In this document: in pieces, positions 1-64,000 of the stretch | How the letters are laid out: every line of letters starts with the position of its first letter | Numbering within the stretch: position 1 is the first letter of the stretch | Assembly (NCBI GenBank): GCA_030252795.1 | Contig: CP127080.1 | Coordinates: 756,501-820,500, forward strand | Source: Porticoccaceae bacterium LTM1 | GTDB lineage: Bacteria; Pseudomonadota; Gammaproteobacteria; Pseudomonadales; Porticoccaceae | Reading direction: 5' to 3' | DNA length: 64,000 nucleotides | Made by a program: the position numbers and the translations under genes | The notes under the pieces: generated by a model | Seen by the model: the letters and a program-made list of their open reading frames with translations, nothing else | Told to the model about the DNA's origin: nothing | Database searches by the model: none

Positions 1-2
1 CT

Positions 3-1127
3 CTATTTAGTGCTGAGTTATTGCCAAACCTTTCTGGGTCTGTGCTTTATAGTATCTTGGGTCATGATGTTCGGGTTGGAACCTTGGCAATAAGTATCAT
101 TAGTACTGCTTTTATGATGTTTTTGCATGTGCGTGGAATACAAACTGCTGCAATTTTTCAGGATATATTAACGTTTTTGTTGTTAGCTTTTTCTCTAATT
201 TTTATTATTTTGGGGTTGTCTACAGGCGTGGTTGGAAATTTGAATCCGATGTTTGTATATCAAGAGTCTGGTTGGCGGCTAGGAGGTATGGTCTCAGTAT
301 TTGCTGCAGCTCCACTTTTAATTTCTGGCTTTAATTTCTCTGTGCAAATAATTGGAGATCGTGCTGATGGAGTTGGTGTGGCGTCTGTAGCTAAATCTCT
401 ATTTATCGCTATTTTGGCTGTGGGGATATTCTATGTGGGGTTGTTTGTTGCAGCAGCGATGTCATTACCAAGAGAGGTTCTGATCAGTGCGGACCTGCCT
501 GTTGCAGCAGCTTTTGTTGAGGTTTTTGGGTCTGAAAGATTTGGAGATATAATTTTTCTGGTTGCAATTCTCGGTCTTTTTACTACGTGGAATGCTGTTC
601 TCCTTGGGCTTAATAAAATTTTAGCTGTGCTCAGTATCAATGGGGATATTCCCAAGATTTTTTCTTCAAAATCAAATCAGCATGACACTTACCAGGCGTC
701 GATCCAAATTGTTAGCTTGCTCACAATAGTTGGTGTTCTGGGTGGGCAGGGAATGCTGACATTGATTATTGGCTCTGCTTCAGTGACTATGACCGCTGCT
801 TATTGTGTGGTCATGGTGTGTGCAATTACTTTGTGTAGATGGAGTGGTGAGAAATGTTCAATTTCACTTTGCGTATCCTTCTGCATAGCCTTTGCTTTGT
901 TCTTAATTGCTGTCACTGAACCTTTTTTTGTCAATCCTACAATCCACTTACCAATCACCTGGTCAGGTATATTGGTCTGGTGTGGGCTTGGAGTAATACT
1001 TTGGCTTTCTAGCCGTTTTTCTGAGCATGCTACCCTCAATGCGGGCAGTGTATCCGATCACCTGGTTGGAAAAAAAACTTTATATATCGGGAAGAGTGAA
1101 ATTGTGTCTAAGGGGAATAAGGTATGA
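3..1127 (+). CDS. APC-superfamily amino acid permease, 5'-truncated by the window edge
   Basis: The frame is open from base 3 with no stop upstream, so the true start lies outside the window. The visible ~375 residues are almost entirely hydrophobic helices (about nine to ten membrane segments) separated by short charged loops. This is the C-terminal three quarters of an APC-type inner-membrane permease, which normally has ~12 helices. A helix near residues 95-110 carries the sequence APLLISGFNFSVQIIGDRAD, in the position of a conserved APC helix. The substrate cannot be read from the sequence; an amino acid or amine is the family expectation. The stop overlaps the start of the next gene (ATGA), so the two are translationally coupled. 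The region is clearly AT-richer than the rest of the window, which suggests horizontal acquisition. Confidence 0.75.
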   Translation, partial: LFSAELLPNLSGSVLYSILGHDVRVGTLAISIISTAFMMFLHVRGIQTAAIFQDILTFLLLAFSLIFIILGLSTGVVGNLNPMFVYQESGWRLGGMVSVFAAAPLLISGFNFSVQIIGDRADGVGVASVAKSLFIAILAVGIFYVGLFVAAAMSLPREVLISADLPVAAAFVEVFGSERFGDIIFLVAILGLFTTWNAVLLGLNKILAVLSINGDIPKIFSSKSNQHDTYQASIQIVSLLTIVGVLGGQGMLTLIIGSASVTMTAAYCVVMVCAITLCRWSGEKCSISLCVSFCIAFALFLIAVTEPFFVNPTIHLPITWSGILVWCGLGVILWLSSRFSEHATLNAGSVSDHLVGKKTLYIGKSEIVSKGNKV

Positions 1128-2245
1128 ATTTGCCTATTCTCCAAGGGCGTCACATATATGGCGGGGCATCCTCGAGTTTAATCGTAGATGGACAGAAGTT
1201 TGTAAATTTTGCTGGCTGTAACTATCTGGCCTTGTTCCAGAGGAATGAGCTACAAGAGGCAGCAAGGTTGTCATTGGACTCTAAAGATAATTTTGCAAAA
1301 TTCCTGCCAGCCTCGTATGGAGGTATTGATCCTGCATTTGAAGAGGTTGAGCAAGAGGCGGCTAGATTTTTTGGTACTGAATCGTCGGTTTATTTACCCT
1401 CAGGTTATCATCTCGGGATTGCTGGAGTGGGTGGGTTATCGGAATTGTATGATGAAATTGTAATAGATAAATACGCTCACTGGTGCTTACAAGATGCTGC
1501 AAAGTTGAGTGGTCGACCGATCCATACATTTGATCACCAAGATATAGAATCATTAGAAAGGATTGTTCGAAGCTTGCGTGATGGAGTTAAGCCTTTACTT
1601 CTATGTGACGGAATTTCTGCCAGTTCGGGTTGCCTTCCTCCGCTAGATGTTTATGCAGAAATTATCTCAAAAAGAAATGGTTGGATTTTTGTGGATGAGT
1701 CTCATGCTGCAGGGGTGTTAGGTGATACTGGGCGAGGGTCAGTACAACATTTTGGGGTTGAGAGTCGCGCTTTTATTGCTACCACCTTGAGCAAGGCATT
1801 TGGTGCTCTTGGATCTGTCTTTTTAGGGCCAAGTGAAATTGTTGAAAAGGCCAGAAAGGTCCCTGCGGTTAGAGGATCTAACCCTGGTTCGCCTCTTGCA
1901 GCTAGAGTGGCTACGGCTGCTTTAAAGTTAGTAGGTGAAAATCCCGGAATGTGCGATTCGTTACGAAAACTTTCAGAACAATTTCGGATCAAGTTATTGG
2001 CAGCTGGCATTGAGTGCCCGAAATCACCGTCGGCAATCGTTTCATTTAAGCTGGAAACCGCAGAAAAAATGAGAGGACTGCAAAAAGCTCTTTTCGACGA
2101 TCAAATATACGTTCTATATTCTGATTATATTGGGGTGGACTCGGAAGGCTTAATTAGAGCGTCTGTTTTTTCTGATCATTCGTTATCTGATTTAGATCGA
2201 TTTGTACAGGTCACTACTGATTTCGTATCCAGAGTATGTGGTTAA
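1124..2245 (+). CDS. PLP-dependent alpha-oxoamine synthase-like enzyme (BioF/KBL/CqsA group)
   Basis: This 373-residue protein belongs to fold-type I PLP enzymes of the alpha-oxoamine synthase family, which condense an amino acid with an acyl-CoA. Visible signatures are FVDESHAAGVLGDTGRG (about residues 187-203; Asp binds the PLP pyridine nitrogen) and TTLSKAFGALG (about 222-232), where the Lys should form the Schiff base. The family includes 8-amino-7-oxononanoate synthase, KBL, serine palmitoyltransferase and CqsA autoinducer synthase. No bio genes are adjacent, so a biotin role is unlikely. Coupling to an amino acid permease (4-base overlap) suggests that the permease supplies or removes the enzyme's substrate or product; this is inference. 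It is slightly shorter than typical members (~390-400) and AT-rich like its neighbour. Confidence 0.8.
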   Translation: MNLPILQGRHIYGGASSSLIVDGQKFVNFAGCNYLALFQRNELQEAARLSLDSKDNFAKFLPASYGGIDPAFEEVEQEAARFFGTESSVYLPSGYHLGIAGVGGLSELYDEIVIDKYAHWCLQDAAKLSGRPIHTFDHQDIESLERIVRSLRDGVKPLLLCDGISASSGCLPPLDVYAEIISKRNGWIFVDESHAAGVLGDTGRGSVQHFGVESRAFIATTLSKAFGALGSVFLGPSEIVEKARKVPAVRGSNPGSPLAARVATAALKLVGENPGMCDSLRKLSEQFRIKLLAAGIECPKSPSAIVSFKLETAEKMRGLQKALFDDQIYVLYSDYIGVDSEGLIRASVFSDHSLSDLDRFVQVTTDFVSRVCG

Positions 2246-2377
2246 CCTGAGTTCTCGATTATTATTGAAGTTAATCAAGAAACACTGAATTAAATAGGAC
2301 TTTTTGTCGTCCGATTTTTCTTTCCTATAAGTGGGCCGGATATCTGGAGTAAGAAAGAGTAATCAAAAATATGGAAA

Positions 2378-2400
2378 TGGCGCCAGTAAAACTGGCGCCA
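2378..2400 (-). terminator. Hairpin terminator of the small secreted protein gene
   Basis: A perfect 10-bp inverted repeat (TGGCGCCAGT / ACTGGCGCCA) with a 3-nt loop lies 7 bases beyond the stop of the minus-strand gene at 2407. Read on the minus strand it is followed by a T-rich run, fitting intrinsic termination. Confidence 0.6.
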
Positions 2401-2406
2401 ATCAGG

Positions 2407-2991
2407 TTATTCAACGACTTCATATTCCTTGACGACAGCGTGGTTGCTGTTGAGAATTGCTGAAGTGGGAAATAATGGGGCGATTCCATCAATAAAAAAT
2501 GATTGCGTCGCTTGTACAGATTCAGTGGTGCCCACAGTAGAAACTCTCATGCCTGTATATGGGCTATATGTCTCTTGTGAGCCGGAAGTTTTGGTGTAAG
2601 AGCCGCCTTCCATTGGGATGCAGTCTATTTCTACTAAACCAGTCATGCCACCCAAGTCACCTCCCAGTTCGTCTGTATGAACAGACAGGGATAAACCACT
2701 AGTGAAGCTTCCCGTAACGGAGCCAGGAGGCAGTTCATACGTTTCAGTAATTGCCGGGTTGGGGTAGTTTGAAATCGTGAGCTCCACCCTTTCTTTGCCA
2801 GGTCCTTTAGCAGAAAAAAATTCAAGACCAATTACATTAATGCCAGTATTTCCTGAGTATATGCCTGTGGCCCGGCAGCTATCACCCACTTTTTTCGACA
2901 TCATATCGGGAGGTGCTGCATTGCCAGATGCGACAAACACTACACTACTAAACAGGGCTATTTTGGACAGGGTTTTCAGTTGCTTATTCAT
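2407..2991 (-). CDS. Small exported protein of unknown function
   Basis: The 194-residue product is not recognised. The chosen start (ATG at 2991, MNKQLKTLSKIALFSS) gives a normal signal peptide with cleavage near SGNAA, about residue 26, and has a GGAG about 12 bases upstream. A start six codons earlier is possible but adds hydrophobic residues before the positive n-region. The mature part is rich in Gly, Ser, Thr and Val, with two Cys (DSCRATG near the N-terminus and VEIDCIP in the middle) that could form a disulfide. It reads like a small beta-rich periplasmic or surface protein. It stands alone, downstream of uvrA on the same strand, with its own terminator. No function is proposed. Confidence 0.65.
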   Translation of the reverse strand: MNKQLKTLSKIALFSSVVFVASGNAAPPDMMSKKVGDSCRATGIYSGNTGINVIGLEFFSAKGPGKERVELTISNYPNPAITETYELPPGSVTGSFTSGLSLSVHTDELGGDLGGMTGLVEIDCIPMEGGSYTKTSGSQETYSPYTGMRVSTVGTTESVQATQSFFIDGIAPLFPTSAILNSNHAVVKEYEVVE

Positions 2992-3052
2992 TATTAACAC
3001 AATCTCCATTTGTTTTTATTTGATGCCACTTACAGGACGCAAGAAGGCTCAA

Positions 3053-3077
3053 GCTTCGCATTTGTGAAATGCGAAGC
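3053..3077 (-). terminator. Hairpin downstream of uvrA
   Basis: A perfect 11-bp stem (GCTTCGCATTT / AAATGCGAAGC) with a 3-nt loop lies about 40 bases past the uvrA stop. The T-tract is weak (TTGAGCCTTCTT on the minus strand), so it may be a terminator or an mRNA 3'-end stabiliser. Confidence 0.45.
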
Positions 3078-3117
3078 CTGATTCTAGGAGAGGATTGGAG
3101 AATTGTAAAACTGAGGG

Positions 3118-5940
3118 TTATTTCAGCATTGGCTTCAAAAAACGCCCGGTATGTGAGTCCTTGAGTTTCGCTACTTGCTCCGGAGTGCCGGTGCCGATAA
3201 TCATACCGCCGCCACTGCCACCTTCAGGACCCAAATCAATAATCCAGTCAGCAGTTTTGATCACGTCGAGGTTATGCTCAATAACCACCACAGTGTTGCC
3301 GTGGTCGCGCAGGCGGTGCAGTACTTCCAGCAGTTGCTGAATATCGTGGAAGTGCAGGCCGGTTGTCGGCTCGTCGAGAATGTAGAGGGTTTTTCCGGTG
3401 TCGCGTTTGGACAGTTCGCGCGCCAGTTTTACCCGTTGCGCTTCACCACCCGACAAAGTGGTGGCGGCTTGCCCCAAGCGGATATAGGTCAAGCCCACAT
3501 CCACCAGGGTTTGTAGCTTGCGAGAGATTGACGGTACCGCCTCAAAGAACGCCAGCGCGTCTTCTACGGTCATCTCCAGCACTTCGTGAATGTTCTTTCC
3601 TTTGTATAAAACTTCCAGGGTTTCACGGTTGTAGCGCTTGCCCTTACACACGTCACAGGAGACGTAAATATCCGGCAAAAAGTGCATTTCGACTTTGGTA
3701 ACGCCATCGCCCTGACAGGCTTCGCAGCGGCCACCTTTCACGTTAAAACTGAAGCGTCCCGGCTTGTAGCCACGGGAGCGTGCCTCCTGAGTGCCAGAGA
3801 ACAGCTCGCGAATGGGCGTGAAAATACCGGTGTAGGTGGCCGGGTTGGATCGCGGGGTGCGACCGATGGGGCTCTGGTCAATGTCGATACATTTGTCGAA
3901 TTGATCCAAGCCTTTAATTGCTTTGTGCGGTGCTGCTTTCAGCGTGGTGGCCTTATTCAGTTGAGTGGCCGCCAGTGGGTAGAGGGTTTCATTAATCAGT
4001 GTTGATTTACCTGAGCCGGAAACACCTGTTACGCAGGTGAACAGGCCGACCGGTATTTCAACATCCACGTTGCGCAGGTTGTTACCTTTGGCACCTTTTA
4101 ATACGAGCTGGCGTTTTGGGTCAATCTCGGTGCGCTGTGCAGGAATTTCGATGCAGCGCACACCGGACATAAATTTGCCGGTTTCCGAGCGCGGTGAATT
4201 AATCACTTGTTCAAGGCTGCCCTGGGCCACCACTTCGCCACCATGAACGCCGGCACCCGGGCCGATATCAATAATGTGGTCTGCCTGACGAATGGCGTCC
4301 TCATCGTGCTCCACAACAATCACAGTATTACCAAGGTCCCGCAATCGTGTCAGGGTGTTGAGCAGTCGCTCATTGTCGCGCTGGTGCAAGCCGATGGAGG
4401 GTTCATCAAGCACATACATAACGCCCACCAGGCCGGCACCAATCTGGCTGGCCAGGCGAATACGCTGGGCTTCACCGCCAGAAAGGGTGTCGGCACTGCG
4501 ATCGAGGGTCAGGTAGTTGAGACCAACATCCACCAGAAAACGAAACCGGTCGCGAATCTCTTTAATAATTTTTTCAGCAATCTGCCCCTGACGTCCGGCC
4601 AGTTTGAGGTTTTCAAAATAGTCGTGGGAATCGCCCACTGGAATAGCGGTGATTTCCGACAGGGTGCGACCATCCACAAACACATGGCGCGCCTCTTTGC
4701 GCAGGCGAGTGCCCTTACATTCGGGGCAATTCTGGGTGTTCAGGTATTTGGCCAGGTCTTCGCGCACCATGTTGGATTCAGTCTCGCGAAAGCGTCGCTC
4801 CATATTGGGAATAATGCCTTCAAAGATATGGGTTCGCTTGTAAACGGTGCCGCGATCATTGACGTAACTGAAGTCGATCTCTTCATCGCCACTGCCAAAC
4901 AGAATTGCCTGCTGGTGGAGCGGTTTGAGCTTTTCAAAAGGCGTGTCTATGTCAAAGCCGTAGTGCTCGCCCAGGGATTCCAGCATGGTGTAGTAGAACA
5001 GATTGCGGCGATCCCAGCCGCGAATAGCGCCTTCTGAAATACTCGACTCCGGGTGTTGCACCACACGGGCGATATCAAAAAACTGCCGTACCCCCAACCC
5101 GTCACAGCTGGGGCAGGCACCCACCGGGTTGTTGAAAGAGAACAGGCGGGGCTCCAGCTCGGTAAGGCTGTAGTCACAAACCGGACAGGCGAATTTGGCG
5201 GAGAACAATTGGTCCGGTGCCTCGCCATCCATGTAGCTGATTGCCGCGAGACCTTCAGCCAGATTGAGGGCAGTTTCAAAGGATTCGGCAATGCGCAGCT
5301 GCAGATCTTCGCGCACCTTAAAGCGGTCTACTACTACTTCAATGGTGTGCTTATGGGTTTTGGCCAGCTTTGGTGCGTCATCCAGATCCACCACCACGCC
5401 GTCGATACGGGCGCGAATAAAACCCTGGTGACGTAGCTGTTCGAGCAGGTGGACATGCTCACCTTTACGTTCCCGTACTACCGGAGCCAACAACATGAGC
5501 TTGGTGCCTTCGGGCAGGGCCAGAACGTGGTCCACCATCTGGCTGACGGTTTGCGCTTTCAGTTCAACGTCATGATCCGGGCAGCGGGGCTCACCGGCAC
5601 GGGCAAACAGCAGACGCAGGTAGTCGTATATCTCGGTGATGGTGCCCACGGTGGATCGGGGGTTGTGAGATGTAGATTTTTGCTCAATGGAGATGGCCGG
5701 GGAGAGGCCTTCCACATGGTCGACATCGGGCTTTTCCATCATCGACAGGAACTGCCGCGCATAGGTGGAGAGCGATTCCACATAGCGGCGCTGGCCTTCA
5801 GCATACAGCGTGTCGAAAGCCAGTGAGGATTTGCCGGAACCGGACAGGCCGGTAATAACAATCAACTTGTCGCGGGGAATATCGAGGTCGATATTTTTGA
5901 GGTTGTGGGTGCGTGCACCCCGTACCTGAATGCTTTCCAT
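3118..5940 (-). CDS. uvrA: Excinuclease ABC subunit A
   Basis: UvrA is the damage-recognising ATPase of nucleotide excision repair; it works as a dimer that loads UvrB on damaged DNA. The 940-residue product matches the family length. Two ABC ATPase modules are visible: Walker [10 protein letters not shown] near residue 30 and GVSGSGKST near 640, each with an LSGGEAQR signature. Zinc-binding CxxC pairs are present, including CPVC, CPSC, CPEC and the CEACQGDG...CDVCKGKR finger in the C-terminal half. The start was set at ATG 5940 ([16 protein letters not shown]), where family similarity begins; the longer open frame upstream runs into repeat DNA. It is monocistronic here, with no ssb next to it. 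I saw no clear SOS box. Confidence 0.97.
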
Positions 5941-6040
5941 GTGACGGTAACTCTGGATTGAGGCAAAACCGCCATTATAGAGCCAAGGCCGGATACTGTG
6001 CAAAATTACAGTGCTGTGATTGTTTGAGGGCTGTCCTCGG

Positions 6041-6077
6041 AGTAGAGGGATCCTTCGCCAAACGCTCAGGATGACAG
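6041..6077. repeat. Interspersed repeat of the GTCATCCTGAGCG...GGATC type
   Basis: Read on the minus strand this contains CTGTCATCCTGAGCG followed by CGAAGGATCC, a motif I recognise as a recurrent intergenic sequence in many bacterial genomes (its spurious translation begins CHPER). It lies in the 525-base gap between uvrA and the protease gene. The rest of that gap holds no convincing gene; only AT-rich promoter-like DNA is seen before 6466. Confidence 0.45.
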
Positions 6078-6465
6078 GCTGGGGGAGGGGACTGCCAGGC
6101 TGGGTATTTGAGGGAGGTTCTCGTGACCAGTAAATGGACAATCAGGTCACATAGCACTCCGCTAGGCAGCCACTGGTCTAAAATTTTAGAAAAGGTGTCC
6201 CAAAGTTGGTGTCGATCTCGTCATATTTACAGGCTCAATATGAGTGAGCCGAATGTAAAAGCAAGGATATTTCAAGGGAGTTTGGCTGGTGATCCGTTTT
6301 ATATATAGAGGAAATGTGAAATATTTGGGTTCCATTTAGCACTAAATCATTATTTTGTGGTCATGATTTATGTTGCCGACCTATCTATCCAGATAGGTGG
6401 TCGTTCAAAGGCAGCTCATTGATTCGGAAATGGAACATTCAATTCATACAAATAAAGGAGCGAAA

Positions 6466-8010
6466 GTGGGGGTTTTACTAATCAGGTGCATAGTCTGTCT
6501 GGGATTGGCGTCAATCTCGGTTGCGTCTGCGTGGGCGAGTGACTGCAAGGAGATTGATCGTTATCTGGAGTGGCGCGGCGGAGATAAGTTTCGGTCCCTG
6601 CAAACTGTACAGATGAGTGGTGAGGTGTCCGGTTATGGCCGCACCGGCGAAGCTTCGCTGACACTGCGCCGTGACGGCTACTCACTTCAGGAGTTTCAGC
6701 TGAACCCCTTTTCAGTAATACGAGGACTTACCCCTGATACAGCATGGGGCAAGTTACCCTTTAAGCAGGCTGGCCATATCGGTCTTCGGGAATACAACGA
6801 GAGTGTGCGGACTATCGACCAGGTACTCTCCTTGTCGCTACAGCAGCAGGGCGATGGAGAGGTAAGTTGTCTTTCCACAGAGCGCCGCAACGGCAAGCTC
6901 TACAGGGTCATTCGCGTCGCTTATCCCGATCGCAATTATTTTGACCTGCTAGTCTCTCCCAGAACCGGTGCCTTGGGCTGGATTCGCCAGCGGGAAGGCG
7001 AGGAACTCAGCTGGACCAGGCTCCACTACTGGCGCACTGTTGATGGGGTGAGGATGCCCTATCGCTGGACGCTGTCTTCCGGCAAACAAGAGCAAAAGAT
7101 TCACTGGAACCGAATAGTTCTTAATCGCACCCAGCCTGTCAGCCAGTTTGCCTGCCCTACGGATTTGGGCAAGTTTTGCCGCTTCAAGGGGGGAGATGCG
7201 GGTAGTGGTTGGATCGATTTCGAATTTTACGCGCAGAAACACATTATGCTGGATGCCACCATTAATGGTGTGAGTCGTAAGGTGCTGCTCGATTCCGCAT
7301 CCGTTACCACTGTTATCGACGAGGAATTTGCTCGGGAATTGGGGGTGTCCGGGAAAAAAGGATTTAAGGTTAAAGGCACCTCCGGCGAAGCTGACGCCTC
7401 ATTTACCACGGACCTGACCATAGAGATCGGCAATGTTCAGTTGGCCAATCATCCTGTAGCAATAATTGACCTGTCAGAAATTAATGCCCCGCCCTTGTCG
7501 GTTATCCTTGGGGCAGAAGTCTTTAATGAGTTGGTGGTGGATATAGATTACCCCAATGAGCGCCTGGCATTTTACGAACCGGAGTCTTTTACCGGTGAGT
7601 CACTTGCTGAGCCTATTCGGGTTTATTCAGAGGGCGGTGGCGCTCGCCAGGTGCTGGTTTCGTTGAATGGCGATAAGACCGCGCTGGTCTCTCTCGATAC
7701 CGGATTATCCTTTGGCATGTTGATGTTCAAGGACTGGACGGATGCCAATATTGAGCTGGAAGAAATGGAAACCCAGTTGGTTAACGCTATAGGAATAGGC
7801 GGAACAGATTCTCACCTCCGCGGAATCGTGGATACGGTGACGGTTGGTAACAAAGTGCTCGAAGATGTTCCCGTCAACTTTGCCCGCTCCTCAAAAGGCT
7901 CCACCGATGCAGTTCATGTAGCTGGCCTGATAGGCACACAGATCTTCAGGAAATTTCGCACCACCTTTGATCTAACCCGCAATCTTCTCTACCTGACTCC
8001 GCCAAACTAA
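6466..8010 (+). CDS. Exported two-lobed retropepsin-like aspartyl protease
   Basis: The 514-residue product starts at GTG 6466, chosen because AAAGGAG sits five bases upstream and the result is a clean signal peptide (VGVLLIRCIVCLGLASISVASAWAS). Earlier in-frame starts would put polar residues in front of it. The first ~220 residues look like a beta-rich domain of unknown type. The second half contains two aspartyl-protease lobes: LLDSAS with Asp about 276, and SLDTGLS with Asp about 411, each followed by hydrophobic strands ending near ILGAEVF and GLIGTQIF, the second hydrophobic-hydrophobic-Gly element of such lobes. The first motif is D-S-A rather than the usual D-T/S-G. It is probably a periplasmic or secreted peptidase with unknown target. 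It is convergent with the radical SAM gene. Confidence 0.75.
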   Translation: MGVLLIRCIVCLGLASISVASAWASDCKEIDRYLEWRGGDKFRSLQTVQMSGEVSGYGRTGEASLTLRRDGYSLQEFQLNPFSVIRGLTPDTAWGKLPFKQAGHIGLREYNESVRTIDQVLSLSLQQQGDGEVSCLSTERRNGKLYRVIRVAYPDRNYFDLLVSPRTGALGWIRQREGEELSWTRLHYWRTVDGVRMPYRWTLSSGKQEQKIHWNRIVLNRTQPVSQFACPTDLGKFCRFKGGDAGSGWIDFEFYAQKHIMLDATINGVSRKVLLDSASVTTVIDEEFARELGVSGKKGFKVKGTSGEADASFTTDLTIEIGNVQLANHPVAIIDLSEINAPPLSVILGAEVFNELVVDIDYPNERLAFYEPESFTGESLAEPIRVYSEGGGARQVLVSLNGDKTALVSLDTGLSFGMLMFKDWTDANIELEEMETQLVNAIGIGGTDSHLRGIVDTVTVGNKVLEDVPVNFARSSKGSTDAVHVAGLIGTQIFRKFRTTFDLTRNLLYLTPPN

Positions 8011-8012
8011 AG

Positions 8013-8052
8013 TCAAAACCCCCTGAGCCAATCTGGGCGCAGGGGGATTTGA
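8013..8052. terminator. Possible bidirectional hairpin between convergent genes
   Basis: A 13-base inverted repeat with one mismatch (TCAAAACCCCCTG / CAGGGGGATTTGA) overlaps the last codons of the radical SAM gene and follows the protease stop by two bases. It has A/T-rich flanks on both strands, as expected of a shared terminator, but no long T-run. Confidence 0.35.
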
Positions 8053-8906
8053 TTCGGAGCGTCGATAGCGGTTCTTACCTGCTCCAGTAATCGAGTTTTA
8101 TCCTTGCCTAGCACACCCTTTAGCACCAAGTAGTTGGAGGCGTGATCGGAACGGAAAATGGTTTTCTCCAGTTGCAGCTCGTTCAGCAGTACTTCCATCT
8201 CCTCAAACAGCTCGCGTTTGGTCAAGGGGCGCCATTTGCCATCAAACCGTTCAATAAACCTCTCGGGGTCGCCGCGCAATTCAACCACCAGTGTTGCCAG
8301 GTAGTCAGGCTGGGCCGCATTCATTAACCGGGCTGAGGCTCTGGCGTGCTGCTCACTCAGTTCTGGACCGCCGAGGCCGTTAAGGATCATCACCGAGCTT
8401 TTCATGCCTGCCTGTTTGATTTTCAGGAGGGCGTCCAGTGACGTATCAAAGGTCTCCCCCTTGTTAATCCGTTCCAGAACCTCGTTATCGCCACTCTCAC
8501 AACCCACATACATCAGGCTGAGTCCCAGTTCCTGCAGTTCCTTAAGCTCATCGACGGACTTGTTTTTCAGGTTGCGAGGCAGGCAATAGGAGGAGATTCG
8601 CTGTACGTCGGGAAAGTAGCGACGAATCAGCTGCAGGATCTCCTTGAGGCGACGGGTAGACAGGGTCATCGCATCGCCATCAGCCAGGAAGATACGCCTT
8701 ACCGGATAACCTGCGGTAGCCAGCCGTTGCAACTCCACTTCCAGCTCCTCAACAGACTTGGGCTGAAAGCGCTTTTGTGGCTGTGTATACATCTCACAGA
8801 ACGTACAACGGTTCCAGGAGCAGCCATTGGTAACCTGAAGAATCAGCGAATTGGCCTCTGAGGGTGGCCTGAAAACCGGGTCGATATAGTCGAGGGGGTA
8901 GAACAT
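8013..8906 (-). CDS. Radical SAM protein with a CX4CX2C cluster motif
   Basis: This ~298-residue protein carries TNGCSWNRCTFCEMY near residue 30. The three Cys (spacing CX4CX2C) should ligate the [4Fe-4S] cluster that cleaves S-adenosylmethionine. The spacing differs from the classic CX3CX2C but is common in a group of uncharacterised Elp3/MiaB-like radical SAM proteins. Further motifs fit the radical SAM barrel: ADGDAMTLS, SYCLPRNL and YVGCESGDNEVLERINKG (SAM-binding strand). No B12 or TRAM domain is seen, and the substrate is unknown. Either GTG 8909 or ATG 8906 could start; ATG is preferred. No neighbouring gene hints at a pathway. Confidence 0.85.
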   Translation of the reverse strand: MFYPLDYIDPVFRPPSEANSLILQVTNGCSWNRCTFCEMYTQPQKRFQPKSVEELEVELQRLATAGYPVRRIFLADGDAMTLSTRRLKEILQLIRRYFPDVQRISSYCLPRNLKNKSVDELKELQELGLSLMYVGCESGDNEVLERINKGETFDTSLDALLKIKQAGMKSSVMILNGLGGPELSEQHARASARLMNAAQPDYLATLVVELRGDPERFIERFDGKWRPLTKRELFEEMEVLLNELQLEKTIFRSDHASNYLVLKGVLGKDKTRLLEQVRTAIDAPNQIPLRPDWLRGF

Positions 8907-9080
8907 CACAACGGCCCTGATCTGTAGCTTAAAGGCAGGAGAGTTTAAATGAAGCTACTCGACAGGTCATTATTTGTGAATCCATCTATAGCTCCCACCT
9001 TCAGTTTGATTGAAAAAATTTCCGTGGGTTTGTCGGGTGGTGACGTTTAACAGGGTGCAATTAATAAATTTGGAGGGAAT

Positions 9081-10238
9081 ATGAAGTATATACGATTGAG
9101 TCTACTGGCTTTTTGTGCGCTATTTTCGCTGATTGGAAATGCGGGTACCAGTACATATGAGCTTGTTGTCACCGGTGGTGAGCACTTTCCTGAGGGGGCT
9201 CGAGTTATGGTTTGGCGCAACAAAGCAGTGGAATCACCAAAATCCACAGAAGTTTTAGGGGCCGCTCCATTCGAAAAAGGAGCGTTTCAGCTATCTGGTG
9301 GGGTAGATGACCCATATATGGTTGCAATTGATGTACTGCCTGCTGAGGGCGACCATGCTTACACTCGCGTCAATTTTGTGCTGGAACCGGGGAAAACGGT
9401 TATTCACTTCTCTGATTACCAGCACTTTAAACTGGAGGGAGGGGAGTACAATCGTTTGGTTGTGAACTCCTGGAACGATGATAAGGCTTATCAGTCAGCC
9501 TTCGATGCACTTTATGAATATTCAAAAAATGCCGATTTAAAGGATCCTGATCAAAAGGAGAGATACTTTGAGCTATTTCGTCAAGCAGGTGCAATCAAAA
9601 AACAAGCCCTTGCTAACGTTCTGAACGAGACCTCGGACCCCCTCGTAAAATTGTTGGTTTATGGCGGTATGTACTACCGGGGCGAAGGAGAGGACACAAA
9701 TCAAATCGTTATGGAGCTGTGTAAGGCGCTGGAAGGTCATCGTCAAGCCAAGGTCTCAATGCTAAACCTGACTAGCATGATGGAATCGGATAAGGCGCGT
9801 TCAGCATTCCAGATTGGCACCGTTATCAAGGACTTTACCGCTGAAGATCTGACTGGCAAGGAGTTCCATCTCGCCAATGTTTTGACCAAGAACAAGTATG
9901 TGTTGGTGGAATTTTGGGCATCATGGTGCAGCCCTTGTCGAGCAGAAATTCCCCATATGAAAACTGCTTATCAGAGCTTTAGTGATAAAGGTTTTGAGAT
10001 AGTCTCCTTTACTCTGGATGATGATCGTGATGCCTGGGAGGATGCTTCGAAAGAGGAGAATTTACCCTGGATTAATACCGGTGATCTCTTGGCGAGCACC
10101 AGCCCGGTTGTGAAGATGTATGGCGTGACAGGTGTTCCGGCCAACTATCTGGTGGAAGGCGCAACCGGCAAGATTGTTGCCATGGATTTGCGCGGTACCA
10201 AGCTGGATGAAAAACTGGCGGAATTGTTAGGACATTAA
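9081..10238 (+). CDS. Exported TlpA/ResA-like thiol-disulfide protein with N-terminal DUF4369-like region
   Basis: The 385-residue protein has a signal peptide (MKYIRLSLLAFCALFSLIGNAG), a beta-rich N-terminal region resembling DUF4369 (about 25-130), a helical linker, and a thioredoxin domain from about residue 250. The active site WASWCSPCR places redox Cys at 283 and 286, with a cis-Pro-type GVTGVPANYLV segment near residue 350. Such proteins reduce or exchange disulfides in the periplasm, for example in cytochrome c maturation. The DUF4369-TlpA architecture is best known from Bacteroidetes, so its presence here is notable. A strong TTGGAGGG ribosome site precedes the ATG. It lies upstream of the sigma/TonB locus on the same strand but is separated from it by a terminator. 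Confidence 0.85.
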   Translation: MKYIRLSLLAFCALFSLIGNAGTSTYELVVTGGEHFPEGARVMVWRNKAVESPKSTEVLGAAPFEKGAFQLSGGVDDPYMVAIDVLPAEGDHAYTRVNFVLEPGKTVIHFSDYQHFKLEGGEYNRLVVNSWNDDKAYQSAFDALYEYSKNADLKDPDQKERYFELFRQAGAIKKQALANVLNETSDPLVKLLVYGGMYYRGEGEDTNQIVMELCKALEGHRQAKVSMLNLTSMMESDKARSAFQIGTVIKDFTAEDLTGKEFHLANVLTKNKYVLVEFWASWCSPCRAEIPHMKTAYQSFSDKGFEIVSFTLDDDRDAWEDASKEENLPWINTGDLLASTSPVVKMYGVTGVPANYLVEGATGKIVAMDLRGTKLDEKLAELLGH

Positions 10239-10245
10239 GGTTGAT

Positions 10246-10287
10246 ACCCCATAGGTTGGTGAGATTCCGGCCTATGGGGTTGATTTT
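10246..10287 (+). terminator. Terminator after the TlpA-like gene
   Basis: A perfect 10-bp stem (ACCCCATAGG / CCTATGGGGT) with a 15-nt loop is followed by TGATTTTTAA. It starts seven bases past the stop codon. The remaining ~200 bases up to the sigma gene hold the promoter candidate below and nothing else I can identify. Confidence 0.7.
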
Positions 10288-10481
10288 TAAAGCAAAACTC
10301 ATTCGTATAACCTATTCTTGGCTGGACTGATCTGGTGTGGCTCACCTTCGATTCATCGGTTGTGCTTCTAAAGACCCCTTCAATTTATTCCATTTGGGCT
10401 GTTTTGTTCTTATCGCAGGCTTGTTACCTGAATCCTTGCATATACTTTAAAGGCTAATGCCTAAAATTCCCGAAAAAACTT

Positions 10482-10507
10482 CAGGGTGTTTCTGTGTTCA
10501 TGTCGTT
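10482..10507 (+). promoter_or_regulatory. Candidate ECF-sigma promoter of the sigma/fecR/receptor operon
   Basis: CAGGGTG, 13 bases, then GTCGTT. The same two boxes at the same spacing, within a ~31-base block matching at about three quarters of positions, occur upstream of the second receptor (15499-15524). A GTC-containing -10 is typical of ECF sigma factors. This suggests that the sigma factor at 10542 transcribes its own gene and the second receptor; that is inference from the shared motif. Confidence 0.55.
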
Positions 10508-10541
10508 CAGTTAGTGTGAGGGTGTATGAGATCTGCCTATT

Positions 10542-11117
10542 GTGAACAGGCGCAATAATGTGGTTGACCTGATGGGTCGGCGGCAGGAGGAGAGAGAGCG
10601 CGTGCTCGAACAGTTGTTCAATGAGCACGGGGCTGCCCTGCGCTCGTTTGTAGCCCGGAATATGGCGGCTGATGAAGATCCGGAAGATATTGTGCAGGAA
10701 GTGTTTATCCGGTTGGTGAAGATGGATGACCTCTACGACAGGCTCACAGAAGAGAGCGGCAGTACACGTTCTTACCTGTTTACCATCGCCAACAACCTGG
10801 TGGTGGATCTTGAACGCAAGAAGTCGAGGCGTCGTGGTTTCGACAGCCGATTAATGGAAGAAGCAGAGGATGCTGTGGTGGAGTCAAATCCCGAGGTCAT
10901 TGTTTCAGCAAACCGAGAGTTGGAGATGCTCAAGGCCGTTATCATGAAGCTGCGCCCCGATTTGCGAAGGGCTTTTGTGCTTAATCGGTTTAAACATTTG
11001 AGTTACCCTCAGGTAGCGGAGCATATGGGAGTAACCGTAAAGCAGGTGGAGTATTTTATGTCCCAGGCCCTGGTTCAGATTCGACGAGCCAGACGGCAAG
11101 CAAGGGGTGAGAGGTAA
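10542..11117 (+). CDS. FecI-like ECF RNA polymerase sigma factor
   Basis: The 191-residue protein contains sigma region 2 (EDPEDIVQEVFIRLV, about 47-61, and the following YLFTIANNLVVD core-binding/-10 segment) and region 4 with a helix-turn-helix (LSYPQVAEHMGVTVKQVEYFMSQALVQIRRA). It is followed by a FecR gene and a TonB receptor with a signalling domain, the hallmark of cell-surface signalling sigma factors. The start is a GTG; an ATG ten codons later is possible. The GTG start is supported by the truncated relative at 18807, which also has a short basic N-terminus just before NVVDL. It is the first gene of an operon with fecR (5-base gap) and the receptor. Its likely targets are this operon and the second receptor. 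Confidence 0.92.
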   Translation: MNRRNNVVDLMGRRQEERERVLEQLFNEHGAALRSFVARNMAADEDPEDIVQEVFIRLVKMDDLYDRLTEESGSTRSYLFTIANNLVVDLERKKSRRRGFDSRLMEEAEDAVVESNPEVIVSANRELEMLKAVIMKLRPDLRRAFVLNRFKHLSYPQVAEHMGVTVKQVEYFMSQALVQIRRARRQARGER

Positions 11118-11122
11118 GGATT

Positions 11123-12178
11123 ATGGAAAAAATCTTACAGAATTTCAGGGAGTTGCGGGCTGCCAAAGCAGTAACACGGCTGTTCTCTGAAGACATTTCC
11201 GGCAAGGACGAGGCTGAATTACAGGCTTGGCAAAAGGAAGGTAGCGCCTTTAAAGAGGACTATCTGGATATGATAGAGGCGCTGGCTGACCTCGAGGGGC
11301 TGGTTGATGACCCTGAAATTTTGGCGGTGGCTGAAGAGACTTACAGAGAACCTGCCGACAAGAGCCGCCAATCCAACTGGCCAGTGTATGCAATGGCTGC
11401 CAGCCTGGTATTGGCTGCCGTGGTTGGTATAAGAGTGCTGGTGCCCTTTGGTGAAGAGTCGGCATCCGATATCAATGTGTCTCGCTATGCCACTCGAGTA
11501 GGCGAGCAGAAAGTTGTTAACTTGCCGGATGGGTCCGAAATCACCCTGAATACAGGAAGTTTGATGTTAGTCGAAATGTCAAAAAATCAGAGGCGGATCA
11601 TTCTGGAGCACGGAGAGGCATACTTTGCGGTGGCGCCGGACGAGAGTCGCCCCTTCACAGTGGATTTGGGAGAGCGTTCTGTGACCGTATTGGGTACAGA
11701 GTTCAATATCCTGAAATCCCCCGAGAGCTTTACCCTTGCGGTTGTAGAGGGGATGGTGTCTTTGCATCGCAAAGAGGAGCCGGTTTCAGGGAACAGCTTA
11801 CTGTTATTGCCTGACAGGAACCCAGTCAACTTGAATGATCCTGGTCAGGTTCGCCTGGTTGCCGGCAATGTTGCGGAATTTAATTCGATTGATCAAGAAT
11901 TGCTGGGTTTTCACGATAAGGATGTTTCCCGTTTTCAAGTCTGGCGTACGGGTAAGCTCTACTTTGATGAGGTGCCACTTTACAAGGTTGTGCATGAGTT
12001 AAACCGTTACAGTGGCAAAAAGATTATGGTTGAAGATGCTGCAGTGATGGACCTGAAAATTTATGCAGCTGTTGATCTGAAATATCCTGACGAAGTATTG
12101 ATTGATCTCGAAAAAGTGTTACCAATCAGAATTATTCGACATTTTGATCGCACTATTATTGTCGGGAAAAAACAATAA
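11123..12178 (+). CDS. FecR-type anti-sigma factor / signal transducer
   Basis: The 351-residue inner-membrane regulator has a cytoplasmic N-terminal part (about 1-85, DUF4880-like, predicted to hold the sigma factor), one membrane helix (about 87-107), and a periplasmic FecR domain (TRVGEQKVVNLPDGSEITL...). It ends in an STN-like module (FDEVPLYKVVHELNRYSGKK...) that resembles the receptor's own signalling domain. In the Fec/Fpv paradigm it receives the signal from the TonB receptor and, after proteolysis, releases or activates the sigma factor. The ATG lies five bases after the sigma stop with an AAGGA site, and the receptor follows about 40 bases later. Confidence 0.9.
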   Translation: MEKILQNFRELRAAKAVTRLFSEDISGKDEAELQAWQKEGSAFKEDYLDMIEALADLEGLVDDPEILAVAEETYREPADKSRQSNWPVYAMAASLVLAAVVGIRVLVPFGEESASDINVSRYATRVGEQKVVNLPDGSEITLNTGSLMLVEMSKNQRRIILEHGEAYFAVAPDESRPFTVDLGERSVTVLGTEFNILKSPESFTLAVVEGMVSLHRKEEPVSGNSLLLLPDRNPVNLNDPGQVRLVAGNVAEFNSIDQELLGFHDKDVSRFQVWRTGKLYFDEVPLYKVVHELNRYSGKKIMVEDAAVMDLKIYAAVDLKYPDEVLIDLEKVLPIRIIRHFDRTIIVGKKQ

Positions 12179-12217
12179 CCTGGCAAACGTTGAATCTTGG
12201 AGTCAGTCGGAGGGGCT

Positions 12218-15200
12218 GTGAAGCATTGTTTCAAACGGTTCAGGTTGACTCAGTCATTTTGTACCGTACTTCTGTTTTCCTCGCTGGGTTTTTCTGCCCT
12301 GGCTGCTGGCGATGTCAAAAAATTTGAAATTGATATTCAAAGCCAATCTGCTGGAAAGTCGCTGCTTACGTTGGCGCGAAGTACTGGCGTCCAGATTATG
12401 TTGCAGGAGGGGCCAGCAAGTAAGGTCCAGCTCCCGGCTCTGAAAGGAACTTATTCTCTAGAGGAGGCCTTAATTGCTTTATTGGGCGACGTTGAGCTGG
12501 AATATGAATTTACGTCAGTTAATAGGGTTGTTGTTAAATCCGCCAAAGCGGCTTCAAAGGGAAAAGAAGCTGCGCCGCTCGAGGAAGTAATTGTTACGGG
12601 AACACGCCTTAAGCATCATAACCCGGCGTTGCCAATAATTACTTTTGTTCGTGCTGACCTGGATCGTGGTGGATATTCGTCACTGGCGGATGTTTTTCGC
12701 CGTCTTCCGCAAAACCTGAATTCTTTAAGTGCAGCTTCTATTGAGGCGGGAGAGGCAGAGTTTGGTGAAGACCGAACTCTTTCTGATTCTTCACTCGGAT
12801 TATCCAGTGTCAACCTTCGCGGTATTGGTACTCGCGGAACCCTGATTTTGATCAATGGTCGCCGCCGTGCTGCTTCTGCACAGGGCGTTGGTAACTACAC
12901 CGATATCTCTTCAATTCCGCTTTCCCAAGTGGAAAGCATCAATATTGTTACGGATGGTGCTTCGGCGATTTATGGTGCTGATGCGGTTGGCGGTGTAGTG
13001 GATATTATTCTGCGCAAGGATTACCAGGGCGGTCAGTTTCAGGCCCGGCATGAGGATTCCGGTTCCGGAGCGAACCTCAGTCGCATTAATGGTGCCTATA
13101 CATTTAATTGGGGCGAGGGTTACCTCAGTGCCAGCGCCGACATTTCAAAAAGTAAATCGGCGGATACCAGCAGCTTTATTTATAGCGGCCCCAACGGAAT
13201 TGGTGACTTTACCGATAAGGGTGGCGTCAATACCCGGAAAATAGGTTTTGGACAGCCGGGGTCAGTGTATGAAGTTGACCCCTTCCGTCCATTTATGCCA
13301 TTTGAGGGAGACTTTATTGGATTGATTCCGGAGGGACAGGATGGCTCCAGTTTGCAGGAGTCGGATCTGATCGTGGGAGATCCGAATGCACGCCAAATTT
13401 ATGAAAATCCAGCCATTGGTCCTAAAGTTAACGCCAAGTCCCTGCGTTTGAACGGTGAGCAAGAGCTGGGTGATAGCCTGAACCTGGGTTTTGAGGTCAG
13501 CTACAGCAAACTGGAGAATACCGGTTTCTGGGAGCCAACCCTGTTTGAGTTTAATTCCTTGGCTTTTTTTGCCCGCAATATGACTCTAATTCCCGAGGAG
13601 AATCCCTATAATCATTTTGGTCGCGATGTGCTGGTGGCATACTCCTATGCCAACGAATTTGCGCAAATGGGTGAGAGTCAGGATGAGCGTCAGGAAAACT
13701 ACAACTTGATGCTGGATTTGACCGGCGAACTGCCGATGGTGGAGGGCTGGGATTTCACTCTGAACTACGCCTACAGCAAAGAGAAGGGCAAGAGTGATTA
13801 TCTGTTTGACGCAACCGGCACCTTCGGAGACGGCGATAAAGATCCGGCATTGCGGGTATTGCCGGTACTGTTGCAGTTAAATCCGTTTGGCGATGGCAGT
13901 GATCCGGCGACGGTTGCCAATAATGCGGCACTGTTGAGCAGTTGGATCGAGCGAAATTTTAATGATGCGGTATCCGATAGCCACAGTATGGAATTGAGTG
14001 TCAATGGAACGCTGCTCTCCCTGCCGGCCGGTGACGTGCAAATGGTGGTGGGTGCCAACCTGCGCCGGGAAAAGGTCAGCAGTATAATCCAGTCAGAGGA
14101 TGCGCCGAATCAAGATCCTTACCCCTACAGGCGTGGTAATGAGAGGGAAGTAACGGCGTACTTTGTCGAGATGGGTATTCCGTTACTGGCGGATAAACCA
14201 TTCGCGAAAGAGTTGGATCTTACCCTGGCTGCCCGTTACGAAAAAATTGATCAGCAAGGGACAAGTCGTCTCTCCAATGGCCTGTATGAATTGGATGATG
14301 ATCTCTATCAGGCCGGAGCGGGGTATCCCGACTATTACGTGCCCTGGGGGGATGTTGGCGATTTCAATCTGGGGGAGTTTGTCGGACTTGCTGAAGCTGG
14401 CAGCATATTTACTAATGGTCCGGATACGGCTGTCGATCGCACCTTCAGCAGCACAACCCCTCAGGTCAGCCTGAACTGGCGTCCGGTGGATGATCTGCGT
14501 GTACGCGCTACTTGGGGTGAGTCCTTCCTGACGCCTCAGTCACAACAGTTGTATGGCAATGTGCGTGCATTTGATGGACTTTACTCATGGACGTCTTTGG
14601 AGGGGCTGCCTCTGCCTGACGGTGTTAACCGAGTGGCTTGGTTGTCAGGTCCTAACTCAAATCTGGAGCCCCAGGACGCTGAAACCTGGACGGTGGGTTT
14701 TGACTACACCCCAATGGCGCTGCCTGGGTTGGTGGTCAAGGCGACATACAGCGAAGTGGAATTCGATAATTACATCAGTACACCTTACGCCAACATAGGG
14801 CTCTCTGTACTGGCAGAAAACCTGGAGATGTTCCCGGAAATTTTCAATATCGATTACCCGAATCTGCTGATCTTCGATTCCAGGGAGCAAAACCTGGCCA
14901 AACGTACTTCCCGAACAGTAGATATCGATATTGACTACACACTGGACAGTGATATTGGGGGTTGGTATTTCGCCCTCAATGCGGCCCGGACTCTGGAAAC
15001 CTCACAGCAAGCGAATAAGACAGCGGGCAAGCAGGTGTTCTCAGAAACCGAGCGAGGGCCAAGTAAGTGGGCGGCCAATTTTACTGTGGGCTGGGACTAC
15101 GGCAACTACGATGTGACGTTAGTAACTAACTATACTTCGTCTCATAAAGTAGCCAATCCGCTTTCGGCGCGTGGCACGATTTATAACGATTTTACGCCAA

Positions 15201-15433
15201 ACCTAAATCCGCAAACCCGCAGCCACGGTACCACCACCTTTGATCTGCAGGTGGGTTATACCGCCGATGCGGCCTCTGGTTGGCTGCAGGGAACCAAGAT
15301 GCAACTGGGGGCGCAGAACCTGTTTGATGCCGATCCGGAGTTTGTGGATTCAAAACTCGGCTACGCCACCAATCGCCTGGATGTCCGCGGCAGGGTAATT
15401 TATCTGGATCTGCAAAAGCAATTTGCTCTTTAA
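12218..15433 (+). CDS. TonB-dependent outer-membrane receptor with N-terminal STN signalling domain
   Basis: GTG 12218 is preferred because CGGAGG lies just upstream, giving ~1071 residues. Order: signal peptide ending SALAAG, an STN domain (FEIDIQSQSAGKSLLTLARSTGVQIML..., about 35-90), TonB box and plug start (EEVIVTGTR), a plug with GIGTRGTLILINGRRRA and DGASAIYGADAVGGVVDIIL, and a C-terminal 22-strand-type barrel. The protein ends LQKQFAL, with an aromatic residue near the end. The STN domain plus upstream sigma and FecR genes mark it as a transducer that senses as well as imports its ligand. The ligand is unknown. This plug subtype is common in Caulobacter, Sphingomonas and Cellvibrio relatives and is not limited to siderophores. 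It is 70-80% identical by eye to the next gene over most of its length. Confidence 0.93.
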   Translation: MKHCFKRFRLTQSFCTVLLFSSLGFSALAAGDVKKFEIDIQSQSAGKSLLTLARSTGVQIMLQEGPASKVQLPALKGTYSLEEALIALLGDVELEYEFTSVNRVVVKSAKAASKGKEAAPLEEVIVTGTRLKHHNPALPIITFVRADLDRGGYSSLADVFRRLPQNLNSLSAASIEAGEAEFGEDRTLSDSSLGLSSVNLRGIGTRGTLILINGRRRAASAQGVGNYTDISSIPLSQVESINIVTDGASAIYGADAVGGVVDIILRKDYQGGQFQARHEDSGSGANLSRINGAYTFNWGEGYLSASADISKSKSADTSSFIYSGPNGIGDFTDKGGVNTRKIGFGQPGSVYEVDPFRPFMPFEGDFIGLIPEGQDGSSLQESDLIVGDPNARQIYENPAIGPKVNAKSLRLNGEQELGDSLNLGFEVSYSKLENTGFWEPTLFEFNSLAFFARNMTLIPEENPYNHFGRDVLVAYSYANEFAQMGESQDERQENYNLMLDLTGELPMVEGWDFTLNYAYSKEKGKSDYLFDATGTFGDGDKDPALRVLPVLLQLNPFGDGSDPATVANNAALLSSWIERNFNDAVSDSHSMELSVNGTLLSLPAGDVQMVVGANLRREKVSSIIQSEDAPNQDPYPYRRGNEREVTAYFVEMGIPLLADKPFAKELDLTLAARYEKIDQQGTSRLSNGLYELDDDLYQAGAGYPDYYVPWGDVGDFNLGEFVGLAEAGSIFTNGPDTAVDRTFSSTTPQVSLNWRPVDDLRVRATWGESFLTPQSQQLYGNVRAFDGLYSWTSLEGLPLPDGVNRVAWLSGPNSNLEPQDAETWTVGFDYTPMALPGLVVKATYSEVEFDNYISTPYANIGLSVLAENLEMFPEIFNIDYPNLLIFDSREQNLAKRTSRTVDIDIDYTLDSDIGGWYFALNAARTLETSQQANKTAGKQVFSETERGPSKWAANFTVGWDYGNYDVTLVTNYTSSHKVANPLSARGTIYNDFTPNLNPQTRSHGTTTFDLQVGYTADAASGWLQGTKMQLGAQNLFDADPEFVDSKLGYATNRLDVRGRVIYLDLQKQFAL

Positions 15434-15498
15434 GTTATTGAAATTTAATAGAAGATAATTTTTTTAGCTACTAATTCACCAGTAAATAAAAAATAGTT

Positions 15499-15524
15499 CA
15501 GGGTGACTTGTTTTTCATGTCGTT
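15499..15524 (+). promoter_or_regulatory. Candidate ECF-sigma promoter of the second receptor
   Basis: CAGGGTG, 13 bases, GTCGTT, matching the element at 10482-10507 in both boxes and spacing. The surrounding block (TTCAGGGTG...TTCATGTCGTTyAG) is also conserved. It lies 75 bases before the start codon, in a ~165-base gap that otherwise holds no gene. It implies independent but co-regulated transcription of the second receptor. Confidence 0.55.
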
Positions 15525-15598
15525 TAGGTTTGTAGGTTTCCGAGAAAACCAAAAGCATTGGGAACTTGAAACATTAACGACACGAAGAGGTGGGTTAC

Positions 15599-18583
15599 AT
15601 GAAATCAGGAAAATATTCGTTTCCGGTAAATCGTTTGGCAATGAGTATTGCCGCCGTATTGAGTATGTCTGTCTCAATCAGCTCCTACGCTGATACAGAA
15701 AAGGGTGAAGAGGCAGAAAAAGACCTGGAAGAGGTTGTTGTTACAGGAACGCGCCTAAAAAATCACAATCCGGCATCACCGACAATCACTTATACACGTG
15801 AAGACCTGGAAAAAGGCGGATATTCATCGCTGGCAGATGTGTTTCGTCGTTTGCCACAAAATCTCAGTAGCTTAAGTGCAGCCGCTTCGGAGGCAGGTCA
15901 AACGGAATTTGGTGCGGACCGGTCGCTGACAGACTCTTCTCTGGGGGTCTCCAGTGTCAACCTTCGCGGTATTGGTACTCGCGGAACCCTGATTTTGATC
16001 AATGGTCGCCGCCGTGCTGCCTCGGCGCAGGGCGTTGGTAATTACACTGATATTTCTTCAATTCCGCTTTCCCAAGTGGAAAGCATCAATATTGTTACTG
16101 ACGGTGCTTCGGCAATTTACGGAGCCGATGCGGTTGGTGGTGTGGTGGATATTATTTTACGTAAGGACTACCAGGGCGGGCAGTTCCAGGCTCGACACGA
16201 AGACTCCGGTTCCGGGGCGAACCTCAGTCGCATCAATGGTGCCTACACATTTAATTGGGATGGCGGTTACCTCAGTGCCAGCGCCGACATTTCAAAAAGT
16301 AAATCGGCGGATACCAGTGCCTTTATCCACAGTGGCCCGAGCGGGATTGGGGATTTTACCGATAAGGGTGGGGTTAATACGAGGAAGATTGGTTTTGGAC
16401 AGCCAGGTTCTGTGTATGAAGTTCGCCCATTCTTTAACCCGTTAGCACCGCGTGCTGGTGCACGGATTGGTCTGATCCCGGAAGGTCAGGATGGATCCAG
16501 TTTGCAGGAGTCGGACTTGATCGCTGGCGACCCCGAGACTCGCCAGGTCTATGAAAACCCGGCCATTGGTCCTAAAACTGATGCCAAATCCCTGCGTTTG
16601 AACGGAGAGCAGGAGCTGGGGGATACACTGAACCTGGGTTTTGAGGTCAGCTACAGCAAACAGGAGAATGCCGGTTTCTGGGAACCTACCCTGTTTGAGT
16701 TTAACTCCCTGGACATCTATGCCCAGCGTATGACTTATGTTCCGGAAGCGAACCCTTACAACAATTTTGGTCGCGATGTATTGGTGGCCTACTCCTATGC
16801 CAACGAATTTGCGCAAATGGGTGAGAGTCAGGATGAGCGTCAGGAAAACTACAACCTGATGCTGGATTTGACCGGTGAGCTGCCGATGTTGGAGGGCTGG
16901 GATTTCACTCTGAACTACGCCTACAGCAAAGAGAAGGGCAAGAGTGATCATCTGCTTGACGCAACCGGCACCTCCGGAGACGGCGATAAAGATCCGGCAT
17001 TGCGGGTATTGCCGGTACTGTTGCAGTTAAATCCGTTTGGCGATGGCAGTGATCCGGCGACGGTTGCCAATAATGCGGCACTGTTGAGTAGTTGGATCGA
17101 GCGAGATTTTAATGATGCGGTATCCGATAGCCACAGTATGGAATTGAGTGTGAATGGAACGCTGCTCTCCCTGCCGGCCGGTGACGTGCAAATGGTGGTG
17201 GGTGCCAACCTGCGTCGGGAAGAGGTAAGCAGTGTTATCCAGTCGGAGGATACGCCGAATCAAGACCCCTACCCCTTCAGACGTGGCAATGAGCGGGACG
17301 TGACGGCGTACTTTGTCGAGATGGGAATTCCGTTACTGGCGGATAAACCATTCGCGAAAGAGTTGGATCTTACCCTGGCTGCCCGTTACGAAAAAATTGA
17401 TCAGCGAGGGGCAAGTCGTCTCTCCAATGGCCTGTATGAGTTTGATTTTGACCTCTATCTTGCCGGTGCTGAGTTCCCGGATTATTACGTACCCTGGGCC
17501 GATGTCGGCGACTTCAATCTGGGAGAGTATGTGGGGCTTGCCGAAGCCGGTAGCGCCTATACCTATGGCCCTGATACACCGATTGATCGGACTTTCAGCA
17601 GCACAACTCCCCAGGTCAGCCTGAACTGGCGTCCGACGGATGATCTGCGCGTACGCGCTACCTGGGGTGAGTCTTTCCTGACGCCTCAGTCGCAACAGCT
17701 GTATGGCAATGTGACTTCATTTGATGGGTCTTACTCATGGGAAGTGTGGGAAGGCATACCTCTGCCGGACGGTGTCAGCCGAGTGGCCTGGTTGTCGGGG
17801 CCTAACCCGAATCTGCTGCCGCAGGACGCAGAGACCTGGACGGTTGGATTTGACTACACCCCGATGGCACTGTCTGGATTGGTGCTGAAGGCAACGTATA
17901 GTGAAGTGGAATTCGATAATTACATCAGTACACCTTCTGCCGGCGTAGGGCTTTCTACACTGGCGGAAGACTTGGAGGCGTTCCCGGAACTCTTCAACAC
18001 CGATTATCCGAATCTGCTGATCTACGATGCTCGTGAGCATAACCTGGCCAAGCGTACTTCCCGGACTGTAGATGTCGATGTTAACTACATGCTGGACAGT
18101 GATATTGGCAGTTGGTACTTCGCCCTCAATGCGTCTCGTACCCTGGAAACGTCACAACAGGCAAACGAGTTGGCTGACAAGCAAGTGTTCTCGGACACTG
18201 AGCGGGGCCCGAGCAAGTGGGCGGCCAACTTCACTGTGGGCTGGGATTACGGTAACTACGATGTGACGTTAGTCACTAACTATACATCGTCCCATAAAGT
18301 GGTCGATCCACTTTCAGGGCGTGAAACAATTTATAACAAGTTTATCAAGAACCCAAATCCGCAAACCCGCAGTCACGGTACTACTACCTATGATCTGCAG
18401 GTGGGGTATACCGCCGATGCAGCCTCAGGCTGGATGCAGGGAACCAAAGTGAAACTGGGTGCGCAAAACCTGTTTGATGCCAAACCGGAGTTTGTGGACT
18501 CGACCATTGGTTATGCCACCAATCGCTTGGATGTCCGCGGCAGGGTGATTTATCTGGACCTGATCAAGCAGTTTGATATGTAA
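15599..18583 (+). CDS. TonB-dependent outer-membrane receptor, tandem paralogue without STN domain
   Basis: ATG 15599 is chosen (AGAGG eight bases upstream; MKSGKYSFPVNRLAMSIAAVLSM is a good signal peptide), giving 994 residues. After a short acidic linker it goes straight to the TonB box and plug (EEVVVTGTR), so unlike its neighbour it cannot signal through FecR. The plug and many barrel strands are nearly identical to the first receptor: bases 16981-17216 match 13831-14066 with only about five differences. Other parts differ clearly, as at GAEFPDYYVPWADV versus GAGYPDYYVPWGDV and in the loop after VYEV. The pattern fits tandem duplication followed by gene conversion of the scaffold and divergence of extracellular loops. 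It probably imports a related ligand under the same sigma factor. Confidence 0.93.
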   Translation: MKSGKYSFPVNRLAMSIAAVLSMSVSISSYADTEKGEEAEKDLEEVVVTGTRLKNHNPASPTITYTREDLEKGGYSSLADVFRRLPQNLSSLSAAASEAGQTEFGADRSLTDSSLGVSSVNLRGIGTRGTLILINGRRRAASAQGVGNYTDISSIPLSQVESINIVTDGASAIYGADAVGGVVDIILRKDYQGGQFQARHEDSGSGANLSRINGAYTFNWDGGYLSASADISKSKSADTSAFIHSGPSGIGDFTDKGGVNTRKIGFGQPGSVYEVRPFFNPLAPRAGARIGLIPEGQDGSSLQESDLIAGDPETRQVYENPAIGPKTDAKSLRLNGEQELGDTLNLGFEVSYSKQENAGFWEPTLFEFNSLDIYAQRMTYVPEANPYNNFGRDVLVAYSYANEFAQMGESQDERQENYNLMLDLTGELPMLEGWDFTLNYAYSKEKGKSDHLLDATGTSGDGDKDPALRVLPVLLQLNPFGDGSDPATVANNAALLSSWIERDFNDAVSDSHSMELSVNGTLLSLPAGDVQMVVGANLRREEVSSVIQSEDTPNQDPYPFRRGNERDVTAYFVEMGIPLLADKPFAKELDLTLAARYEKIDQRGASRLSNGLYEFDFDLYLAGAEFPDYYVPWADVGDFNLGEYVGLAEAGSAYTYGPDTPIDRTFSSTTPQVSLNWRPTDDLRVRATWGESFLTPQSQQLYGNVTSFDGSYSWEVWEGIPLPDGVSRVAWLSGPNPNLLPQDAETWTVGFDYTPMALSGLVLKATYSEVEFDNYISTPSAGVGLSTLAEDLEAFPELFNTDYPNLLIYDAREHNLAKRTSRTVDVDVNYMLDSDIGSWYFALNASRTLETSQQANELADKQVFSDTERGPSKWAANFTVGWDYGNYDVTLVTNYTSSHKVVDPLSGRETIYNKFIKNPNPQTRSHGTTTYDLQVGYTADAASGWMQGTKVKLGAQNLFDAKPEFVDSTIGYATNRLDVRGRVIYLDLIKQFDM

Positions 18584-18608
18584 GGTTTAGGTTTTTTACT
18601 GCCTCCGA

Positions 18609-18642
18609 AAGCCTCTCCCAATACTGGGAGGGGCTTTTTTGT
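18609..18642 (+). terminator. Terminator after the second receptor
   Basis: Stem AGCCTCTCCCA / TGGGAGGGGCT (one G-U pair), loop ATAC, followed by TTTTTTGTTT. This is a strong intrinsic terminator about 25 bases past the stop. Confidence 0.85.
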
Positions 18643-18806
18643 TTCCGTGTAAGGTTCAGCTGAGACAGTTGCCTACGTAGATACAGCCGCTCATAGAGGT
18701 AATTAGTCCCGCGATAAGTCGTAGAGATGGATCTAAAATAAAAAATTAGGGGTATCCATCGATTAAACGTGTCTATGGATACGAAAGAGCGTAATAAGGC
18801 TCTGAA

Positions 18807-18932
18807 GTGGCATTGATGGCTCGAAAAAAGGGCAATGTAGTAGACCTGAATGGGCGGCTTGCGAGTCGTTCCAGGGCTCTCGAGTGCCTGTTTAAAGAGG
18901 ATGGCCGGTTATTGCGGGGGAATCGCCATTAG
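18807..18932 (+). pseudogene. Truncated second FecI-like sigma factor gene
   Basis: A short frame, from GTG 18807 or ATG 18816 to TAG 18932, encodes MARKKGNVVDLNGRLASRSR and continues to LFKEDGRLLRGNRH. It aligns with the N-terminus of the sigma factor at 10542 (RRNNVVDLMGRRQEERERVLEQ, then LFNEHGAALRS). Everything from sigma region 2 onward is missing, and similarity stops where IS3-type transposase remnant sequence begins. It is a dead gene fragment, the trace of a second sigma/fecR/receptor cassette that once followed the second receptor. An upstream AGGGGTA...GTGTCT pair at about 18749-18775 faintly resembles the sigma promoter. Confidence 0.75.
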
Positions 18933-19030
18933 TTCACTAGACACTTTCCAGCCTCATTAAAATACTGACGTTCATACTCTACCGGCGACTATCCATCATT
19001 GGAACTGACCTGCACCCAAAGATAGACCCA
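18929..19030 (-). pseudogene. IS3-family transposase C-terminal remnant A
   Basis: On the minus strand the frame ending at TAA 18929-18931 reads SNDG*SPVEYERQYFNEAG, then KCLVN. SPVEYERQYF after a SxND element is typical of the C-terminal end of IS3-type OrfB integrases. An in-frame TAG sits before SPVEY, and nothing recognisable remains further upstream. Its final stop overlaps the stop of the sigma fragment, so the IS end probably lies at about 18935-18940 and marks the insertion that truncated that gene. Confidence 0.6.
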
Positions 19031-19056
19031 CTTCTTGCTTAGTAAAGTCCAGTTTT

Positions 19057-19155
19057 TCAATTGTTGGTTACTCGGTTTTGCTCTGTTAAATTCTCTCGAT
19101 ACTGTGCGGCAAACTCTGCTGGCGTCAGGTAGCCGAGAAATGAGTGAGGCCTATA
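19057..19155 (-). pseudogene. IS3-family transposase C-terminal remnant B
   Basis: On the minus strand the sequence reads RPHSFLGYLTPAEFAAQYRE, then NLTEQNRVTNN and a stop at 19057-19059. RPHSxLGYLTPAEFA is the classic end of IS3-family OrfB (DDE integrase). The upstream part is gone: similarity ends abruptly at about 19155, against the terminator of the next gene. It is a different IS from remnant A, since both fragments are C-terminal ends. Two insertions and deletions are therefore stacked here. Confidence 0.7.
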
Positions 19156-19158
19156 TGC

Positions 19159-19185
19159 AAAGCCACCTTCTATGAAGGTGGCTTT
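19159..19185 (-). terminator. Terminator of the exported acidic protein gene
   Basis: A perfect 12-bp stem (AAAGCCACCTTC / GAAGGTGGCTTT) with a 3-nt loop lies 15 bases beyond the stop of the minus-strand gene at 19200. Confidence 0.7.
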
Positions 19186-19199
19186 GGGGGGGCTTTGGA

Positions 19200-20054
19200 T
19201 CAACCGCGACCTGGGCGCTCAGGCTTTTCCGGTTTTTCCGGACGCTCGGCGCGTTCCGGGCGCTCTGGTTTTTCCGGTTTCTCAGGCTTTTCCGGGCGCT
19301 CAGCGCGTTCCGGTCTGGCAGGGCGCTCGGCTTTGGTTTTTTCCGGGCGGTCACCGCGCATGGCCATGGACTTTTCCGCTTTATCAGGGCGGGCAGATTT
19401 CAGGCTGCTGATCAGCTGGCCGAGATTGAAGTCCAGTTCATTGGCAATTTTGCCCCAGCCCATACCGTCAGCACGCATTTCCAGAATGCCGGCTTCAACC
19501 TCAACACCGTCTTCTAGATCCAGATCTCCGGCCAGCGCTTCAACAAGCTCCTGAAGGGTTGGGTCTTCAATGCCGCCGGCGTTGAGTTTTTCCTCTGCCA
19601 GTGCCAGAGAGATAAACGCGCCGCCAAAACCGATCTGACCGGTTTCCGGAGTGAAGGTAATGGTGTTTTCCACTTCTACTTCGGTTTGAACGACTTGTTC
19701 AACCTGTACCGGGTTGCCGTCGTCATCGAGTACCGGGTTTCCGTCTGCATCTACTTCATCAACCATTTCGGTGGTTTCCTGAATTTCGATAACGGTTTCG
19801 GTCATGGTGATTTCGGTGCCGTTGCGCAAGCCGTTGATCAGGTTCTGGGTGTTTTCTTCAGAGCCGGCTAGTTCGCCAAAGCTTGCGGCGATGCGGTCAA
19901 TGTTCTGCTGCTCGCCAGAGCTGATGGTTTCCTGGTTGACCTGTTCAACTTCCTGATCGACATCTTCAACGTCGTCTTCAGCCAGTGCCGGCAGAGCGCC
20001 AACCAGAGCCAGGCTAGAGCACAGGGCAAGTGTTTTCAGAGTTGGGTATTTCAT
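19200..20054 (-). CDS. Exported acidic protein with a Pro-Glu-Lys/Arg repeat tail
   Basis: The 284-residue product is not recognised as a named family. It has a signal peptide (MKYPTLKTLALCSSLALVGALPALA), then a very acidic segment (EDDVEDVDQEVEQVNQE), a central part with two or three helices, and WGKIANELDFNLGQLISSLK near residue 215. That motif resembles short helical motifs in exported proteins annotated only as hypothetical. The last ~45 residues are a low-complexity tail of PEK and PER triplets alternating with RAERPEK. The tail is mixed-charge and probably disordered; it could bind cell wall or polyanions (inference). It follows the outer-membrane protein gene by only 52 bases on the same strand, so the two are likely co-transcribed and may act together. 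The start has a GGAGG site. Confidence 0.7.
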   Translation of the reverse strand: MKYPTLKTLALCSSLALVGALPALAEDDVEDVDQEVEQVNQETISSGEQQNIDRIAASFGELAGSEENTQNLINGLRNGTEITMTETVIEIQETTEMVDEVDADGNPVLDDDGNPVQVEQVVQTEVEVENTITFTPETGQIGFGGAFISLALAEEKLNAGGIEDPTLQELVEALAGDLDLEDGVEVEAGILEMRADGMGWGKIANELDFNLGQLISSLKSARPDKAEKSMAMRGDRPEKTKAERPARPERAERPEKPEKPEKPERPERAERPEKPEKPERPGRG

Positions 20055-20106
20055 TTATAGCTCCCTCCTGTTTGGCACATCGCCGATACAGGTGTTTGGT
20101 TCGTCG

Positions 20107-20883
20107 TTAAAACTTGTGAATCATTTGTACGCCCATGCCTTGATCGGGGCTGCCATCGCTCAGGCCGATATAGACATAGGGGGTTACTTTCCAGTCGTTG
20201 GACAGTCGGTAGTTCACGTAAGTAAACAGTTCCAGGCTGTCGTCCGCATTTGAGGCGGATTGTTGGAAGTCCAGTGAGGCACCGATATGGGTGTCGTCAG
20301 AGAGTTTCCAGTCAGCACCAGTGGACAGGTAGAAGACGTTGTCGAGTTCGTAGCCGCTGGGGTCGCCCTTGATTTTGTAGGCGACGCTGACCAGTGGAGT
20401 CAGGCGGCCCATTGAATAGGCCCAATCGGCCTGCAGGGTGTAATCCACTTCGCCGGTGCCCAGTTGCTTGTCTTCATCGGCGGTAGGCAGCTTAATCTTT
20501 GCAGTCAGGTCCAGATAGCCTAATTCCTGCGGGAATGATTGCAGTTCGTAGCCGAGGCTGGCCCAGATGTCGCCAAAACCGGATTCGCTGCTGGTGGTCA
20601 TTCCGCCGGAACCGACCACAACGCCACCATCACCACCACCTACTACGGTACCGGGGCCGTCAATTTCCAGCCAGGCAGCGCTGACTTTAGCGGTCCAGGG
20701 GCCGCTCTTGCGGCTGATGGACACCGGCAGGTAGGTAATGTCGGTGTCTACAGGGTCATCATAGGAACCACTGCTGAAGTCGGTGCCAAAGCTGATTTTC
20801 CATTCCTCATTGGTATCTGCCAAAGTGTTGGCGCTGACCGACAGGCCAAGCATCAGGGCAGAAAAAAGTTTTGTGTATTTCAT
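20107..20883 (-). CDS. Outer-membrane beta-barrel protein, transporter/porin-like
   Basis: The 258-residue protein has a signal peptide (MKYTKLFSALMLGLSVSANTLA) and alternating amphipathic strands throughout (WKISFGTDFSSGSY, WTAKVSAAWLEI, DWKVTPYVYIGL). It ends MIHKF, whose terminal Phe fits BAM-dependent barrel insertion. A glycine-rich loop (VVGGGDGGVVVGSGG) near residue 80 is probably extracellular. Length and strand number suggest a 10-12-strand barrel. The function is unknown; relatives are usually labelled transporter or outer membrane protein. It is the first gene of the two-gene unit with the acidic protein downstream. Confidence 0.75.
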   Translation of the reverse strand: MKYTKLFSALMLGLSVSANTLADTNEEWKISFGTDFSSGSYDDPVDTDITYLPVSISRKSGPWTAKVSAAWLEIDGPGTVVGGGDGGVVVGSGGMTTSSESGFGDIWASLGYELQSFPQELGYLDLTAKIKLPTADEDKQLGTGEVDYTLQADWAYSMGRLTPLVSVAYKIKGDPSGYELDNVFYLSTGADWKLSDDTHIGASLDFQQSASNADDSLELFTYVNYRLSNDWKVTPYVYIGLSDGSPDQGMGVQMIHKF

Positions 20884-21116
20884 TGCTATTCCTATTACTT
20901 TTTTACTAGTTACTGTTTTATTGCGTATTTGTTCTACACAGTATAGGTGCCCACTCTAGAGCAACCCAGCCCGCTTTGATGTGAATGCCTTGGCAATCCC
21001 CGGCATCGTATCTTCACGTTTGTGACCAAATTACAGGGTCCGGTTTGTCCCTGTTGGTGTCCGTATAGTTTGGTCCCGGTTGCATTCTGGCAGTAACCTC
21101 CCTACAATGTCGCGCC

Positions 21117-21146
21117 CCCGAATAGCCCGAAGGGGTTGTATTCGGG
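21117..21146 (+). promoter_or_regulatory. Candidate rpsF leader hairpin
   Basis: A perfect 8-bp stem (CCCGAATA / TATTCGGG) encloses GCCCGAAGGGGTTG, about 60 bases before rpsF. In many bacteria the rpsF leader binds the S6:S18 complex for autoregulation through a hairpin with a CCG element. This hairpin is in the right place, but I cannot confirm the exact consensus. The remainder of the ~325-base gap (20884-21208) shows no gene. Confidence 0.35.
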
Positions 21147-21208
21147 CACTCCTTGCCTCACCGCCCACTGATTTGCGGGAGGCTGAACATAAACCGAAAG
21201 GAGCAACA

Positions 21209-21661
21209 ATGAGACACTACGAAGTTGTGTTCATGGTTCACCCGGACCAGAGCGAACAGGTTCCGGCTATGATCGAGCGTTACACCAAAGCTGTTGAAGC
21301 GGCTGAAGGTAAGGTTCATCGCCTGGAAGACTGGGGTCGCCGTCACCTGGCTTACCCGATCAACAAAATCCACAAAGCACACTATGTTCTGATGAACATT
21401 GAGTGCCCGCAGGACGTACTGGACGAAATGACGTCCAACTTCCGTTACAACGACGCTGTTTTGCGTAACCTCGTAATCAAGTGCGATGAAGCTGTGACTG
21501 AAGACTCTGCGATCATGCTGGCTGAAAAAGCCGAGAAAGCTGAGCGCGAGAGCCGCGACCGTCGTCGCGAAGAGCGTCAGGCTCGCGAAGAGGCCAAGGC
21601 TGCTGAAGCCAAAGCTGAAGAGACAGAAGAAGCTTCTGAAGAAGCTGGCGAGGAGGAGTAA
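21209..21661 (+). CDS. rpsF: 30S ribosomal protein bS6
   Basis: [20 protein letters not shown] is the characteristic start of bS6; ATG 21209 has GGAG nearby and the family start. The globular domain covers about 1-95 ([20 protein letters not shown] binds 16S rRNA and pairs with bS18). It is followed by a ~50-residue highly charged Ala/Glu/Lys tail, longer than in E. coli. In E. coli the C-terminal tail is modified by RimK-added glutamates; this protein already ends in EEAGEEE. It leads the rpsF-rpsR-DUF2232-rplI operon. Confidence 0.97.
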
Positions 21662-21664
21662 TCC

Positions 21665-21892
21665 ATGTCACGTTTTAACCGTCGTCGTAAGTTCTGCCGT
21701 TTCTCTGCAGAAGGTGTAAACGAGATCGACTACAAAGATCTGGATACTCTGAAGGCGTATATCACTGAGACCGGCAAGATCGTTCCTAGCCGTATCACTG
21801 GTACCAAGGCCAAGTATCAGCGTCAGCTGGCTACCGCTGTTAAGCGCGCCCGCTTCCTCGCTCTGCTGCCTTACACCGACAGCCACAAGTAA
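21665..21892 (+). CDS. rpsR: 30S ribosomal protein bS18
   Basis: A 75-residue basic protein ([20 protein letters not shown], then [29 protein letters not shown]) that matches bS18 over its whole length. It binds 16S rRNA in the platform as a heterodimer with bS6. It starts three bases after the rpsF stop, which couples expression of the two partners. Confidence 0.98.
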
Positions 21893-21910
21893 GAGATAGA
21901 ACCGACTGCT

Positions 21911-22750
21911 GTGCGCGCCCTGGCTGAGTTCATTATGCGTGGGCGCCTGCAAGCGGCGGTCGTAGCGTTTGTTGGCAATTTATTGCCATTTATCAGTCCC
22001 GCTGCGGTGGGATTGGTAGCCCTGAGAAAAGGGCCACTGGAAGGGTTGCTAACCCTGATGTGGGCAGTTTTACCGGTGGTGCTAATGTTTAGCGCCGAGG
22101 TTCCGGTAGAGCTGATTACCTCACTGGCACAGCTGGTGATCCTGTGGTTCGCAGCGGATCAGCTCCGCCGTTCTCAATCGTGGGCCATGGCCATTTTGGT
22201 AGTGGTTGGATTGAGCGGTTTGGCCGGTATGGTCTTCAATATGACCCTTCCCGAGGGGGTATTGATGGAGCAAATCAGGCAAATGTTTGAGAGATTCGTG
22301 GTGGGGCAGCCGGCTGATGTGCAGCTGGATCAGGCAACCGTATTGTCGGTGCTGGTCATATTGACCGCATTGGCGACCGTAATCAGCCTGGTACTGGCGC
22401 GCTGGTGGCAGGCGATGCTCTATAACCCCGGGGGTTTCCGGGCTGAGTTTCACCAACTGCGGTATTCAATGTCGGTGGCTTTTGGCCTGGTGGGAGCCAT
22501 TCTGGTTTGCACAGTGTTGGAAGGTAACTTCCTGGTGTGGATCAATGTGCTGGCTCTGCCGCTAATGATAGCTGGTGTATCTCTGGTTCACTGGCTGGTT
22601 GCGGAACGCAACCTGGGGCTACAAACGCTGGTTCTGTTTTATATAGGGGTAATGGTTATACCGATACTGTTTATCCCGATGCTGGTGGTGATTGGTTTTA
22701 CCGACAGCATGGTGAATTTGCGATCCAGGCTTAAGTCTGGAGCAAGCTAA
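21911..22750 (+). CDS. DUF2232 family integral membrane protein
   Basis: The 279-residue protein has about seven to eight hydrophobic helices and almost no soluble part. It starts at a GTG (MRALAEFIMRGRLQAAVVAF); an ATG 11 codons later is an alternative. A DUF2232 membrane protein between rpsR and rplI is a conserved arrangement in pseudomonads and relatives. Function is unknown. Its position within a ribosomal-protein operon suggests growth-linked expression. Confidence 0.8.
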   Translation: MRALAEFIMRGRLQAAVVAFVGNLLPFISPAAVGLVALRKGPLEGLLTLMWAVLPVVLMFSAEVPVELITSLAQLVILWFAADQLRRSQSWAMAILVVVGLSGLAGMVFNMTLPEGVLMEQIRQMFERFVVGQPADVQLDQATVLSVLVILTALATVISLVLARWWQAMLYNPGGFRAEFHQLRYSMSVAFGLVGAILVCTVLEGNFLVWINVLALPLMIAGVSLVHWLVAERNLGLQTLVLFYIGVMVIPILFIPMLVVIGFTDSMVNLRSRLKSGAS

Positions 22751-22789
22751 AAGTTTTGACTTTCGAGTCTGAAGAATGAGGATACCGAG

Positions 22790-23239
22790 ATGGAAGTAAT
22801 CCTGCTGGAAAAAGTTGGCAAGCTGGGCAACATTGGCGACAAGGTCAATGTTAAAGCCGGTTATGGCCGCAACTATCTGATCCCGAACGGTAAAGCAGTA
22901 TTTGCTACTGAAGCGAACGTTGCCGAGTTCGAAGCACGTCGCGCCGAGCTGGAAAAAGCCGCTGCCGAGAAACTGGCTGCAGCTGAAGAACGCGCTGCCA
23001 AGCTGGAAGGTGTTGAAATCACCATCGAAGCTAACGCTGGCGACGAAGGCAAGCTGTTCGGTTCTGTAGGCACCGACGCTATCGCCGATGCACTGGCCTC
23101 TACTGGCGCTGACGTTCTGAAGAGCGAAGTGAAGCTGCCGGAAGGCGCTCTGCGTGAACTGGGCGAGTACGAAATCGACGTACAGCTGCACGCTGAAGTG
23201 TTTGCTACTGTGAAACTGAACGTGGTTGCCCAAGCGTAA
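22790..23239 (+). CDS. rplI: 50S ribosomal protein bL9
   Basis: [20 protein letters not shown], followed by [20 protein letters not shown], is the diagnostic bL9 N-terminal domain that binds 23S rRNA. A long connecting helix rich in Ala/Glu/Lys (about 40-75) and a C-terminal domain complete the 149 residues. It is the last gene of the ribosomal operon, followed by a terminator. Confidence 0.98.
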
Positions 23240-23276
23240 CTCACAGGTAGTTTCATTCGGATTAAAAATCCGTAAG

Positions 23277-23335
23277 AATACGGCACTGTTCTGAATCCTT
23301 CGATACGACGGATTTTGGTTCAGTGCCGTATTTGT
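23277..23335 (+). terminator. Terminator of the rpsF-rplI operon
   Basis: Outer stem AATACGGCACTG / CAGTGCCGTATT, inner stem AATCC / GGATT, then TTGTTTGTG. It starts about 37 bases past the rplI stop and separates that operon from dnaB. Confidence 0.65.
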
Positions 23336-23396
23336 TTGTGTCGCCTATTGCTGTTGTGGCTACACTGAATGTTCCTCGACAATAACGATATCGCCC

Positions 23397-24836
23397 ATGA
23401 CAGAAGCCGTAGCCCTGGATGATTTTCGCGCTGACTCCAAGCGCCAGTTGCCGCATTCGGTAGAAGCCGAGCAGGCTGTTCTGGGCGGGCTGATGCTCGA
23501 CAACAGCGCGTTTGAAAATGTGGCGGCGGTAATCCGCGAGGACGACTTCTACAGTCACAATCACCGCATTATTTTTGCTGCGATCAGCGAGCTAGCCAGT
23601 GCCGAGCAGCCGCTTGATCCGGTCACTCTGTCTGAGCACCTGGAAAATAATGGTGATCTCGGCCCAGTGGGTGGCCTGGAGTATCTGGCTGATCTTGCCG
23701 CTAATACACCCAGCTCTGCGAATATCGCCGCCTACGCCCAGATTGTTCTAGAGCGTTCCATTGTTCGCCAGCTGATCAGCGCCTCAAGCGAGATTGTTCA
23801 ACGCGGTTATCAACCATCCGGCTGGGACAGCAGCCGCTTGCTGGCCGAGGCGGAGCGAAAGCTCAACGAAATTATGGAAAGCCGTCCAAAGCAGGGCGGT
23901 TTCCACGAGGTCAACGCACTGCTCAAGCAGGCGGTGGAAAAGATTGACGAGCTGTTCAATCAGGATGGTGGCCTGACCGGCCTCAGCACCGGTTTCCGGG
24001 ACCTCAACAATATTACTTCGGGCTTCCAGGAATCCGACATGATCATCGTCGCTGGTCGTCCATCTATGGGTAAAACCACCGTATCGATGAATATGGTGGA
24101 GCACGCTGTAATGAACCAGGACCAGCCGGTATTGGTATTCAGTCTTGAGATGCCTGCGAGCCACCTGATGACGCGTATTCTGTCGTCGGTGGGCAAGATC
24201 GACTCCAAGAAAATGCGCGACGGCCAACTTGGCGAAGACGACTGGCCGCGGTTGAGCAATGCCGTGCAGCGAATGAAAGACCGTCCGTTGTTTATCGACG
24301 ATACCCCCGGTATTTCGCCGATGCAGATGCGCACCCGTATTCGCGAGCTGACACGTAACCAGCGTGATCTGTTGAAAAAGCAGAATCCCGATTGGAATGA
24401 AGAGCAGCTCGACACCAAGAGCCTGCCAGCGCTGATCATGATTGACTACATCCAGCTGATGAGCGGCAGTGTTCCGGCGGAGAGCCGTACTCAAGAGGTA
24501 TCGCAGATCTCCCGGGAACTGAAAATGATCGCCCGTGAATTCAAATGTCCGATCATTGCCCTGTCTCAGCTCAGCCGTAATGTTGAGCAGCGCCCCAATA
24601 AACGCCCGGTCAACTCTGACCTGCGTGAATCCGGTGCCATCGAGCAGGACGCCGATATCATTATGTTTGTATACCGCGATGAGGTGTACAACGAAGACTC
24701 CCCAGACAAGGGCATTGGCGAATTGATTATCGGAAAACACCGTAACGGTGAACTCGGCACAGTGCGACTGGCGTTCCTCGGTAAATACACTCGCTTTGAA
24801 GACTTGGCTGCTGATTACTTTGCGCCAGAGTATTGA
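23397..24836 (+). CDS. dnaB: Replicative DNA helicase DnaB
   Basis: The 479-residue product has the N-terminal DnaB domain (PHSVEAEQAVLGGLMLDN, about 20-37) that contacts primase, a linker, and a RecA-like helicase domain with Walker A GRPSMGKTT (about 221-229), Walker B region LIMIDYIQLM, and KHRNGELGTV near the C-terminus. It forms the hexameric ring that unwinds DNA at the fork. It follows the rplI operon, as in many gammaproteobacteria, but has its own start after a terminator. No intein or insertion is seen. Confidence 0.98.
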   Translation: MTEAVALDDFRADSKRQLPHSVEAEQAVLGGLMLDNSAFENVAAVIREDDFYSHNHRIIFAAISELASAEQPLDPVTLSEHLENNGDLGPVGGLEYLADLAANTPSSANIAAYAQIVLERSIVRQLISASSEIVQRGYQPSGWDSSRLLAEAERKLNEIMESRPKQGGFHEVNALLKQAVEKIDELFNQDGGLTGLSTGFRDLNNITSGFQESDMIIVAGRPSMGKTTVSMNMVEHAVMNQDQPVLVFSLEMPASHLMTRILSSVGKIDSKKMRDGQLGEDDWPRLSNAVQRMKDRPLFIDDTPGISPMQMRTRIRELTRNQRDLLKKQNPDWNEEQLDTKSLPALIMIDYIQLMSGSVPAESRTQEVSQISRELKMIAREFKCPIIALSQLSRNVEQRPNKRPVNSDLRESGAIEQDADIIMFVYRDEVYNEDSPDKGIGELIIGKHRNGELGTVRLAFLGKYTRFEDLAADYFAPEY

Positions 24837-24891
24837 GTGTTGAGCTGAGAATTATTGTTGCGGTCAGTGCGGAGTTTAATTTCTACGCTGT

Positions 24892-25028
24892 TGGTCGCAC
24901 GTCGCACGATTAGCTCGAGCCAGTAGAGAATTTATCTTACTCATTAAATTCAGAAGGGTACCGCCGCCCCTAATTTAGTAAAATGAACCCGCTTTTAGCG
25001 TGCGACGTGCGACGTCAGACGTGCGACC
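24892..25028. repeat. GTCGCACGTCGCACG-type inverted repeat element
   Basis: TGGTCGCACGTCGCACG at 24892-24908 is mirrored by CGTGCGACGTGCGAC at 24999-25013 and ACGTGCGACCA at 25018-25028. The ends are inverted copies, and the short unit is itself repeated. The ~137-bp element fills most of the dnaB-panC gap, and nothing in it looks coding. It is probably a small interspersed repeat. Confidence 0.5.
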
Positions 25029-25083
25029 ACTAAAAATGAGCTCCCAATCCCAATCACCACTTGAAATCACTTACTGAAGAAAA

Positions 25084-25932
25084 ATGAAAGTATTCCATAC
25101 AGTTCAGGGCATCCGTGATGCCGTCCGCACCGAGCGTCTTGCTGGCAAACGTATCGGCTTTGTTCCCACTATGGGCAATCTGCACGAAGGGCACTTGCAG
25201 CTGGTTCAGCTGGCGCAGAAAACTTGCGATGTGGTGGTGGTGAGTATTTTTGTAAATCCGCTGCAGTTTGGTTTGAACGAAGACTGGGAAAAGTACCCGC
25301 GCACTATCCAGAACGATATTGCCAAGCTGGAAGGGGTTGGCTGCGACTACCTGTTCAATCCCACGGAAAGTGAAATTTACCCGAATGGTATGGCAGACCA
25401 GACCCGTGTGGTGGTGCCTACCATGACCGATATTCTCTGCGGTGCCAGTCGCCCTGGTCACTTTGAGGGTGTTACCACGGTGGTTTCCAAACTGTTTCAT
25501 ATCGTGCTGCCGGACGAGGCGGTATTCGGTATTAAGGATTACCAGCAGCTGGCAGTGATTCGTCGCATGGCTGAGGATCTCTGCATTCCGGTCGAAATTA
25601 CCGCTGCACCTATTGCACGCGATCATGATGGCCTCGCATTGAGTTCTCGCAACAGTTACATCACCGAGGAAGAGCGCCCGAAAGTAATGGTGTTAAATGC
25701 CACCTTGAATTGGGTCAGTGAGCAGATTTCCGGTGGACGTCGGGATTTTCAGGTTCTGGAACAGGAAGGGACAAAGCGTATTGAAGCTGAAGGTTTTAAG
25801 GTTGATTACTTCAGTATTTGTAACGCCAAAACCCTGGAGCCAGGTGCTATTGATGATACCGAGCTGGTCATACTGGGTGCTATGTACACCAGTCAGGCTC
25901 GGTTGATTGATAATGTGACTGTCTCGATTTAA
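25084..25932 (+). CDS. panC: Pantothenate synthetase (pantoate-beta-alanine ligase)
   Basis: PanC joins pantoate and beta-alanine with ATP, the last step to pantothenate and hence CoA. The 282 residues show [14 protein letters not shown] (about 27-40; nucleotide-binding HIGH-like motif), [26 protein letters not shown] and the KMSKS-like LSSRNSYI. It is usually next to panB (and panD); here panB is absent and a repeat element precedes the gene. The ribosome site (GAAGAAAA) is modest. Confidence 0.97.
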
Positions 25933-26003
25933 GCCAAACTATCCCCTCTTTATGTCTGACACTAACTAGCAGGCTGTTTCTAAACAAAAAAGTAGGCTTG
26001 AGA

Positions 26004-26191
26004 TCAATGGCACTTGGTTAAGCCTGATGTTGCATATTTACAGCGGCATCCGTCATTCCCGCGCAGGCGGGCGAGGTGCTACATGGACGTAGCGCTTACC
26101 GAACCAAGGGATGTAATCCATGCAGTTCGCAGCTCGAAACCAAATGGATCCCCGCCTACGCGAGGATGACGGGCTTAACTAAGTGCCATTG
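26004..26191. mobile_element. 188-bp non-autonomous element with inverted ends and 9-bp flanking direct repeats
   Basis: CAATGGCACTTGGTTAAGCC at 26005-26024 is mirrored at 26172-26191 with one mismatch. The direct repeat GGCTTGAGA flanks the unit exactly (25995-26003 and 26192-26200), as a target-site duplication would. Inside is a second palindrome: CGTCATTCCCGCGCAGGCGG at 26051-26070 against CCCGCCTACGCGAGGATGAC at 26151-26170. No transposase is present. The 9-bp duplication suggests mobilisation by an IS4-like or other cut-and-paste transposase, which is inference. It fills the panC-acs gap. Confidence 0.6.
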
Positions 26192-26297
26192 GGCTTGAGA
26201 CTTTTTAAATTCTCCTTTTTGCGTGTCTCCCCTTACTGGGTTATGGTTTCAGCATTCTAAAAAAATCATAATTGATAACCCAAAACAGGGACTTTCT

Positions 26298-28238
26298 ATG
26301 CACCAGTTTCCGCTTTACCCGGTTTCCGATGAATGGCGCGATCGCGCCCATATTGATTACGTTACTTATCAGGAAATGTATCGCCGTTCGCTGGAGGATG
26401 CTGATGCCTTCTGGAGCGATCAGGCTCGGGAATTTTTGGAGTGGCAGCAGCCCTGGAGTGAGGTGTGCAGTTACGATTTTCGCAAAGGCGAAGCGAGCTG
26501 GTTCCGCGGTGGTGTGTTGAATGTTACCGCCAACTGTATTGATCGCCACCTGCTGACCCGTGCAGAACAGACTGCAATTATTTGGGAGGGTGATGATCCG
26601 GCGGATAGTCAGCGCATCAGTTATCGAGAACTGCACAAACAGGTGTGCAAGCTGGCGAATGTGTTGCGTGATCGCGGTGTTAAAAAAGGGGATCGTGTCT
26701 GCATCTATATGCCGATGATTCCAGAGGCTGCCTACGCGATGCTGGCCTGTGCACGGATTGGTGCCGTGCATTCGGTGGTGTTTGGTGGTTTTTCCCCGGA
26801 GGCGCTCAAGGATCGAATTCTGGATTCGGATTGTCAGCTGGTGATTACCGCTGATGAAGGTGTGCGTGGAGGCAAACATATTCCGCTGAAAGCCAACACT
26901 GATACTGCACTGAAACACTGCCCTAACGTGCACACTTGCCTGGTAGTTAAGCGTACCGGCGGCGATATTGCCTGGCACGAAGGTCGCGATATCTGGTATG
27001 CCGAGGCAACCGAACAGGCAGCCGAGCATTGCCAGCCGGAAGCGATGGATTCGGAAGATCCACTGTTTATTCTCTATACCTCCGGTTCCACCGGTAAACC
27101 GAAAGGGGTGCTGCACACGACTGGCGGCTACCTGCTGCAAGCAGCGATGAGCCACAAGTATGTCTTTGATTACCACGATGGTGAGGTGTACTGGTGCACT
27201 GCGGATGTGGGCTGGGTGACAGGGCACAGCTATATCGTTTACGGACCCTTGTGTAACGGTGCCACCACTTTGATGTTTGAGGGTGTGCCGACCTATCCCG
27301 ATGCCTCCCGTTTCTGGCAGGTGGTCGATAAGCATCAGGTGAATACCTTTTACACCGCTCCTACGGCAATTCGCGCTCTGCAGGGGCTGGGTGATGAATT
27401 TGTCACGCGCACTGACCGCAGTTCGTTGAAGTTGCTGGGTACGGTTGGCGAGCCAATCAATCCAGAGGCCTGGGAGTGGTACTACAAGGTGGTAGGCGAT
27501 TCCCGTTGCCCGATTGTTGATACCTGGTGGCAGACGGAAACTGGTGGTCATATGTTGACCCCGCTGCCCGGCGCCACAGCACTGAAGCCGGGCTCGGCTA
27601 CTCGTCCGTTCTTTGGTGTAGAGCCTGCGCTGTTGGATGAGCAGGGCAAGGAGATCAGTGGGCCGGGCGAGGGGGTTTTGGTGATCAAACGCTCCTGGCC
27701 TGGGCAGATTCGCAGTGTTTACGGTGATCATCAGCGCCTGATTGATACTTATTTTTCGGCTTACCCGGGTTATTACTTTACTGGCGATGGTGCGCGTCGC
27801 GATGAGGATGGTTATTACTGGATCACTGGTCGTGTGGACGATGTGTTAAATGTGTCGGGACACCGTCTGGGAACTGCCGAGGTGGAGAGTGCATTGGTAT
27901 TGCACGATGATATTGCCGAGGCTGCTGTGGTGGGTTATCCCCACGACATCAAGGGGCAGGGCATTTACGCTTATGTGACGCCGATGACTGGGATTGAGCC
28001 AAGTGATTCTTTGAAAAAAGAGTTGATTGAACTCTGTGTTTCCGAGATTGGCCCGATTGCCAAGCCGGACCAGATTCAGTGGGCGTCTGCGTTGCCGAAA
28101 ACCCGTTCCGGGAAAATCATGCGGCGCATTCTGCGCAAGATTGCCTGCAATGAACTGGAGAATCTTGGGGATACTTCAACCTTGGCTGATCCGTCGGTGG
28201 TGGATCAATTGATAGGGAATCGACTTTCCGGGAGCTAA
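26298..28238 (+). CDS. acs: Acetyl-CoA synthetase
   Basis: The 646-residue protein activates acetate with ATP and CoA through acetyl-AMP. ATG 26298 gives the family length and the usual start. Motifs: [20 protein letters not shown] (P-loop), [13 protein letters not shown] (the second Trp narrows the pocket to acetate), [20 protein letters not shown] (hinge region), and [13 protein letters not shown], whose Lys is the regulatory acetylation site in Acs. [14 protein letters not shown] is also typical. It stands alone, with a small mobile element upstream and a structured palindrome downstream. Confidence 0.93.
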
Positions 28239-28271
28239 CTACCTTTATCGGTAGGCGTCAGTACGGAGCGA

Positions 28272-28381
28272 GACATGGATAGGGTATGACTTGCTGTGAC
28301 ACGTCGTAGACCCATCCATGGGGACTCGAGGCCAGCATCCTTGCTGGCCACGGTCACATCAAGTCATACCCTATCCATGTC
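28272..28381. repeat. Structured palindromic element, copy 1 (conserved 52-nt core, unique arms)
   Basis: Left arm 28272-28300 and right arm 28353-28381 are 29-base inverted copies with one mismatch. The core 28301-28352 contains hairpin A (CCCA-TCCA-TGGG) and hairpin B (GAGGCCAGCA-TCCT-TGCTGGCCAC). The same core length and fold occur at 48354-48405 and 48488-48539, but most of the arm sequence differs. It lies between convergent acs and comM. No other gene or terminator is visible in this gap. Confidence 0.8.
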
Positions 28382-28434
28382 ATTACCATCGGTGGGTAGT
28401 GCAAAGTTTTATTAGTCACTCTATTAGCCTATCT

Positions 28435-29931
28435 TTAACTTTCCTGATTGAGTCGGTAGCCCAGAGCTTCACTTAGGTGATTGTCCTGAATCAGTTCGCT
28501 CTGTTCCAAATCGGCAATGGTACGGGCGACTTTCAGTGTGCGGTGGTAGGCACGAGCAGAGAGTTTCAGGCGATCGATGGAGCTATCCAGCCAACTTCTT
28601 TGTTCTGTTGTCAGCTTGCAAACGGACTTTAATTCGGAGCTGCTTAGATCAGCGTTGATCTTGTTGCAGCGGTCTATTTGCTGGTTTCTGGCATCAATTA
28701 CTCGCTGACGTACCTGCTCACTGGATTCTCCCGGCTGGTGTTCGGCAGTAAGCTGTCCTTTGGGCAAAGGTGGTACCTGGATTTGCAAGTCGATGCGGTC
28801 CAGCAACGGGCCGGATATTTTCAGGCGATAGCGGCGAATCTGGTCTGGGGTACAGTGGCAACGTGATTCGCCCATATAGCCACAGGGGCATGGGTTCATT
28901 GCGGCTACGAGTTGAAAATTGGCTGGATAGTTGTGCCGTGCGCGAGCGCGGGAGATGGTGATTTCACCGCTTTCCAGTGGTTCTCGCATTACTTCGAGGG
29001 CGCTGCGGGGAAACTCTGGCAGTTCGTCCAGAAACAATACGCCACGATGGGCCAGTGAAATCTCACCGGGCTTTGGGTTGCTGCCGCCACCCACAAGTGC
29101 AGTCGGGGAGGCGGTGTGGTGGGGAGCGCGAAAGGGGCGCTGAAAGAACGGATCGCGAATGCCGTGGCCGGCCACTGAGTGAATGGCGGCTACTTCCAGT
29201 GCTTCCTGTTCGGCCATGATTGGTAGTAATCCAGGCAGGCGGCTGGCCAGCATGGTTTTGCCGGTGCCCGGAGGCCCGCTGAAAAGCAGGTTGTGGCCAC
29301 CTGCGGCGGCAATCTCCAATGCGCGTTTGGCGCGGTGCTGGCCGATGATGTCCGACAGGTCGGGGTGGTTGGCTGTTGTGTACTCGTTATCTTGCGAGGT
29401 ACTGGCAACGGGGAGTTCGGCATTTCCGTGTAAGTGAGCGCACACCTCCAGTAAATGCTTGCCGTGGCGAACTTCGGTCTGGCTGCTGAGCGCTGCTTCG
29501 TGGCTATTTGTTCCCGGCAGTATCAGGCAGCGTTTGGCGCTGCCACAGGCCAGTGAGGCGGGCAGTGCGCCGTCGATAGGGCGTAGCTCTCCGGACAGGG
29601 CCAGTTCACCCAGGAATTCGTATTGATTGAGTTTGTCGCTGGGTATCTGGCCCGAGGCGGCGAGGATGCCAAGGGCAATTGGCAGGTCAAAGCGACCGCC
29701 TTCTTTGGGCAGGTCGGCCGGCGCCAGGTTGATGGTGATACGTCGGGCCGGAAATTCAAAGTGAGCATTCAGGATCGCACTGCGCACCCTGTCTTTGGAT
29801 TCCTTAACGGCGGTTTCCGGCAGGCCGACAATGTTGAGGCTCGGCAAGCCATTTGAAAGGTGAACTTCTACGGTAACGCTGGGGGCGTGAATGCCGGATT
29901 TGGCACGGCTGTGAACAATGGCAAGAGCCAT
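28435..29931 (-). CDS. comM: ComM/YifB family Mg-chelatase-like AAA+ ATPase
   Basis: ComM is a hexameric helicase that promotes branch migration during natural transformation. The 498 residues comprise an N-terminal Lon-protease-like ChlI domain (SNGLPSLNIVGLPETAVKES, about 27-46), an AAA+ module with Walker A GPPGTGKTM (about 218-226), Walker B LFLDELPEF and sensor AAMNPCPCGY, and a C-terminal ComM-type Mg-chelatase domain with paired Cys (CPCGYMGESRCHC). It is full length, which is of interest because comM is often interrupted by elements in naturally competent species. Single gene, convergent with acs. Confidence 0.93.
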   Translation of the reverse strand: MALAIVHSRAKSGIHAPSVTVEVHLSNGLPSLNIVGLPETAVKESKDRVRSAILNAHFEFPARRITINLAPADLPKEGGRFDLPIALGILAASGQIPSDKLNQYEFLGELALSGELRPIDGALPASLACGSAKRCLILPGTNSHEAALSSQTEVRHGKHLLEVCAHLHGNAELPVASTSQDNEYTTANHPDLSDIIGQHRAKRALEIAAAGGHNLLFSGPPGTGKTMLASRLPGLLPIMAEQEALEVAAIHSVAGHGIRDPFFQRPFRAPHHTASPTALVGGGSNPKPGEISLAHRGVLFLDELPEFPRSALEVMREPLESGEITISRARARHNYPANFQLVAAMNPCPCGYMGESRCHCTPDQIRRYRLKISGPLLDRIDLQIQVPPLPKGQLTAEHQPGESSEQVRQRVIDARNQQIDRCNKINADLSSSELKSVCKLTTEQRSWLDSSIDRLKLSARAYHRTLKVARTIADLEQSELIQDNHLSEALGYRLNQES

Positions 29932-30000
29932 AACTCCTCCTTGAGTTGTGGTGGCAAACGCTCCGATGTTTGCCGGGTCATTCTTCGTCTGTGCGACAGA

Positions 30001-30252
30001 TTACTGTTTGTTGAGCTGCTGTTCCAGCGCGGCAACCTGTTGCTCAAGAGCATCCAGTTTTTCACGGGTGCGGCGCAGTACGGCTTGCTGGGCGTCAAAT
30101 TCTTCGCGGGGAACCAGGTCGAGCTGGTTAAAGGCGCTGGTCAGGGCAGTGCGCAGATGCATTTTTACTTCATCGCCCAATGCGCTGGCCCCTGGGCCAA
30201 AGGTCTGGTTGAACTGGTTGAGAAATTGTTCGAGCAGCGGGTTGGGTATCAT
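30001..30252 (-). CDS. ubiK: Ubiquinone biosynthesis accessory factor UbiK (BMFP/YqiC family)
   Basis: The 83-residue small protein has an N-terminal amphipathic helix (MIPNPLLEQFLNQFNQ), the DEVKMHLRTALTSAFNQLDLV segment and a C-terminal coiled coil (LDALEQQVAALEQQL). This is the YqiC/UbiK layout: a trimeric coiled-coil membrane-associated factor for aerobic ubiquinone synthesis. ATG 30252 is preferred over an upstream start because GGAG lies seven bases before it. It is divergent from glnK. Confidence 0.85.
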   Translation of the reverse strand: MIPNPLLEQFLNQFNQTFGPGASALGDEVKMHLRTALTSAFNQLDLVPREEFDAQQAVLRRTREKLDALEQQVAALEQQLNKQ

Positions 30253-30302
30253 AAAATTACTCCACAAAGTCAGCTGGGCATTGTAACACTTGCTGCAGAT
30301 GA

Positions 30303-30683
<381 letters not shown>

Positions 30684-30686
30684 CGT

Positions 30687-31319
30687 TTAACAGCCGTTAA
30701 AACGCATAATAATTTTTTCGGCACTCTGTTGGGGTAACGACAGCAGAGTGCTGAACAACTCCTGGTCGTTCGTCTTTCCCATCGCAAACTTTAACCCCGC
30801 TTTCGCTTGCTTGTTGCTGCTTATCTGGCAGCAGGTGATAAACAATCGGCCACGCCAGTCCGTATCGAGCCAGCTTTCTTCAACAATGGGTATGTTTGGG
30901 TAGTGCGAGCGAATGGTGGCGGCAAAAAGGCCGCTGCTGGTGTCAATAGCAATGCGATTGTCATTGTGCAGTGGCGTAGAGCCCAGACCGCAGCTGGGTG
31001 AGCGGCTTTTCAGAATAAAGCCGTGTAATTTGGATTTGGCGGCGATGTATTGATTGCAGGCATTTTGTAATGCTGAGGTGACATCCAATTCTTTCTGCTC
31101 CACGCCGAGGGCCTGCAGGCCACCATCGCTGGCGACCAATTGCACCGGTGGCCGCGGTACACCGAGGCCAGCAGCCATCTCCGGGCAAAAAGGTAGCAGC
31201 TCAAGCTGTTCTGACAGCAACGTTGTTATCAATGGTTGGTGCTTGTCTCCACCATCGTAGCGCACTTTGTCGCCGGTCAGGCAGGCGCTGACGCCTACCT
31301 TAGGTTTTTTTGAGGCCAT
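30687..31319 (-). CDS. DUF523 domain protein
   Basis: The 210-residue protein begins KKPKVGVSACLTGDKVRYDGG and has ELLPFCPEMAAGLGVPRPPV and FILKSRSPSCGLGST. These Cys-containing motifs define DUF523 (YbbK-like), which has no settled biochemical role. The conserved Cys in SACL, FCPE and SPSCG suggest metal or cluster binding (inference). It starts two bases after the SIMPL gene stop, so the two are co-transcribed, and it ends four bases from the glnK stop on the opposite strand. Confidence 0.8.
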   Translation of the reverse strand: MASKKPKVGVSACLTGDKVRYDGGDKHQPLITTLLSEQLELLPFCPEMAAGLGVPRPPVQLVASDGGLQALGVEQKELDVTSALQNACNQYIAAKSKLHGFILKSRSPSCGLGSTPLHNDNRIAIDTSSGLFAATIRSHYPNIPIVEESWLDTDWRGRLFITCCQISSNKQAKAGLKFAMGKTNDQELFSTLLSLPQQSAEKIIMRFNGC

Positions 31320-31321
31320 AA

Positions 31322-32047
31322 TCAGTCTTTGATAATCAGGTCGAAGGTGACCTGGATATTGTCTGAGTAGGTAATTTCGTCGGGCAGATATACTCCACCA
31401 GCTTTCTCCATGGAGGCGGAAGCTGCCATGAAGGCATCGGCTTGAGCCAAGTTTCTGGTTGCCATGCCAAATTCTGGAAAGCGATTTTGATAGTTGATTC
31501 TTACGATATGCCCCAACTCTGCACCATAGGCATTGGCGAGCTCTTTTGCCTTTAATTTGGAGCTTTCGATGGCATTTAACCGGGCTTGCTGGCGGTGTTT
31601 ATCTTCTTCTGACGAGTCGTATTGAATGTTGTTAATTCCCTGAATTTTTTCTGCCAAACCAAGATCCATAACGTCTGATAATTTATCCAGATTGCGAATA
31701 GTAACTACCATCGAGCGACTGGCCTGGTAGCCGATAAACTCCTGGCGAGATTGAGCGCGGTTGTATTCATACTGCGGATTTACCCGCAGTGAAGATGCGA
31801 CGATATCGTCTTTTTTAATTTTGAGTTTTAACAATTTGTCGATAAAAGCATTTACCCGGTCGTCTACTTCCTGTTTTGCGACAGATGCTTCTTTGCGGGT
31901 AGCACTGACATTAAGGTTAATGTGCGCCATATCCGGTTTTACTTTCACTTCGCCATATCCGTTAGTATGAATAAGGCGGCGGTCAAACTCGTCGGCTAAC
32001 AGAGTGGTCGGTAGTAAAACTGTAAACAGCAGTAGCAGTGCTTTCAT
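31322..32047 (-). CDS. Exported SIMPL (DUF541) domain protein
   Basis: The 241-residue periplasmic protein has a signal peptide (MKALLLLFTVLLPTTLLA), then the SIMPL/DUF541 pattern: THGYG-like THTNGYGEVKV start, VNPQYEYNRAQSRQEFIGYQ and IQGINNIQYDSSEE. Family members form oligomeric periplasmic assemblies, and some affect oxidative-stress resistance; the role here is unknown. GGAGAG lies just before the ATG. It is operonic with the downstream DUF523 gene and follows xerC by 53 bases. Confidence 0.82.
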   Translation of the reverse strand: MKALLLLFTVLLPTTLLADEFDRRLIHTNGYGEVKVKPDMAHINLNVSATRKEASVAKQEVDDRVNAFIDKLLKLKIKKDDIVASSLRVNPQYEYNRAQSRQEFIGYQASRSMVVTIRNLDKLSDVMDLGLAEKIQGINNIQYDSSEEDKHRQQARLNAIESSKLKAKELANAYGAELGHIVRINYQNRFPEFGMATRNLAQADAFMAASASMEKAGGVYLPDEITYSDNIQVTFDLIIKD

Positions 32048-32100
32048 GTCGGTACTCTCCTTTTTTGGTTTACCTAAGACTCTGTAAGTGACTCTGGGTT

Positions 32101-33018
32101 CTATTTTTTTGGCTTATTACTTTGGGCTCTCGGATGCGCTTTATCGTACACCTTAGCCAAGTGCTGAAAGTCGAGATGGGTATAAACCTGGGTAGTGGAA
32201 ATATTGGCGTGACCAAGTAACTCCTGTACCGCGCGCAAATCGCCGCTTGATTCAAGAATATGGCTGGCAAAAGAGTGGCGCAACATATGAGGGTGAACTT
32301 TACCGATCATTCCCTGAGAGATACTCAGTTGCTGTAACCGTAACTGCACGGTTCGTTGTGCAATTCGATTACCACGCTGGCTCACGAACAATGCCTGCGG
32401 TTCGTTAATGGCAACTTCTTCGCGTCGTTTAAGCCACTGCTGCAGTGCATTAATTGCATGCTGCCCAACAGGTACGATGCGCTCTTTGCGACCTTTACCA
32501 ATAACTCGTGCGGTTCTGTCGCGAAAATCGATATCGGTAATATTGAGATTGGTCAGTTCGGAAAGACGCAGTCCGGAGGAGTAAAACAGTTCGACTATGG
32601 CGAGGTCGCGGCACTGGATCCAGTCGTCGGAATCGGCGTTCAAAAATTGCTGGGTTTGGTCGGCGTCCAGTGTTTTAGGCAATTTTTTTGGTGATTTTGG
32701 TGCACTGATGCCGTTGGCGGGATTGGTTTTCAGTCTGCCGTATTTAATCTCGAAATTAAAATAAGTACGCAGGCTGGATAGCCAGCGCTGCAAGCTGCGG
32801 CCACCCAGTCCCTTTCTGTGCAACTGTGCCAGATTAAGGCGTATATGGTGGCTGTCGATAATATTGGGGCTTTGAATCTGCTGCTGTTCGCAGAATGCGA
32901 TCAGTTTGTCCAGATCGCGTAGATAATTGCTGATGGTGTGAGCAGAGAGGCCACGTTCAGAGCGCAGGTAGCGTTCAAAATCGGTGCGCGATTGTTCAAA
33001 TCCACGCTCAGTGGTCAT
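32101..33018 (-). CDS. xerC: Site-specific tyrosine recombinase XerC
   Basis: The 305-residue protein resolves chromosome dimers at dif together with XerD. It has an N-terminal SAM-like core-binding domain (about 8-95) and a catalytic domain with the full set of residues: Arg151 (SGLRLSEL), Lys175 (GKGRKER), His244 and Arg247 (HMLRHSF), His270 (LLGHANIS) and the nucleophile Tyr279 (QVYTHLD). Its place downstream of dapF-DUF484 is the conserved gammaproteobacterial order that identifies it as XerC rather than XerD. Confidence 0.95.
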   Translation of the reverse strand: MTTERGFEQSRTDFERYLRSERGLSAHTISNYLRDLDKLIAFCEQQQIQSPNIIDSHHIRLNLAQLHRKGLGGRSLQRWLSSLRTYFNFEIKYGRLKTNPANGISAPKSPKKLPKTLDADQTQQFLNADSDDWIQCRDLAIVELFYSSGLRLSELTNLNITDIDFRDRTARVIGKGRKERIVPVGQHAINALQQWLKRREEVAINEPQALFVSQRGNRIAQRTVQLRLQQLSISQGMIGKVHPHMLRHSFASHILESSGDLRAVQELLGHANISTTQVYTHLDFQHLAKVYDKAHPRAQSNKPKK

Positions 33019-33093
33019 AGTTTTCCCCTGTAGGGGTTAGAAGCTGAGCCATAACCACTGTGCTCGTTACGTTATGAAACAGCTTCCAGGCAG

Positions 33094-33783
33094 TTACTTA
33101 ATAAAACGCGGCAAGATTCGATTCAGTACTTCGGCGATGTAACTGAGGAACAGGGTGCCCATGCTGCTGCGGTAGTAGTTGGGGTCGCTGTTGCCCACCG
33201 CCAGAATGCCGTAATTCTGACCGCGACTGAGCGGAACGGCTGCAACCGATCCAACCTCGCTCGCTTGCTCACCAAACAGGAATTCCAGCTCTTCGGTACG
33301 CAATATGCCGCAGATGGCTCGGTTGCTGCGCAACAGGGTGCCTACCTGGCTGTTGGCTTCTTCCAGGCCAACCACGCGAGCAGTATTTGAAGGCAATTCA
33401 CTGTTGTTGTTCAGGAGTACCAGGCTGAAGTAAGGCAGCTGGTAATCAGTGCCCAGGCTGTCGTAGAGGGTCTCCACAACAGCGTTGAGATCTCGTGCGT
33501 CGAGCAGGTTAAGCACCAGGCGCTTGGTTTTCTCAAACAGCTTGTCGTTGGTGCGCGCGGCATCCAGCAAGTTGTTGAGTCGGTGGCGCATCTCCATATT
33601 ACGTTCCCGCAATACAGAGACCTGACGTTCGATCAGGGAAACCGCTTTGCCACTTTCATGGGGCAATTGGATAACTTCAAGCAGATCCGGGTGGTTTTCA
33701 AAGAAACCGGGATTGTTGTTGAGGTATGCCTTGATGTCGTCTTCAGAGATAGCCTTGGAGACTGTATCGGTTTCCGTGCTCAT
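33094..33783 (-). CDS. DUF484 family GAF-like protein
   Basis: The 229-residue protein has an N-terminal helical part ([20 protein letters not shown], typical of DUF484), a coiled coil (about 45-75), and a GAF-like domain (about 90-225; [19 protein letters not shown]). The family is always found between dapF and xerC in this lineage; its function is not established. The ATG overlaps the dapF stop (ATGA), so it is translationally coupled. Confidence 0.88.
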
Positions 33784-34628
33784 ATTTTTATTCGCCCCTG
33801 GTACACGGTGGTTGCCGGTCCGGTCATCTTCACGGATTCCCCGTCAGCGGACCATTCAATGGTAAGACTTCCGCCCGGCAAATTGACTTTTACACGGGAG
33901 TCTAGCAGGTCTTGCAGTCGGCCGGCCACTACCGCAGCGCAGGCACCGGTGCCACAGGCGAGTGTTTCACCCGAGCCACGCTCATAAACTCGCAGGTTAA
34001 TTTCGCTGCGACTGACAATTTCCATAAACCCGGCATTCACCCGTTCGGGAAAACGCTCATGACTTTCAATGGCGGGACCCAGCCTCTCTACGTCGGCATG
34101 TTTGACGGAAGATACTTGCAACACAGCGTGTGGGTTACCCATAGAAACCGCACCAATCATGACCGACTCGCCAGCCACCTCCAGTGGGTAGAGCGTTGCT
34201 CGTTGGGGGGCCTGGAACGGTATTTTGGCGGGCTCCAGAACCGGAACGCCCATATCCACGGTAACCTGGTTATTGGCACCGGCAATCAACTCGATCAAGC
34301 CGCTGCTTGTTTCCACTTTGATGACTTTTTTGCCGGTCAGGCGCCGGTCACGCACAAACTTGGCAAAACAACGGGCGCCATTGCCGCACTGCTGCACTTC
34401 GCTGCCATCGGCATTGAAGATGCGGTAGCGGAAATCTATATCCGGTTGACTGGGCGGCTCGACGATCAAAATCTGGTCGCAGCCAACACCAAATCGGCGA
34501 TCTGCCAATTTCCTTGCTTTGGCCGCAGTCATCTCAACGACCTGAGTGATGGCATCAATCACCACGAAGTCGTTGCCGAGGCCATGCATCTTGGTGAAGC
34601 GCACCAGATTTTTTTTACTTTCAGCCAC
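33780..34628 (-). CDS. dapF: Diaminopimelate epimerase
   Basis: DapF converts LL- to meso-diaminopimelate for lysine and peptidoglycan. GTG 34628 is chosen: AAGGAAG lies about five bases upstream and the start overlaps the end of lysA, giving 282 residues and [15 protein letters not shown] at the expected distance. The two catalytic Cys are visible in QQCGNGARC (Cys81) and [10 protein letters not shown] (Cys225). It sits between lysA and the DUF484 gene, with overlaps on both sides. Confidence 0.96.
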
Positions 34629-35898
34629 CGGTGCTTCCTTTTGCCGAATCACTGATAACCGATTCGCCGCGAATAAGGTCCTCAAAGGTTTCGCGCTCCC
34701 TGACCAGATGAAGAGTGTCGCCATCCACGATTACTTCCGCAGCGCGACCGCGACTGTTGTAGTTGGAGCTCATGGTAAATCCATAGGCACCTGCACCGCG
34801 CAGGCACAGCAGGTCACCTTCGGCGATAGCCAGATCGCGGTCCTTGCCAAGGAAATCGCCAGTCTCACAGACTGCGCCTACAATGTCGTAGCAACGGGTC
34901 GGTGCAGTGGAATTTGCATTTACCGGTTCAATCTTCATCCACGCCTGATAAAGGGATGGGCGCAGCATATCGTTCATGGCTGCATCGACTACGGCAAAGT
35001 TCTTGTGTTTGCCAAGCTTGAGCAGGTTTACCTGGGTTAGCAATACGCCGGCGTTGGCTGCAATTGATCGACCCGGCTCAACAATGAGCTCCAGATCCCG
35101 ATCTTGCAGGTAGGGCAGCAGTTGCTTGATATATTCATCCGGGGATGGAGGCGTCTCATTGTTATAGGTAACGCCGAGGCCACCACCAATATCCAGGTGT
35201 TTTAAGGCAATTCCGTTTTCGGCCAATTCATCCACCAATTTCAGTACCCGTTGCAGTGCGTCTACAAAGGGAGCTGCTTCGGTAAGCTGGGAGCCGATAT
35301 GGCAATCCACGCCGATAACTTTCAGGTTGGGCAATTCAGCGGCGCGTTGGTAGGTTGCCAGGGCATCGCTGATATCTATGCCGAACTTGTTGTCTTTAAG
35401 ACCAGTGGAGATATACGGGTGGGTTTTGGCATCTACATCCGGATTTACGCGCAGGGAAACAGGCGCTATTAAACCCTGTTCACCGGCAACACGGTTGAGT
35501 ACTTCCAGCTCCTCACGGGATTCGACGTTAAAGCAGTGAATACCTGCTTGCAGGGCGCGAACCATCTCATGCGGCTGCTTGCCGACACCGGAAAAGACCA
35601 CTTTGGCTGGGTCGCCACCGGCTCGAATGACTCGCTCCAGCTCACCCACAGAAACAATGTCAAAACCCGCACCCAGTTTTGCCAGTACATCAAGAACACC
35701 CAGGTTGGAGTTTGCCTTGACGGCGTAGCAGATAAGGTGAGGTCTGCCCTTCAATGTGTCTGAATAGGCGTTAAAGTGTCGAGTCAGGGTCGCTCTGCTG
35801 TAAACATAGGTTGGGGTGCCGAAACGGGCGGCAACCTCGGTCAGGGAAACCTGCTCTGCATAAAGCTGGCCGTCATCCCCGGTATTAAAATGATCCAT
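34621..35898 (-). CDS. lysA: Diaminopimelate decarboxylase
   Basis: LysA decarboxylates meso-diaminopimelate to lysine. The 425-residue fold-type III PLP enzyme shows YAVKANSN (PLP Lys61), HIGSQ, the GGG-type phosphate loop [20 protein letters not shown], and [14 protein letters not shown] with the Cys-Glu pair contributed across the dimer. [14 protein letters not shown] closes the pocket. It is followed by dapF with a short overlap and preceded by the lptM lipoprotein gene. Confidence 0.97.
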
Positions 35899-35930
35899 GG
35901 AAGTTGTCTCTGCAGCGTTCTGGCTAGGGC

Positions 35931-36071
35931 CTAGATGGCTTGTGATGGATTGTTGAATGCGCTTTCGGGCTCGGCAGGTACCAATGGCCCTTTGTTGCCA
36001 CAGGCGGACAGCGTCAATACCGAAATCAGCAGGACAGTGATCGAAATCAGGCGTCGTACAATAGTCATCAT
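35931..36071 (-). CDS. lptM: Small lipoprotein LptM (YifL/LppL family)
   Basis: A 46-residue frame on the minus strand reads MMTIVRRLISITVLLISVLT followed by LSACGNKGPLVPAEP. LSAC is a lipobox, and CGNKGPL after the lipidated Cys is the signature of the short lipoprotein always found before lysA in gammaproteobacteria. In E. coli this protein (LptM) helps LptD form its native disulfides during LPS transporter assembly. The first of two adjacent ATGs is annotated. It lies 32 bases upstream of lysA and divergent from cyaY. Confidence 0.88.
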   Translation of the reverse strand: MMTIVRRLISITVLLISVLTLSACGNKGPLVPAEPESAFNNPSQAI

Positions 36072-36104
36072 TTAGCTTCTTGGTGTGTCAGCGTATAAAC
36101 CGAA

Positions 36105-36137
36105 AAGTATACCGACCCATTGCTGGCGCGTATACTT
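36105..36137. promoter_or_regulatory. Inverted repeat in the lptM-cyaY divergent intergenic region
   Basis: AAGTATAC at 36105-36112 and GTATACTT at 36130-36137 are perfect inverted copies 17 bases apart. Each contains a TATACT -10-like box on opposite strands, so divergent lptM-lysA and cyaY promoters may overlap here. Matching -35 boxes are poor. Confidence 0.3.
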
Positions 36138-36206
36138 CTGGCATCAAAACAGTATGCCAGGGTCTGTCCATAGGCTCTGGGGCTTCTTTAAGGATTTAAA
36201 GTAATT

Positions 36207-36527
36207 ATGAACGAAAGCGCATTTTCCCAACTGGCCGACCAATTGATGATTGATATTGAAGAGGCGGTGGATGCCAGTGGCGCCGATATTGATTGTGAGG
36301 CCAACAATGGCGTGCTGACCCTGACTATGGAAGAAAACGGCACTGTGGTGATTGTATCCCGGCAATCAGCGGTTGCTCAGATCTGGGTAGCTGCAAAGTC
36401 AGGTGGGTTTCACTTCAACTGGCAGGAAGATAAGTGGGTGTGTTCAACCACTGGTGAAACATTGCCAGAGCTAATGACTCGAGTCTGCACCGAACAATCC
36501 AGCGAACCGGTGGTTTTAAAATTTTAA
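36207..36527 (+). CDS. cyaY: Frataxin-like iron donor CyaY
   Basis: The 106-residue protein has the frataxin layout: an acidic first helix (AFSQLADQLMIDIEEAVD) that binds iron, strands ending in IVSRQSAVAQIWVAAKSGG, and FHFNWQEDKWVCSTTGE. CyaY modulates Fe-S cluster assembly on IscS-IscU. It is divergent from lptM-lysA, a conserved neighbourhood. Confidence 0.93.
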   Translation: MNESAFSQLADQLMIDIEEAVDASGADIDCEANNGVLTLTMEENGTVVIVSRQSAVAQIWVAAKSGGFHFNWQEDKWVCSTTGETLPELMTRVCTEQSSEPVVLKF

Positions 36528-36531
36528 AGTT

Positions 36532-38712
36532 TCAGCTTTCAGTCGCTTCGTGACGCTGGAGGAAGGTCAGTAGCTGGCTTTGCTCCAGTGGTTTTGAAAA
36601 GTAGTAGCCCTGGCCATAGTGACAACCGAGCTTGATCAGCTGGTTTAGTTGCTCCTGGGTTTCTACGCCTTCTGCCACTACTTTCATACCAAGACTTTTG
36701 GCCATGGCGATGATGGTGGATACCAGGGTCAGGTCATCCTCGTCCTGGGTGAAATCCGAGATAAACGAGCGGTCAATCTTGAGGATGTCCACAGGGAACT
36801 GTCGCAAGTAGCTCAGCGATGAATAACCTGTACCAAAATCATCGATAGCAATTTGACAGCCTGAGTTTTTCAGGTGTTCAAAAAACTGTTTTTGGGTAAG
36901 ACTGTTTGGGGTGAGTACACTCTCTGTTACCTCAAAGCACAATGCAGTATGAGGCAAATGGTATTTTTCAGCCGTGGCCAGCCACTGTGGGTGTGGATCA
37001 TTATGCTTGGGAAACTCTTTGGCCGACCGGTTTATACAAAACTGCAGATGCGAATAACCCGCAGCGTGCAAACCGCTCAGTGCCTGACAGCTTTGTTCAA
37101 GTACCTGTTCACCCAATGTACGAATCAGGCCAAACTCTTCGGCAATGGGAATGAAGTGCGTCGGGGAGATATGGGTTCCCTGATCTTTCCAGCGAACCAG
37201 TGATTCAAACTTTTCGACTCTGCCGGTCTCCAGGTTGATTATCGGCTGGAAGGCGGTGGTGATTTGCTGATTACTGAGTGCGCGGTCAAGTCGATGCTTG
37301 AGGTCAAGGCGTTGATCTGCAGTAACCTGCATCTCCCGTGTGAAAAAGCGAGCGCAGTTTTTGCCGGCGGTTTTGGCGTTGTACATTGCCTGGTCCGCAA
37401 AAGATAACAGTTGATCTGCAGTGTTGGCATCACTGGGGTAGTGGGCAATTCCGATGCTGGCGGTAATAAATGTGTGCTGGCCATCCAGGTCGATCGGTTG
37501 TGCGATAGTTTGCAGGATTTTGTCGGCTATCTCTTCCAGCTCTGACGGGCTGTGAATATCTTCCAGCAGCATGGTGAATTCGTCACCGCCAAGGCGGGCT
37601 ACGGTATCGGATTTACGGGTTATCTGGGTGAGTCGTTTAGCAGCAATGCGCAGCAGCTGGTCGCCCTGGATGTGTCCAAGACTATCGTTCACTGCTTTAA
37701 ACAGATCCAGGTCAATAAACAGCACGGCAATCTGTCGATTGTTTCTCTGGGCGTGATGCAGGCTCAATCCAAGACGGTCGAGAAATAGCTGCCTGTTAGC
37801 GAGGCCGGTAAGCGAATCGTAATTGGCTTGAAAGTGAATTTTCTGCTCGGCGACTTTGTGATCGGTCAGGTCGGAAAAGAACAGCGCATAGTGTTCTATT
37901 TGGCCGGCATCGTTTCGAATGGCGTTTACTGTTAGCCAGGTGGGCAACAGCTTGCCGTTGTCAGCTTCGCACCAGAATTCGCTGCTCCAGTGGTCAGTCT
38001 CTTCAATGGTGTGCCAGATCTCGCTGTTGGTATGGCCGGAGTACTGGCTGGCGATGATATCTTCAACGCTTTTCCCCTGTAGTGCATGGGGTGACATATT
38101 GAGCATGTCTGAAAAGGTTTTGTTTGCCTCCAGAATTTGCTTCTGGCTATCGCAGATAACAATGCCTTCATTGGCGCTTGCGATCACTTGTCTGGAAATT
38201 TCCATCTTTTGCAATGTGCGGCATCTCTCCAATTCGCTGGAGATAAGATCGGCGAACAGCTGAAAAAGTACTTCAATGTTTTCAAGTTCGGACAGTGAAC
38301 CGTGGTAGAGGGTATTCACAACGCCGATCACCTCACCGCATTTATCGACCAGAGGGGCTCCTACGTAGGAATGGATATCCATCTCTGTCAGTGCGGGGTC
38401 ATTTGGAAACAGTTCCTGCACATTGTTGTTAAAAATACAAAAATTGCTTGCGGTGACATCTTCACAGGGAGTGTCTTTCAAAGAGTATTCAAAGTTATCG
38501 CAGATCTTTCCGTTATTGATAAAACTGATTGTTTGGCACGGTTTGTCTGGCTGTGGGGTAATCAGTGAAATGATTACCATATCTGCTTGTACAGCCTGGC
38601 CAAGAGCTAAGGCAATATCAGCAAAAATATCGCCACTGCTGGATTTGTTAAACCTGCGTACGGTGTGTGAGTGCGGTGTCAGTGAAAAATCTGCTAATGC
38701 GTTCGAATACAT
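36532..38712 (-). CDS. GAF-PAS-GGDEF-EAL cyclic-di-GMP signalling protein
   Basis: The 726-residue cytoplasmic protein has a GAF domain (about 20-165), a PAS domain (about 170-290, with QILEANKTFSDML), a diguanylate cyclase domain with intact RLGGDEF and a phosphodiesterase domain. The EAL signature is ESLVRW (Ala replaced by Ser), with the other catalytic stretches intact: CINRS, DDFGTGYSSLSYL, KIDRSF and GCHYGQGYYFSKPL. It could make and break c-di-GMP, with the balance set by the GAF/PAS sensors. No membrane segment is seen. Its stop is a few bases from that of convergent cyaY. Confidence 0.92.
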   Translation of the reverse strand: MYSNALADFSLTPHSHTVRRFNKSSSGDIFADIALALGQAVQADMVIISLITPQPDKPCQTISFINNGKICDNFEYSLKDTPCEDVTASNFCIFNNNVQELFPNDPALTEMDIHSYVGAPLVDKCGEVIGVVNTLYHGSLSELENIEVLFQLFADLISSELERCRTLQKMEISRQVIASANEGIVICDSQKQILEANKTFSDMLNMSPHALQGKSVEDIIASQYSGHTNSEIWHTIEETDHWSSEFWCEADNGKLLPTWLTVNAIRNDAGQIEHYALFFSDLTDHKVAEQKIHFQANYDSLTGLANRQLFLDRLGLSLHHAQRNNRQIAVLFIDLDLFKAVNDSLGHIQGDQLLRIAAKRLTQITRKSDTVARLGGDEFTMLLEDIHSPSELEEIADKILQTIAQPIDLDGQHTFITASIGIAHYPSDANTADQLLSFADQAMYNAKTAGKNCARFFTREMQVTADQRLDLKHRLDRALSNQQITTAFQPIINLETGRVEKFESLVRWKDQGTHISPTHFIPIAEEFGLIRTLGEQVLEQSCQALSGLHAAGYSHLQFCINRSAKEFPKHNDPHPQWLATAEKYHLPHTALCFEVTESVLTPNSLTQKQFFEHLKNSGCQIAIDDFGTGYSSLSYLRQFPVDILKIDRSFISDFTQDEDDLTLVSTIIAMAKSLGMKVVAEGVETQEQLNQLIKLGCHYGQGYYFSKPLEQSQLLTFLQRHEATES

Positions 38713-38927
38713 ACTGCGTAATTCTCATTATTATTGCCTGAAGGTTATCCTGAGATGCAGCTCGGTTCAATTACCTTGTGGTTGATGGTTGAGACTCTCC
38801 TGTTATTGTGAAGATGCGATAACGCCCTATCTGACAGGGCTTGTGGGGCTGCAGCTAAATTTGGGGTTGAATTGAGAGGGTGAAGTGGATGCAGAAGTGT
38901 GACGCTTGTCACGGTTGGGACTATTAA

Positions 38928-38974
38928 CAGACCCCGGTTGCGGCAATCTCTTGTGCTGTTGCAACCGGGGTCTG
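38928..38974 (-). terminator. Hairpin terminator of argH
   Basis: A perfect 14-bp inverted repeat (CAGACCCCGGTTGC / GCAACCGGGGTCTG) encloses 19 bases and starts 8 bases beyond the argH stop. It is followed on the minus strand by TTAATAG. The rest of the ~270-base gap to the GGDEF/EAL gene shows no gene. Confidence 0.55.
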
Positions 38975-38981
38975 ATCAAGC

Positions 38982-40376
38982 TTAACGTTGACCGAGTCGT
39001 TGGTTAGCTCTTGCCACCGCCTGGCGAACCTGATCGGGAGCGGTTCCGCCAATATGGTTGCGAGCTGCAACAGAGCCCTCCAGAGTCAGAACGTCAAATA
39101 CATCCGCTTCGATACGATCCGAGAACTGTTGCAGTTCCTCCAGAGACATCTCAGAGAGATCCTTGTTCTGTTCAATGCCATAGGCAACTGATTTGCCAAC
39201 CACTTCGTGGGAGTCACGGAAGGGGATGCCTTTGCGTACCAGATAGTCTGCGAGGTCGGTAGCAGTCGAGAAGCCGCGGCGGGCTGCTTCATACATAACC
39301 TCTTTCTTGCTGCGAATGGCGGGAACCATATCGGCAAATGCACGCAGGCAATCACGTACGGTGTCCACAGCGTCAAACAATGGTTCTTTATCTTCCTGAT
39401 TGTCTTTGTTGTAGGCCAGTGGCTGAGACTTCATCAGGGTAAGCAGGCTGATAAGGTGGCCATTAACGCGGCCGGTTTTGCCACGTACCAGCTCCGGCAC
39501 ATCCGGGTTTTTCTTTTGCGGCATGATTGAGGAGCCGGTGCAGAAACGGTCGGGCATGTCGATAAAATTGAATTGAGCGGATGTCCACAGTACCAACTCT
39601 TCGGAAGCACGGGACAGGTGGGTCATCAGCAGACTTGCGAATGCACAAAACTCGATGGCAAAGTCCCGGTCACTGACTGAATCCAGGGAGTTTTCAGTGG
39701 GGCGGTCAAACTCCATCAATTGTGCCGTCAGTTCGCGATTGATCGGGTAAGTTGTTCCTGCGAGAGCGGCAGCACCCAGAGGTGACTGGTTCAGTCGTTT
39801 GCGACAGTCGACAAGGCGCCCATAGTCACGATCCAGCATTTCAAACCAGGCCAGCAGGTGATGACCAAAGGTAACCGGTTGTGCGGTTTGCAGGTGGGTG
39901 AAGCCGGGCATGATGGTGTCGGCTTCTTGCTCGGCCAATCCCAGTAAGCCTTTTTGCAGGCGAGTCAGCTCGTTGGCAATGACATCAATCTCATCCCGCA
40001 GCCAAAGCCGAATGTCGGTAGCAACCTGATCGTTGCGAGAACGGCCGGTATGGAGCTTTTTGCCGGTAATGCCAATGCGCTGGGTGAGAGCGGCTTCGAT
40101 ATTCATGTGAACATCTTCCAGCGCCTCAGACCATTCAAATTGACCGGATTCGATCTCTTGCTGTATTTCCGCCAGGCCTTTCTGGATCTGCTGGTGCTCT
40201 TCAGCACTCAGAACGCCAGCTTCAGTGAGCATTTTGGCATGCGCTAAGGAGCCGCGAATGTCCTGCACGGCCATGCGCTGATCAAAACTAACAGATGCGG
40301 TAAAACGCGCCACAAAGGCATCAGTGGCTTCCGAAAACCGGCCGCCCCAGGATTGATTGGTGTGTTTATCTGACAT
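38982..40376 (-). CDS. argH: Argininosuccinate lyase
   Basis: ArgH cleaves argininosuccinate to arginine and fumarate, the last step of arginine synthesis. The 464 residues match the family length, with [20 protein letters not shown] (signature of the fumarase/aspartase superfamily containing the catalytic Ser), [13 protein letters not shown] and [15 protein letters not shown]. It is divergent from algZ, as in Pseudomonas. Confidence 0.97.
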
Positions 40377-40502
40377 GGAGAATTGCTACGCTATGAGTGG
40401 TTGCTGTGATACAAGGTGGTCTTACGCTAATCTGAAAATAAAATTTAGCGGTTAGCATCAAGAATTAAGTTATTGTTATACCCAATAGGGGTTTGAAACT
40501 CA

Positions 40503-41537
40503 ATGAATAAAGAAAAACCATTGAAAAATGACTCGCTGCTTCCTGATCTCTGTCACGGGCAAGAACTGCTGTCGGTGATAGTGATAGCGGAACTATTGTC
40601 TGTGCTTGTGGTGATAGCCGATGGTGGTATTGCTCATTTTGACTGGGTTCAATTGGGTATGGTCTCAATGCTGGCACTGGGAATTGCCCTGCTGAGCGCG
40701 CTGTTGTTGTGTAAAACCCGTCATCTGCTGGCAAAAATGGGGTTTGTCACGGCTGCTGGTGTTAGCTTTGCTGCTATTTTGCTGGTTGTACTGTTGTGTA
40801 CGGTCTTTGCTCAATGGTTGCTGCAGGTATGGGGGTGGGGAGATGGCTTTAATGGTTGGCAGCTGCTGGAAGTAAGCCTGCTGGCTGCGATACCAGCTGG
40901 CATTTTGCTTCGTTACCTGTATCTGCAGCAACAACTCAGGATTCAGCAGAAGGCAGAGCTTGAATCTCGTATTCAGGCTCTGCAATCGCGAATCAGGCCA
41001 CACTTTTTGTTTAACAGTATGAATATGATTGCCAGTCTGATTGGCTCTGACCCGGATAAAGCGGAGCGGGTGGTTGAGGATCTCTCTGACTTGTTTCGTT
41101 ACGCCCTTACCGAGTCCCAGACTCTGGTACCACTGCGAGATGAACTGTCACTTTGCAGACGTTATTTGGCGCTGGAGAGTTTGCGGTTGGGGGATCGTTT
41201 AAAGGTGGAGTGGGAAATTGGCGATTACGGTGACGATGTGAGAATTCCCTGCCTGGCATTGCAGCCTATGTTGGAAAATGCCATCTACCATGGGATACAG
41301 TTGTTACCAGATGGCGGGAAAGTGAGCGTATCTGTGACCCGAAAGGCTGACCGATTAAATATTGAAGTAAAAAACCCGACGACTCCTATCATGCAGCGCC
41401 ATAAAGGTAATCGCCTCGCCGTGCAGAACACCAGGCGCCGCCTTGAGGCCTATTTTGGCCAGACAGTTGAGGTGTCGTCAGAGCAGCTGGATAACTGTTA
41501 TATTACGTCTATCAATTACCCGGTAAAGCTCGTCTGA
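40503..41537 (+). CDS. algZ: LytS/AlgZ-type sensor histidine kinase
   Basis: The 344-residue protein has four predicted membrane helices (about 22-42, 50-70, 78-104, 120-138), then a His_kinase domain with RPHFLFNSMN (phospho-accepting His167) and an ATPase part with PMLENAIYHG (N-box). It pairs with the LytTR regulator immediately downstream. The order argH / algZ-algR-hemC-hemD is the Pseudomonas AlgZR arrangement, where the pair controls type IV pili and exopolysaccharide. The presence of pilMNOPQ in this window is consistent with that but proves nothing. Confidence 0.88.
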   Translation: MNKEKPLKNDSLLPDLCHGQELLSVIVIAELLSVLVVIADGGIAHFDWVQLGMVSMLALGIALLSALLLCKTRHLLAKMGFVTAAGVSFAAILLVVLLCTVFAQWLLQVWGWGDGFNGWQLLEVSLLAAIPAGILLRYLYLQQQLRIQQKAELESRIQALQSRIRPHFLFNSMNMIASLIGSDPDKAERVVEDLSDLFRYALTESQTLVPLRDELSLCRRYLALESLRLGDRLKVEWEIGDYGDDVRIPCLALQPMLENAIYHGIQLLPDGGKVSVSVTRKADRLNIEVKNPTTPIMQRHKGNRLAVQNTRRRLEAYFGQTVEVSSEQLDNCYITSINYPVKLV

Positions 41538-41562
41538 GAGTTGGGGAAATAATAAGGACGCT

Positions 41563-42300
41563 ATGAAAGTATTGATTGTGGATGATGAGCCTCTGGCCAG
41601 AGAGCGTTTGGCGCGAATGACCGGAGAAATAGACAATTGCCAAGTAGTTGGCCAGGCCGGATCAGGTCTGGAGGCATTGGAAATGGCTCGTATGGTCGCT
41701 CCGGATGTAGTACTGCTTGATGTGCGTATGCCGGGTATGGATGGCTTGTCTACCGCTACACACTTTGCTGAATATGATCCGCCTCCAGCGGTTATTTTCT
41801 GTACCGCGTACGATGACTATGCCGTTGAAGCCTTCTCGTCCCAGGCACTGGGATACTTGCTCAAGCCGGTGAAAATGCCTGATCTTGAGTCCGCTATCTG
41901 TCGTGCCAGACGTCTTAACAAGGCGCAACTGGAAGACCTTGAACAGAGCCCGGGTTTTAAACACCACCGGCGCGCCCATGTCAGCTCCAAGAACCGTCGG
42001 GGTGTGGAGTTGGTCTCTATTGATAATATTCGCCTGTTCCAGGCTGACAATAAGTACGTAACGGCTTATCACACTGAGGGTGAGGCGTTACTGGACGAGA
42101 CTCTCAAGGACCTTGAAGACGAACTCAACGGCCAGTTTGTGCGAATACACCGCAATGCACTGGTGTCGATTCCCCATATTGAAGGTCTGGAGCGTAATCA
42201 GGAGGGGCAGTATTTTGTACGCCTTACCGATCTCGATATTCGTCCCCAGGTAAGTCGTCGTCACGTAGCCCAACTGCGCAAGTTGCTGGAAACGCTGTAA
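41563..42300 (+). CDS. algR: LytTR-family response regulator AlgR
   Basis: The 245-residue regulator has a receiver domain with acidic pocket VDDEP and phosphoacceptor Asp53 (VVLLDVRMPGMDG), FCTAYDDYAVEAF and LLKPVKM, and a C-terminal LytTR DNA-binding domain (RRGVELVSIDNIRLFQADNK to the end). It lies 25 bases after algZ and about 85 bases before hemC, the same order as in pseudomonads. Confidence 0.92.
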   Translation: MKVLIVDDEPLARERLARMTGEIDNCQVVGQAGSGLEALEMARMVAPDVVLLDVRMPGMDGLSTATHFAEYDPPPAVIFCTAYDDYAVEAFSSQALGYLLKPVKMPDLESAICRARRLNKAQLEDLEQSPGFKHHRRAHVSSKNRRGVELVSIDNIRLFQADNKYVTAYHTEGEALLDETLKDLEDELNGQFVRIHRNALVSIPHIEGLERNQEGQYFVRLTDLDIRPQVSRRHVAQLRKLLETL

Positions 42301-42386
42301 AGCATCAAGAGGCGGAGGTAGTACACCCGCACAGGCCTCTGCCTCTGGTATCATGACTGCTTTTCCAAGCAAGTTGAATTTGTAAA

Positions 42387-43319
42387 ATGACCACCAAAAC
42401 CCTTCGCATTGCCACACGCCAGAGTCAACTAGCACTGTGGCAAGCCGAATACGTCAAAAGTGAGCTTCAAAAGCGCCACCCGGATCTTCAAGTTGAGCTG
42501 ATTGGTTTTAAAACCAAAGGCGACATTATTCTGGATACACCACTTGCCAAAGTGGGTGGCAAGGCGCTGTTTGTGAAAGAGCTTGAAGTTGCCATGCTGG
42601 CTAACGAAGCCGATATTGCGGTGCATTCCATGAAAGATGTGCCGATGGAATTCCCGGAAGGGTTGGGATTAGTGACGATTTGCGATCGCGAAGACCCTAC
42701 AGATGCCTTTGTTTCCAATCACTACGCTTCGCTGGATGAGTTGCCTCATGGCAGTCGTGTGGGCACGTCCAGCCTGCGCCGCCAGTGTCAGTTACGTGAA
42801 AAACGACCGGACCTGAAAGTGCTGGATCTGCGTGGCAATGTGAATACTCGCCTCGCCAAACTCGACGCCGGTGAATATGACGCCATTATTTTGGCCACCG
42901 CAGGGTTGCTGCGGTTGGAGTTTGATGATCGTATCCGTCAGCGTATCGCCCCTGAAGAATCACTGCCTGCTGGTGGGCAGGGTGCGGTTGGTATTGAGTG
43001 CCGAGTCGATGATGATGAGATTTGCGAGCTTGTGAAGTCGCTCCATCACGCAGATACCGCAACCTGTGTGGCGGCTGAGCGCGCAATGAATCGCCGACTT
43101 CAGGGTGGTTGTCAGGTGCCTATCGCCTGCTACGCAATTTTGGAAGGCGACCAGATCTGGTTGCGAGGATTAGTAGGAGCGGTGGATGGTTCACATATCT
43201 TGCGCGACGAAATTCGTGGCCCGGCCGAACAGGCCGAGCAGCTGGGTGTCACCCTCGCCGAACGCCTGCTGGCGCAAGGTGCTGATCGCATTCTGGCAGA
43301 GGTCTACGGTCAGTCGTGA
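42387..43319 (+). CDS. hemC: Porphobilinogen deaminase (hydroxymethylbilane synthase)
   Basis: HemC polymerises four porphobilinogens into hydroxymethylbilane. The 310 residues show the cofactor-binding and catalytic stretches [31 protein letters not shown] and LATAGLLRL, plus the [11 protein letters not shown] loop whose Cys carries the dipyrromethane cofactor. Its stop overlaps the hemD start (GTGA). Confidence 0.98.
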
Positions 43320-44086
43320 GTCTGAATGGGCGCAGGATTCTGGTGGTTCGACCGCAACCGCTGTCCGGTGCTGAGGACAGGTTCTGCCAGTCGCTGAAGG
43401 CGGCTGGAGCGGAACCCCTGCACTATCCGGTGCTTCGGTTACAACCATTAGCAACACCGGGAAAACCCGGGGTGATCTCCGATATTATCCAGAAGCTGGC
43501 GGAGTACGATGTTGTTATCACCATCAGTCCCACGGCCGCCTGCCTGGCAGTTGACTGGATTGATCACTACTGGCCGGAGGTGCCGGTTCACCCCAGGTTT
43601 TTTGCTGTTGGCGCCACAACTGCTGAACAGTTCGCTCAAATGGGACTGGCTGTGACCAGTCCGCCAACCGATATGACCAGCGAAGGATTGTTGGCATTGC
43701 CCGAGTTGCAGGATATGTCCCACCAGCGGGTACTGATTTTTCGCGGCGAGGGCGGACGTGATTTATTGGCAGCCGAGTTGGAGCGGCGTGGAGCCAGTGT
43801 TCAATATGCCGAACTTTACCGTCGTGAGCGTTGTGAGCAACATCGTGATGCGATTGTGAAGGCGCTGGCCGTCGGCGTTGCCGCAGTAGCCATACATAGC
43901 CAAGAGCTGCTCAACAGCCTGTTGTATCAACTGGATGAACGCAGCACAGAGTTACTAAAGCGAATTCCGATTGTGGTGCCCAGTGAGCGAGTAGCCGAGC
44001 AGGCCAGGCAGTGCGGTTGTGATCGAGTAATTGTTGCCACCAATGCCCTGCCTGAATCTATGGTGTCTGCTTTGTCAGGGTGCTAA
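43316..44086 (+). CDS. hemD: Uroporphyrinogen-III synthase
   Basis: The 256-residue protein is a two-domain HemD, which closes and inverts ring D of hydroxymethylbilane. HemD sequences are poorly conserved; recognisable parts are [13 protein letters not shown] at the start, [16 protein letters not shown] and [20 protein letters not shown]. It starts at a GTG overlapping the hemC stop, so it is translationally coupled. Confidence 0.92.
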
Positions 44087-44165
44087 AGTCTTAAGGCTTT
44101 AGCGCCCTAATTAAAGGCTCGCATTTGCGAGTCGACCCAATAAATCATCAGGAGTGATAATTGTC

Positions 44166-45401
44166 GTGACCGATAACAACAACAGCCACGATAACCCCTC
44201 GAAAAAATCGACTGAAAACAAGTCAGCAGAGCAACCTGAGCTGCCGGAAACGCCAGAGAAAAACAGCCCTGACGATAAAAAATCGACCGCTGCTGCAAAG
44301 CCTGAAAAAAAACAGAAAGCACCAGATCGTAAAAAGTCAGCTTACGTAAAAGCGGCACTGCGTTGGTTGCTGCTTCTGATTCTTCTGTCCGGCCTGGCAG
44401 CTGCTGGCTACTACGGTTGGCAGTCACTCAATCAATTACTGATAAATGAGCGTCAGGATTACACGGCGTTGGAAGAGCAGTTGGCCGAACAGGAGCGCCA
44501 ATTGCAGGCAATGATGCAAGAGGTTACTGCCGCTAAAGAGCGAGAGCAAAGCCAGGTTGGCAAAAACGATGAATTTGTCGATCAGTTGGCCCAATTGCAA
44601 CGCCGGGTAACCAGCCACGGCAGTCGTCTGCGTGAACTCTCCACGGCCACAAGGGAAGACTGGTTGCTGGCAGAGGCTGAGTACCTTTTGCGGCTTGCCA
44701 ATCAGCGGCTGTTGACCGAACGCTCAACCCAAAACCCGGTGGCACTGCTAAAAACCGCTGATGAAATTCTCAGCCGCTTTGATGATCCTGAGTTGTTTGC
44801 TGTGCGCAAGCAGCTGGCTGAAGACATTACTGCGTTGCAGTTGGCCGGGGTGGTCGATCGCGAAGGCCTGTATTTGCAGCTGACGTCTCTGTCGGAGGTG
44901 ATTCCGGAGCTGCAGTTGCTGGTTAAGCCCTGGGATGCTGAATCTGTTGCTTTGGCCGACCCTGAATCTGTTCCGGAAAGTGGCGAAAAGAGCTGGAGTG
45001 AAAAGCTGGCGGACAGCGCCTCCAAGGCTTGGGAAGGCATGCAAGGGTATGTGCGCATTCGCCATCGCGACCACCCGGTAGAGCCATTACTGAGCCCGGA
45101 CGAGGAAGTGTACCTGCGCCAAAACCTTACCATTCTGCTAGAACAGGCGCAGTTAGCACTCTTGCGAGAGGAGCCGGCAATTTACCAAACCAGCTTGAAC
45201 AAATGTGCCACTTGGCTGAAAAATTATTTCCAATTGAACCAGCCTGCGCAGGTGTTTCAAGAGCGGATCGTCGAGTTGGAGCAACAAAATATTGTCCAGA
45301 AGCTGCCCAATATCGCCGGCTCTCTGGAAGCGCTTCGCAATTACATAAACCTCTGGCACCTGCGCCACCAGGCACCGGCTAAGCCGGAGGCTGAATCATG
45401 A
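44166..45401 (+). CDS. hemX: HemX, membrane protein of the haem synthesis operon
   Basis: GTG 44166 is preferred (AGGAG upstream), giving 411 residues. A Lys/Glu/Pro/Ser-rich cytoplasmic N-terminus is followed by one membrane helix (about 60-80, WLLLLILLSGLAAAGYYGW), a long periplasmic coiled coil (about 90-150), and a helical domain with REDWLLAEAEYLLRLANQRL, the HemX hallmark. It is often labelled uroporphyrin-III methyltransferase but has no methyltransferase motifs; its role is unresolved. The stop overlaps hemY. Confidence 0.88.
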   Translation: MTDNNNSHDNPSKKSTENKSAEQPELPETPEKNSPDDKKSTAAAKPEKKQKAPDRKKSAYVKAALRWLLLLILLSGLAAAGYYGWQSLNQLLINERQDYTALEEQLAEQERQLQAMMQEVTAAKEREQSQVGKNDEFVDQLAQLQRRVTSHGSRLRELSTATREDWLLAEAEYLLRLANQRLLTERSTQNPVALLKTADEILSRFDDPELFAVRKQLAEDITALQLAGVVDREGLYLQLTSLSEVIPELQLLVKPWDAESVALADPESVPESGEKSWSEKLADSASKAWEGMQGYVRIRHRDHPVEPLLSPDEEVYLRQNLTILLEQAQLALLREEPAIYQTSLNKCATWLKNYFQLNQPAQVFQERIVELEQQNIVQKLPNIAGSLEALRNYINLWHLRHQAPAKPEAES

Positions 45402-46579
45402 GGCGCGTTCTGTTCTGGTTTGCACTGCTGCTTGTCACCGGTGCGCTATTAGCCTGGTTGATGGAGCAGGAGACCGGTTACCTGTTGATTGCCATTGGAC
45501 AAACCACTATTGAGATGAATTTGTGGGCGGCCCTGCTGGTACTGTTGCTTGTCTGGGGGGTAGTGAAGGCGTTGGTGCGGGTACTCCGCTCACTGGCCTT
45601 TATCAAACGCTGGCGCGCCAGACGTATCAATACTCGTCGACAGCAGACTGCTCGTGGATTGATTCACTATATGGAAGGGCGGTGGGATAAGGCGCGTCGC
45701 GATTTGTTACGTGGGGCGGGCCGTTCCGATATGCCGCTGGTTAATTATCTGGCGGCGGCTAATGCGGCATCCGAACTGGGTAACATTGACGAAGTACAAA
45801 CCCTATTGCTGGAGGCGGAAAAATTCGCGCCAGTGGATTCTCCTGCCATTGGCCTCACTCAGGCCAAGCTGTTGTTAAAAGCCGAAAGGTTTGAAGAGGC
45901 GCTTGCAGTTCTTGAGCGCTTGCGAGACCAATCCCCGGATCACAGTTATGTGCTGGCCTTGCTGGTACAGGCTTATAAAGGGCTTCAGGATTGGAAGAGC
46001 CTCGACCGGCTATTGCCGCAGTTGAGGCAGCAGCGAATATTGAATAAACGTCAACTGATTGAGCTGGAGCAGCATGTTTATGCAAACCTGTTGATGGCGG
46101 AAGCAGCTCGAGCTGGGTCGGGCCAAAGTGAGGCGCTGCAAAACCTGTGGCGCGAACTGCCATCCAGTGTCAGGCAGAGTCCAAAGGTGGTGCTGGCATA
46201 CAGCCACTATCTACAGGCTAAAGGTGAATCAGAGAAAGCGGAAAAACTGCTTAGTTCAACGATCAATCGCTACTGGGATGACCAATTGGTACACCGCTAC
46301 GGTTTGCTGGATCATCCGGATGTATCCAAGCCGCTGGTGGTTGCTGAAGCCTGGCTGCGTGAGCGTCCGAATAATCCGGTGCTGCTGTTGGCGCTGGGGC
46401 GTCTGGCGCAACGAGCCCAGCTTTGGGGCAAGGCGAGGGATTACCTGGAAAGCTCGCTGGCGATAAGTGCTGCCCCGGAAACTTATGCCGAACTGGCAAG
46501 GCTGATGGCGCAGTTGGGTGATTCCGAACGCAGTGCCAATTACTATCAGCAAGGCTTGATTCAATCCGCCCAAAACTAA
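45398..46579 (+). CDS. hemY: HemY, TPR membrane protein of the haem operon
   Basis: The 393-residue protein has two N-terminal membrane helices (about 4-20 and 40-62), then TPR-like helical repeats. Typical HemY segments are YMEGRWDKARRDLLRGA, YLAAANAASELG and ERPNNPVLLLALGRLA. It is the gammaproteobacterial HemY of unknown precise function, not the protoporphyrinogen oxidase of the same name in Gram-positives. It ends the hemC-D-X-Y operon. Confidence 0.9.
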   Translation: MRRVLFWFALLLVTGALLAWLMEQETGYLLIAIGQTTIEMNLWAALLVLLLVWGVVKALVRVLRSLAFIKRWRARRINTRRQQTARGLIHYMEGRWDKARRDLLRGAGRSDMPLVNYLAAANAASELGNIDEVQTLLLEAEKFAPVDSPAIGLTQAKLLLKAERFEEALAVLERLRDQSPDHSYVLALLVQAYKGLQDWKSLDRLLPQLRQQRILNKRQLIELEQHVYANLLMAEAARAGSGQSEALQNLWRELPSSVRQSPKVVLAYSHYLQAKGESEKAEKLLSSTINRYWDDQLVHRYGLLDHPDVSKPLVVAEAWLRERPNNPVLLLALGRLAQRAQLWGKARDYLESSLAISAAPETYAELARLMAQLGDSERSANYYQQGLIQSAQN

Positions 46580-46590
46580 AACTCTCACAC

Positions 46591-46626
46591 TGCTGCGTTC
46601 GCCCCTGTTGAAGGGCGTTCGCAGCA
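46591..46626 (+). terminator. Hairpin after hemY
   Basis: TGCTGCGTTCGCCC / GGGCGTTCGCAGCA pair at 12 of 14 positions around an 8-nt loop, shortly after the hemY stop. There is no T-run, so termination would need Rho, or the hairpin only stabilises the 3' end. Confidence 0.35.
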
Positions 46627-46689
46627 ATAAGTCGAATGTGTTAGCATCGCGCGCTTTTCTCCCCGCTGATATCTCCCAGGAGTAAAGCC

Positions 46690-48249
46690 ATGTCCAGCGT
46701 ATCTCTGGCGGCGATCCCGTCGCGCAAGAGTATCAAGAATGATGTTTTATCCGGTCTGACGGTAGCCCTGGCACTGGTGCCCGAAGCGGTTGCCTTTGCC
46801 TTTGTAGCCCACGTCGATCCACTGGTTGGCCTTTACGCTGCCTTTATCGTTGGTCTGATCACTGCCGCAGTTGGCGGTCGCCCTGGCATGATTTCAGGGG
46901 CCACTGGTGCCCTGGCGGTTGTGATGGTGTCACTGGTGATGGAACACGGAGTGGAGTACCTGTTTGCCACTGTAGTATTGATGGGTGTGATCCAGATTCT
47001 CTGCGGTGTATTCCGGCTCGGTAAATTTATTCGCATGGTGCCACACCCGGTAATGCTGGGCTTTGTGAACGGTCTGGCGATTGTGATTTTTCTGGCTCAA
47101 TTGGGCCAGATTCCGGTCCCCGAAGTTGAGTCCGGTCTGTTCAGTGGCGAAGGCTTGCAGGCACTTTTGGGCTTTCAGCAATTCTGGGTGATGATGGGGC
47201 TGATTGCTCTAACCATGGCCATTATCTGGTTCCTGCCGAAACTGACCAAAGCTATTCCTGCGTCGCTGGCGGCGATTCTGGTGGTGAGCTTGCTGGTCAT
47301 TGGCTTGAGTATCGAAACCAAAACTGTGGGTGACGTTGCCTCGGTAGCTGGTGGTTTGCCAGAATTCCATATTCCTTCAGTGCCATTTAATCTGGAGACT
47401 TTTTGGATTGTTCTGCCTTACTCTCTGATTCTGGCAGCGATCGGTTTGATTGAGTCGTTGTTGACCCTGACATTAATTGACGAAGTAACCGACACCCGTG
47501 GTCGCGCTAATAAAGAATGTGTTGGTCAGGGTGTGGCCAATACGGTTACGGGCTTCTTTGGCGGTATGGGCGGTTGTGCGATGATCGGCCAGAGCATGAT
47601 CAACATCAACTCAGGTGGTCGCGGTCGTCTGTCGGGTATTTCTGCTGCGCTGTTTTTGCTCTGCTTTATTCTGTTTGCTTCCAGCTTGATTGAGGAGATT
47701 CCGCTGGGCGCATTGATCGGGGTGATGTTTATTGTGGTAATCGGCACCTTCGAATGGTCCAGCTTTCGCATTATTCGCAAAATTCCGAAAGGGGATGCCT
47801 TTGTATTGGCACTGGTGTCGCTGGTAACGGTATTTACTGATCTGGCGATTGCGGTAATCGTCGGTGTGATTGTCTCGGCACTGGTGTTTGCCTGGGAGCA
47901 CGCCAAGCATATTCGTGCCGAAACCAGTATCAATGAGCACGGCTCCAAGATTTACGAGCTGCACGGGCCGCTGTTCTTTGGTTCTGTGGCGAACTTCCGT
48001 GAGCTGTTTGATCCCAAGGGTGACCCACAGGATGTGATTATCGAGTTCCAGCATTCTCGTGTAAGTGATCACTCTGCGATTGAGGCGATTGATTCTTTGG
48101 CGGAGCGCTATGTAAATGCTGGCAAGACGTTGCATCTGCGTCACCTGTCGCCGGAATGTAAATTGCTGCTGAAAAAAGCGGGTGATCTGGTTGAAGTCAA
48201 TCTGCTGGAAGATCCGAAATATCATGTGGCGGATGATGAGTTGGCTTGA
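46690..48249 (+). CDS. SulP-family anion transporter with STAS domain
   Basis: The 519-residue inner-membrane protein has 10-12 helices from residue 15 to about 405, including the SulP signature region [20 protein letters not shown] and [11 protein letters not shown], and [22 protein letters not shown]-terminal STAS domain (about 425-510) ends it. Family members carry sulfate, bicarbonate or other anions; the substrate cannot be told from the sequence. No carbonic anhydrase or sulfur gene is adjacent. It stands as a single gene with its own terminator. Confidence 0.9.
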
Positions 48250-48270
48250 TTGAATTACTGACTTAATGGA

Positions 48271-48301
48271 AAGCGTCATCGAGAGGTGGCGCTTTTTTTT
48301 G
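48271..48301 (+). terminator. Terminator of the SulP gene
   Basis: Stem AGCGTCATC / GGTGGCGCT (two G-U pairs) with loop GAGA, followed by eight T. It starts about 22 bases past the stop. Confidence 0.85.
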
Positions 48302-48324
48302 TATTTTAATTTTGTTTGGGTGGC

Positions 48325-48434
48325 AATCGAAGTGGAAACCCTACTTCTGGAACACGCCGTGAACCCATCCATGGGGGCTCGTGACCAGCATCCCTGCTGC
48401 TCACGGTTTCAGAAGTAGGGTTTCCACTTCGATT
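48325..48434. repeat. Structured palindromic element, copy 2
   Basis: Arms 48325-48353 and 48406-48434 are 29-base inverted copies with one mismatch (a G-U pair in RNA). The 52-nt core 48354-48405 has hairpin A CCCA-TCCA-TGGG and hairpin B GTGACCAGCA-TCCC-TGCTGCTCAC. The core is about 85% identical to copy 1, while the outer arms are different. It lies beyond the SulP terminator, between convergent genes. Confidence 0.8.
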
Positions 48435-48461
48435 TTCTCGTCGAGTATTGGCTCTGACCGA

Positions 48462-48565
48462 GGGAGTAAGGTAGTCACTTCCAGAACCGTAGCCGGCATG
48501 GATGCCGGCTCCGAGCGTACAGGGATGTATTTACAGCGTGTTCTGGAAGTGACTACCTTGCTCCC
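48462..48565. repeat. Structured palindromic element, copy 3, opposite orientation
   Basis: Arms 48462-48487 and 48540-48565 are 26-base inverted copies with one mismatch. On the minus strand the 52-nt core 48488-48539 gives hairpin A TACA-TCCC-TGTA and hairpin B GGAGCCGGCA-TCCA-TGCCGGCTAC. Relative to copies 1 and 2 both halves of each stem have changed together. It lies 27 bases from copy 2, pointing the other way. Confidence 0.8.
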
Positions 48566-48643
48566 GGCGCTACGAAGTGCGATCAATAGTCACTGCTGTT
48601 ATGGCTTTCTGGTTATGTGCGTCCAAAGATAAAAATGAGACAT

Positions 48644-48675
48644 AAAAAAAGAGCGCGAATTGGCGCTCTTTTTTT
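48644..48675 (-). terminator. Terminator of pckA
   Basis: A-run, GAGCGC, loop GAATTG, GCGCTC, T-run: a symmetrical hairpin with poly-T on either strand, about 18 bases past the pckA stop. It can work in both directions. Confidence 0.85.
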
Positions 48676-48692
48676 GGTTGCCCGGTTAAGCC

Positions 48693-50255
48693 TTACAGCT
48701 TAGGACCAGCGGCAACAACGTCGTCAGAGACGTCAAACTTGGCAAAGTTCTCTACGAACAGGCCAGCCAGTTTACGGGCTTGCTCATCGTAAGAGGCTTT
48801 GTCTTCCCAAGCTTCGCGCGGGTTCAGGTACTTGCTGTCGATACCTTCGATCGCTTTCGGGATAGACAGGTTGAACATGTCCAGAGTCTCGGTTTCAGCG
48901 TTTTCCAGTTCGCCATTCTGGATGGCGGTAACGATGCCGCGAGTTACCGGGATCGGGAAACGTGAACCTTTGCCGTTAGCGCCGCCGGAACCGCCAGTCC
49001 AACCGGTATTCACCAGGTAAACTTTGGAGCCGAAGTCTTCGATGCGCTTCATCAGCAGCTCGGCGTATACGCCGGCCGGACGTGGCATGAACGGAGCGCC
49101 GAAACAGGTGGAAAAGGCAGGGTGAATGCCTGCTTCTGCGCCCAGCTCGGTAGAACCTACGCGAGCGGTGTAGCCGCTCAGGAAGTGGTAGGCAGCCGCT
49201 TCTTTGCTCAGGATGGAAACCGGAGGCAGTACACCGGAAACATCACAGGTCAGGAAGATGATGTTGTTCGGTTCGCCAGCGCGGTTGGCTTCACAGCGCA
49301 TTTCTACGTGCTCCAGCGGGTAGCTGCAGCGGCCGTTTTCGGTCAGAGACGTGTCGTCGTAGTCAGCGGTGTGCTGGTCGGCAGACAGAACCACGTTCTC
49401 AATGATGGAACCAAAGCGGATGGCGTCCCAGATTACCGGCTCGTTCTTCTTGCTCAGGTTGATGGTCTTGGCGTAGCAACCACCTTCGAAGTTGAACACA
49501 GAACCTTTGGTCCAGCCGTGCTCGTCGTCACCGATCAGGTAGCGATCAGGGTCGGCAGACAGGGTGGTTTTACCAGTGCCAGACAGGCCGAAGAACAAGC
49601 ACACATCGCCTTCTTCGCCAACGTTGGCGGCGCAATGCATTGGCATTACGTCTTTTTCTGGCAGCAGGAAGTTCTGTACAGAGAACATCGCTTTTTTCAT
49701 CTCGCCTGCGTATTTCATACCAGCCAGCAGTACTTGGCGTTGGGCGAAGTTGATGATTACGCAGCCGTCGGAGTTGGTGCCGTCACGCTCCGGGTCACAA
49801 ACGAAGTTGGCGGCATGCTGGATTTTCCAGGTTTCTTTGCCAGCCGGGTTGAACTTCGGAGCATTGATGAACATGTTCTTGGCAAACAGGCCGTGCCAGG
49901 CAGTCTCGGTGGTTACTTTTACCGGCAGGTAGTGCTCGGGATCTTCACCAACGTGCAGGTGCTGAACAATACGATTCTGCTCAGCCAGGTAGGCGGACAC
50001 GCGATCCCAAAGGGCATCAAACTTGTCGGCCGGGAAGGCGCGGTTGACAGTGCCCCACTCGATAGCGTCAGCAGTGCTGGGCTCTTCGACGATGAAGCGG
50101 TCGCCGGGTGAACGGCCGGTGCGCTTGCCGGTGATGGAAGAGAAAGCGCCGGTATCAGACAGGGTACCTTCGCCACGTTTGATTGCCTGTTCGATGAGTT
50201 CTGCAGCACTCGGGTCGGTGAGTACCGTGATGGCAGATTCTTCGATTTGGGTCAT
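48693..50255 (-). CDS. pckA: Phosphoenolpyruvate carboxykinase (ATP)
   Basis: PckA makes PEP from oxaloacetate in gluconeogenesis. The 520 residues carry the kinase loop [11 protein letters not shown], the metal-binding [30 protein letters not shown], and [20 protein letters not shown] near the C-terminus. Two close ATGs exist; the second (50255) has the better distance to AAAGGA. Position beside hslO-hslR-yrfG is the conserved enterobacterial/pseudomonad arrangement. With acs elsewhere in the window it supports growth on acetate. Confidence 0.97.
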
Positions 50256-50396
50256 TTGCATTGGTCCTTTCAGGGTCTTTGATAATGAAACTGCTGTCAG
50301 CCCGATCGTTAAAACCTGAGTGCCGGGAGAAAAAAGAGGCGCATTATGCCAGATTTTCCCCGTGGTGACGACGCTCTCGGGTGACTCAATTCTAGG

Positions 50397-51272
50397 CTAG
50401 TGAACAGCGGGTGGTTCGCCGTCAAAAATTCGCTCTATATCCTTGCTGCCAAATCGGTATTGCTGGTTGCAGAAGTGGCAGCTGACTTCTATCAATCCTT
50501 GCTCTTCAATGATCTGCTCAAGCTCGGCTCGTTCCATTGAATTCAGCATGGCAGCGGTGCGCTCCTCCGAGCAGCTGCAGGCAAACTGCAGGTCGGTGGC
50601 CGGGAACATGCGCACGTTGTCCTGATGGAATAAGCGGAAAAGTTGGTCGCTGTGAGCTAATCCCAACTGCTCTTCCGGCTTGATGGTGTCCGCCAGGGAA
50701 GTCAGGTGCTCCCACATTTCCGCATTTTGAGCCTCATCGGCTTCCAGTTGTCTTGGGAGCGCCTGCAGGAACAGGCCGCCTGCCTGGTTACCATCGGCAC
50801 TCAGCCAGATGCGGGTGGGCAGTTGCTCGGATTGGCTGAAATAATCTTCCAGACATGCTGCAAGGTTGTGTTTTTCCAGCGGCACGATGCCTTGATAACG
50901 CTGTCCCTTTGAGGGATCAATAGTAATGGCCAACTGGCCGTTGCCAATCAGGCTGGCGAGGTCATCACTCTGGTAATCGTAATCGGGGTCAAATTCGGCA
51001 ATAGCGCGCAGGTTGTGCTGGCGAGTGCAATCTGCCACCAGCAAGCTCAAAGGGCCATTGCCGCGAGCCTGAAGGGTCAAAATGCCATCAAATTTGAGTG
51101 TGGCACTCAACAGTCCGGCAGCAGCCAGGAACTGTCCCAGTAGCTGTTGAATGGGGGCCGGATAGTTGTGATTGTCGAGCACAGCCTGGTAGCTGTCTGC
51201 CAAAGTGATAATCTCACCGCGAATGTCGCAATGGTCAAAAATAAAGCGGTGAAGTTTATCGTGGTCGCTCAT
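50397..51272 (-). CDS. hslO: Redox-regulated chaperone Hsp33
   Basis: The 291-residue protein has the Hsp33 start (LHRFIFDHCDIRGEIITLAD) and, near the C-terminus, the zinc-binding redox switch CSCSEER with CHFCNQQYRF (CxC plus CxxC). Oxidation of these Cys releases zinc and activates holdase activity. ATG 51272 gives the standard length; an upstream start would add 11 residues not found in the family. It is located between pckA and the DUF4124/hslR genes. Confidence 0.97.
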   Translation of the reverse strand: MSDHDKLHRFIFDHCDIRGEIITLADSYQAVLDNHNYPAPIQQLLGQFLAAAGLLSATLKFDGILTLQARGNGPLSLLVADCTRQHNLRAIAEFDPDYDYQSDDLASLIGNGQLAITIDPSKGQRYQGIVPLEKHNLAACLEDYFSQSEQLPTRIWLSADGNQAGGLFLQALPRQLEADEAQNAEMWEHLTSLADTIKPEEQLGLAHSDQLFRLFHQDNVRMFPATDLQFACSCSEERTAAMLNSMERAELEQIIEEQGLIEVSCHFCNQQYRFGSKDIERIFDGEPPAVH

Positions 51273-51366
51273 GTGTTCTGACAGGCAGTTTTGAGGGAGG
51301 CGCACTTTAAGGAAAATGCCGCCTTTTGTCCAGATCCAGGACTGAATTCGCTATTTCGACCCACTA

Positions 51367-51816
51367 TTACTTACAGTTGGCATCAATCAGGGCTTTGAAT
51401 TGCTTCGCTCGTTGGGCGCGTTCCTTTTCACTGACTTTTATGCTGTTTCCGTTTTCATCAACAAAGTCGACCCGCCCCTGCAGGATCTTGAGGTCGCGGC
51501 GAGCCTGTTCACAGATCCGTTCTTTACGAGCTTTTGCTTCATCACTGCTCTCTTTCTCCTTGCGCTGGAGCTGCTTCTCCACTTCGCTGATCTGGGGAAA
51601 GACTTTGTTGAGTTTGTGGTTAGTCCGGTAGATCTCGGAGCGGTTCAGGTCGGGCAGATCTTTGGTGACCTCTTTGGCCTTATCACCTTCTTTGGCCGGA
51701 GGCTTGTCACTGTAATGGACGCGGCCATCCTTATCGACCCACTTGTAGATTTTGTCTGCCAGGGTATCGCTGGCAAGTCCCATTGCTATCAGCAAAGCCA
51801 GAATTGAACGAATCAT
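51367..51816 (-). CDS. Exported DUF4124 domain protein
   Basis: The 149-residue protein has a signal peptide (MIRSILALLIAMGLASDTLA) followed at once by KIYKWVDKDGRVHYSDKPP, the DUF4124 signature. The rest is charged and helical, with a coiled coil (about 75-105) and Cys in RICEQARRD and at the C-terminus. ATG 51816 has AGGAG five bases upstream and overlaps the hslR stop (ATGA). Periplasmic; function unknown. Confidence 0.85.
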   Translation of the reverse strand: MIRSILALLIAMGLASDTLADKIYKWVDKDGRVHYSDKPPAKEGDKAKEVTKDLPDLNRSEIYRTNHKLNKVFPQISEVEKQLQRKEKESSDEAKARKERICEQARRDLKILQGRVDFVDENGNSIKVSEKERAQRAKQFKALIDANCK

Positions 51817-52202
51817 TCGTGCTCCTGTTTTTCCCAAAAGGAGTGTATTTGACGGCGCTGTTTTTTGGTGGGGCGGTGTTCCGGGTGATGCAATGTGCCG
51901 CGCACAGCCTTTCTCTGGGCCGCCTCTTCTTCTCTTTTGGTAATGCTCTCGGCGGTTTCAGTATAGAGTTCTGCAGCCTCTGGAGCCCCGCGCCTTTGGT
52001 CGGAAAGGGCGTTGACTACAACGATTTTTTCGTCCCAGCCCTGACGGATTTTAAGGGTTACGCCTACGGTGATTTCTTTGCTGGGCTTGGTACGCTGGTT
52101 ATCAACCTGCACCTTGCCGCCTTCAATAGCTGTTTTTGCCAGTCCGCGAGTCTTGAAAAATCGCGCGGCCCAAAGCCATTTGTCTATTCGTACTTTGTCC
52201 AT
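51813..52202 (-). CDS. hslR: Heat-shock protein Hsp15 (S4-domain RNA-binding protein)
   Basis: The 129-residue basic protein begins VRIDKWLWAARFFKTRGLAK, the S4 RNA-binding fold, and has the Lys/Arg-rich C-terminal tail of Hsp15. Hsp15 recognises stalled 50S subunits carrying nascent chains after heat shock. It is coupled to the DUF4124 gene by ATGA and follows yrfG by 20 bases. Confidence 0.94.
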   Translation of the reverse strand: MDKVRIDKWLWAARFFKTRGLAKTAIEGGKVQVDNQRTKPSKEITVGVTLKIRQGWDEKIVVVNALSDQRRGAPEAAELYTETAESITKREEEAAQRKAVRGTLHHPEHRPTKKQRRQIHSFWEKQEHE

Positions 52203-52222
52203 GCTTACTCCTTCGGGGAAGA

Positions 52223-52882
52223 TTAGCCGGTGACCGGCAGGACTTCATCGAAGTGGGTGACTGCCGGGTAATGCTCAATGGTGCGTGGCGCCATTTTGCT
52301 GTCCGGTTGTGTGATGCACAGCAGGTGTTTGATGCCGAACTCTTTTGCTGAGGTCAAAATGCGTTCAGTGTCATCAATAAACAGGGTGCGTTCGGGGTTG
52401 AACTGCAGTTCGCTGTGCAGCTGTTGCCAGAAGGATTGCTCCTCTTTAGGTGCGCCGTAGCGATGGGAGCTAATTACGGTGTCGAGTAGTTGATCAATAC
52501 CGGTTATGCGCAACTTTAATGACAGGCTGCCTGGGTGGGCGTTGGTGATCAACACTCGCTGTTTGCCGCTGTCACCCAACTCGCGTAAGAACTCCTGCAC
52601 AAAAGGGCGTTCCTGAATCAGGTGATTGACCTCTTCTTTCAGTTGGCAGATATCCAGTGATAGTTCATTTGACCAGTATTCCAGACAGTACCATTCCAGG
52701 GATCCGCGTTTGGCGTCAAAGCGGGCATGCAGATCCTTGGTCGCCTGGTCAGGGCAGACCCCATGGTGTTCTGCATAACGTCTGGGCAGGTGATCCAGCC
52801 AGAAGAAGTTGTCAAAGTGAAGGTCAAGAAGGGTGCCGTCCATATCGAGCAGCACAGTATCGATAGCGTTCCAGTCAATCAT
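52223..52882 (-). CDS. yrfG: HAD-superfamily GMP/IMP nucleotidase
   Basis: The 219-residue HAD phosphatase has motif I LLDMDGTLLDLHFDNFFWLD (nucleophile Asp), motif II VLITNAHP and motif III TLFIDDTERIL. The DNFFW element after motif I and the neighbours hslR and hslO point to YrfG, which dephosphorylates purine nucleotides. It is divergent from cysQ, 77 bases away. Confidence 0.92.
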   Translation of the reverse strand: MIDWNAIDTVLLDMDGTLLDLHFDNFFWLDHLPRRYAEHHGVCPDQATKDLHARFDAKRGSLEWYCLEYWSNELSLDICQLKEEVNHLIQERPFVQEFLRELGDSGKQRVLITNAHPGSLSLKLRITGIDQLLDTVISSHRYGAPKEEQSFWQQLHSELQFNPERTLFIDDTERILTSAKEFGIKHLLCITQPDSKMAPRTIEHYPAVTHFDEVLPVTG

Positions 52883-52959
52883 AGCCAGTCAGTCGGTGAC
52901 GTTGGTTGCCTACAGTATGACGCTTGCCGGTAGAATGTGAAAGCGCAGAGGAGGAAGTG

Positions 52960-53745
52960 ATGCACAATTTACTGGAACAATTGGAGTCGTTAGTGCGGCG
53001 AGCTGGCGATGCCATTTTGTCAGTTCGGCGAGGCGCCTATGAGGTGATGGAGAAGGGTGATCAATCGCCAGTAACGGAAGCGGATTTGGCTGCGCACCGG
53101 ATATTGGTAGAAGGGTTGCCGAGTCTTCTGGATGTTCCGGTTCTATCGGAAGAAACACAAATTCCGGGTTGGTCAGAGCGCAGTCAGTGGCATAAGTATT
53201 GGTTGGTGGATCCATTGGATGGCACTCGGGAGTTTATTTCCGGGAATGGTGAGTACACAGTTAATGTGGCTTTGATTGAAGGGGGCGAGCCAGTATTGGG
53301 TGTGGTTTTTTCACCGGAGTTAAATCATTTTTATTGTGGTGCAAAAGGGTATGGGGCTTACAAGAATGGTACTTCAATTTCGGTGCGTCGGCTGGGTGGC
53401 AATGTGCCGACCGTTGTTGTGAGTCGTCACTTTCACTCTCAACAGATAGTTGATCTGGTTAAATCCAGATTTGATTTGGTAGATATAAGGCAGATTGGCA
53501 GTTCGTTGAAGTTTTGTCTGATCGCAGAAGGTTTGGCAGATTTTTACCCGCGACTGGGGCCAACCAATGAGTGGGATACGGCTGCGGCGCAAGCTGTGCT
53601 GACTTCGGCTGGTGGTGCAGTGTTGTCTTGTGATGGTAACGAATTGCGGTACAACCAAAAGTCCGAAATGCTGAATCCGAACTTTATTGCGATAGGAGAT
53701 CAGACCCTGTGTTGGATGCCTGATCTCCTGTCTCAACTGAATTAG
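52960..53745 (+). CDS. cysQ: 3'(2'),5'-bisphosphate nucleotidase CysQ
   Basis: The 261-residue protein belongs to the inositol-monophosphatase superfamily. It shows SPVTEADLAAHRI, LSEETQIP (metal-binding acidic residue), WLVDPLDGTREFISGNGEYT (core metal motif DPLDGT) and NEWDTAAAQAVL. CysQ removes PAP made during sulfate assimilation. ATG 52960 is selected because GAGGAGG lies five bases upstream. It is convergent with mrcA. Confidence 0.94.
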   Translation: MHNLLEQLESLVRRAGDAILSVRRGAYEVMEKGDQSPVTEADLAAHRILVEGLPSLLDVPVLSEETQIPGWSERSQWHKYWLVDPLDGTREFISGNGEYTVNVALIEGGEPVLGVVFSPELNHFYCGAKGYGAYKNGTSISVRRLGGNVPTVVVSRHFHSQQIVDLVKSRFDLVDIRQIGSSLKFCLIAEGLADFYPRLGPTNEWDTAAAQAVLTSAGGAVLSCDGNELRYNQKSEMLNPNFIAIGDQTLCWMPDLLSQLN

Positions 53746-53762
53746 TGCTAACAGGCACTAAT
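53741..53762. terminator. Hairpin shared by convergent cysQ and mrcA
   Basis: A perfect 8-bp stem (ATTAGTGC / GCACTAAT) with a 6-nt loop overlaps the cysQ stop and lies 10 bases past the mrcA stop. Short A/T stretches follow on both strands. Confidence 0.4.
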
Positions 53763-53771
53763 CTAAAAGCG

Positions 53772-56312
53772 TTAGAAAAGGTCGTCCAGTTTGCCGTTTT
53801 CGCCCGACTGCTTGCCGTTGTCAGCCGGAGCTGGCGGTACGTTCTCTTCAAGGAAAACTTCATAAATGGCATCGGTTCGGTCGGGGCCAACCCGCTCGCC
53901 GGTGTCAGGGTCAACAAGGACTGTAACCAGTCCATCTGGCTGGCGTGGCATTTGCTCTGGAATACCATCAAGAGCAGTTTTCATGAAGTCGATCCAAATA
54001 GGCAGTGCCGCAGTGCCACCGTATTCACCACGACCCAGGGGGCGGTTATCGTCAAAACCGACCCAGACTGTGGTGACGATATGCGGACTGTAGCCGGAGA
54101 ACCATGCATCGCGTGCTTCATTTGTAGTACCGGTTTTGCCGGCAATATCAGCGCGTTCCAGTTTCAATCCACGACCGCGAGTGCCGCGCCATACACGAGT
54201 CGCGGTACCTTTTTTGATTACGTCTTTCAGGATTGAATCCATTATGTAGGCGACACGTGGTTCCAATACCCTCGGTGCCTCAGGCAGGCTGACAGGTTCT
54301 GCAGTTAAATCGGCCTCTTGAGCTGGTTCTTCCGCTTGAGTCGCTTCTTCGAGAGCTAATTCGGTAGAGTCACCCTGAGCGGTTGTATCTTGAGTTAGTT
54401 CCAACTCAACGGTTGTGACGTCATTTAGCTCTTCTTCCAGTGAGGCCAGATTGAGGTTCAGGTCTGGTTTGGGAGTGATGCTGCCAGGCACGGTTTTCGG
54501 GTTTGCCTGATAAATAACCTTGCCGTAAACATCTTCAATACGTTCCACCAAATAGGGTTCTACCAGATAACCACCATTGGCAAATGCCGCGTAGCCAGTT
54601 GCAACTTTAATTGGGTGCACCGCCTGGCTGCCCAGGGCAAGAGTGTAGTTACGTGGCAGTTGGTTGGGGTCAAATCCAAACCGAGCGGCACTGTTGATCC
54701 CCTTTTCAATGCCGATGGATCGGAGTAAGCGCACCGAAACGGTGTTCATGGATTTGTAGAGCCCTTTTCTCAACGGGGTCATTCCAAATACCTGTCCGCT
54801 GTCGTTTTCCGGGCGCCAGAAACCTTCTTCTTCTGCCATGGTAATAGAAGCTCCGCTGATAGGCGTTGCAGCGGTCATTCCGGCCTCGAGAGCGCCGGCG
54901 TAAATAAACGGCTTAAAGTTGGAACCGGGTTGCCGCTCGCCTTGCACCATGCGATTAAATTTACTGTAGAAGTAATCAAATCCGCCCATCATTGACCTGA
55001 TGGCACCATTTTGGGGGTCGAGAGCGACCAGGCCCGCTTGTGCCGCAGGGACTTGCGAGAGAGACCACTGGGTAGAACCACCCGGCTGCTGGTCGGCTTT
55101 CAGGCGAATTAAATCGCCCACTTTCAGCAGTTCGCTCAATTCTTTAGCAGTACGGCCATTTGTTCGTTTGATGTTTTCAAGTTGGTCTTTCCAGACCAGT
55201 TGAGCCTTTTCGCCGCCGCGCAGTCCAACTGTGACCTGTTCTTCATTCATTTCGGTGACGATTCCAGGTATCAACTCCGCGTATGACGGAGTGTCCCCCA
55301 GCACCTGTTCCCAGTCTTCAGGATTGGCAATATGTCTTTCTGCACCGCGATAACCGTGGCGCCACTCGTATTCAAAAAGACCTTCACGTACAGCGTAATT
55401 GGCACTTTGCTGAAGCCGGCTGTCGATGGTGGTGTAAATGCGATAGCCGTCGGAGTTGAGGTCTTCAATTCCCAGTTCCAACGCTTTCTGCCGTGCCATT
55501 TCAGCCACATAATGTGCTTCAAGTTCGGTTTGGAAGCCATGGCGTTTTGCCGTCACCGGTTGGGCGACAGCCTCCTGGAACTGATCTTCAGTAATGTGAC
55601 CGAGTTCAAGCATTCGACTTAAAATCCAGTCGCGTCGAATTTTGGAGCGTTCCGGCCTGGCGATCGGGTTGTATTTGGATGGAGCTTTGGGCAAACCGGC
55701 GATCATTGCCAGCTGGGCCAGATTCAGTTCACTGATTTTTTTACCGTAGTAGGCCTGGGCGGCGGCTTCAATACCGTAGGCGCGATTACCTAGGTAAATT
55801 TTGTTGGCGTAAAGGGTCAGGATTTCATTTTTGGTGAGTTCTTCCTCAATGCGCCATGAAAGTAGTATCTCATTGAATTTCCTGGTAAAAGTCTGCTCGG
55901 AATTGAGGAAGAAATTGCGTGCTACCTGCATGGTGATGGTGCTTCCACCACCGCGAATTTCGCCACTCCCGAGCAGTTGTACAAACGCGCGCAGAAGCCC
56001 TTTGAGGTCAACTCCCTGATGCTCATAAAAACGGTCATCTTCTGCAGATAAAATTGCCTTGATGAACTGATCAGGGATCTGATCGAACATGATAGGATTG
56101 CGACGTTTGTCACCGAATTCGCTGATCAGTTTTAAATCTTGTGAATAGATTCTCAGGGGAGTCTGAAGTTTTACTTCTTTGAGGGTTTCAACTGAGGGCA
56201 ATTTGGGGCTAAGGTATAGATAGAGGCTCGCTGCAACAAGCAGTGCTCCTCCGGCTCCAGCCAGGGCCAACCGGACAAGGTTTAGTAGTAGTGACTTACG
56301 GCTTGGTTTCAT
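53772..56312 (-). CDS. mrcA: Penicillin-binding protein 1A, bifunctional
   Basis: The 846-residue protein polymerises and cross-links peptidoglycan. It has one membrane helix (about 12-38), a glycosyltransferase domain with AEDDRFYEHQGVD and GGSTITMQVARN, an OB-like insert, and a transpeptidase domain with GSNFKPF (active Ser-x-x-Lys), SMN and KTGTTN. Between SMN and KTG there is a ~65-residue very acidic Glu/Thr-rich insertion (about 620-690), probably disordered. ATG 56312 (MKPSRKSLLL) is preferred over an upstream ATG. It is divergent from pilM, a conserved arrangement. Confidence 0.96.
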   Translation of the reverse strand: MKPSRKSLLLNLVRLALAGAGGALLVAASLYLYLSPKLPSVETLKEVKLQTPLRIYSQDLKLISEFGDKRRNPIMFDQIPDQFIKAILSAEDDRFYEHQGVDLKGLLRAFVQLLGSGEIRGGGSTITMQVARNFFLNSEQTFTRKFNEILLSWRIEEELTKNEILTLYANKIYLGNRAYGIEAAAQAYYGKKISELNLAQLAMIAGLPKAPSKYNPIARPERSKIRRDWILSRMLELGHITEDQFQEAVAQPVTAKRHGFQTELEAHYVAEMARQKALELGIEDLNSDGYRIYTTIDSRLQQSANYAVREGLFEYEWRHGYRGAERHIANPEDWEQVLGDTPSYAELIPGIVTEMNEEQVTVGLRGGEKAQLVWKDQLENIKRTNGRTAKELSELLKVGDLIRLKADQQPGGSTQWSLSQVPAAQAGLVALDPQNGAIRSMMGGFDYFYSKFNRMVQGERQPGSNFKPFIYAGALEAGMTAATPISGASITMAEEEGFWRPENDSGQVFGMTPLRKGLYKSMNTVSVRLLRSIGIEKGINSAARFGFDPNQLPRNYTLALGSQAVHPIKVATGYAAFANGGYLVEPYLVERIEDVYGKVIYQANPKTVPGSITPKPDLNLNLASLEEELNDVTTVELELTQDTTAQGDSTELALEEATQAEEPAQEADLTAEPVSLPEAPRVLEPRVAYIMDSILKDVIKKGTATRVWRGTRGRGLKLERADIAGKTGTTNEARDAWFSGYSPHIVTTVWVGFDDNRPLGRGEYGGTAALPIWIDFMKTALDGIPEQMPRQPDGLVTVLVDPDTGERVGPDRTDAIYEVFLEENVPPAPADNGKQSGENGKLDDLF

Positions 56313-56376
56313 AATTTTGTATGGACTCAAGAAGTTGGTCGCCATTATAGGGCCATGAAGGTTTTAAACAAAACGC

Positions 56377-56404
56377 TTGCAAAGTTGCGAATGCTGGCTA
56401 AAGT
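56377..56404 (+). promoter_or_regulatory. Candidate sigma-70 promoter of pilMNOPQ
   Basis: TTGCAA, 16 bases, TAAAGT, ending 43 bases before pilM. It matches the -35/-10 consensus moderately and is the best candidate in the mrcA-pilM gap. Confidence 0.4.
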
Positions 56405-56447
56405 TATTTATCGCAAGATTGCGTAACCCACGGATAAGAAAATAAAA

Positions 56448-57515
56448 ATGGGAATTTTCCAATTCTTTGATAAGCGACCAAAAGCCATGCTGGGGTTGGA
56501 TATTACTTCCTCCGCAGTGAAGCTCTTGGAGCTTAGCGGTACTCCGGGTCGTATGCGGGTTGAAAATTACCTCGTTCGGCCACTCCCTCCCAATACTGTC
56601 GTTGAAAAAAACATCACAGATGTGAATGTGTTGGCTGAAAGTATCAAGAAATTGATTAGTCAGTCACACAGTAAGGTTCGTGATGTGGCAGTTGCCGTAT
56701 CCGGTTCCTCGGTAATCACCAAGGTGATAGAGATGCCTGGTGGCCTGAGTGATCAGGGGATGGAAGCCAATATCTCCCTCGAGGCGGATCAGTACATACC
56801 GTACCCGCTGGATGAGGTAGCTATCGACTTCCAGGTGATTGGCAGCTCAACGACCAACCCGGATCAGGTAGACGTTCTGCTGGCAGCATGCCGTAAAGAG
56901 AATGTCGACCACCGTGTTGAAGCCCTGGAGCTTGCTGGACTTCACCCCAAGGTAGTGGACGTGGAAGTATACGCAGTTGAACGTGCTTTCGGTTTGATTG
57001 CCAACCAGATGGAAGAGTTTGGCAGCCAGATTGTTGCCATTGCTGATATCGGAGCCACGATGCTGACCCTCAGTGTGCTGGTGGATGGCAAAACCGTCTA
57101 CACTCGTGAGCAGCTGTTTGGTGGACGCCAGGTAACTGAAGAGATTCAGCGTCGGTACGGTCTGTCTGCAGAAGAAGCCGGTCAGGCGAAGAAAGAGGGT
57201 GGTTTACCTGAGGATTACCAATCGGAAATTCTCGATCCCTTCAAAGATGCACTGACTCAACAAATTTCCCGCTCCTTGCAGTTCTTCTTCTCATCAAGCG
57301 AGTACAACTATGTCGACCAGTTAGTTTTGGCTGGCGGTGTTGCTGCTATGGAAGGGCTGAGAGATGAGGTTGAAGAAAAACTTGGATTGCCGACTATTGT
57401 GGCCAATCCGTTTGCAGGAATGGCAGTTTCCAAGCAGGTGAATTCAGTTGCGCTGGCAAACGATGCTCCAGCAATGCTGGTAGCGGCAGGTCTGGCTTTG
57501 AGGAGTTTTGAATAA
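56448..57515 (+). CDS. pilM: Type IV pilus assembly ATPase-like protein PilM
   Basis: The 355-residue cytoplasmic actin-like protein forms the inner-membrane alignment complex and binds the N-terminus of PilN. Visible are MLGLDITSSAVKLLEL (phosphate-1 loop of the actin fold), AVSGSSVITKVIEMPGGLSD, VIADIGATMLTL-type ADIGATMLTLSVL (phosphate-2) and LVLAGGVAAMEGL (adenosine motif). First of a five-gene operon whose genes touch or overlap. Confidence 0.97.
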   Translation: MGIFQFFDKRPKAMLGLDITSSAVKLLELSGTPGRMRVENYLVRPLPPNTVVEKNITDVNVLAESIKKLISQSHSKVRDVAVAVSGSSVITKVIEMPGGLSDQGMEANISLEADQYIPYPLDEVAIDFQVIGSSTTNPDQVDVLLAACRKENVDHRVEALELAGLHPKVVDVEVYAVERAFGLIANQMEEFGSQIVAIADIGATMLTLSVLVDGKTVYTREQLFGGRQVTEEIQRRYGLSAEEAGQAKKEGGLPEDYQSEILDPFKDALTQQISRSLQFFFSSSEYNYVDQLVLAGGVAAMEGLRDEVEEKLGLPTIVANPFAGMAVSKQVNSVALANDAPAMLVAAGLALRSFE

Positions 57516-58099
57516 TGGCCCTCATTAACCTATTGCCCTGGCGTGAAGAGCATCGCCAGGAGAAAAAGAAAGAGTTCCTGAGTTTTCTGGCTGTTGTTTT
57601 GATTTTTGCCGGCCTCTGTTCAGGCGGATGGTGGCTCTTTGTGGATGGGCAGATAGTATCCCAGGAAGATCGAAACAGGATGCTTCAAGAAGACATCATG
57701 CTGCTGGACAAGGATCTCGCGAAAATTGCCGATCTCAAGAAAACCAAATCGGAATTTCTCGAGCGCATGGAGGTGATTCAGGGGTTGCAAGGCAACCGTT
57801 CTGAAATCGTCAAACTGTTTGATGAGTTGGCAAAAGCGATACCCGATGGCGTGTTTTTCACCGAGGTGACCCTGAATGGTTCAGTGCTCTCCATGAACGG
57901 TTACTCTGAATCCTATACTCGTGTCTCGGCATTGATGCGCAATCTTAATGAGTCTTACAAGTTCGACGCGCCGGATCTGGACAAAATGGAGGCTGATCGC
58001 CGACTTGGTGAGGACGGTCAGCGTTTCGAAATGAGAGCAAAGGTGGTCAAACCGGAAGGGCTTAATGGCGATGGCCAGAAAAAAGGAGGGCAGTCCTGA
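57515..58099 (+). CDS. pilN: Type IV pilus assembly protein PilN
   Basis: The 194-residue bitopic membrane protein begins with MALINLLPWREEHRQEKKK, the conserved INLLPWR peptide that inserts into PilM. One membrane helix (about 25-45), a coiled coil and a periplasmic ferredoxin-like domain follow. It overlaps pilM and pilO by one base. Confidence 0.97.
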   Translation: MALINLLPWREEHRQEKKKEFLSFLAVVLIFAGLCSGGWWLFVDGQIVSQEDRNRMLQEDIMLLDKDLAKIADLKKTKSEFLERMEVIQGLQGNRSEIVKLFDELAKAIPDGVFFTEVTLNGSVLSMNGYSESYTRVSALMRNLNESYKFDAPDLDKMEADRRLGEDGQRFEMRAKVVKPEGLNGDGQKKGGQS

Positions 58100-58743
58100 T
58101 GGCGAAGGAGAGCATTCTTGAAGAAATGAAAAACTTCGATACAGCTGAGCTCACTTTTGAAAACGTCGGTATCTGGCCAGCCGCCTACAAAGCTCTGGCA
58201 CTGCTTTTCGCTGCAGTCTTGGTGGTGGTAGGTGTGTATTTTGCACTTATCAAGGATATGAATATTTCTTTGGAGTCACTGAGGAATAAGGAGACTTCGC
58301 TGAAGCAGGAGCATCGCAAAAAAGCTTATGATGCGGCTAACCTGGCTGCACTTGAAGCACAGAAGGTTGAGCTGGAAGAGGCTTTCCAGGCACTGTTGGC
58401 ACAATTGCCTAAAGATGCGGAAGTGCCGGACCTGTTGATTGAGATTGATGAGATGGGACGACGGACCAGTGTCACGATGAAAACACTGGAGCTGGAACCA
58501 GAAAAAGCAGCTGACTATTTTGTTGAGTTGCCAATCAAAATTGAATCAGAAGGCGGTTATCACGATTTCGGATCTTTCATTGGTGGTGTGGCAGCTCTGC
58601 CGCGAATTGTTACCCTTCACGATTTCAAGATCCAACAAAAGAAAGATAGTGGCTTGCTCGACATGCAGATTCAGGCGAAAACATACCGCTACAAATCTGC
58701 AGATGACGAATTAGAAAGCAAAGGTCGGGGAGGCAAGAAGTGA
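58099..58743 (+). CDS. pilO: Type IV pilus assembly protein PilO
   Basis: The 214-residue bitopic protein has a short cytoplasmic N-terminus, a membrane helix (about 30-50), a periplasmic coiled coil (about 60-100) and a ferredoxin-like domain (LLIEIDEMGRRTSVTMKTLE onward). It dimerises with PilN and contacts PilP to align the inner-membrane motor with the PilQ channel. Its stop overlaps the pilP start. Confidence 0.96.
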   Translation: MAKESILEEMKNFDTAELTFENVGIWPAAYKALALLFAAVLVVVGVYFALIKDMNISLESLRNKETSLKQEHRKKAYDAANLAALEAQKVELEEAFQALLAQLPKDAEVPDLLIEIDEMGRRTSVTMKTLELEPEKAADYFVELPIKIESEGGYHDFGSFIGGVAALPRIVTLHDFKIQQKKDSGLLDMQIQAKTYRYKSADDELESKGRGGKK

Positions 58744-59273
58744 TGCAAATTCACAAAAGTTATGTGATTGCCCTGCCAATGGTTTTGATGTTGTCGGGTT
58801 GTCTGGGGAGTTCCCAGCATCGTGATCTTCATGCGTTTATGGAAGAATCACGTCAGCAAACAGGAGGTGAAATTGAGCCTCTGCCAACGCCCAAGCCCTA
58901 CACGACATTTGCCTATACGGTGAAAGGACGTAGCCCGTTTGAACAGCCAATCCCCTTGGCAAGTCAGCGCGAGTTGCTAGGCAAAAGCGCAGTCAAACCG
59001 GATGAAAATCGCAAGCGCGAATATTTGGAAGGGATTAATTTTGCTGAATTGAATATGGTCGGCACCCTTTCCAGGGATAACCAGATTTGGGCGCTGATTG
59101 ATGATGGTAATGGTGGTGTCCACCGAGTAAGGGTGGGTAACTATTTGGGTAAAAACCACGGCCAGATCAAATCAGTGTCAAGATCAGAAATTAAAGTCAT
59201 TGAAATCAGGCCGGACGGTCAGGGAGGATGGCTGGAAATGCCACGTACCTTGGCGTTGCGAGAGAAAGAATAA
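58743..59273 (+). CDS. pilP: Type IV pilus assembly lipoprotein PilP
   Basis: The ~176-residue lipoprotein has a lipobox LMLSGC (acylated Cys about 20), a disordered linker (LPTPKPYTTF) that binds PilN/PilO, and a C-terminal beta domain (NMVGTLSRDNQIWALIDDG, VRVGNYLGKNHGQI) that docks on PilQ. ATG 58743 is preferred (GGAGG nine bases upstream). It is 19 bases before pilQ. Confidence 0.96.
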   Translation: MQIHKSYVIALPMVLMLSGCLGSSQHRDLHAFMEESRQQTGGEIEPLPTPKPYTTFAYTVKGRSPFEQPIPLASQRELLGKSAVKPDENRKREYLEGINFAELNMVGTLSRDNQIWALIDDGNGGVHRVRVGNYLGKNHGQIKSVSRSEIKVIEIRPDGQGGWLEMPRTLALREKE

Positions 59274-59292
59274 CCAGGTTGGGGATTGTGGA

Positions 59293-61425
59293 ATGAAAGG
59301 GTTTATTAATAGAACGATCTTCGCGCTTTTGGGTGCTATGGCTATGTCGGCTATGGCAGATACTGTAAAGCTTGAAAATATTGAATTTGCTGCCCTGTCG
59401 GGCGACCGTTTTCAGGTGCTCGCCACCTTTTCGGATACTCCGCCTGAGCCAACCGGGTATACCATAGACAATCCAGCACGAATTGTTATTGATATGCCGG
59501 GAGTTGAGAGTGCGTTGGATGAGAAAAAACACGCACTGTCATTCGAGAATGCGCGCAGTGCTGTGGTACTTACTGCAGGCGACAAAACTCGCATGATTCT
59601 CAATATGGTCACTATGGCTAATTACTCGACCAGAGTGGATGGTAATAAACTGATCGTGGATGTTGGTTCTTCTGCAGGCGGGTCTATGGTAGCCCAGTCT
59701 GATACAAGTGAAGACAATGTTCACTCAATGCCTGCTTCGAGCGGCGGTGCCTCTATTGAAAATGTTGATTTTCGTCGCGGTGAAAATGGTCAGGGTCTTA
59801 TTACGATCGACCTTTCTGACCCCAGCGTTAATGTCGACATCAACCGTATTGGCAATTCAGTAACTCTGGATTTTTATCGTACAGCGCTTCCTGAAAGCCT
59901 TGATCGTCGACTGGATGTTGTAGATTTTGCAACTCCGGTTCGCACCATTGATACCAGTGCCAAAGGCGCCAACACCACCATTGCTATTGAGGCCATGGGG
60001 GAGTATGACTATCTGGCTTATCAGGCTGATAACCAGTATGTAGTGAGTATCAAGCCTCTGACTCAACAGGAACTGGAAGAGAAAAAGTCCAAGTTTGCTT
60101 TTACCGGTGAAAAGCTGTCCCTGAATATGCAGGATATTCCGGTCCGCTCTGTACTGCAGGTTATTGCTGACTTTACCAAACTGAACCTGGTTGCCAGTGA
60201 CACGGTAAGTGGAAGCATCACCCTGCGTCTTGAAAATGTGCCTTGGGATCAGGCTCTGGACATTATCCTGAAGGCCAAGGGCCTGGATAAGCGTCAGGAA
60301 GGCAATGTGATTATGGTCGCCCCTGCGGAAGAAATTGCTGAGCAGGAGCGTCTGCAGGTCGAGGCCAATAAGCAGTTGCAGGAACTGGCACCTTTGCGCA
60401 CCGAGTTCGTTAGGATTCGTTACGCGGATGCTCGAGAGTTGTTTGACCTGTTTGTTACCGAAGAGGGTGAAGGCGGTGGCAGTCGCGGTTCCGATGACCG
60501 CAATGCAACCTCCAGTATTTTGTCAGTGCGTGGCTCAGCCATTGTTGATGAGCGCACTAATACAATTATCCTGACGGACACTGAAGAAAAAATTGCTGAT
60601 TTTCGACGTTTGATCAAAGAGATTGATATTCCGATCAAGCAGGTAGTTATCGAGTCCAGAATTGTTATCGCCAATACCGACTTTCGCGAAGAGCTGGGTG
60701 TGAAGTGGGGCTTTATATCTAATGGCAGTGTGAATGGTAACTCTTTGGTTGGTACCGGGCGTCGTGATGGCTTTACGGAAGAGGGCGGTGTACTTGGTAA
60801 TGATGACAACACCATCGACATCAACAGCATCCTGGCCGCAGACCTGGGGGTTACCAACCCAACCAGTAGCCTTGCATTGGCTTATATCACGGATAATTAC
60901 TTCCTGGATATGGAGCTCAGTGCTCTGGAAGATGCCGGTCGCGGTGAGATTGTCTCTCAACCTAAAGTGATTACAGGTGACAAGCAGGAAGCAATTATCC
61001 AGACTGGTACAGAGATTCCTTATCTTGAGGCATCTTCGAGTGGTGCTGCCAGCATCTCGTTCCGGGAAGCGGTACTTAAGCTTGAAGTAAAACCTCAGAT
61101 CACACCGGACAACAGAATCATTATGAATCTGTTCATCACACAAGATTCTCTTGGTGAAGAAGTTGCCCTGCTGGGAAGCAGTGTACCGACTATTGATCTG
61201 ACCCGTATTCAGACCCAGGCCCTGGTTGGTAATGGCCAAACCATGGTTCTTGGCGGTATCTTCCAGGTGCAGGAGCTGGAGCGTACTGAAAAAGTACCTC
61301 TGCTGGGCGATATTCCGTTTGTTGGACGACTGTTCCGTAACGATGTGGAAAACTACCAAAAACGCGAAATTCTGATCTTCATTACACCGAAGATCATCAC
61401 GGATCAGCTGCTCGATACCAATTAA
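59293..61425 (+). CDS. pilQ: Type IV pilus secretin PilQ
   Basis: The 710-residue outer-membrane secretin starts at ATG 59293 with a signal peptide (MKGFINRTIFALLGAMAMSAMA). Two AMIN domains (about 25-130 and 150-265) bind peptidoglycan. An N0/STN domain (LSLNMQDIPVRSVLQVIADF), an N1 domain (RIRYADARELFDLFV) and the secretin domain with the VPLLGDIPFVGRLFR signature follow. It forms the ring through which the pilus passes. The upstream open frame overlapping pilP was discarded as out of frame with the family start. Confidence 0.97.
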   Translation: MKGFINRTIFALLGAMAMSAMADTVKLENIEFAALSGDRFQVLATFSDTPPEPTGYTIDNPARIVIDMPGVESALDEKKHALSFENARSAVVLTAGDKTRMILNMVTMANYSTRVDGNKLIVDVGSSAGGSMVAQSDTSEDNVHSMPASSGGASIENVDFRRGENGQGLITIDLSDPSVNVDINRIGNSVTLDFYRTALPESLDRRLDVVDFATPVRTIDTSAKGANTTIAIEAMGEYDYLAYQADNQYVVSIKPLTQQELEEKKSKFAFTGEKLSLNMQDIPVRSVLQVIADFTKLNLVASDTVSGSITLRLENVPWDQALDIILKAKGLDKRQEGNVIMVAPAEEIAEQERLQVEANKQLQELAPLRTEFVRIRYADARELFDLFVTEEGEGGGSRGSDDRNATSSILSVRGSAIVDERTNTIILTDTEEKIADFRRLIKEIDIPIKQVVIESRIVIANTDFREELGVKWGFISNGSVNGNSLVGTGRRDGFTEEGGVLGNDDNTIDINSILAADLGVTNPTSSLALAYITDNYFLDMELSALEDAGRGEIVSQPKVITGDKQEAIIQTGTEIPYLEASSSGAASISFREAVLKLEVKPQITPDNRIIMNLFITQDSLGEEVALLGSSVPTIDLTRIQTQALVGNGQTMVLGGIFQVQELERTEKVPLLGDIPFVGRLFRNDVENYQKREILIFITPKIITDQLLDTN

Positions 61426-61443
61426 TCAGCAGTCAGATCCCTC

Positions 61444-61478
61444 AAAAGGCCGGTGAATTATTTCACCGGCCTTTTTCT
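61444..61478 (+). terminator. Terminator of the pil operon
   Basis: A perfect 13-bp stem (AAAGGCCGGTGAA / TTCACCGGCCTTT) with loop TTAT, followed by TTCTTTG, lies 20 bases past pilQ. It separates pilQ from aroK. Confidence 0.85.
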
Positions 61479-61541
61479 TTGCTTGCGAAGCTTGCAGCCC
61501 GCTGTTACTTTTCCCGACTGAAAGAGATGTGTAATAGCGAA

Positions 61542-62066
61542 ATGAAATACTCGAAAAATATTTACCTGATAGGGCCGATGGGCACTGGCAAGACCACAAT
61601 TGGCAAAAAACTGGCTGAATACCTGGATCTTCCTTTTCTCGATCTTGACCACGAGATTGAAGATCGCTCTGGGGCTGAAGTTGCATGGATCTTTGAAAAA
61701 GAGGGCGAAGTCGGATTTCGTCAGAGAGAAACTGCAATGTTGGACGAGATAACCCAAAAGCAGGGTGTTGTTCTCGCTACTGGCGGGGGTGCTGTTCTGG
61801 CACCAGAAAATAGACAAATGTTAAAGGGCCGGGGGTTGGTTGTTTACCTGAGTTCAACCTTGGAACAGTTGGTTGAGAGAACCCGCCGCGACAAAAAAAG
61901 GCCGCTTCTTCAGGTGGATAACCCAGGTGAGGTGTTGAGAGCGATGTTGATGGCTCGAGATCCCCTCTATCGAGAAGTGGCTGACATCATTGTGAGTGCC
62001 CGCAGTAATCGACCGGAAAAAGCAGCTAAAGACCTGGCGGAGCAGTTAGAGCCATATCTAGCCTGA
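61542..62066 (+). CDS. aroK: Shikimate kinase
   Basis: AroK phosphorylates shikimate at the 3-OH. The 174 residues include Walker A GPMGTGKTTIGKKLA, DLDHEIEDRSG (shikimate Asp), GFRQRE, ATGGGAVL and the lid KKRPLLQVDN. ATG 61542 gives the family length; an ATG five codons earlier is possible. The pilQ-aroK-aroB order is conserved, but a MITE now sits between aroK and aroB. Confidence 0.97.
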   Translation: MKYSKNIYLIGPMGTGKTTIGKKLAEYLDLPFLDLDHEIEDRSGAEVAWIFEKEGEVGFRQRETAMLDEITQKQGVVLATGGGAVLAPENRQMLKGRGLVVYLSSTLEQLVERTRRDKKRPLLQVDNPGEVLRAMLMARDPLYREVADIIVSARSNRPEKAAKDLAEQLEPYLA

Positions 62067-62068
62067 GT

Positions 62069-62338
62069 TAGGGCCTGTCGACACTAATTGACTATTTGCT
62101 GCTGAAGGTCATTTTTTGGGCCAGCAAGGCAGAAGGAGTGCAGTGTAGTTATTCTACATAAGCGACTGATAACGCTGCTGGCCGAAAAAATGGCCACAGC
62201 CCTACGGGTTGAGGCTAAAAAAATGCCACTCTGCGTTATTCGTAGTTTATTTGGAATGACCAAACTGCTCTCCTCATGCCTTGATTGGCGCTTTTTTAGT
62301 CTCAACAGCAAGTAATCAATTAGTGTCGACAGGCCCTA
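62069..62338. mobile_element. 270-bp foldback MITE with 23-bp terminal inverted repeats
   Basis: The ends TAGGGCCTGTCGACACTAAT... (62069-62091) and their exact inverse (62316-62338) match over 23 bases and begin and end with TA. The interior continues as an imperfect palindrome: GCCAGCAAGGCAGAAGGAG...AACGC on the left mirrors GCCAATCAAGGCATGAGGAG...AACGC on the right, so the whole unit could fold back. No coding potential. It starts two bases after the aroK stop. TA ends suggest mobilisation by an IS630/Tc1-type transposase; this is inference. Confidence 0.8.
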
Positions 62339-62430
62339 GTCGGGATCAAGTGTGATTTAGCCCTTCATGGACCTCTGGTGTGGTAAAGTTGCGCTTTTGT
62401 TGAATCGACCTTATACCTCCAGAGTTTGTC

Positions 62431-63510
62431 ATGCATACCTTAAACGTTGAACTTGGTGATCGCAGTTACCCGATCCAGATCGGACGCGGCTTGTTATCCA
62501 GTAAGGAAAGCTATGCTCCATTTGTACGTGGTAACAGGGTTTGTATAGTCAGCAATGAGACCGTTGCTCCGCTATACCTTTCCCAAGTAAAGGCTGCATT
62601 GACGGATTATCAGGTTGATGAGGTTATTTTGCCGGATGGCGAGCAATTCAAAAACCTGGATACGTTAAATCGTATCTTTACCGAGCTGCTGGAAAAGAAA
62701 CACAACCGCCAAACTACTCTGATAGCACTTGGTGGTGGTGTAGTCGGTGACATGACTGGGTTTGCCGCTGCCTGCTATCAGCGCGGTGTGGATTTTATCC
62801 AGGTGCCTACTACTCTTCTGGCGCAAGTTGATTCGTCAGTGGGGGGGAAGACAGCCGTCAATCACCCGATCGGCAAAAATATGATTGGTGCCTTTTACCA
62901 GCCCAAGGCCGTAATTGCCGATACCGATACATTGGGAACGTTACCTGAACGCGAGTTGCGTGCCGGTTTGGCGGAAGTCATCAAATATGGGTTGATACAT
63001 GATGGCCCGTTCTTTGACTGGCTGGAAGCGAATATCGAATCCCTGTTAGAAAGGCAGCCTGAGCAACTGGCAGAGGCTATTGCACGCTGCTGTGAGAACA
63101 AGGCTCGAATTGTGGCTTTGGATGAGCGTGAGTCGGGAATTCGTGCCCTTCTCAATTTGGGCCACACATTTGGTCATGCAATAGAGGCAGCGCAACAGTA
63201 CAAAGAGTGGCTACACGGTGAAGCGGTAGCTGCGGGTATGGTGATGGCTGCCGATTTGTCTGTGAGGCTTCAACAGCTGTCTTCGGACGCCTTTAAGAGA
63301 ATACACACACTTCTGGCACGTTGTTCTCTTCCTGTTGCGGCGCCCAAGGCTATTTCCCCGGAGCTAATGCTCGAATTGATGTCGGTAGATAAAAAGGCCT
63401 CGGACGAAGGGCTCAAGCTGGTATTGTTGCGTAGTATTGGCTCTGCTGAAGTGACTGCAAAATACCCCGCCGAATTATTGCGTGAAACCCTGAATGCGGT
63501 TCGCGCCTGA
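62431..63510 (+). CDS. aroB: 3-dehydroquinate synthase
   Basis: AroB cyclises DAHP to 3-dehydroquinate, using NAD and a divalent metal. The 359 residues show [31 protein letters not shown] (NAD-binding Gly-rich turn), [30 protein letters not shown] and metal ligands in [11 protein letters not shown] and HGEAVAAGM. The gene is intact. With a MITE before it, its promoter must lie either in the ~90 bases upstream (62339-62430) or be read through the element. Confidence 0.97.
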
Positions 63511-63529
63511 TTTTGAATCTGGACGAAAT

Positions 63530-64000
63530 ATGACTGAATTGAAAAATGATCGTTTCCTGCGCGCACTTTTGCGTGAGCCTGTAGATGTCACGCCGGTGTG
63601 GATGATGCGCCAAGCGGGTCGATATCTACCTGAATACCGCGCCACTCGCAGTCGCGCAGGCGATTTTATGTCGCTGTGCCAGTCTCCTGAGCTGGCGTGC
63701 GAAGTGACCCTGCAGCCACTGGAGCGTTACCCTCTGGACGCAGCCATTCTCTTTTCCGATATTCTGACCATTCCAGATGCAATGGGGCTCGGTCTTTATT
63801 TCGAGGCCGGTGAAGGGCCTCGTTTTCGCAAGCCGGTTCAGGATGCAAAAGCGATTGAAGCGCTTGAAGTAACCAATACAGAGCGTGATCTTGGCTACGT
63901 TACAGATGCGGTGTCTACAATTCGCCGGGAGTTGAATGGAAGGGTGCCCCTGATTGGTTTCTCTGGCAGTCCCTGGACCCTGGCCACCTACATGGTAGAA
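63530..64000 (+). CDS. hemE: Uroporphyrinogen decarboxylase, 3'-truncated by the window edge
   Basis: The frame from ATG 63530 to the window end (157 codons, no stop) reads [20 protein letters not shown], then [20 protein letters not shown], the HemE signature 1, and later [13 protein letters not shown] and [15 protein letters not shown]. HemE decarboxylates uroporphyrinogen III to coproporphyrinogen III. It lies 19 bases after aroB on the same strand, so the two may be co-transcribed; damX and gltBD, which lie between them in pseudomonads, are absent. Confidence 0.96.

Follow-up and report, generated by a model that had tools for sequence, protein, structure and literature searches.

The window (the whole 64,000-base stretch analysed, positions 756501-820500 of a contig of 3,132,333 bases) encodes a FecI-like ECF sigma factor that probably reads two matched promoters. 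One stands before its own operon, which would be autoregulated, and the other before a second TonB-dependent receptor. Many sister cassettes across the genome would carry paired promoters of the same type, with cassette-specific addresses. We consider this the best explanation of the sequences, with a probability of about 0.85.

The two-receptor locus

The locus lies on the + strand and runs in the order hairpin, promoter copy, sigma, FecR, receptor 1, promoter copy, receptor 2, hairpin:

10246..10280, + strand: terminator-like hairpin (14 pairs) between the upstream thioredoxin-like gene and the sigma operon
10480..10509, + strand: Psig, predicted ECF promoter; -35 block TTCAGGGTG (10480-10488), spacer 12, -10 block TGTCGTTCA (10501-10509)
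10542..11117, + strand: FecI-like ECF sigma factor, 191 aa, GTG start; Pfam Sigma70_r2 and Sigma70_r4_2
11123..12178, + strand: FecR-type sigma regulator, 351 aa; Pfam FecR PF04773 (8.4e-20), FecR_C below cut-off
12218..15433, + strand: first TonB-dependent receptor, with STN-like N-terminal region, Plug and barrel; abuts fecR
15497..15526, + strand: Preceptor2, matching (putative) promoter copy; -35 block TTCAGGGTG (15497-15505), spacer 12, -10 block TGTCGTTTA (15518-15526)
15599..18583, + strand: second TonB-dependent receptor, 994 aa, without STN-like region; 86% identical to receptor 1
18607..18638, + strand: terminator-like hairpin (14 pairs) after receptor 2

The sigma factor carries both region 2 and region 4 (Pfam), as expected of the FecI type, and is adjoined by a FecR-domain regulator, as in FecI/FecR/FecA-type systems. 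The NCBIfam FecI models matched it below their cut-offs (e.g. NF041727, 68.9 vs 260 bits). The two hairpins are to be read against the number of such terminator-like hairpins in the region, which was 10 and not above that in shuffled sequences (10.5).

The ORF of receptor 1 opens at 12197, and the GTG at 12218 was picked by eye for the preceding GGAGGGG. Plug and barrel were clear; the STN match (PF07660) was weak and below the Pfam cut-off (E 0.047). The receptor of a sister cassette (cassette 29) passed that cut-off (30.0 bits vs 28.4). The two receptors align only beyond the N-terminus, starting at residue 103 of P0003, with 86% identity over 970 residues, and the N-terminus of receptor 2 gave no Pfam match. 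The initial annotation had called this second receptor non-signalling, and the N-terminal STN-like signalling region is indeed absent from it.

Two predicted promoter copies in the locus

The pattern CAGGGTG-N13-GTCGTT, from which a shared ECF promoter had been proposed in the initial annotation, was found at 10482-10507 and 15499-15524 on the + strand with no mismatches and identical spacing. The surrounding block, said to match at about three quarters of positions, was identical at 25 of 33. A genome-wide motif search had been set as a check, and frequent occurrence at random positions was to count against the proposal. The search gave exactly two exact copies in the 3,132,333-base single contig, both at this locus, and the exact pattern was nowhere else in the genome.

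When up to two mismatches were allowed, the motif was at background level (75 places in the genome, vs 88 for a reversed control pattern), so only the exact copies stand out. The same search of the window gave three places, not above chance (14 of 100 shuffles reach 3). One mismatch added two places in the genome, both rejected as regulon members: L003 is a palindromic sequence before a probable membrane-protein ORF (by eye), and L004 lies inside an ORF on the opposite strand. The initial annotation needs correction in one respect: CAGGGTG taken by itself lacks specificity, as many sigma promoters here have AGGG as their -35 core (19 of 29 curated sigma-upstream sites). The CAGGGTG at 9051-9057, before the thioredoxin-like gene, was without a -10 partner (by eye).

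A general two-block model (-35 core AGGG, -10 core CGT), fitted on the same sigma-upstream regions that it scores, gave 17.9 for Psig and 18.7 for Preceptor2. The sigma ORF starts 33 bp downstream of Psig. For Preceptor2, the best match among 41 sigma-upstream regions of the genome was the region of its own sigma (18 vs 16). The regions ahead of sigma and of receptor 2 gave no sigma-70-like match on the + strand.

ECF promoters are described with AAC at -35 and CGT at -10 (PMC8103513). The canonical CGT was present in both window sites, as in 27 of the 29 curated sigma sites. The -35 block of the two window sites, TTCAGGGTG, is without the canonical AAC. In our interpretation, both sites are very probably promoters at which the local ECF sigma factor would start transcription.

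Sister cassettes in the same genome

The sigma protein matched 41 places in its own genome, itself included (E <= 1e-10), and FecR matches numbered 43. Behind 39 of the 41 sigma genes, a FecR and then a receptor followed in resolved order (SIG-FecR-receptor cassettes). A model scan of the 681 kb fetched showed a cassette-specific promoter-like site twice in many of them, before sigma and before the receptor, a recurrence that the initial annotation had missed.

The best of 205 shuffled regions scored 15.5, a value exceeded by 16 of the 41 sigma-upstream regions. On the model score alone, about half of the sigma sites would therefore not count as strong. A curated promoter table covered 29 of the 41 cassettes, and its receptor sites were picked in knowledge of the sigma site; left out were cassettes 15, 20, 22, 26, 28, 29 and 36-41, as spacing, receptor or site was not clear.

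In the usual cassette, the receptor adjoining fecR bears the second promoter copy, and an STN-like N-terminus was seen by eye in 41 of 46 receptor ORFs. The window locus and cassette 17 are variants, in which receptor 1 abuts FecR and a second receptor bears the copy; that of cassette 17 keeps an STN-like N-terminus and that of the window is without one. The window locus is a variant, not the model, of the cassette design of this genome.

Among 195 genomes of the order, a comparison that listed at least 24 FecR for the window genome, the next-highest FecR counts were at least 24 (26 candidates), at least 21 (G184, 28 candidates) and 20 (same genus). Among 199 genomes of the phylum, a sample overlapping that of the order, G184 had at least 21, followed by 16 and 14.

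Thioredoxin-like genes accompanied many cassettes (L093, L095, L097, L098, L103, L108, L122), and 19 ORFs in the fetched stretches matched the window thioredoxin-like protein, whose gene (9081-10238) stands upstream of sigma. Of ten other genes directly following a receptor, seven matched thioredoxin families, one encodes a PF00141 peroxidase and one a BNR-repeat protein, and the last gave no match.

A remnant of another cassette was observed just after receptor 2 (18746-18932, + strand). It consists of a promoter-like TTAGGGGTA-N11-AACGTGTC, the first codons of a sigma gene, and a stop; this sigma start was 66% identical over 35 residues to the cassette 9 sigma. The remnant points to birth and decay of cassettes. 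On the - strand, a short stretch at about 19060-19140 was read by eye as LGYLTPAEFAAQYRENLTEQNRVT, which we take to be the C-terminus of an IS3-type transposase. It may have to do with how the rest of the sigma gene was lost.

Pairing of sigma and receptor promoters

The pairing was tested with no motif model, in the 37 cassettes with a FecR-receptor gap of more than 60 bases. The best two-block match (9+9 bases at equal spacing) was sought between every receptor-upstream region and all 41 sigma-upstream regions in turn. The own sigma region was strictly the best of 41 in 23 of the 37 cassettes, and best with ties included in 29. Relabelling gave a mean of 0.7 strict bests and a maximum of 5 in 2000 shuffles. 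The mean cognate score was 16.05 of 18 vs 13.72 for non-cognate pairs, and permuted means reached at most 14.35 in 10,000 permutations.

Another sigma region matched better in 8 of the 37. In five of these (cassettes 9, 11, 12, 13 and 32) the model-based sites still looked matched by eye. Cassettes 22 and 39 were without a resolved receptor, and cassette 37 and others without a clear pair.

Position was not imposed in this test. In the 23 strict pairs, the block mostly ended 39-65 bp before the sigma match (108-174 in three) and 39-73 bp before the receptor ORF (1 and 10 in two). Cassettes 38 and 41 gave a strictly best match, yet far from the sigma start.

When sites were chosen by the general model, blind to the partner, 12 of 17 pairs had the own sigma site as the strict best. 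Cognate identity rose above permutation at the -35 in the flanks of the core and in one or two bases before the block, and at the -10 in five bases around CGT, one preceding and four following it. Most columns of the spacer and outer flanks were at background, with scattered exceptions (one near the -10 with z 3.2, others at about z 2). The -35 and -10 blocks, with a few neighbouring bases, hold most of the similarity, as function predicts and simple duplication does not.

The -35 element and the recognition helix

With overall sigma similarity removed, the -35 similarity between cassettes peaked at sigma residues 163-177, helix GVTVKQVEYFMSQAL, presumably the region 4.2 recognition helix. The correlation was 0.43 for the 29 curated cassettes (family-wise, 0 of 2000 permutations) and 0.48 for partner-blind sites (n=21, family-wise p 0.0025). 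By these sequence statistics, the -35 sequence tracks the putative recognition helix across cassettes.

Residues 165 and 171 were the most linked of 191 sigma columns to a GTA-type -35 in a post hoc two-class test (p 5e-5 and 1.3e-4; about 0.01 and 0.025 after multiplication by the 191 columns). K171 was present in 16 cassettes, 11 of them GTA-type, and other residues at 171 in 13 cassettes, none of them GTA. In the window locus, residue 171 of the sigma is Y and the -35 is of the TCA type.

For the -10, no convincing link to sigma regions was found (family-wise p 0.077 with both sites). Sigma sites gave p 0.048, at the unexpected residues 139-150; receptor sites and partner-blind sites both gave 0.27. 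A link of the -10 to sigma region 2 was tried in this region-level test and not established. Ranking by mutual information between single sigma residues and promoter bases pointed to no clear pair.

Distinct addresses and possible cross-talk

Patterns built from each pair found only their own two sites in the 681 kb for 26 of 29 cassettes, the patterns being derived from the very sites that they find. The exceptions were row 35 (wrong spacer), with one site, row 18, with one site in two registers, and row 25, with one extra match. This indicates distinct addresses; that the cassettes would also be insulated from one another is our reading of the sequences.

A rather unlikely alternative is that the sites are ECF promoters of this class that are not private, so that several of the about 40 sigmas cross-recognise them in an overlapping network. 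The AGGG and CGT cores are common to most curated sites, as given above. Cassettes 3, 11 and 25 also share the full -35 block GGTAGGGTG and differ in the -10 or spacing, and the cassette 25 sigma site has the -10 GTCGTTTA, resembling that of the window copy at 15518-15526. The shared core and the shared -35 block make cross-talk possible. On the other hand, the variable bases agree much better inside a cassette than across cassettes, and most pair patterns find only their own sites even if built from them. This favors cassette-specific addresses.

Other promoter-class sites were observed outside the pairs. Two (L101; G000 2983153 and 2985020, - strand) scored 21.5 and 18.2 with -10s TGCGTGTA; one lies before a gene at the edge of the fetched stretch and the other 52 bp before a 173-aa ORF. 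They are possible extra targets of a cassette sigma. Another (L113; G000 450479, + strand) has the -10 GTGCGTTCT, identical to that of the cassette 16 receptor promoter at 431063; it lies about 20 kb from the latter, before a 292-aa ORF upstream of cassette 25.

Duplication, operator or chance

The receptor could have been copied together with its upstream DNA, leaving a block that says nothing on regulation. A duplication did happen, as the 86% identity of the receptors indicates. However, the region before receptor 1 has no such site (the best scores only 4.5), and the block matches the region before sigma. The similarity also drops at the block edges, to 23 of 58 positions upstream and 10 of 55 downstream, and the two 12-base spacers agree at 6 positions, 4 of these adjoining the -10 (by eye). 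Moreover, paired sites recur in many single-receptor cassettes, with the receptor next to fecR and most spacer columns at background. The block-edge drop, the missing receptor 1 site and this recurrence largely refute a duplication relic, which we regard as very unlikely.

It is similarly improbable that another regulator, a repressor or an activator, uses the shared block as its operator and acts on both units. Such a reading has some room, as the transcription start is a predicted one, but the block has a bipartite -35/-10 geometry with a CGT -10 and lies at similar distances from the start codons, and the -35 variation follows the sigma recognition helix. A chance similarity of two intergenic regions, which the background level of the motif at up to two mismatches might suggest, is refuted by the exact count (two copies in the 3.13-Mb genome, each ahead of a gene of this locus) and by the pairing test with its relabelled null, the pairing recurring in sister cassettes.

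Other genomes

Outside the window genome, cassettes with a FecR-receptor gap of more than 60 bases were counted. In G001, of the same genus, the own sigma region was strictly best in 6 of 12 cassettes, with 15 candidates. Outside the genus, the strict bests were 0 of 6 in G195, 1 of 3 in G184, 1 of 2 in G165/G107/G214 and 3 of 4 in G393, where groups of 3 or 4 candidates reach strict bests easily by chance. Mixed single loci gave 2 of 18 (one from G001, one from G393), and G375 yielded no cassettes for the test.

Without G001 and G393, strict bests amounted to 2 of 27 cassettes of other genomes. The design is therefore rare elsewhere, but it may reach beyond the genus, as G393 looks similar on few cases (3 of 4). 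One place in G393, which belongs to another family of the phylum, had a convincing paired site (L268 / L216), GATAGGCCC-N11-CGCGCGTCG / CGAACGTCG. This suggests a similar design outside the genus.

In distant relatives, mostly Bacteroidota, the next large ORF, taken as the receptor by size only, was within 60 bases of FecR in 27 of 31 cassettes. None of the other 4 was paired.

Discussion

In the Fec paradigm, a substrate-bound receptor signals through FecR and activates the sigma factor. In the reading that we prefer, the STN-bearing receptor 1 would bind its substrate and signal through FecR, and the sigma factor encoded at 10542-11117 would become active and read the two sites as its -35 and -10 elements. 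With RNA polymerase, it would transcribe its own operon (sigma, fecR and receptor 1) and, from the second promoter copy, the STN-less receptor 2. Most likely, signalling by receptor 1 would raise the whole operon plus receptor 2. Many of the about 40 sister cassettes would use the same promoter type before sigma and receptor. Their -35 flanks, -10 bases and spacing would form the address of each sigma, in which the recognition helix of region 4.2 would read the -35 part.

The initial annotation had the sigma factor activating its own operon and the second receptor. The matched copies support this at the sequence level, and the presence of exactly two exact sites predicts a small regulon; the direction of the autoregulation is what we infer from them. 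Receptor 2, to which that annotation gave the sole role of extra uptake capacity, may play this part or may take up a related ligand.

Among the closest known systems is FecIRA of E. coli. FecI-like factors, formerly ECF05-ECF09, are now in group ECF243 (PMC9249621), which is the main FecI-like group and the largest ECF group (PMC9249621). FecIRA likewise has an ECF sigma, a FecR and a TonB-dependent receptor; its receptor has an N-terminal signalling region, a putative one in receptor 1 here, and its receptor promoter is read by the sigma, as predicted here. However, fecIR depends on sigma-70 and Fur without regulating itself, and FecI acts on just one promoter (PMC9249621), whereas here matched copies stand at sigma and receptor, with a common -35 core AGGG and about 40 sister systems.

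FecI-like factors in general are stated as not autoregulated (PMC3817407, PMC8103513, PMC9249621), and a review gives them as the exception to ECF autoregulation (PMC8103513). Against this statement, the promoter copy before the window sigma matches that of the receptor. Contrary to print, the FecI-like factors here are apparently autoregulated.

The number of sigma factors resembles cell-surface signalling in Pseudomonas, with many CSS sigma factors per genome and a receptor that is usually a separate transcription unit (PMC4971064). Most sigma/anti-sigma operons there are under iron and Fur, and the VreI system is described without self-regulation (PMC4971064), in contrast to the matched promoter copy before sigma here.

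For private promoters among paralogues, the nearest analogue is the clostridial SigI/RsgI set, of which C. thermocellum has 8 and P. cellulosolvens 16 (PMC6056542). Cross-talk was measured in that set (PMC6056542), while the addresses described here are predicted from DNA sequence. To our knowledge, the clostridial factors belong to a different sigma group and have no TonB receptors.

Promoters were found via autoregulation also for the orthogonal ECF set of Rhodius et al. (2013), with specificity in -35 and -10 (PMC3817407); that set was gathered across genomes. A presumed lack of autoregulation was the reason for excluding FecI-like groups from that promoter mining (PMC3817407). Searches of open-access papers gave no title or abstract opening on paired private promoters in FecI-like cassettes.

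We would give even odds to a wider reading, in which FecI-like sigmas expanded in this genus, to about 40 in a 3.1-Mb genome, and each has an insulated two-promoter regulon (the sigma itself plus its receptor). If true, a single cell would hold an exceptionally large, possibly the largest, natural set of sigma-promoter pairs that work in parallel and are private to one another. The recognition helix of region 4.2 would then contain a -35 code open to reading from the paralogues. About 30 sigma-promoter pairs of one family in one cell, most with two sites, make it directly testable how paralogous sigmas diverge without cross-talk and which residues set the promoter choice of the FecI type. The cassette promoters may also be a source of orthogonal parts.
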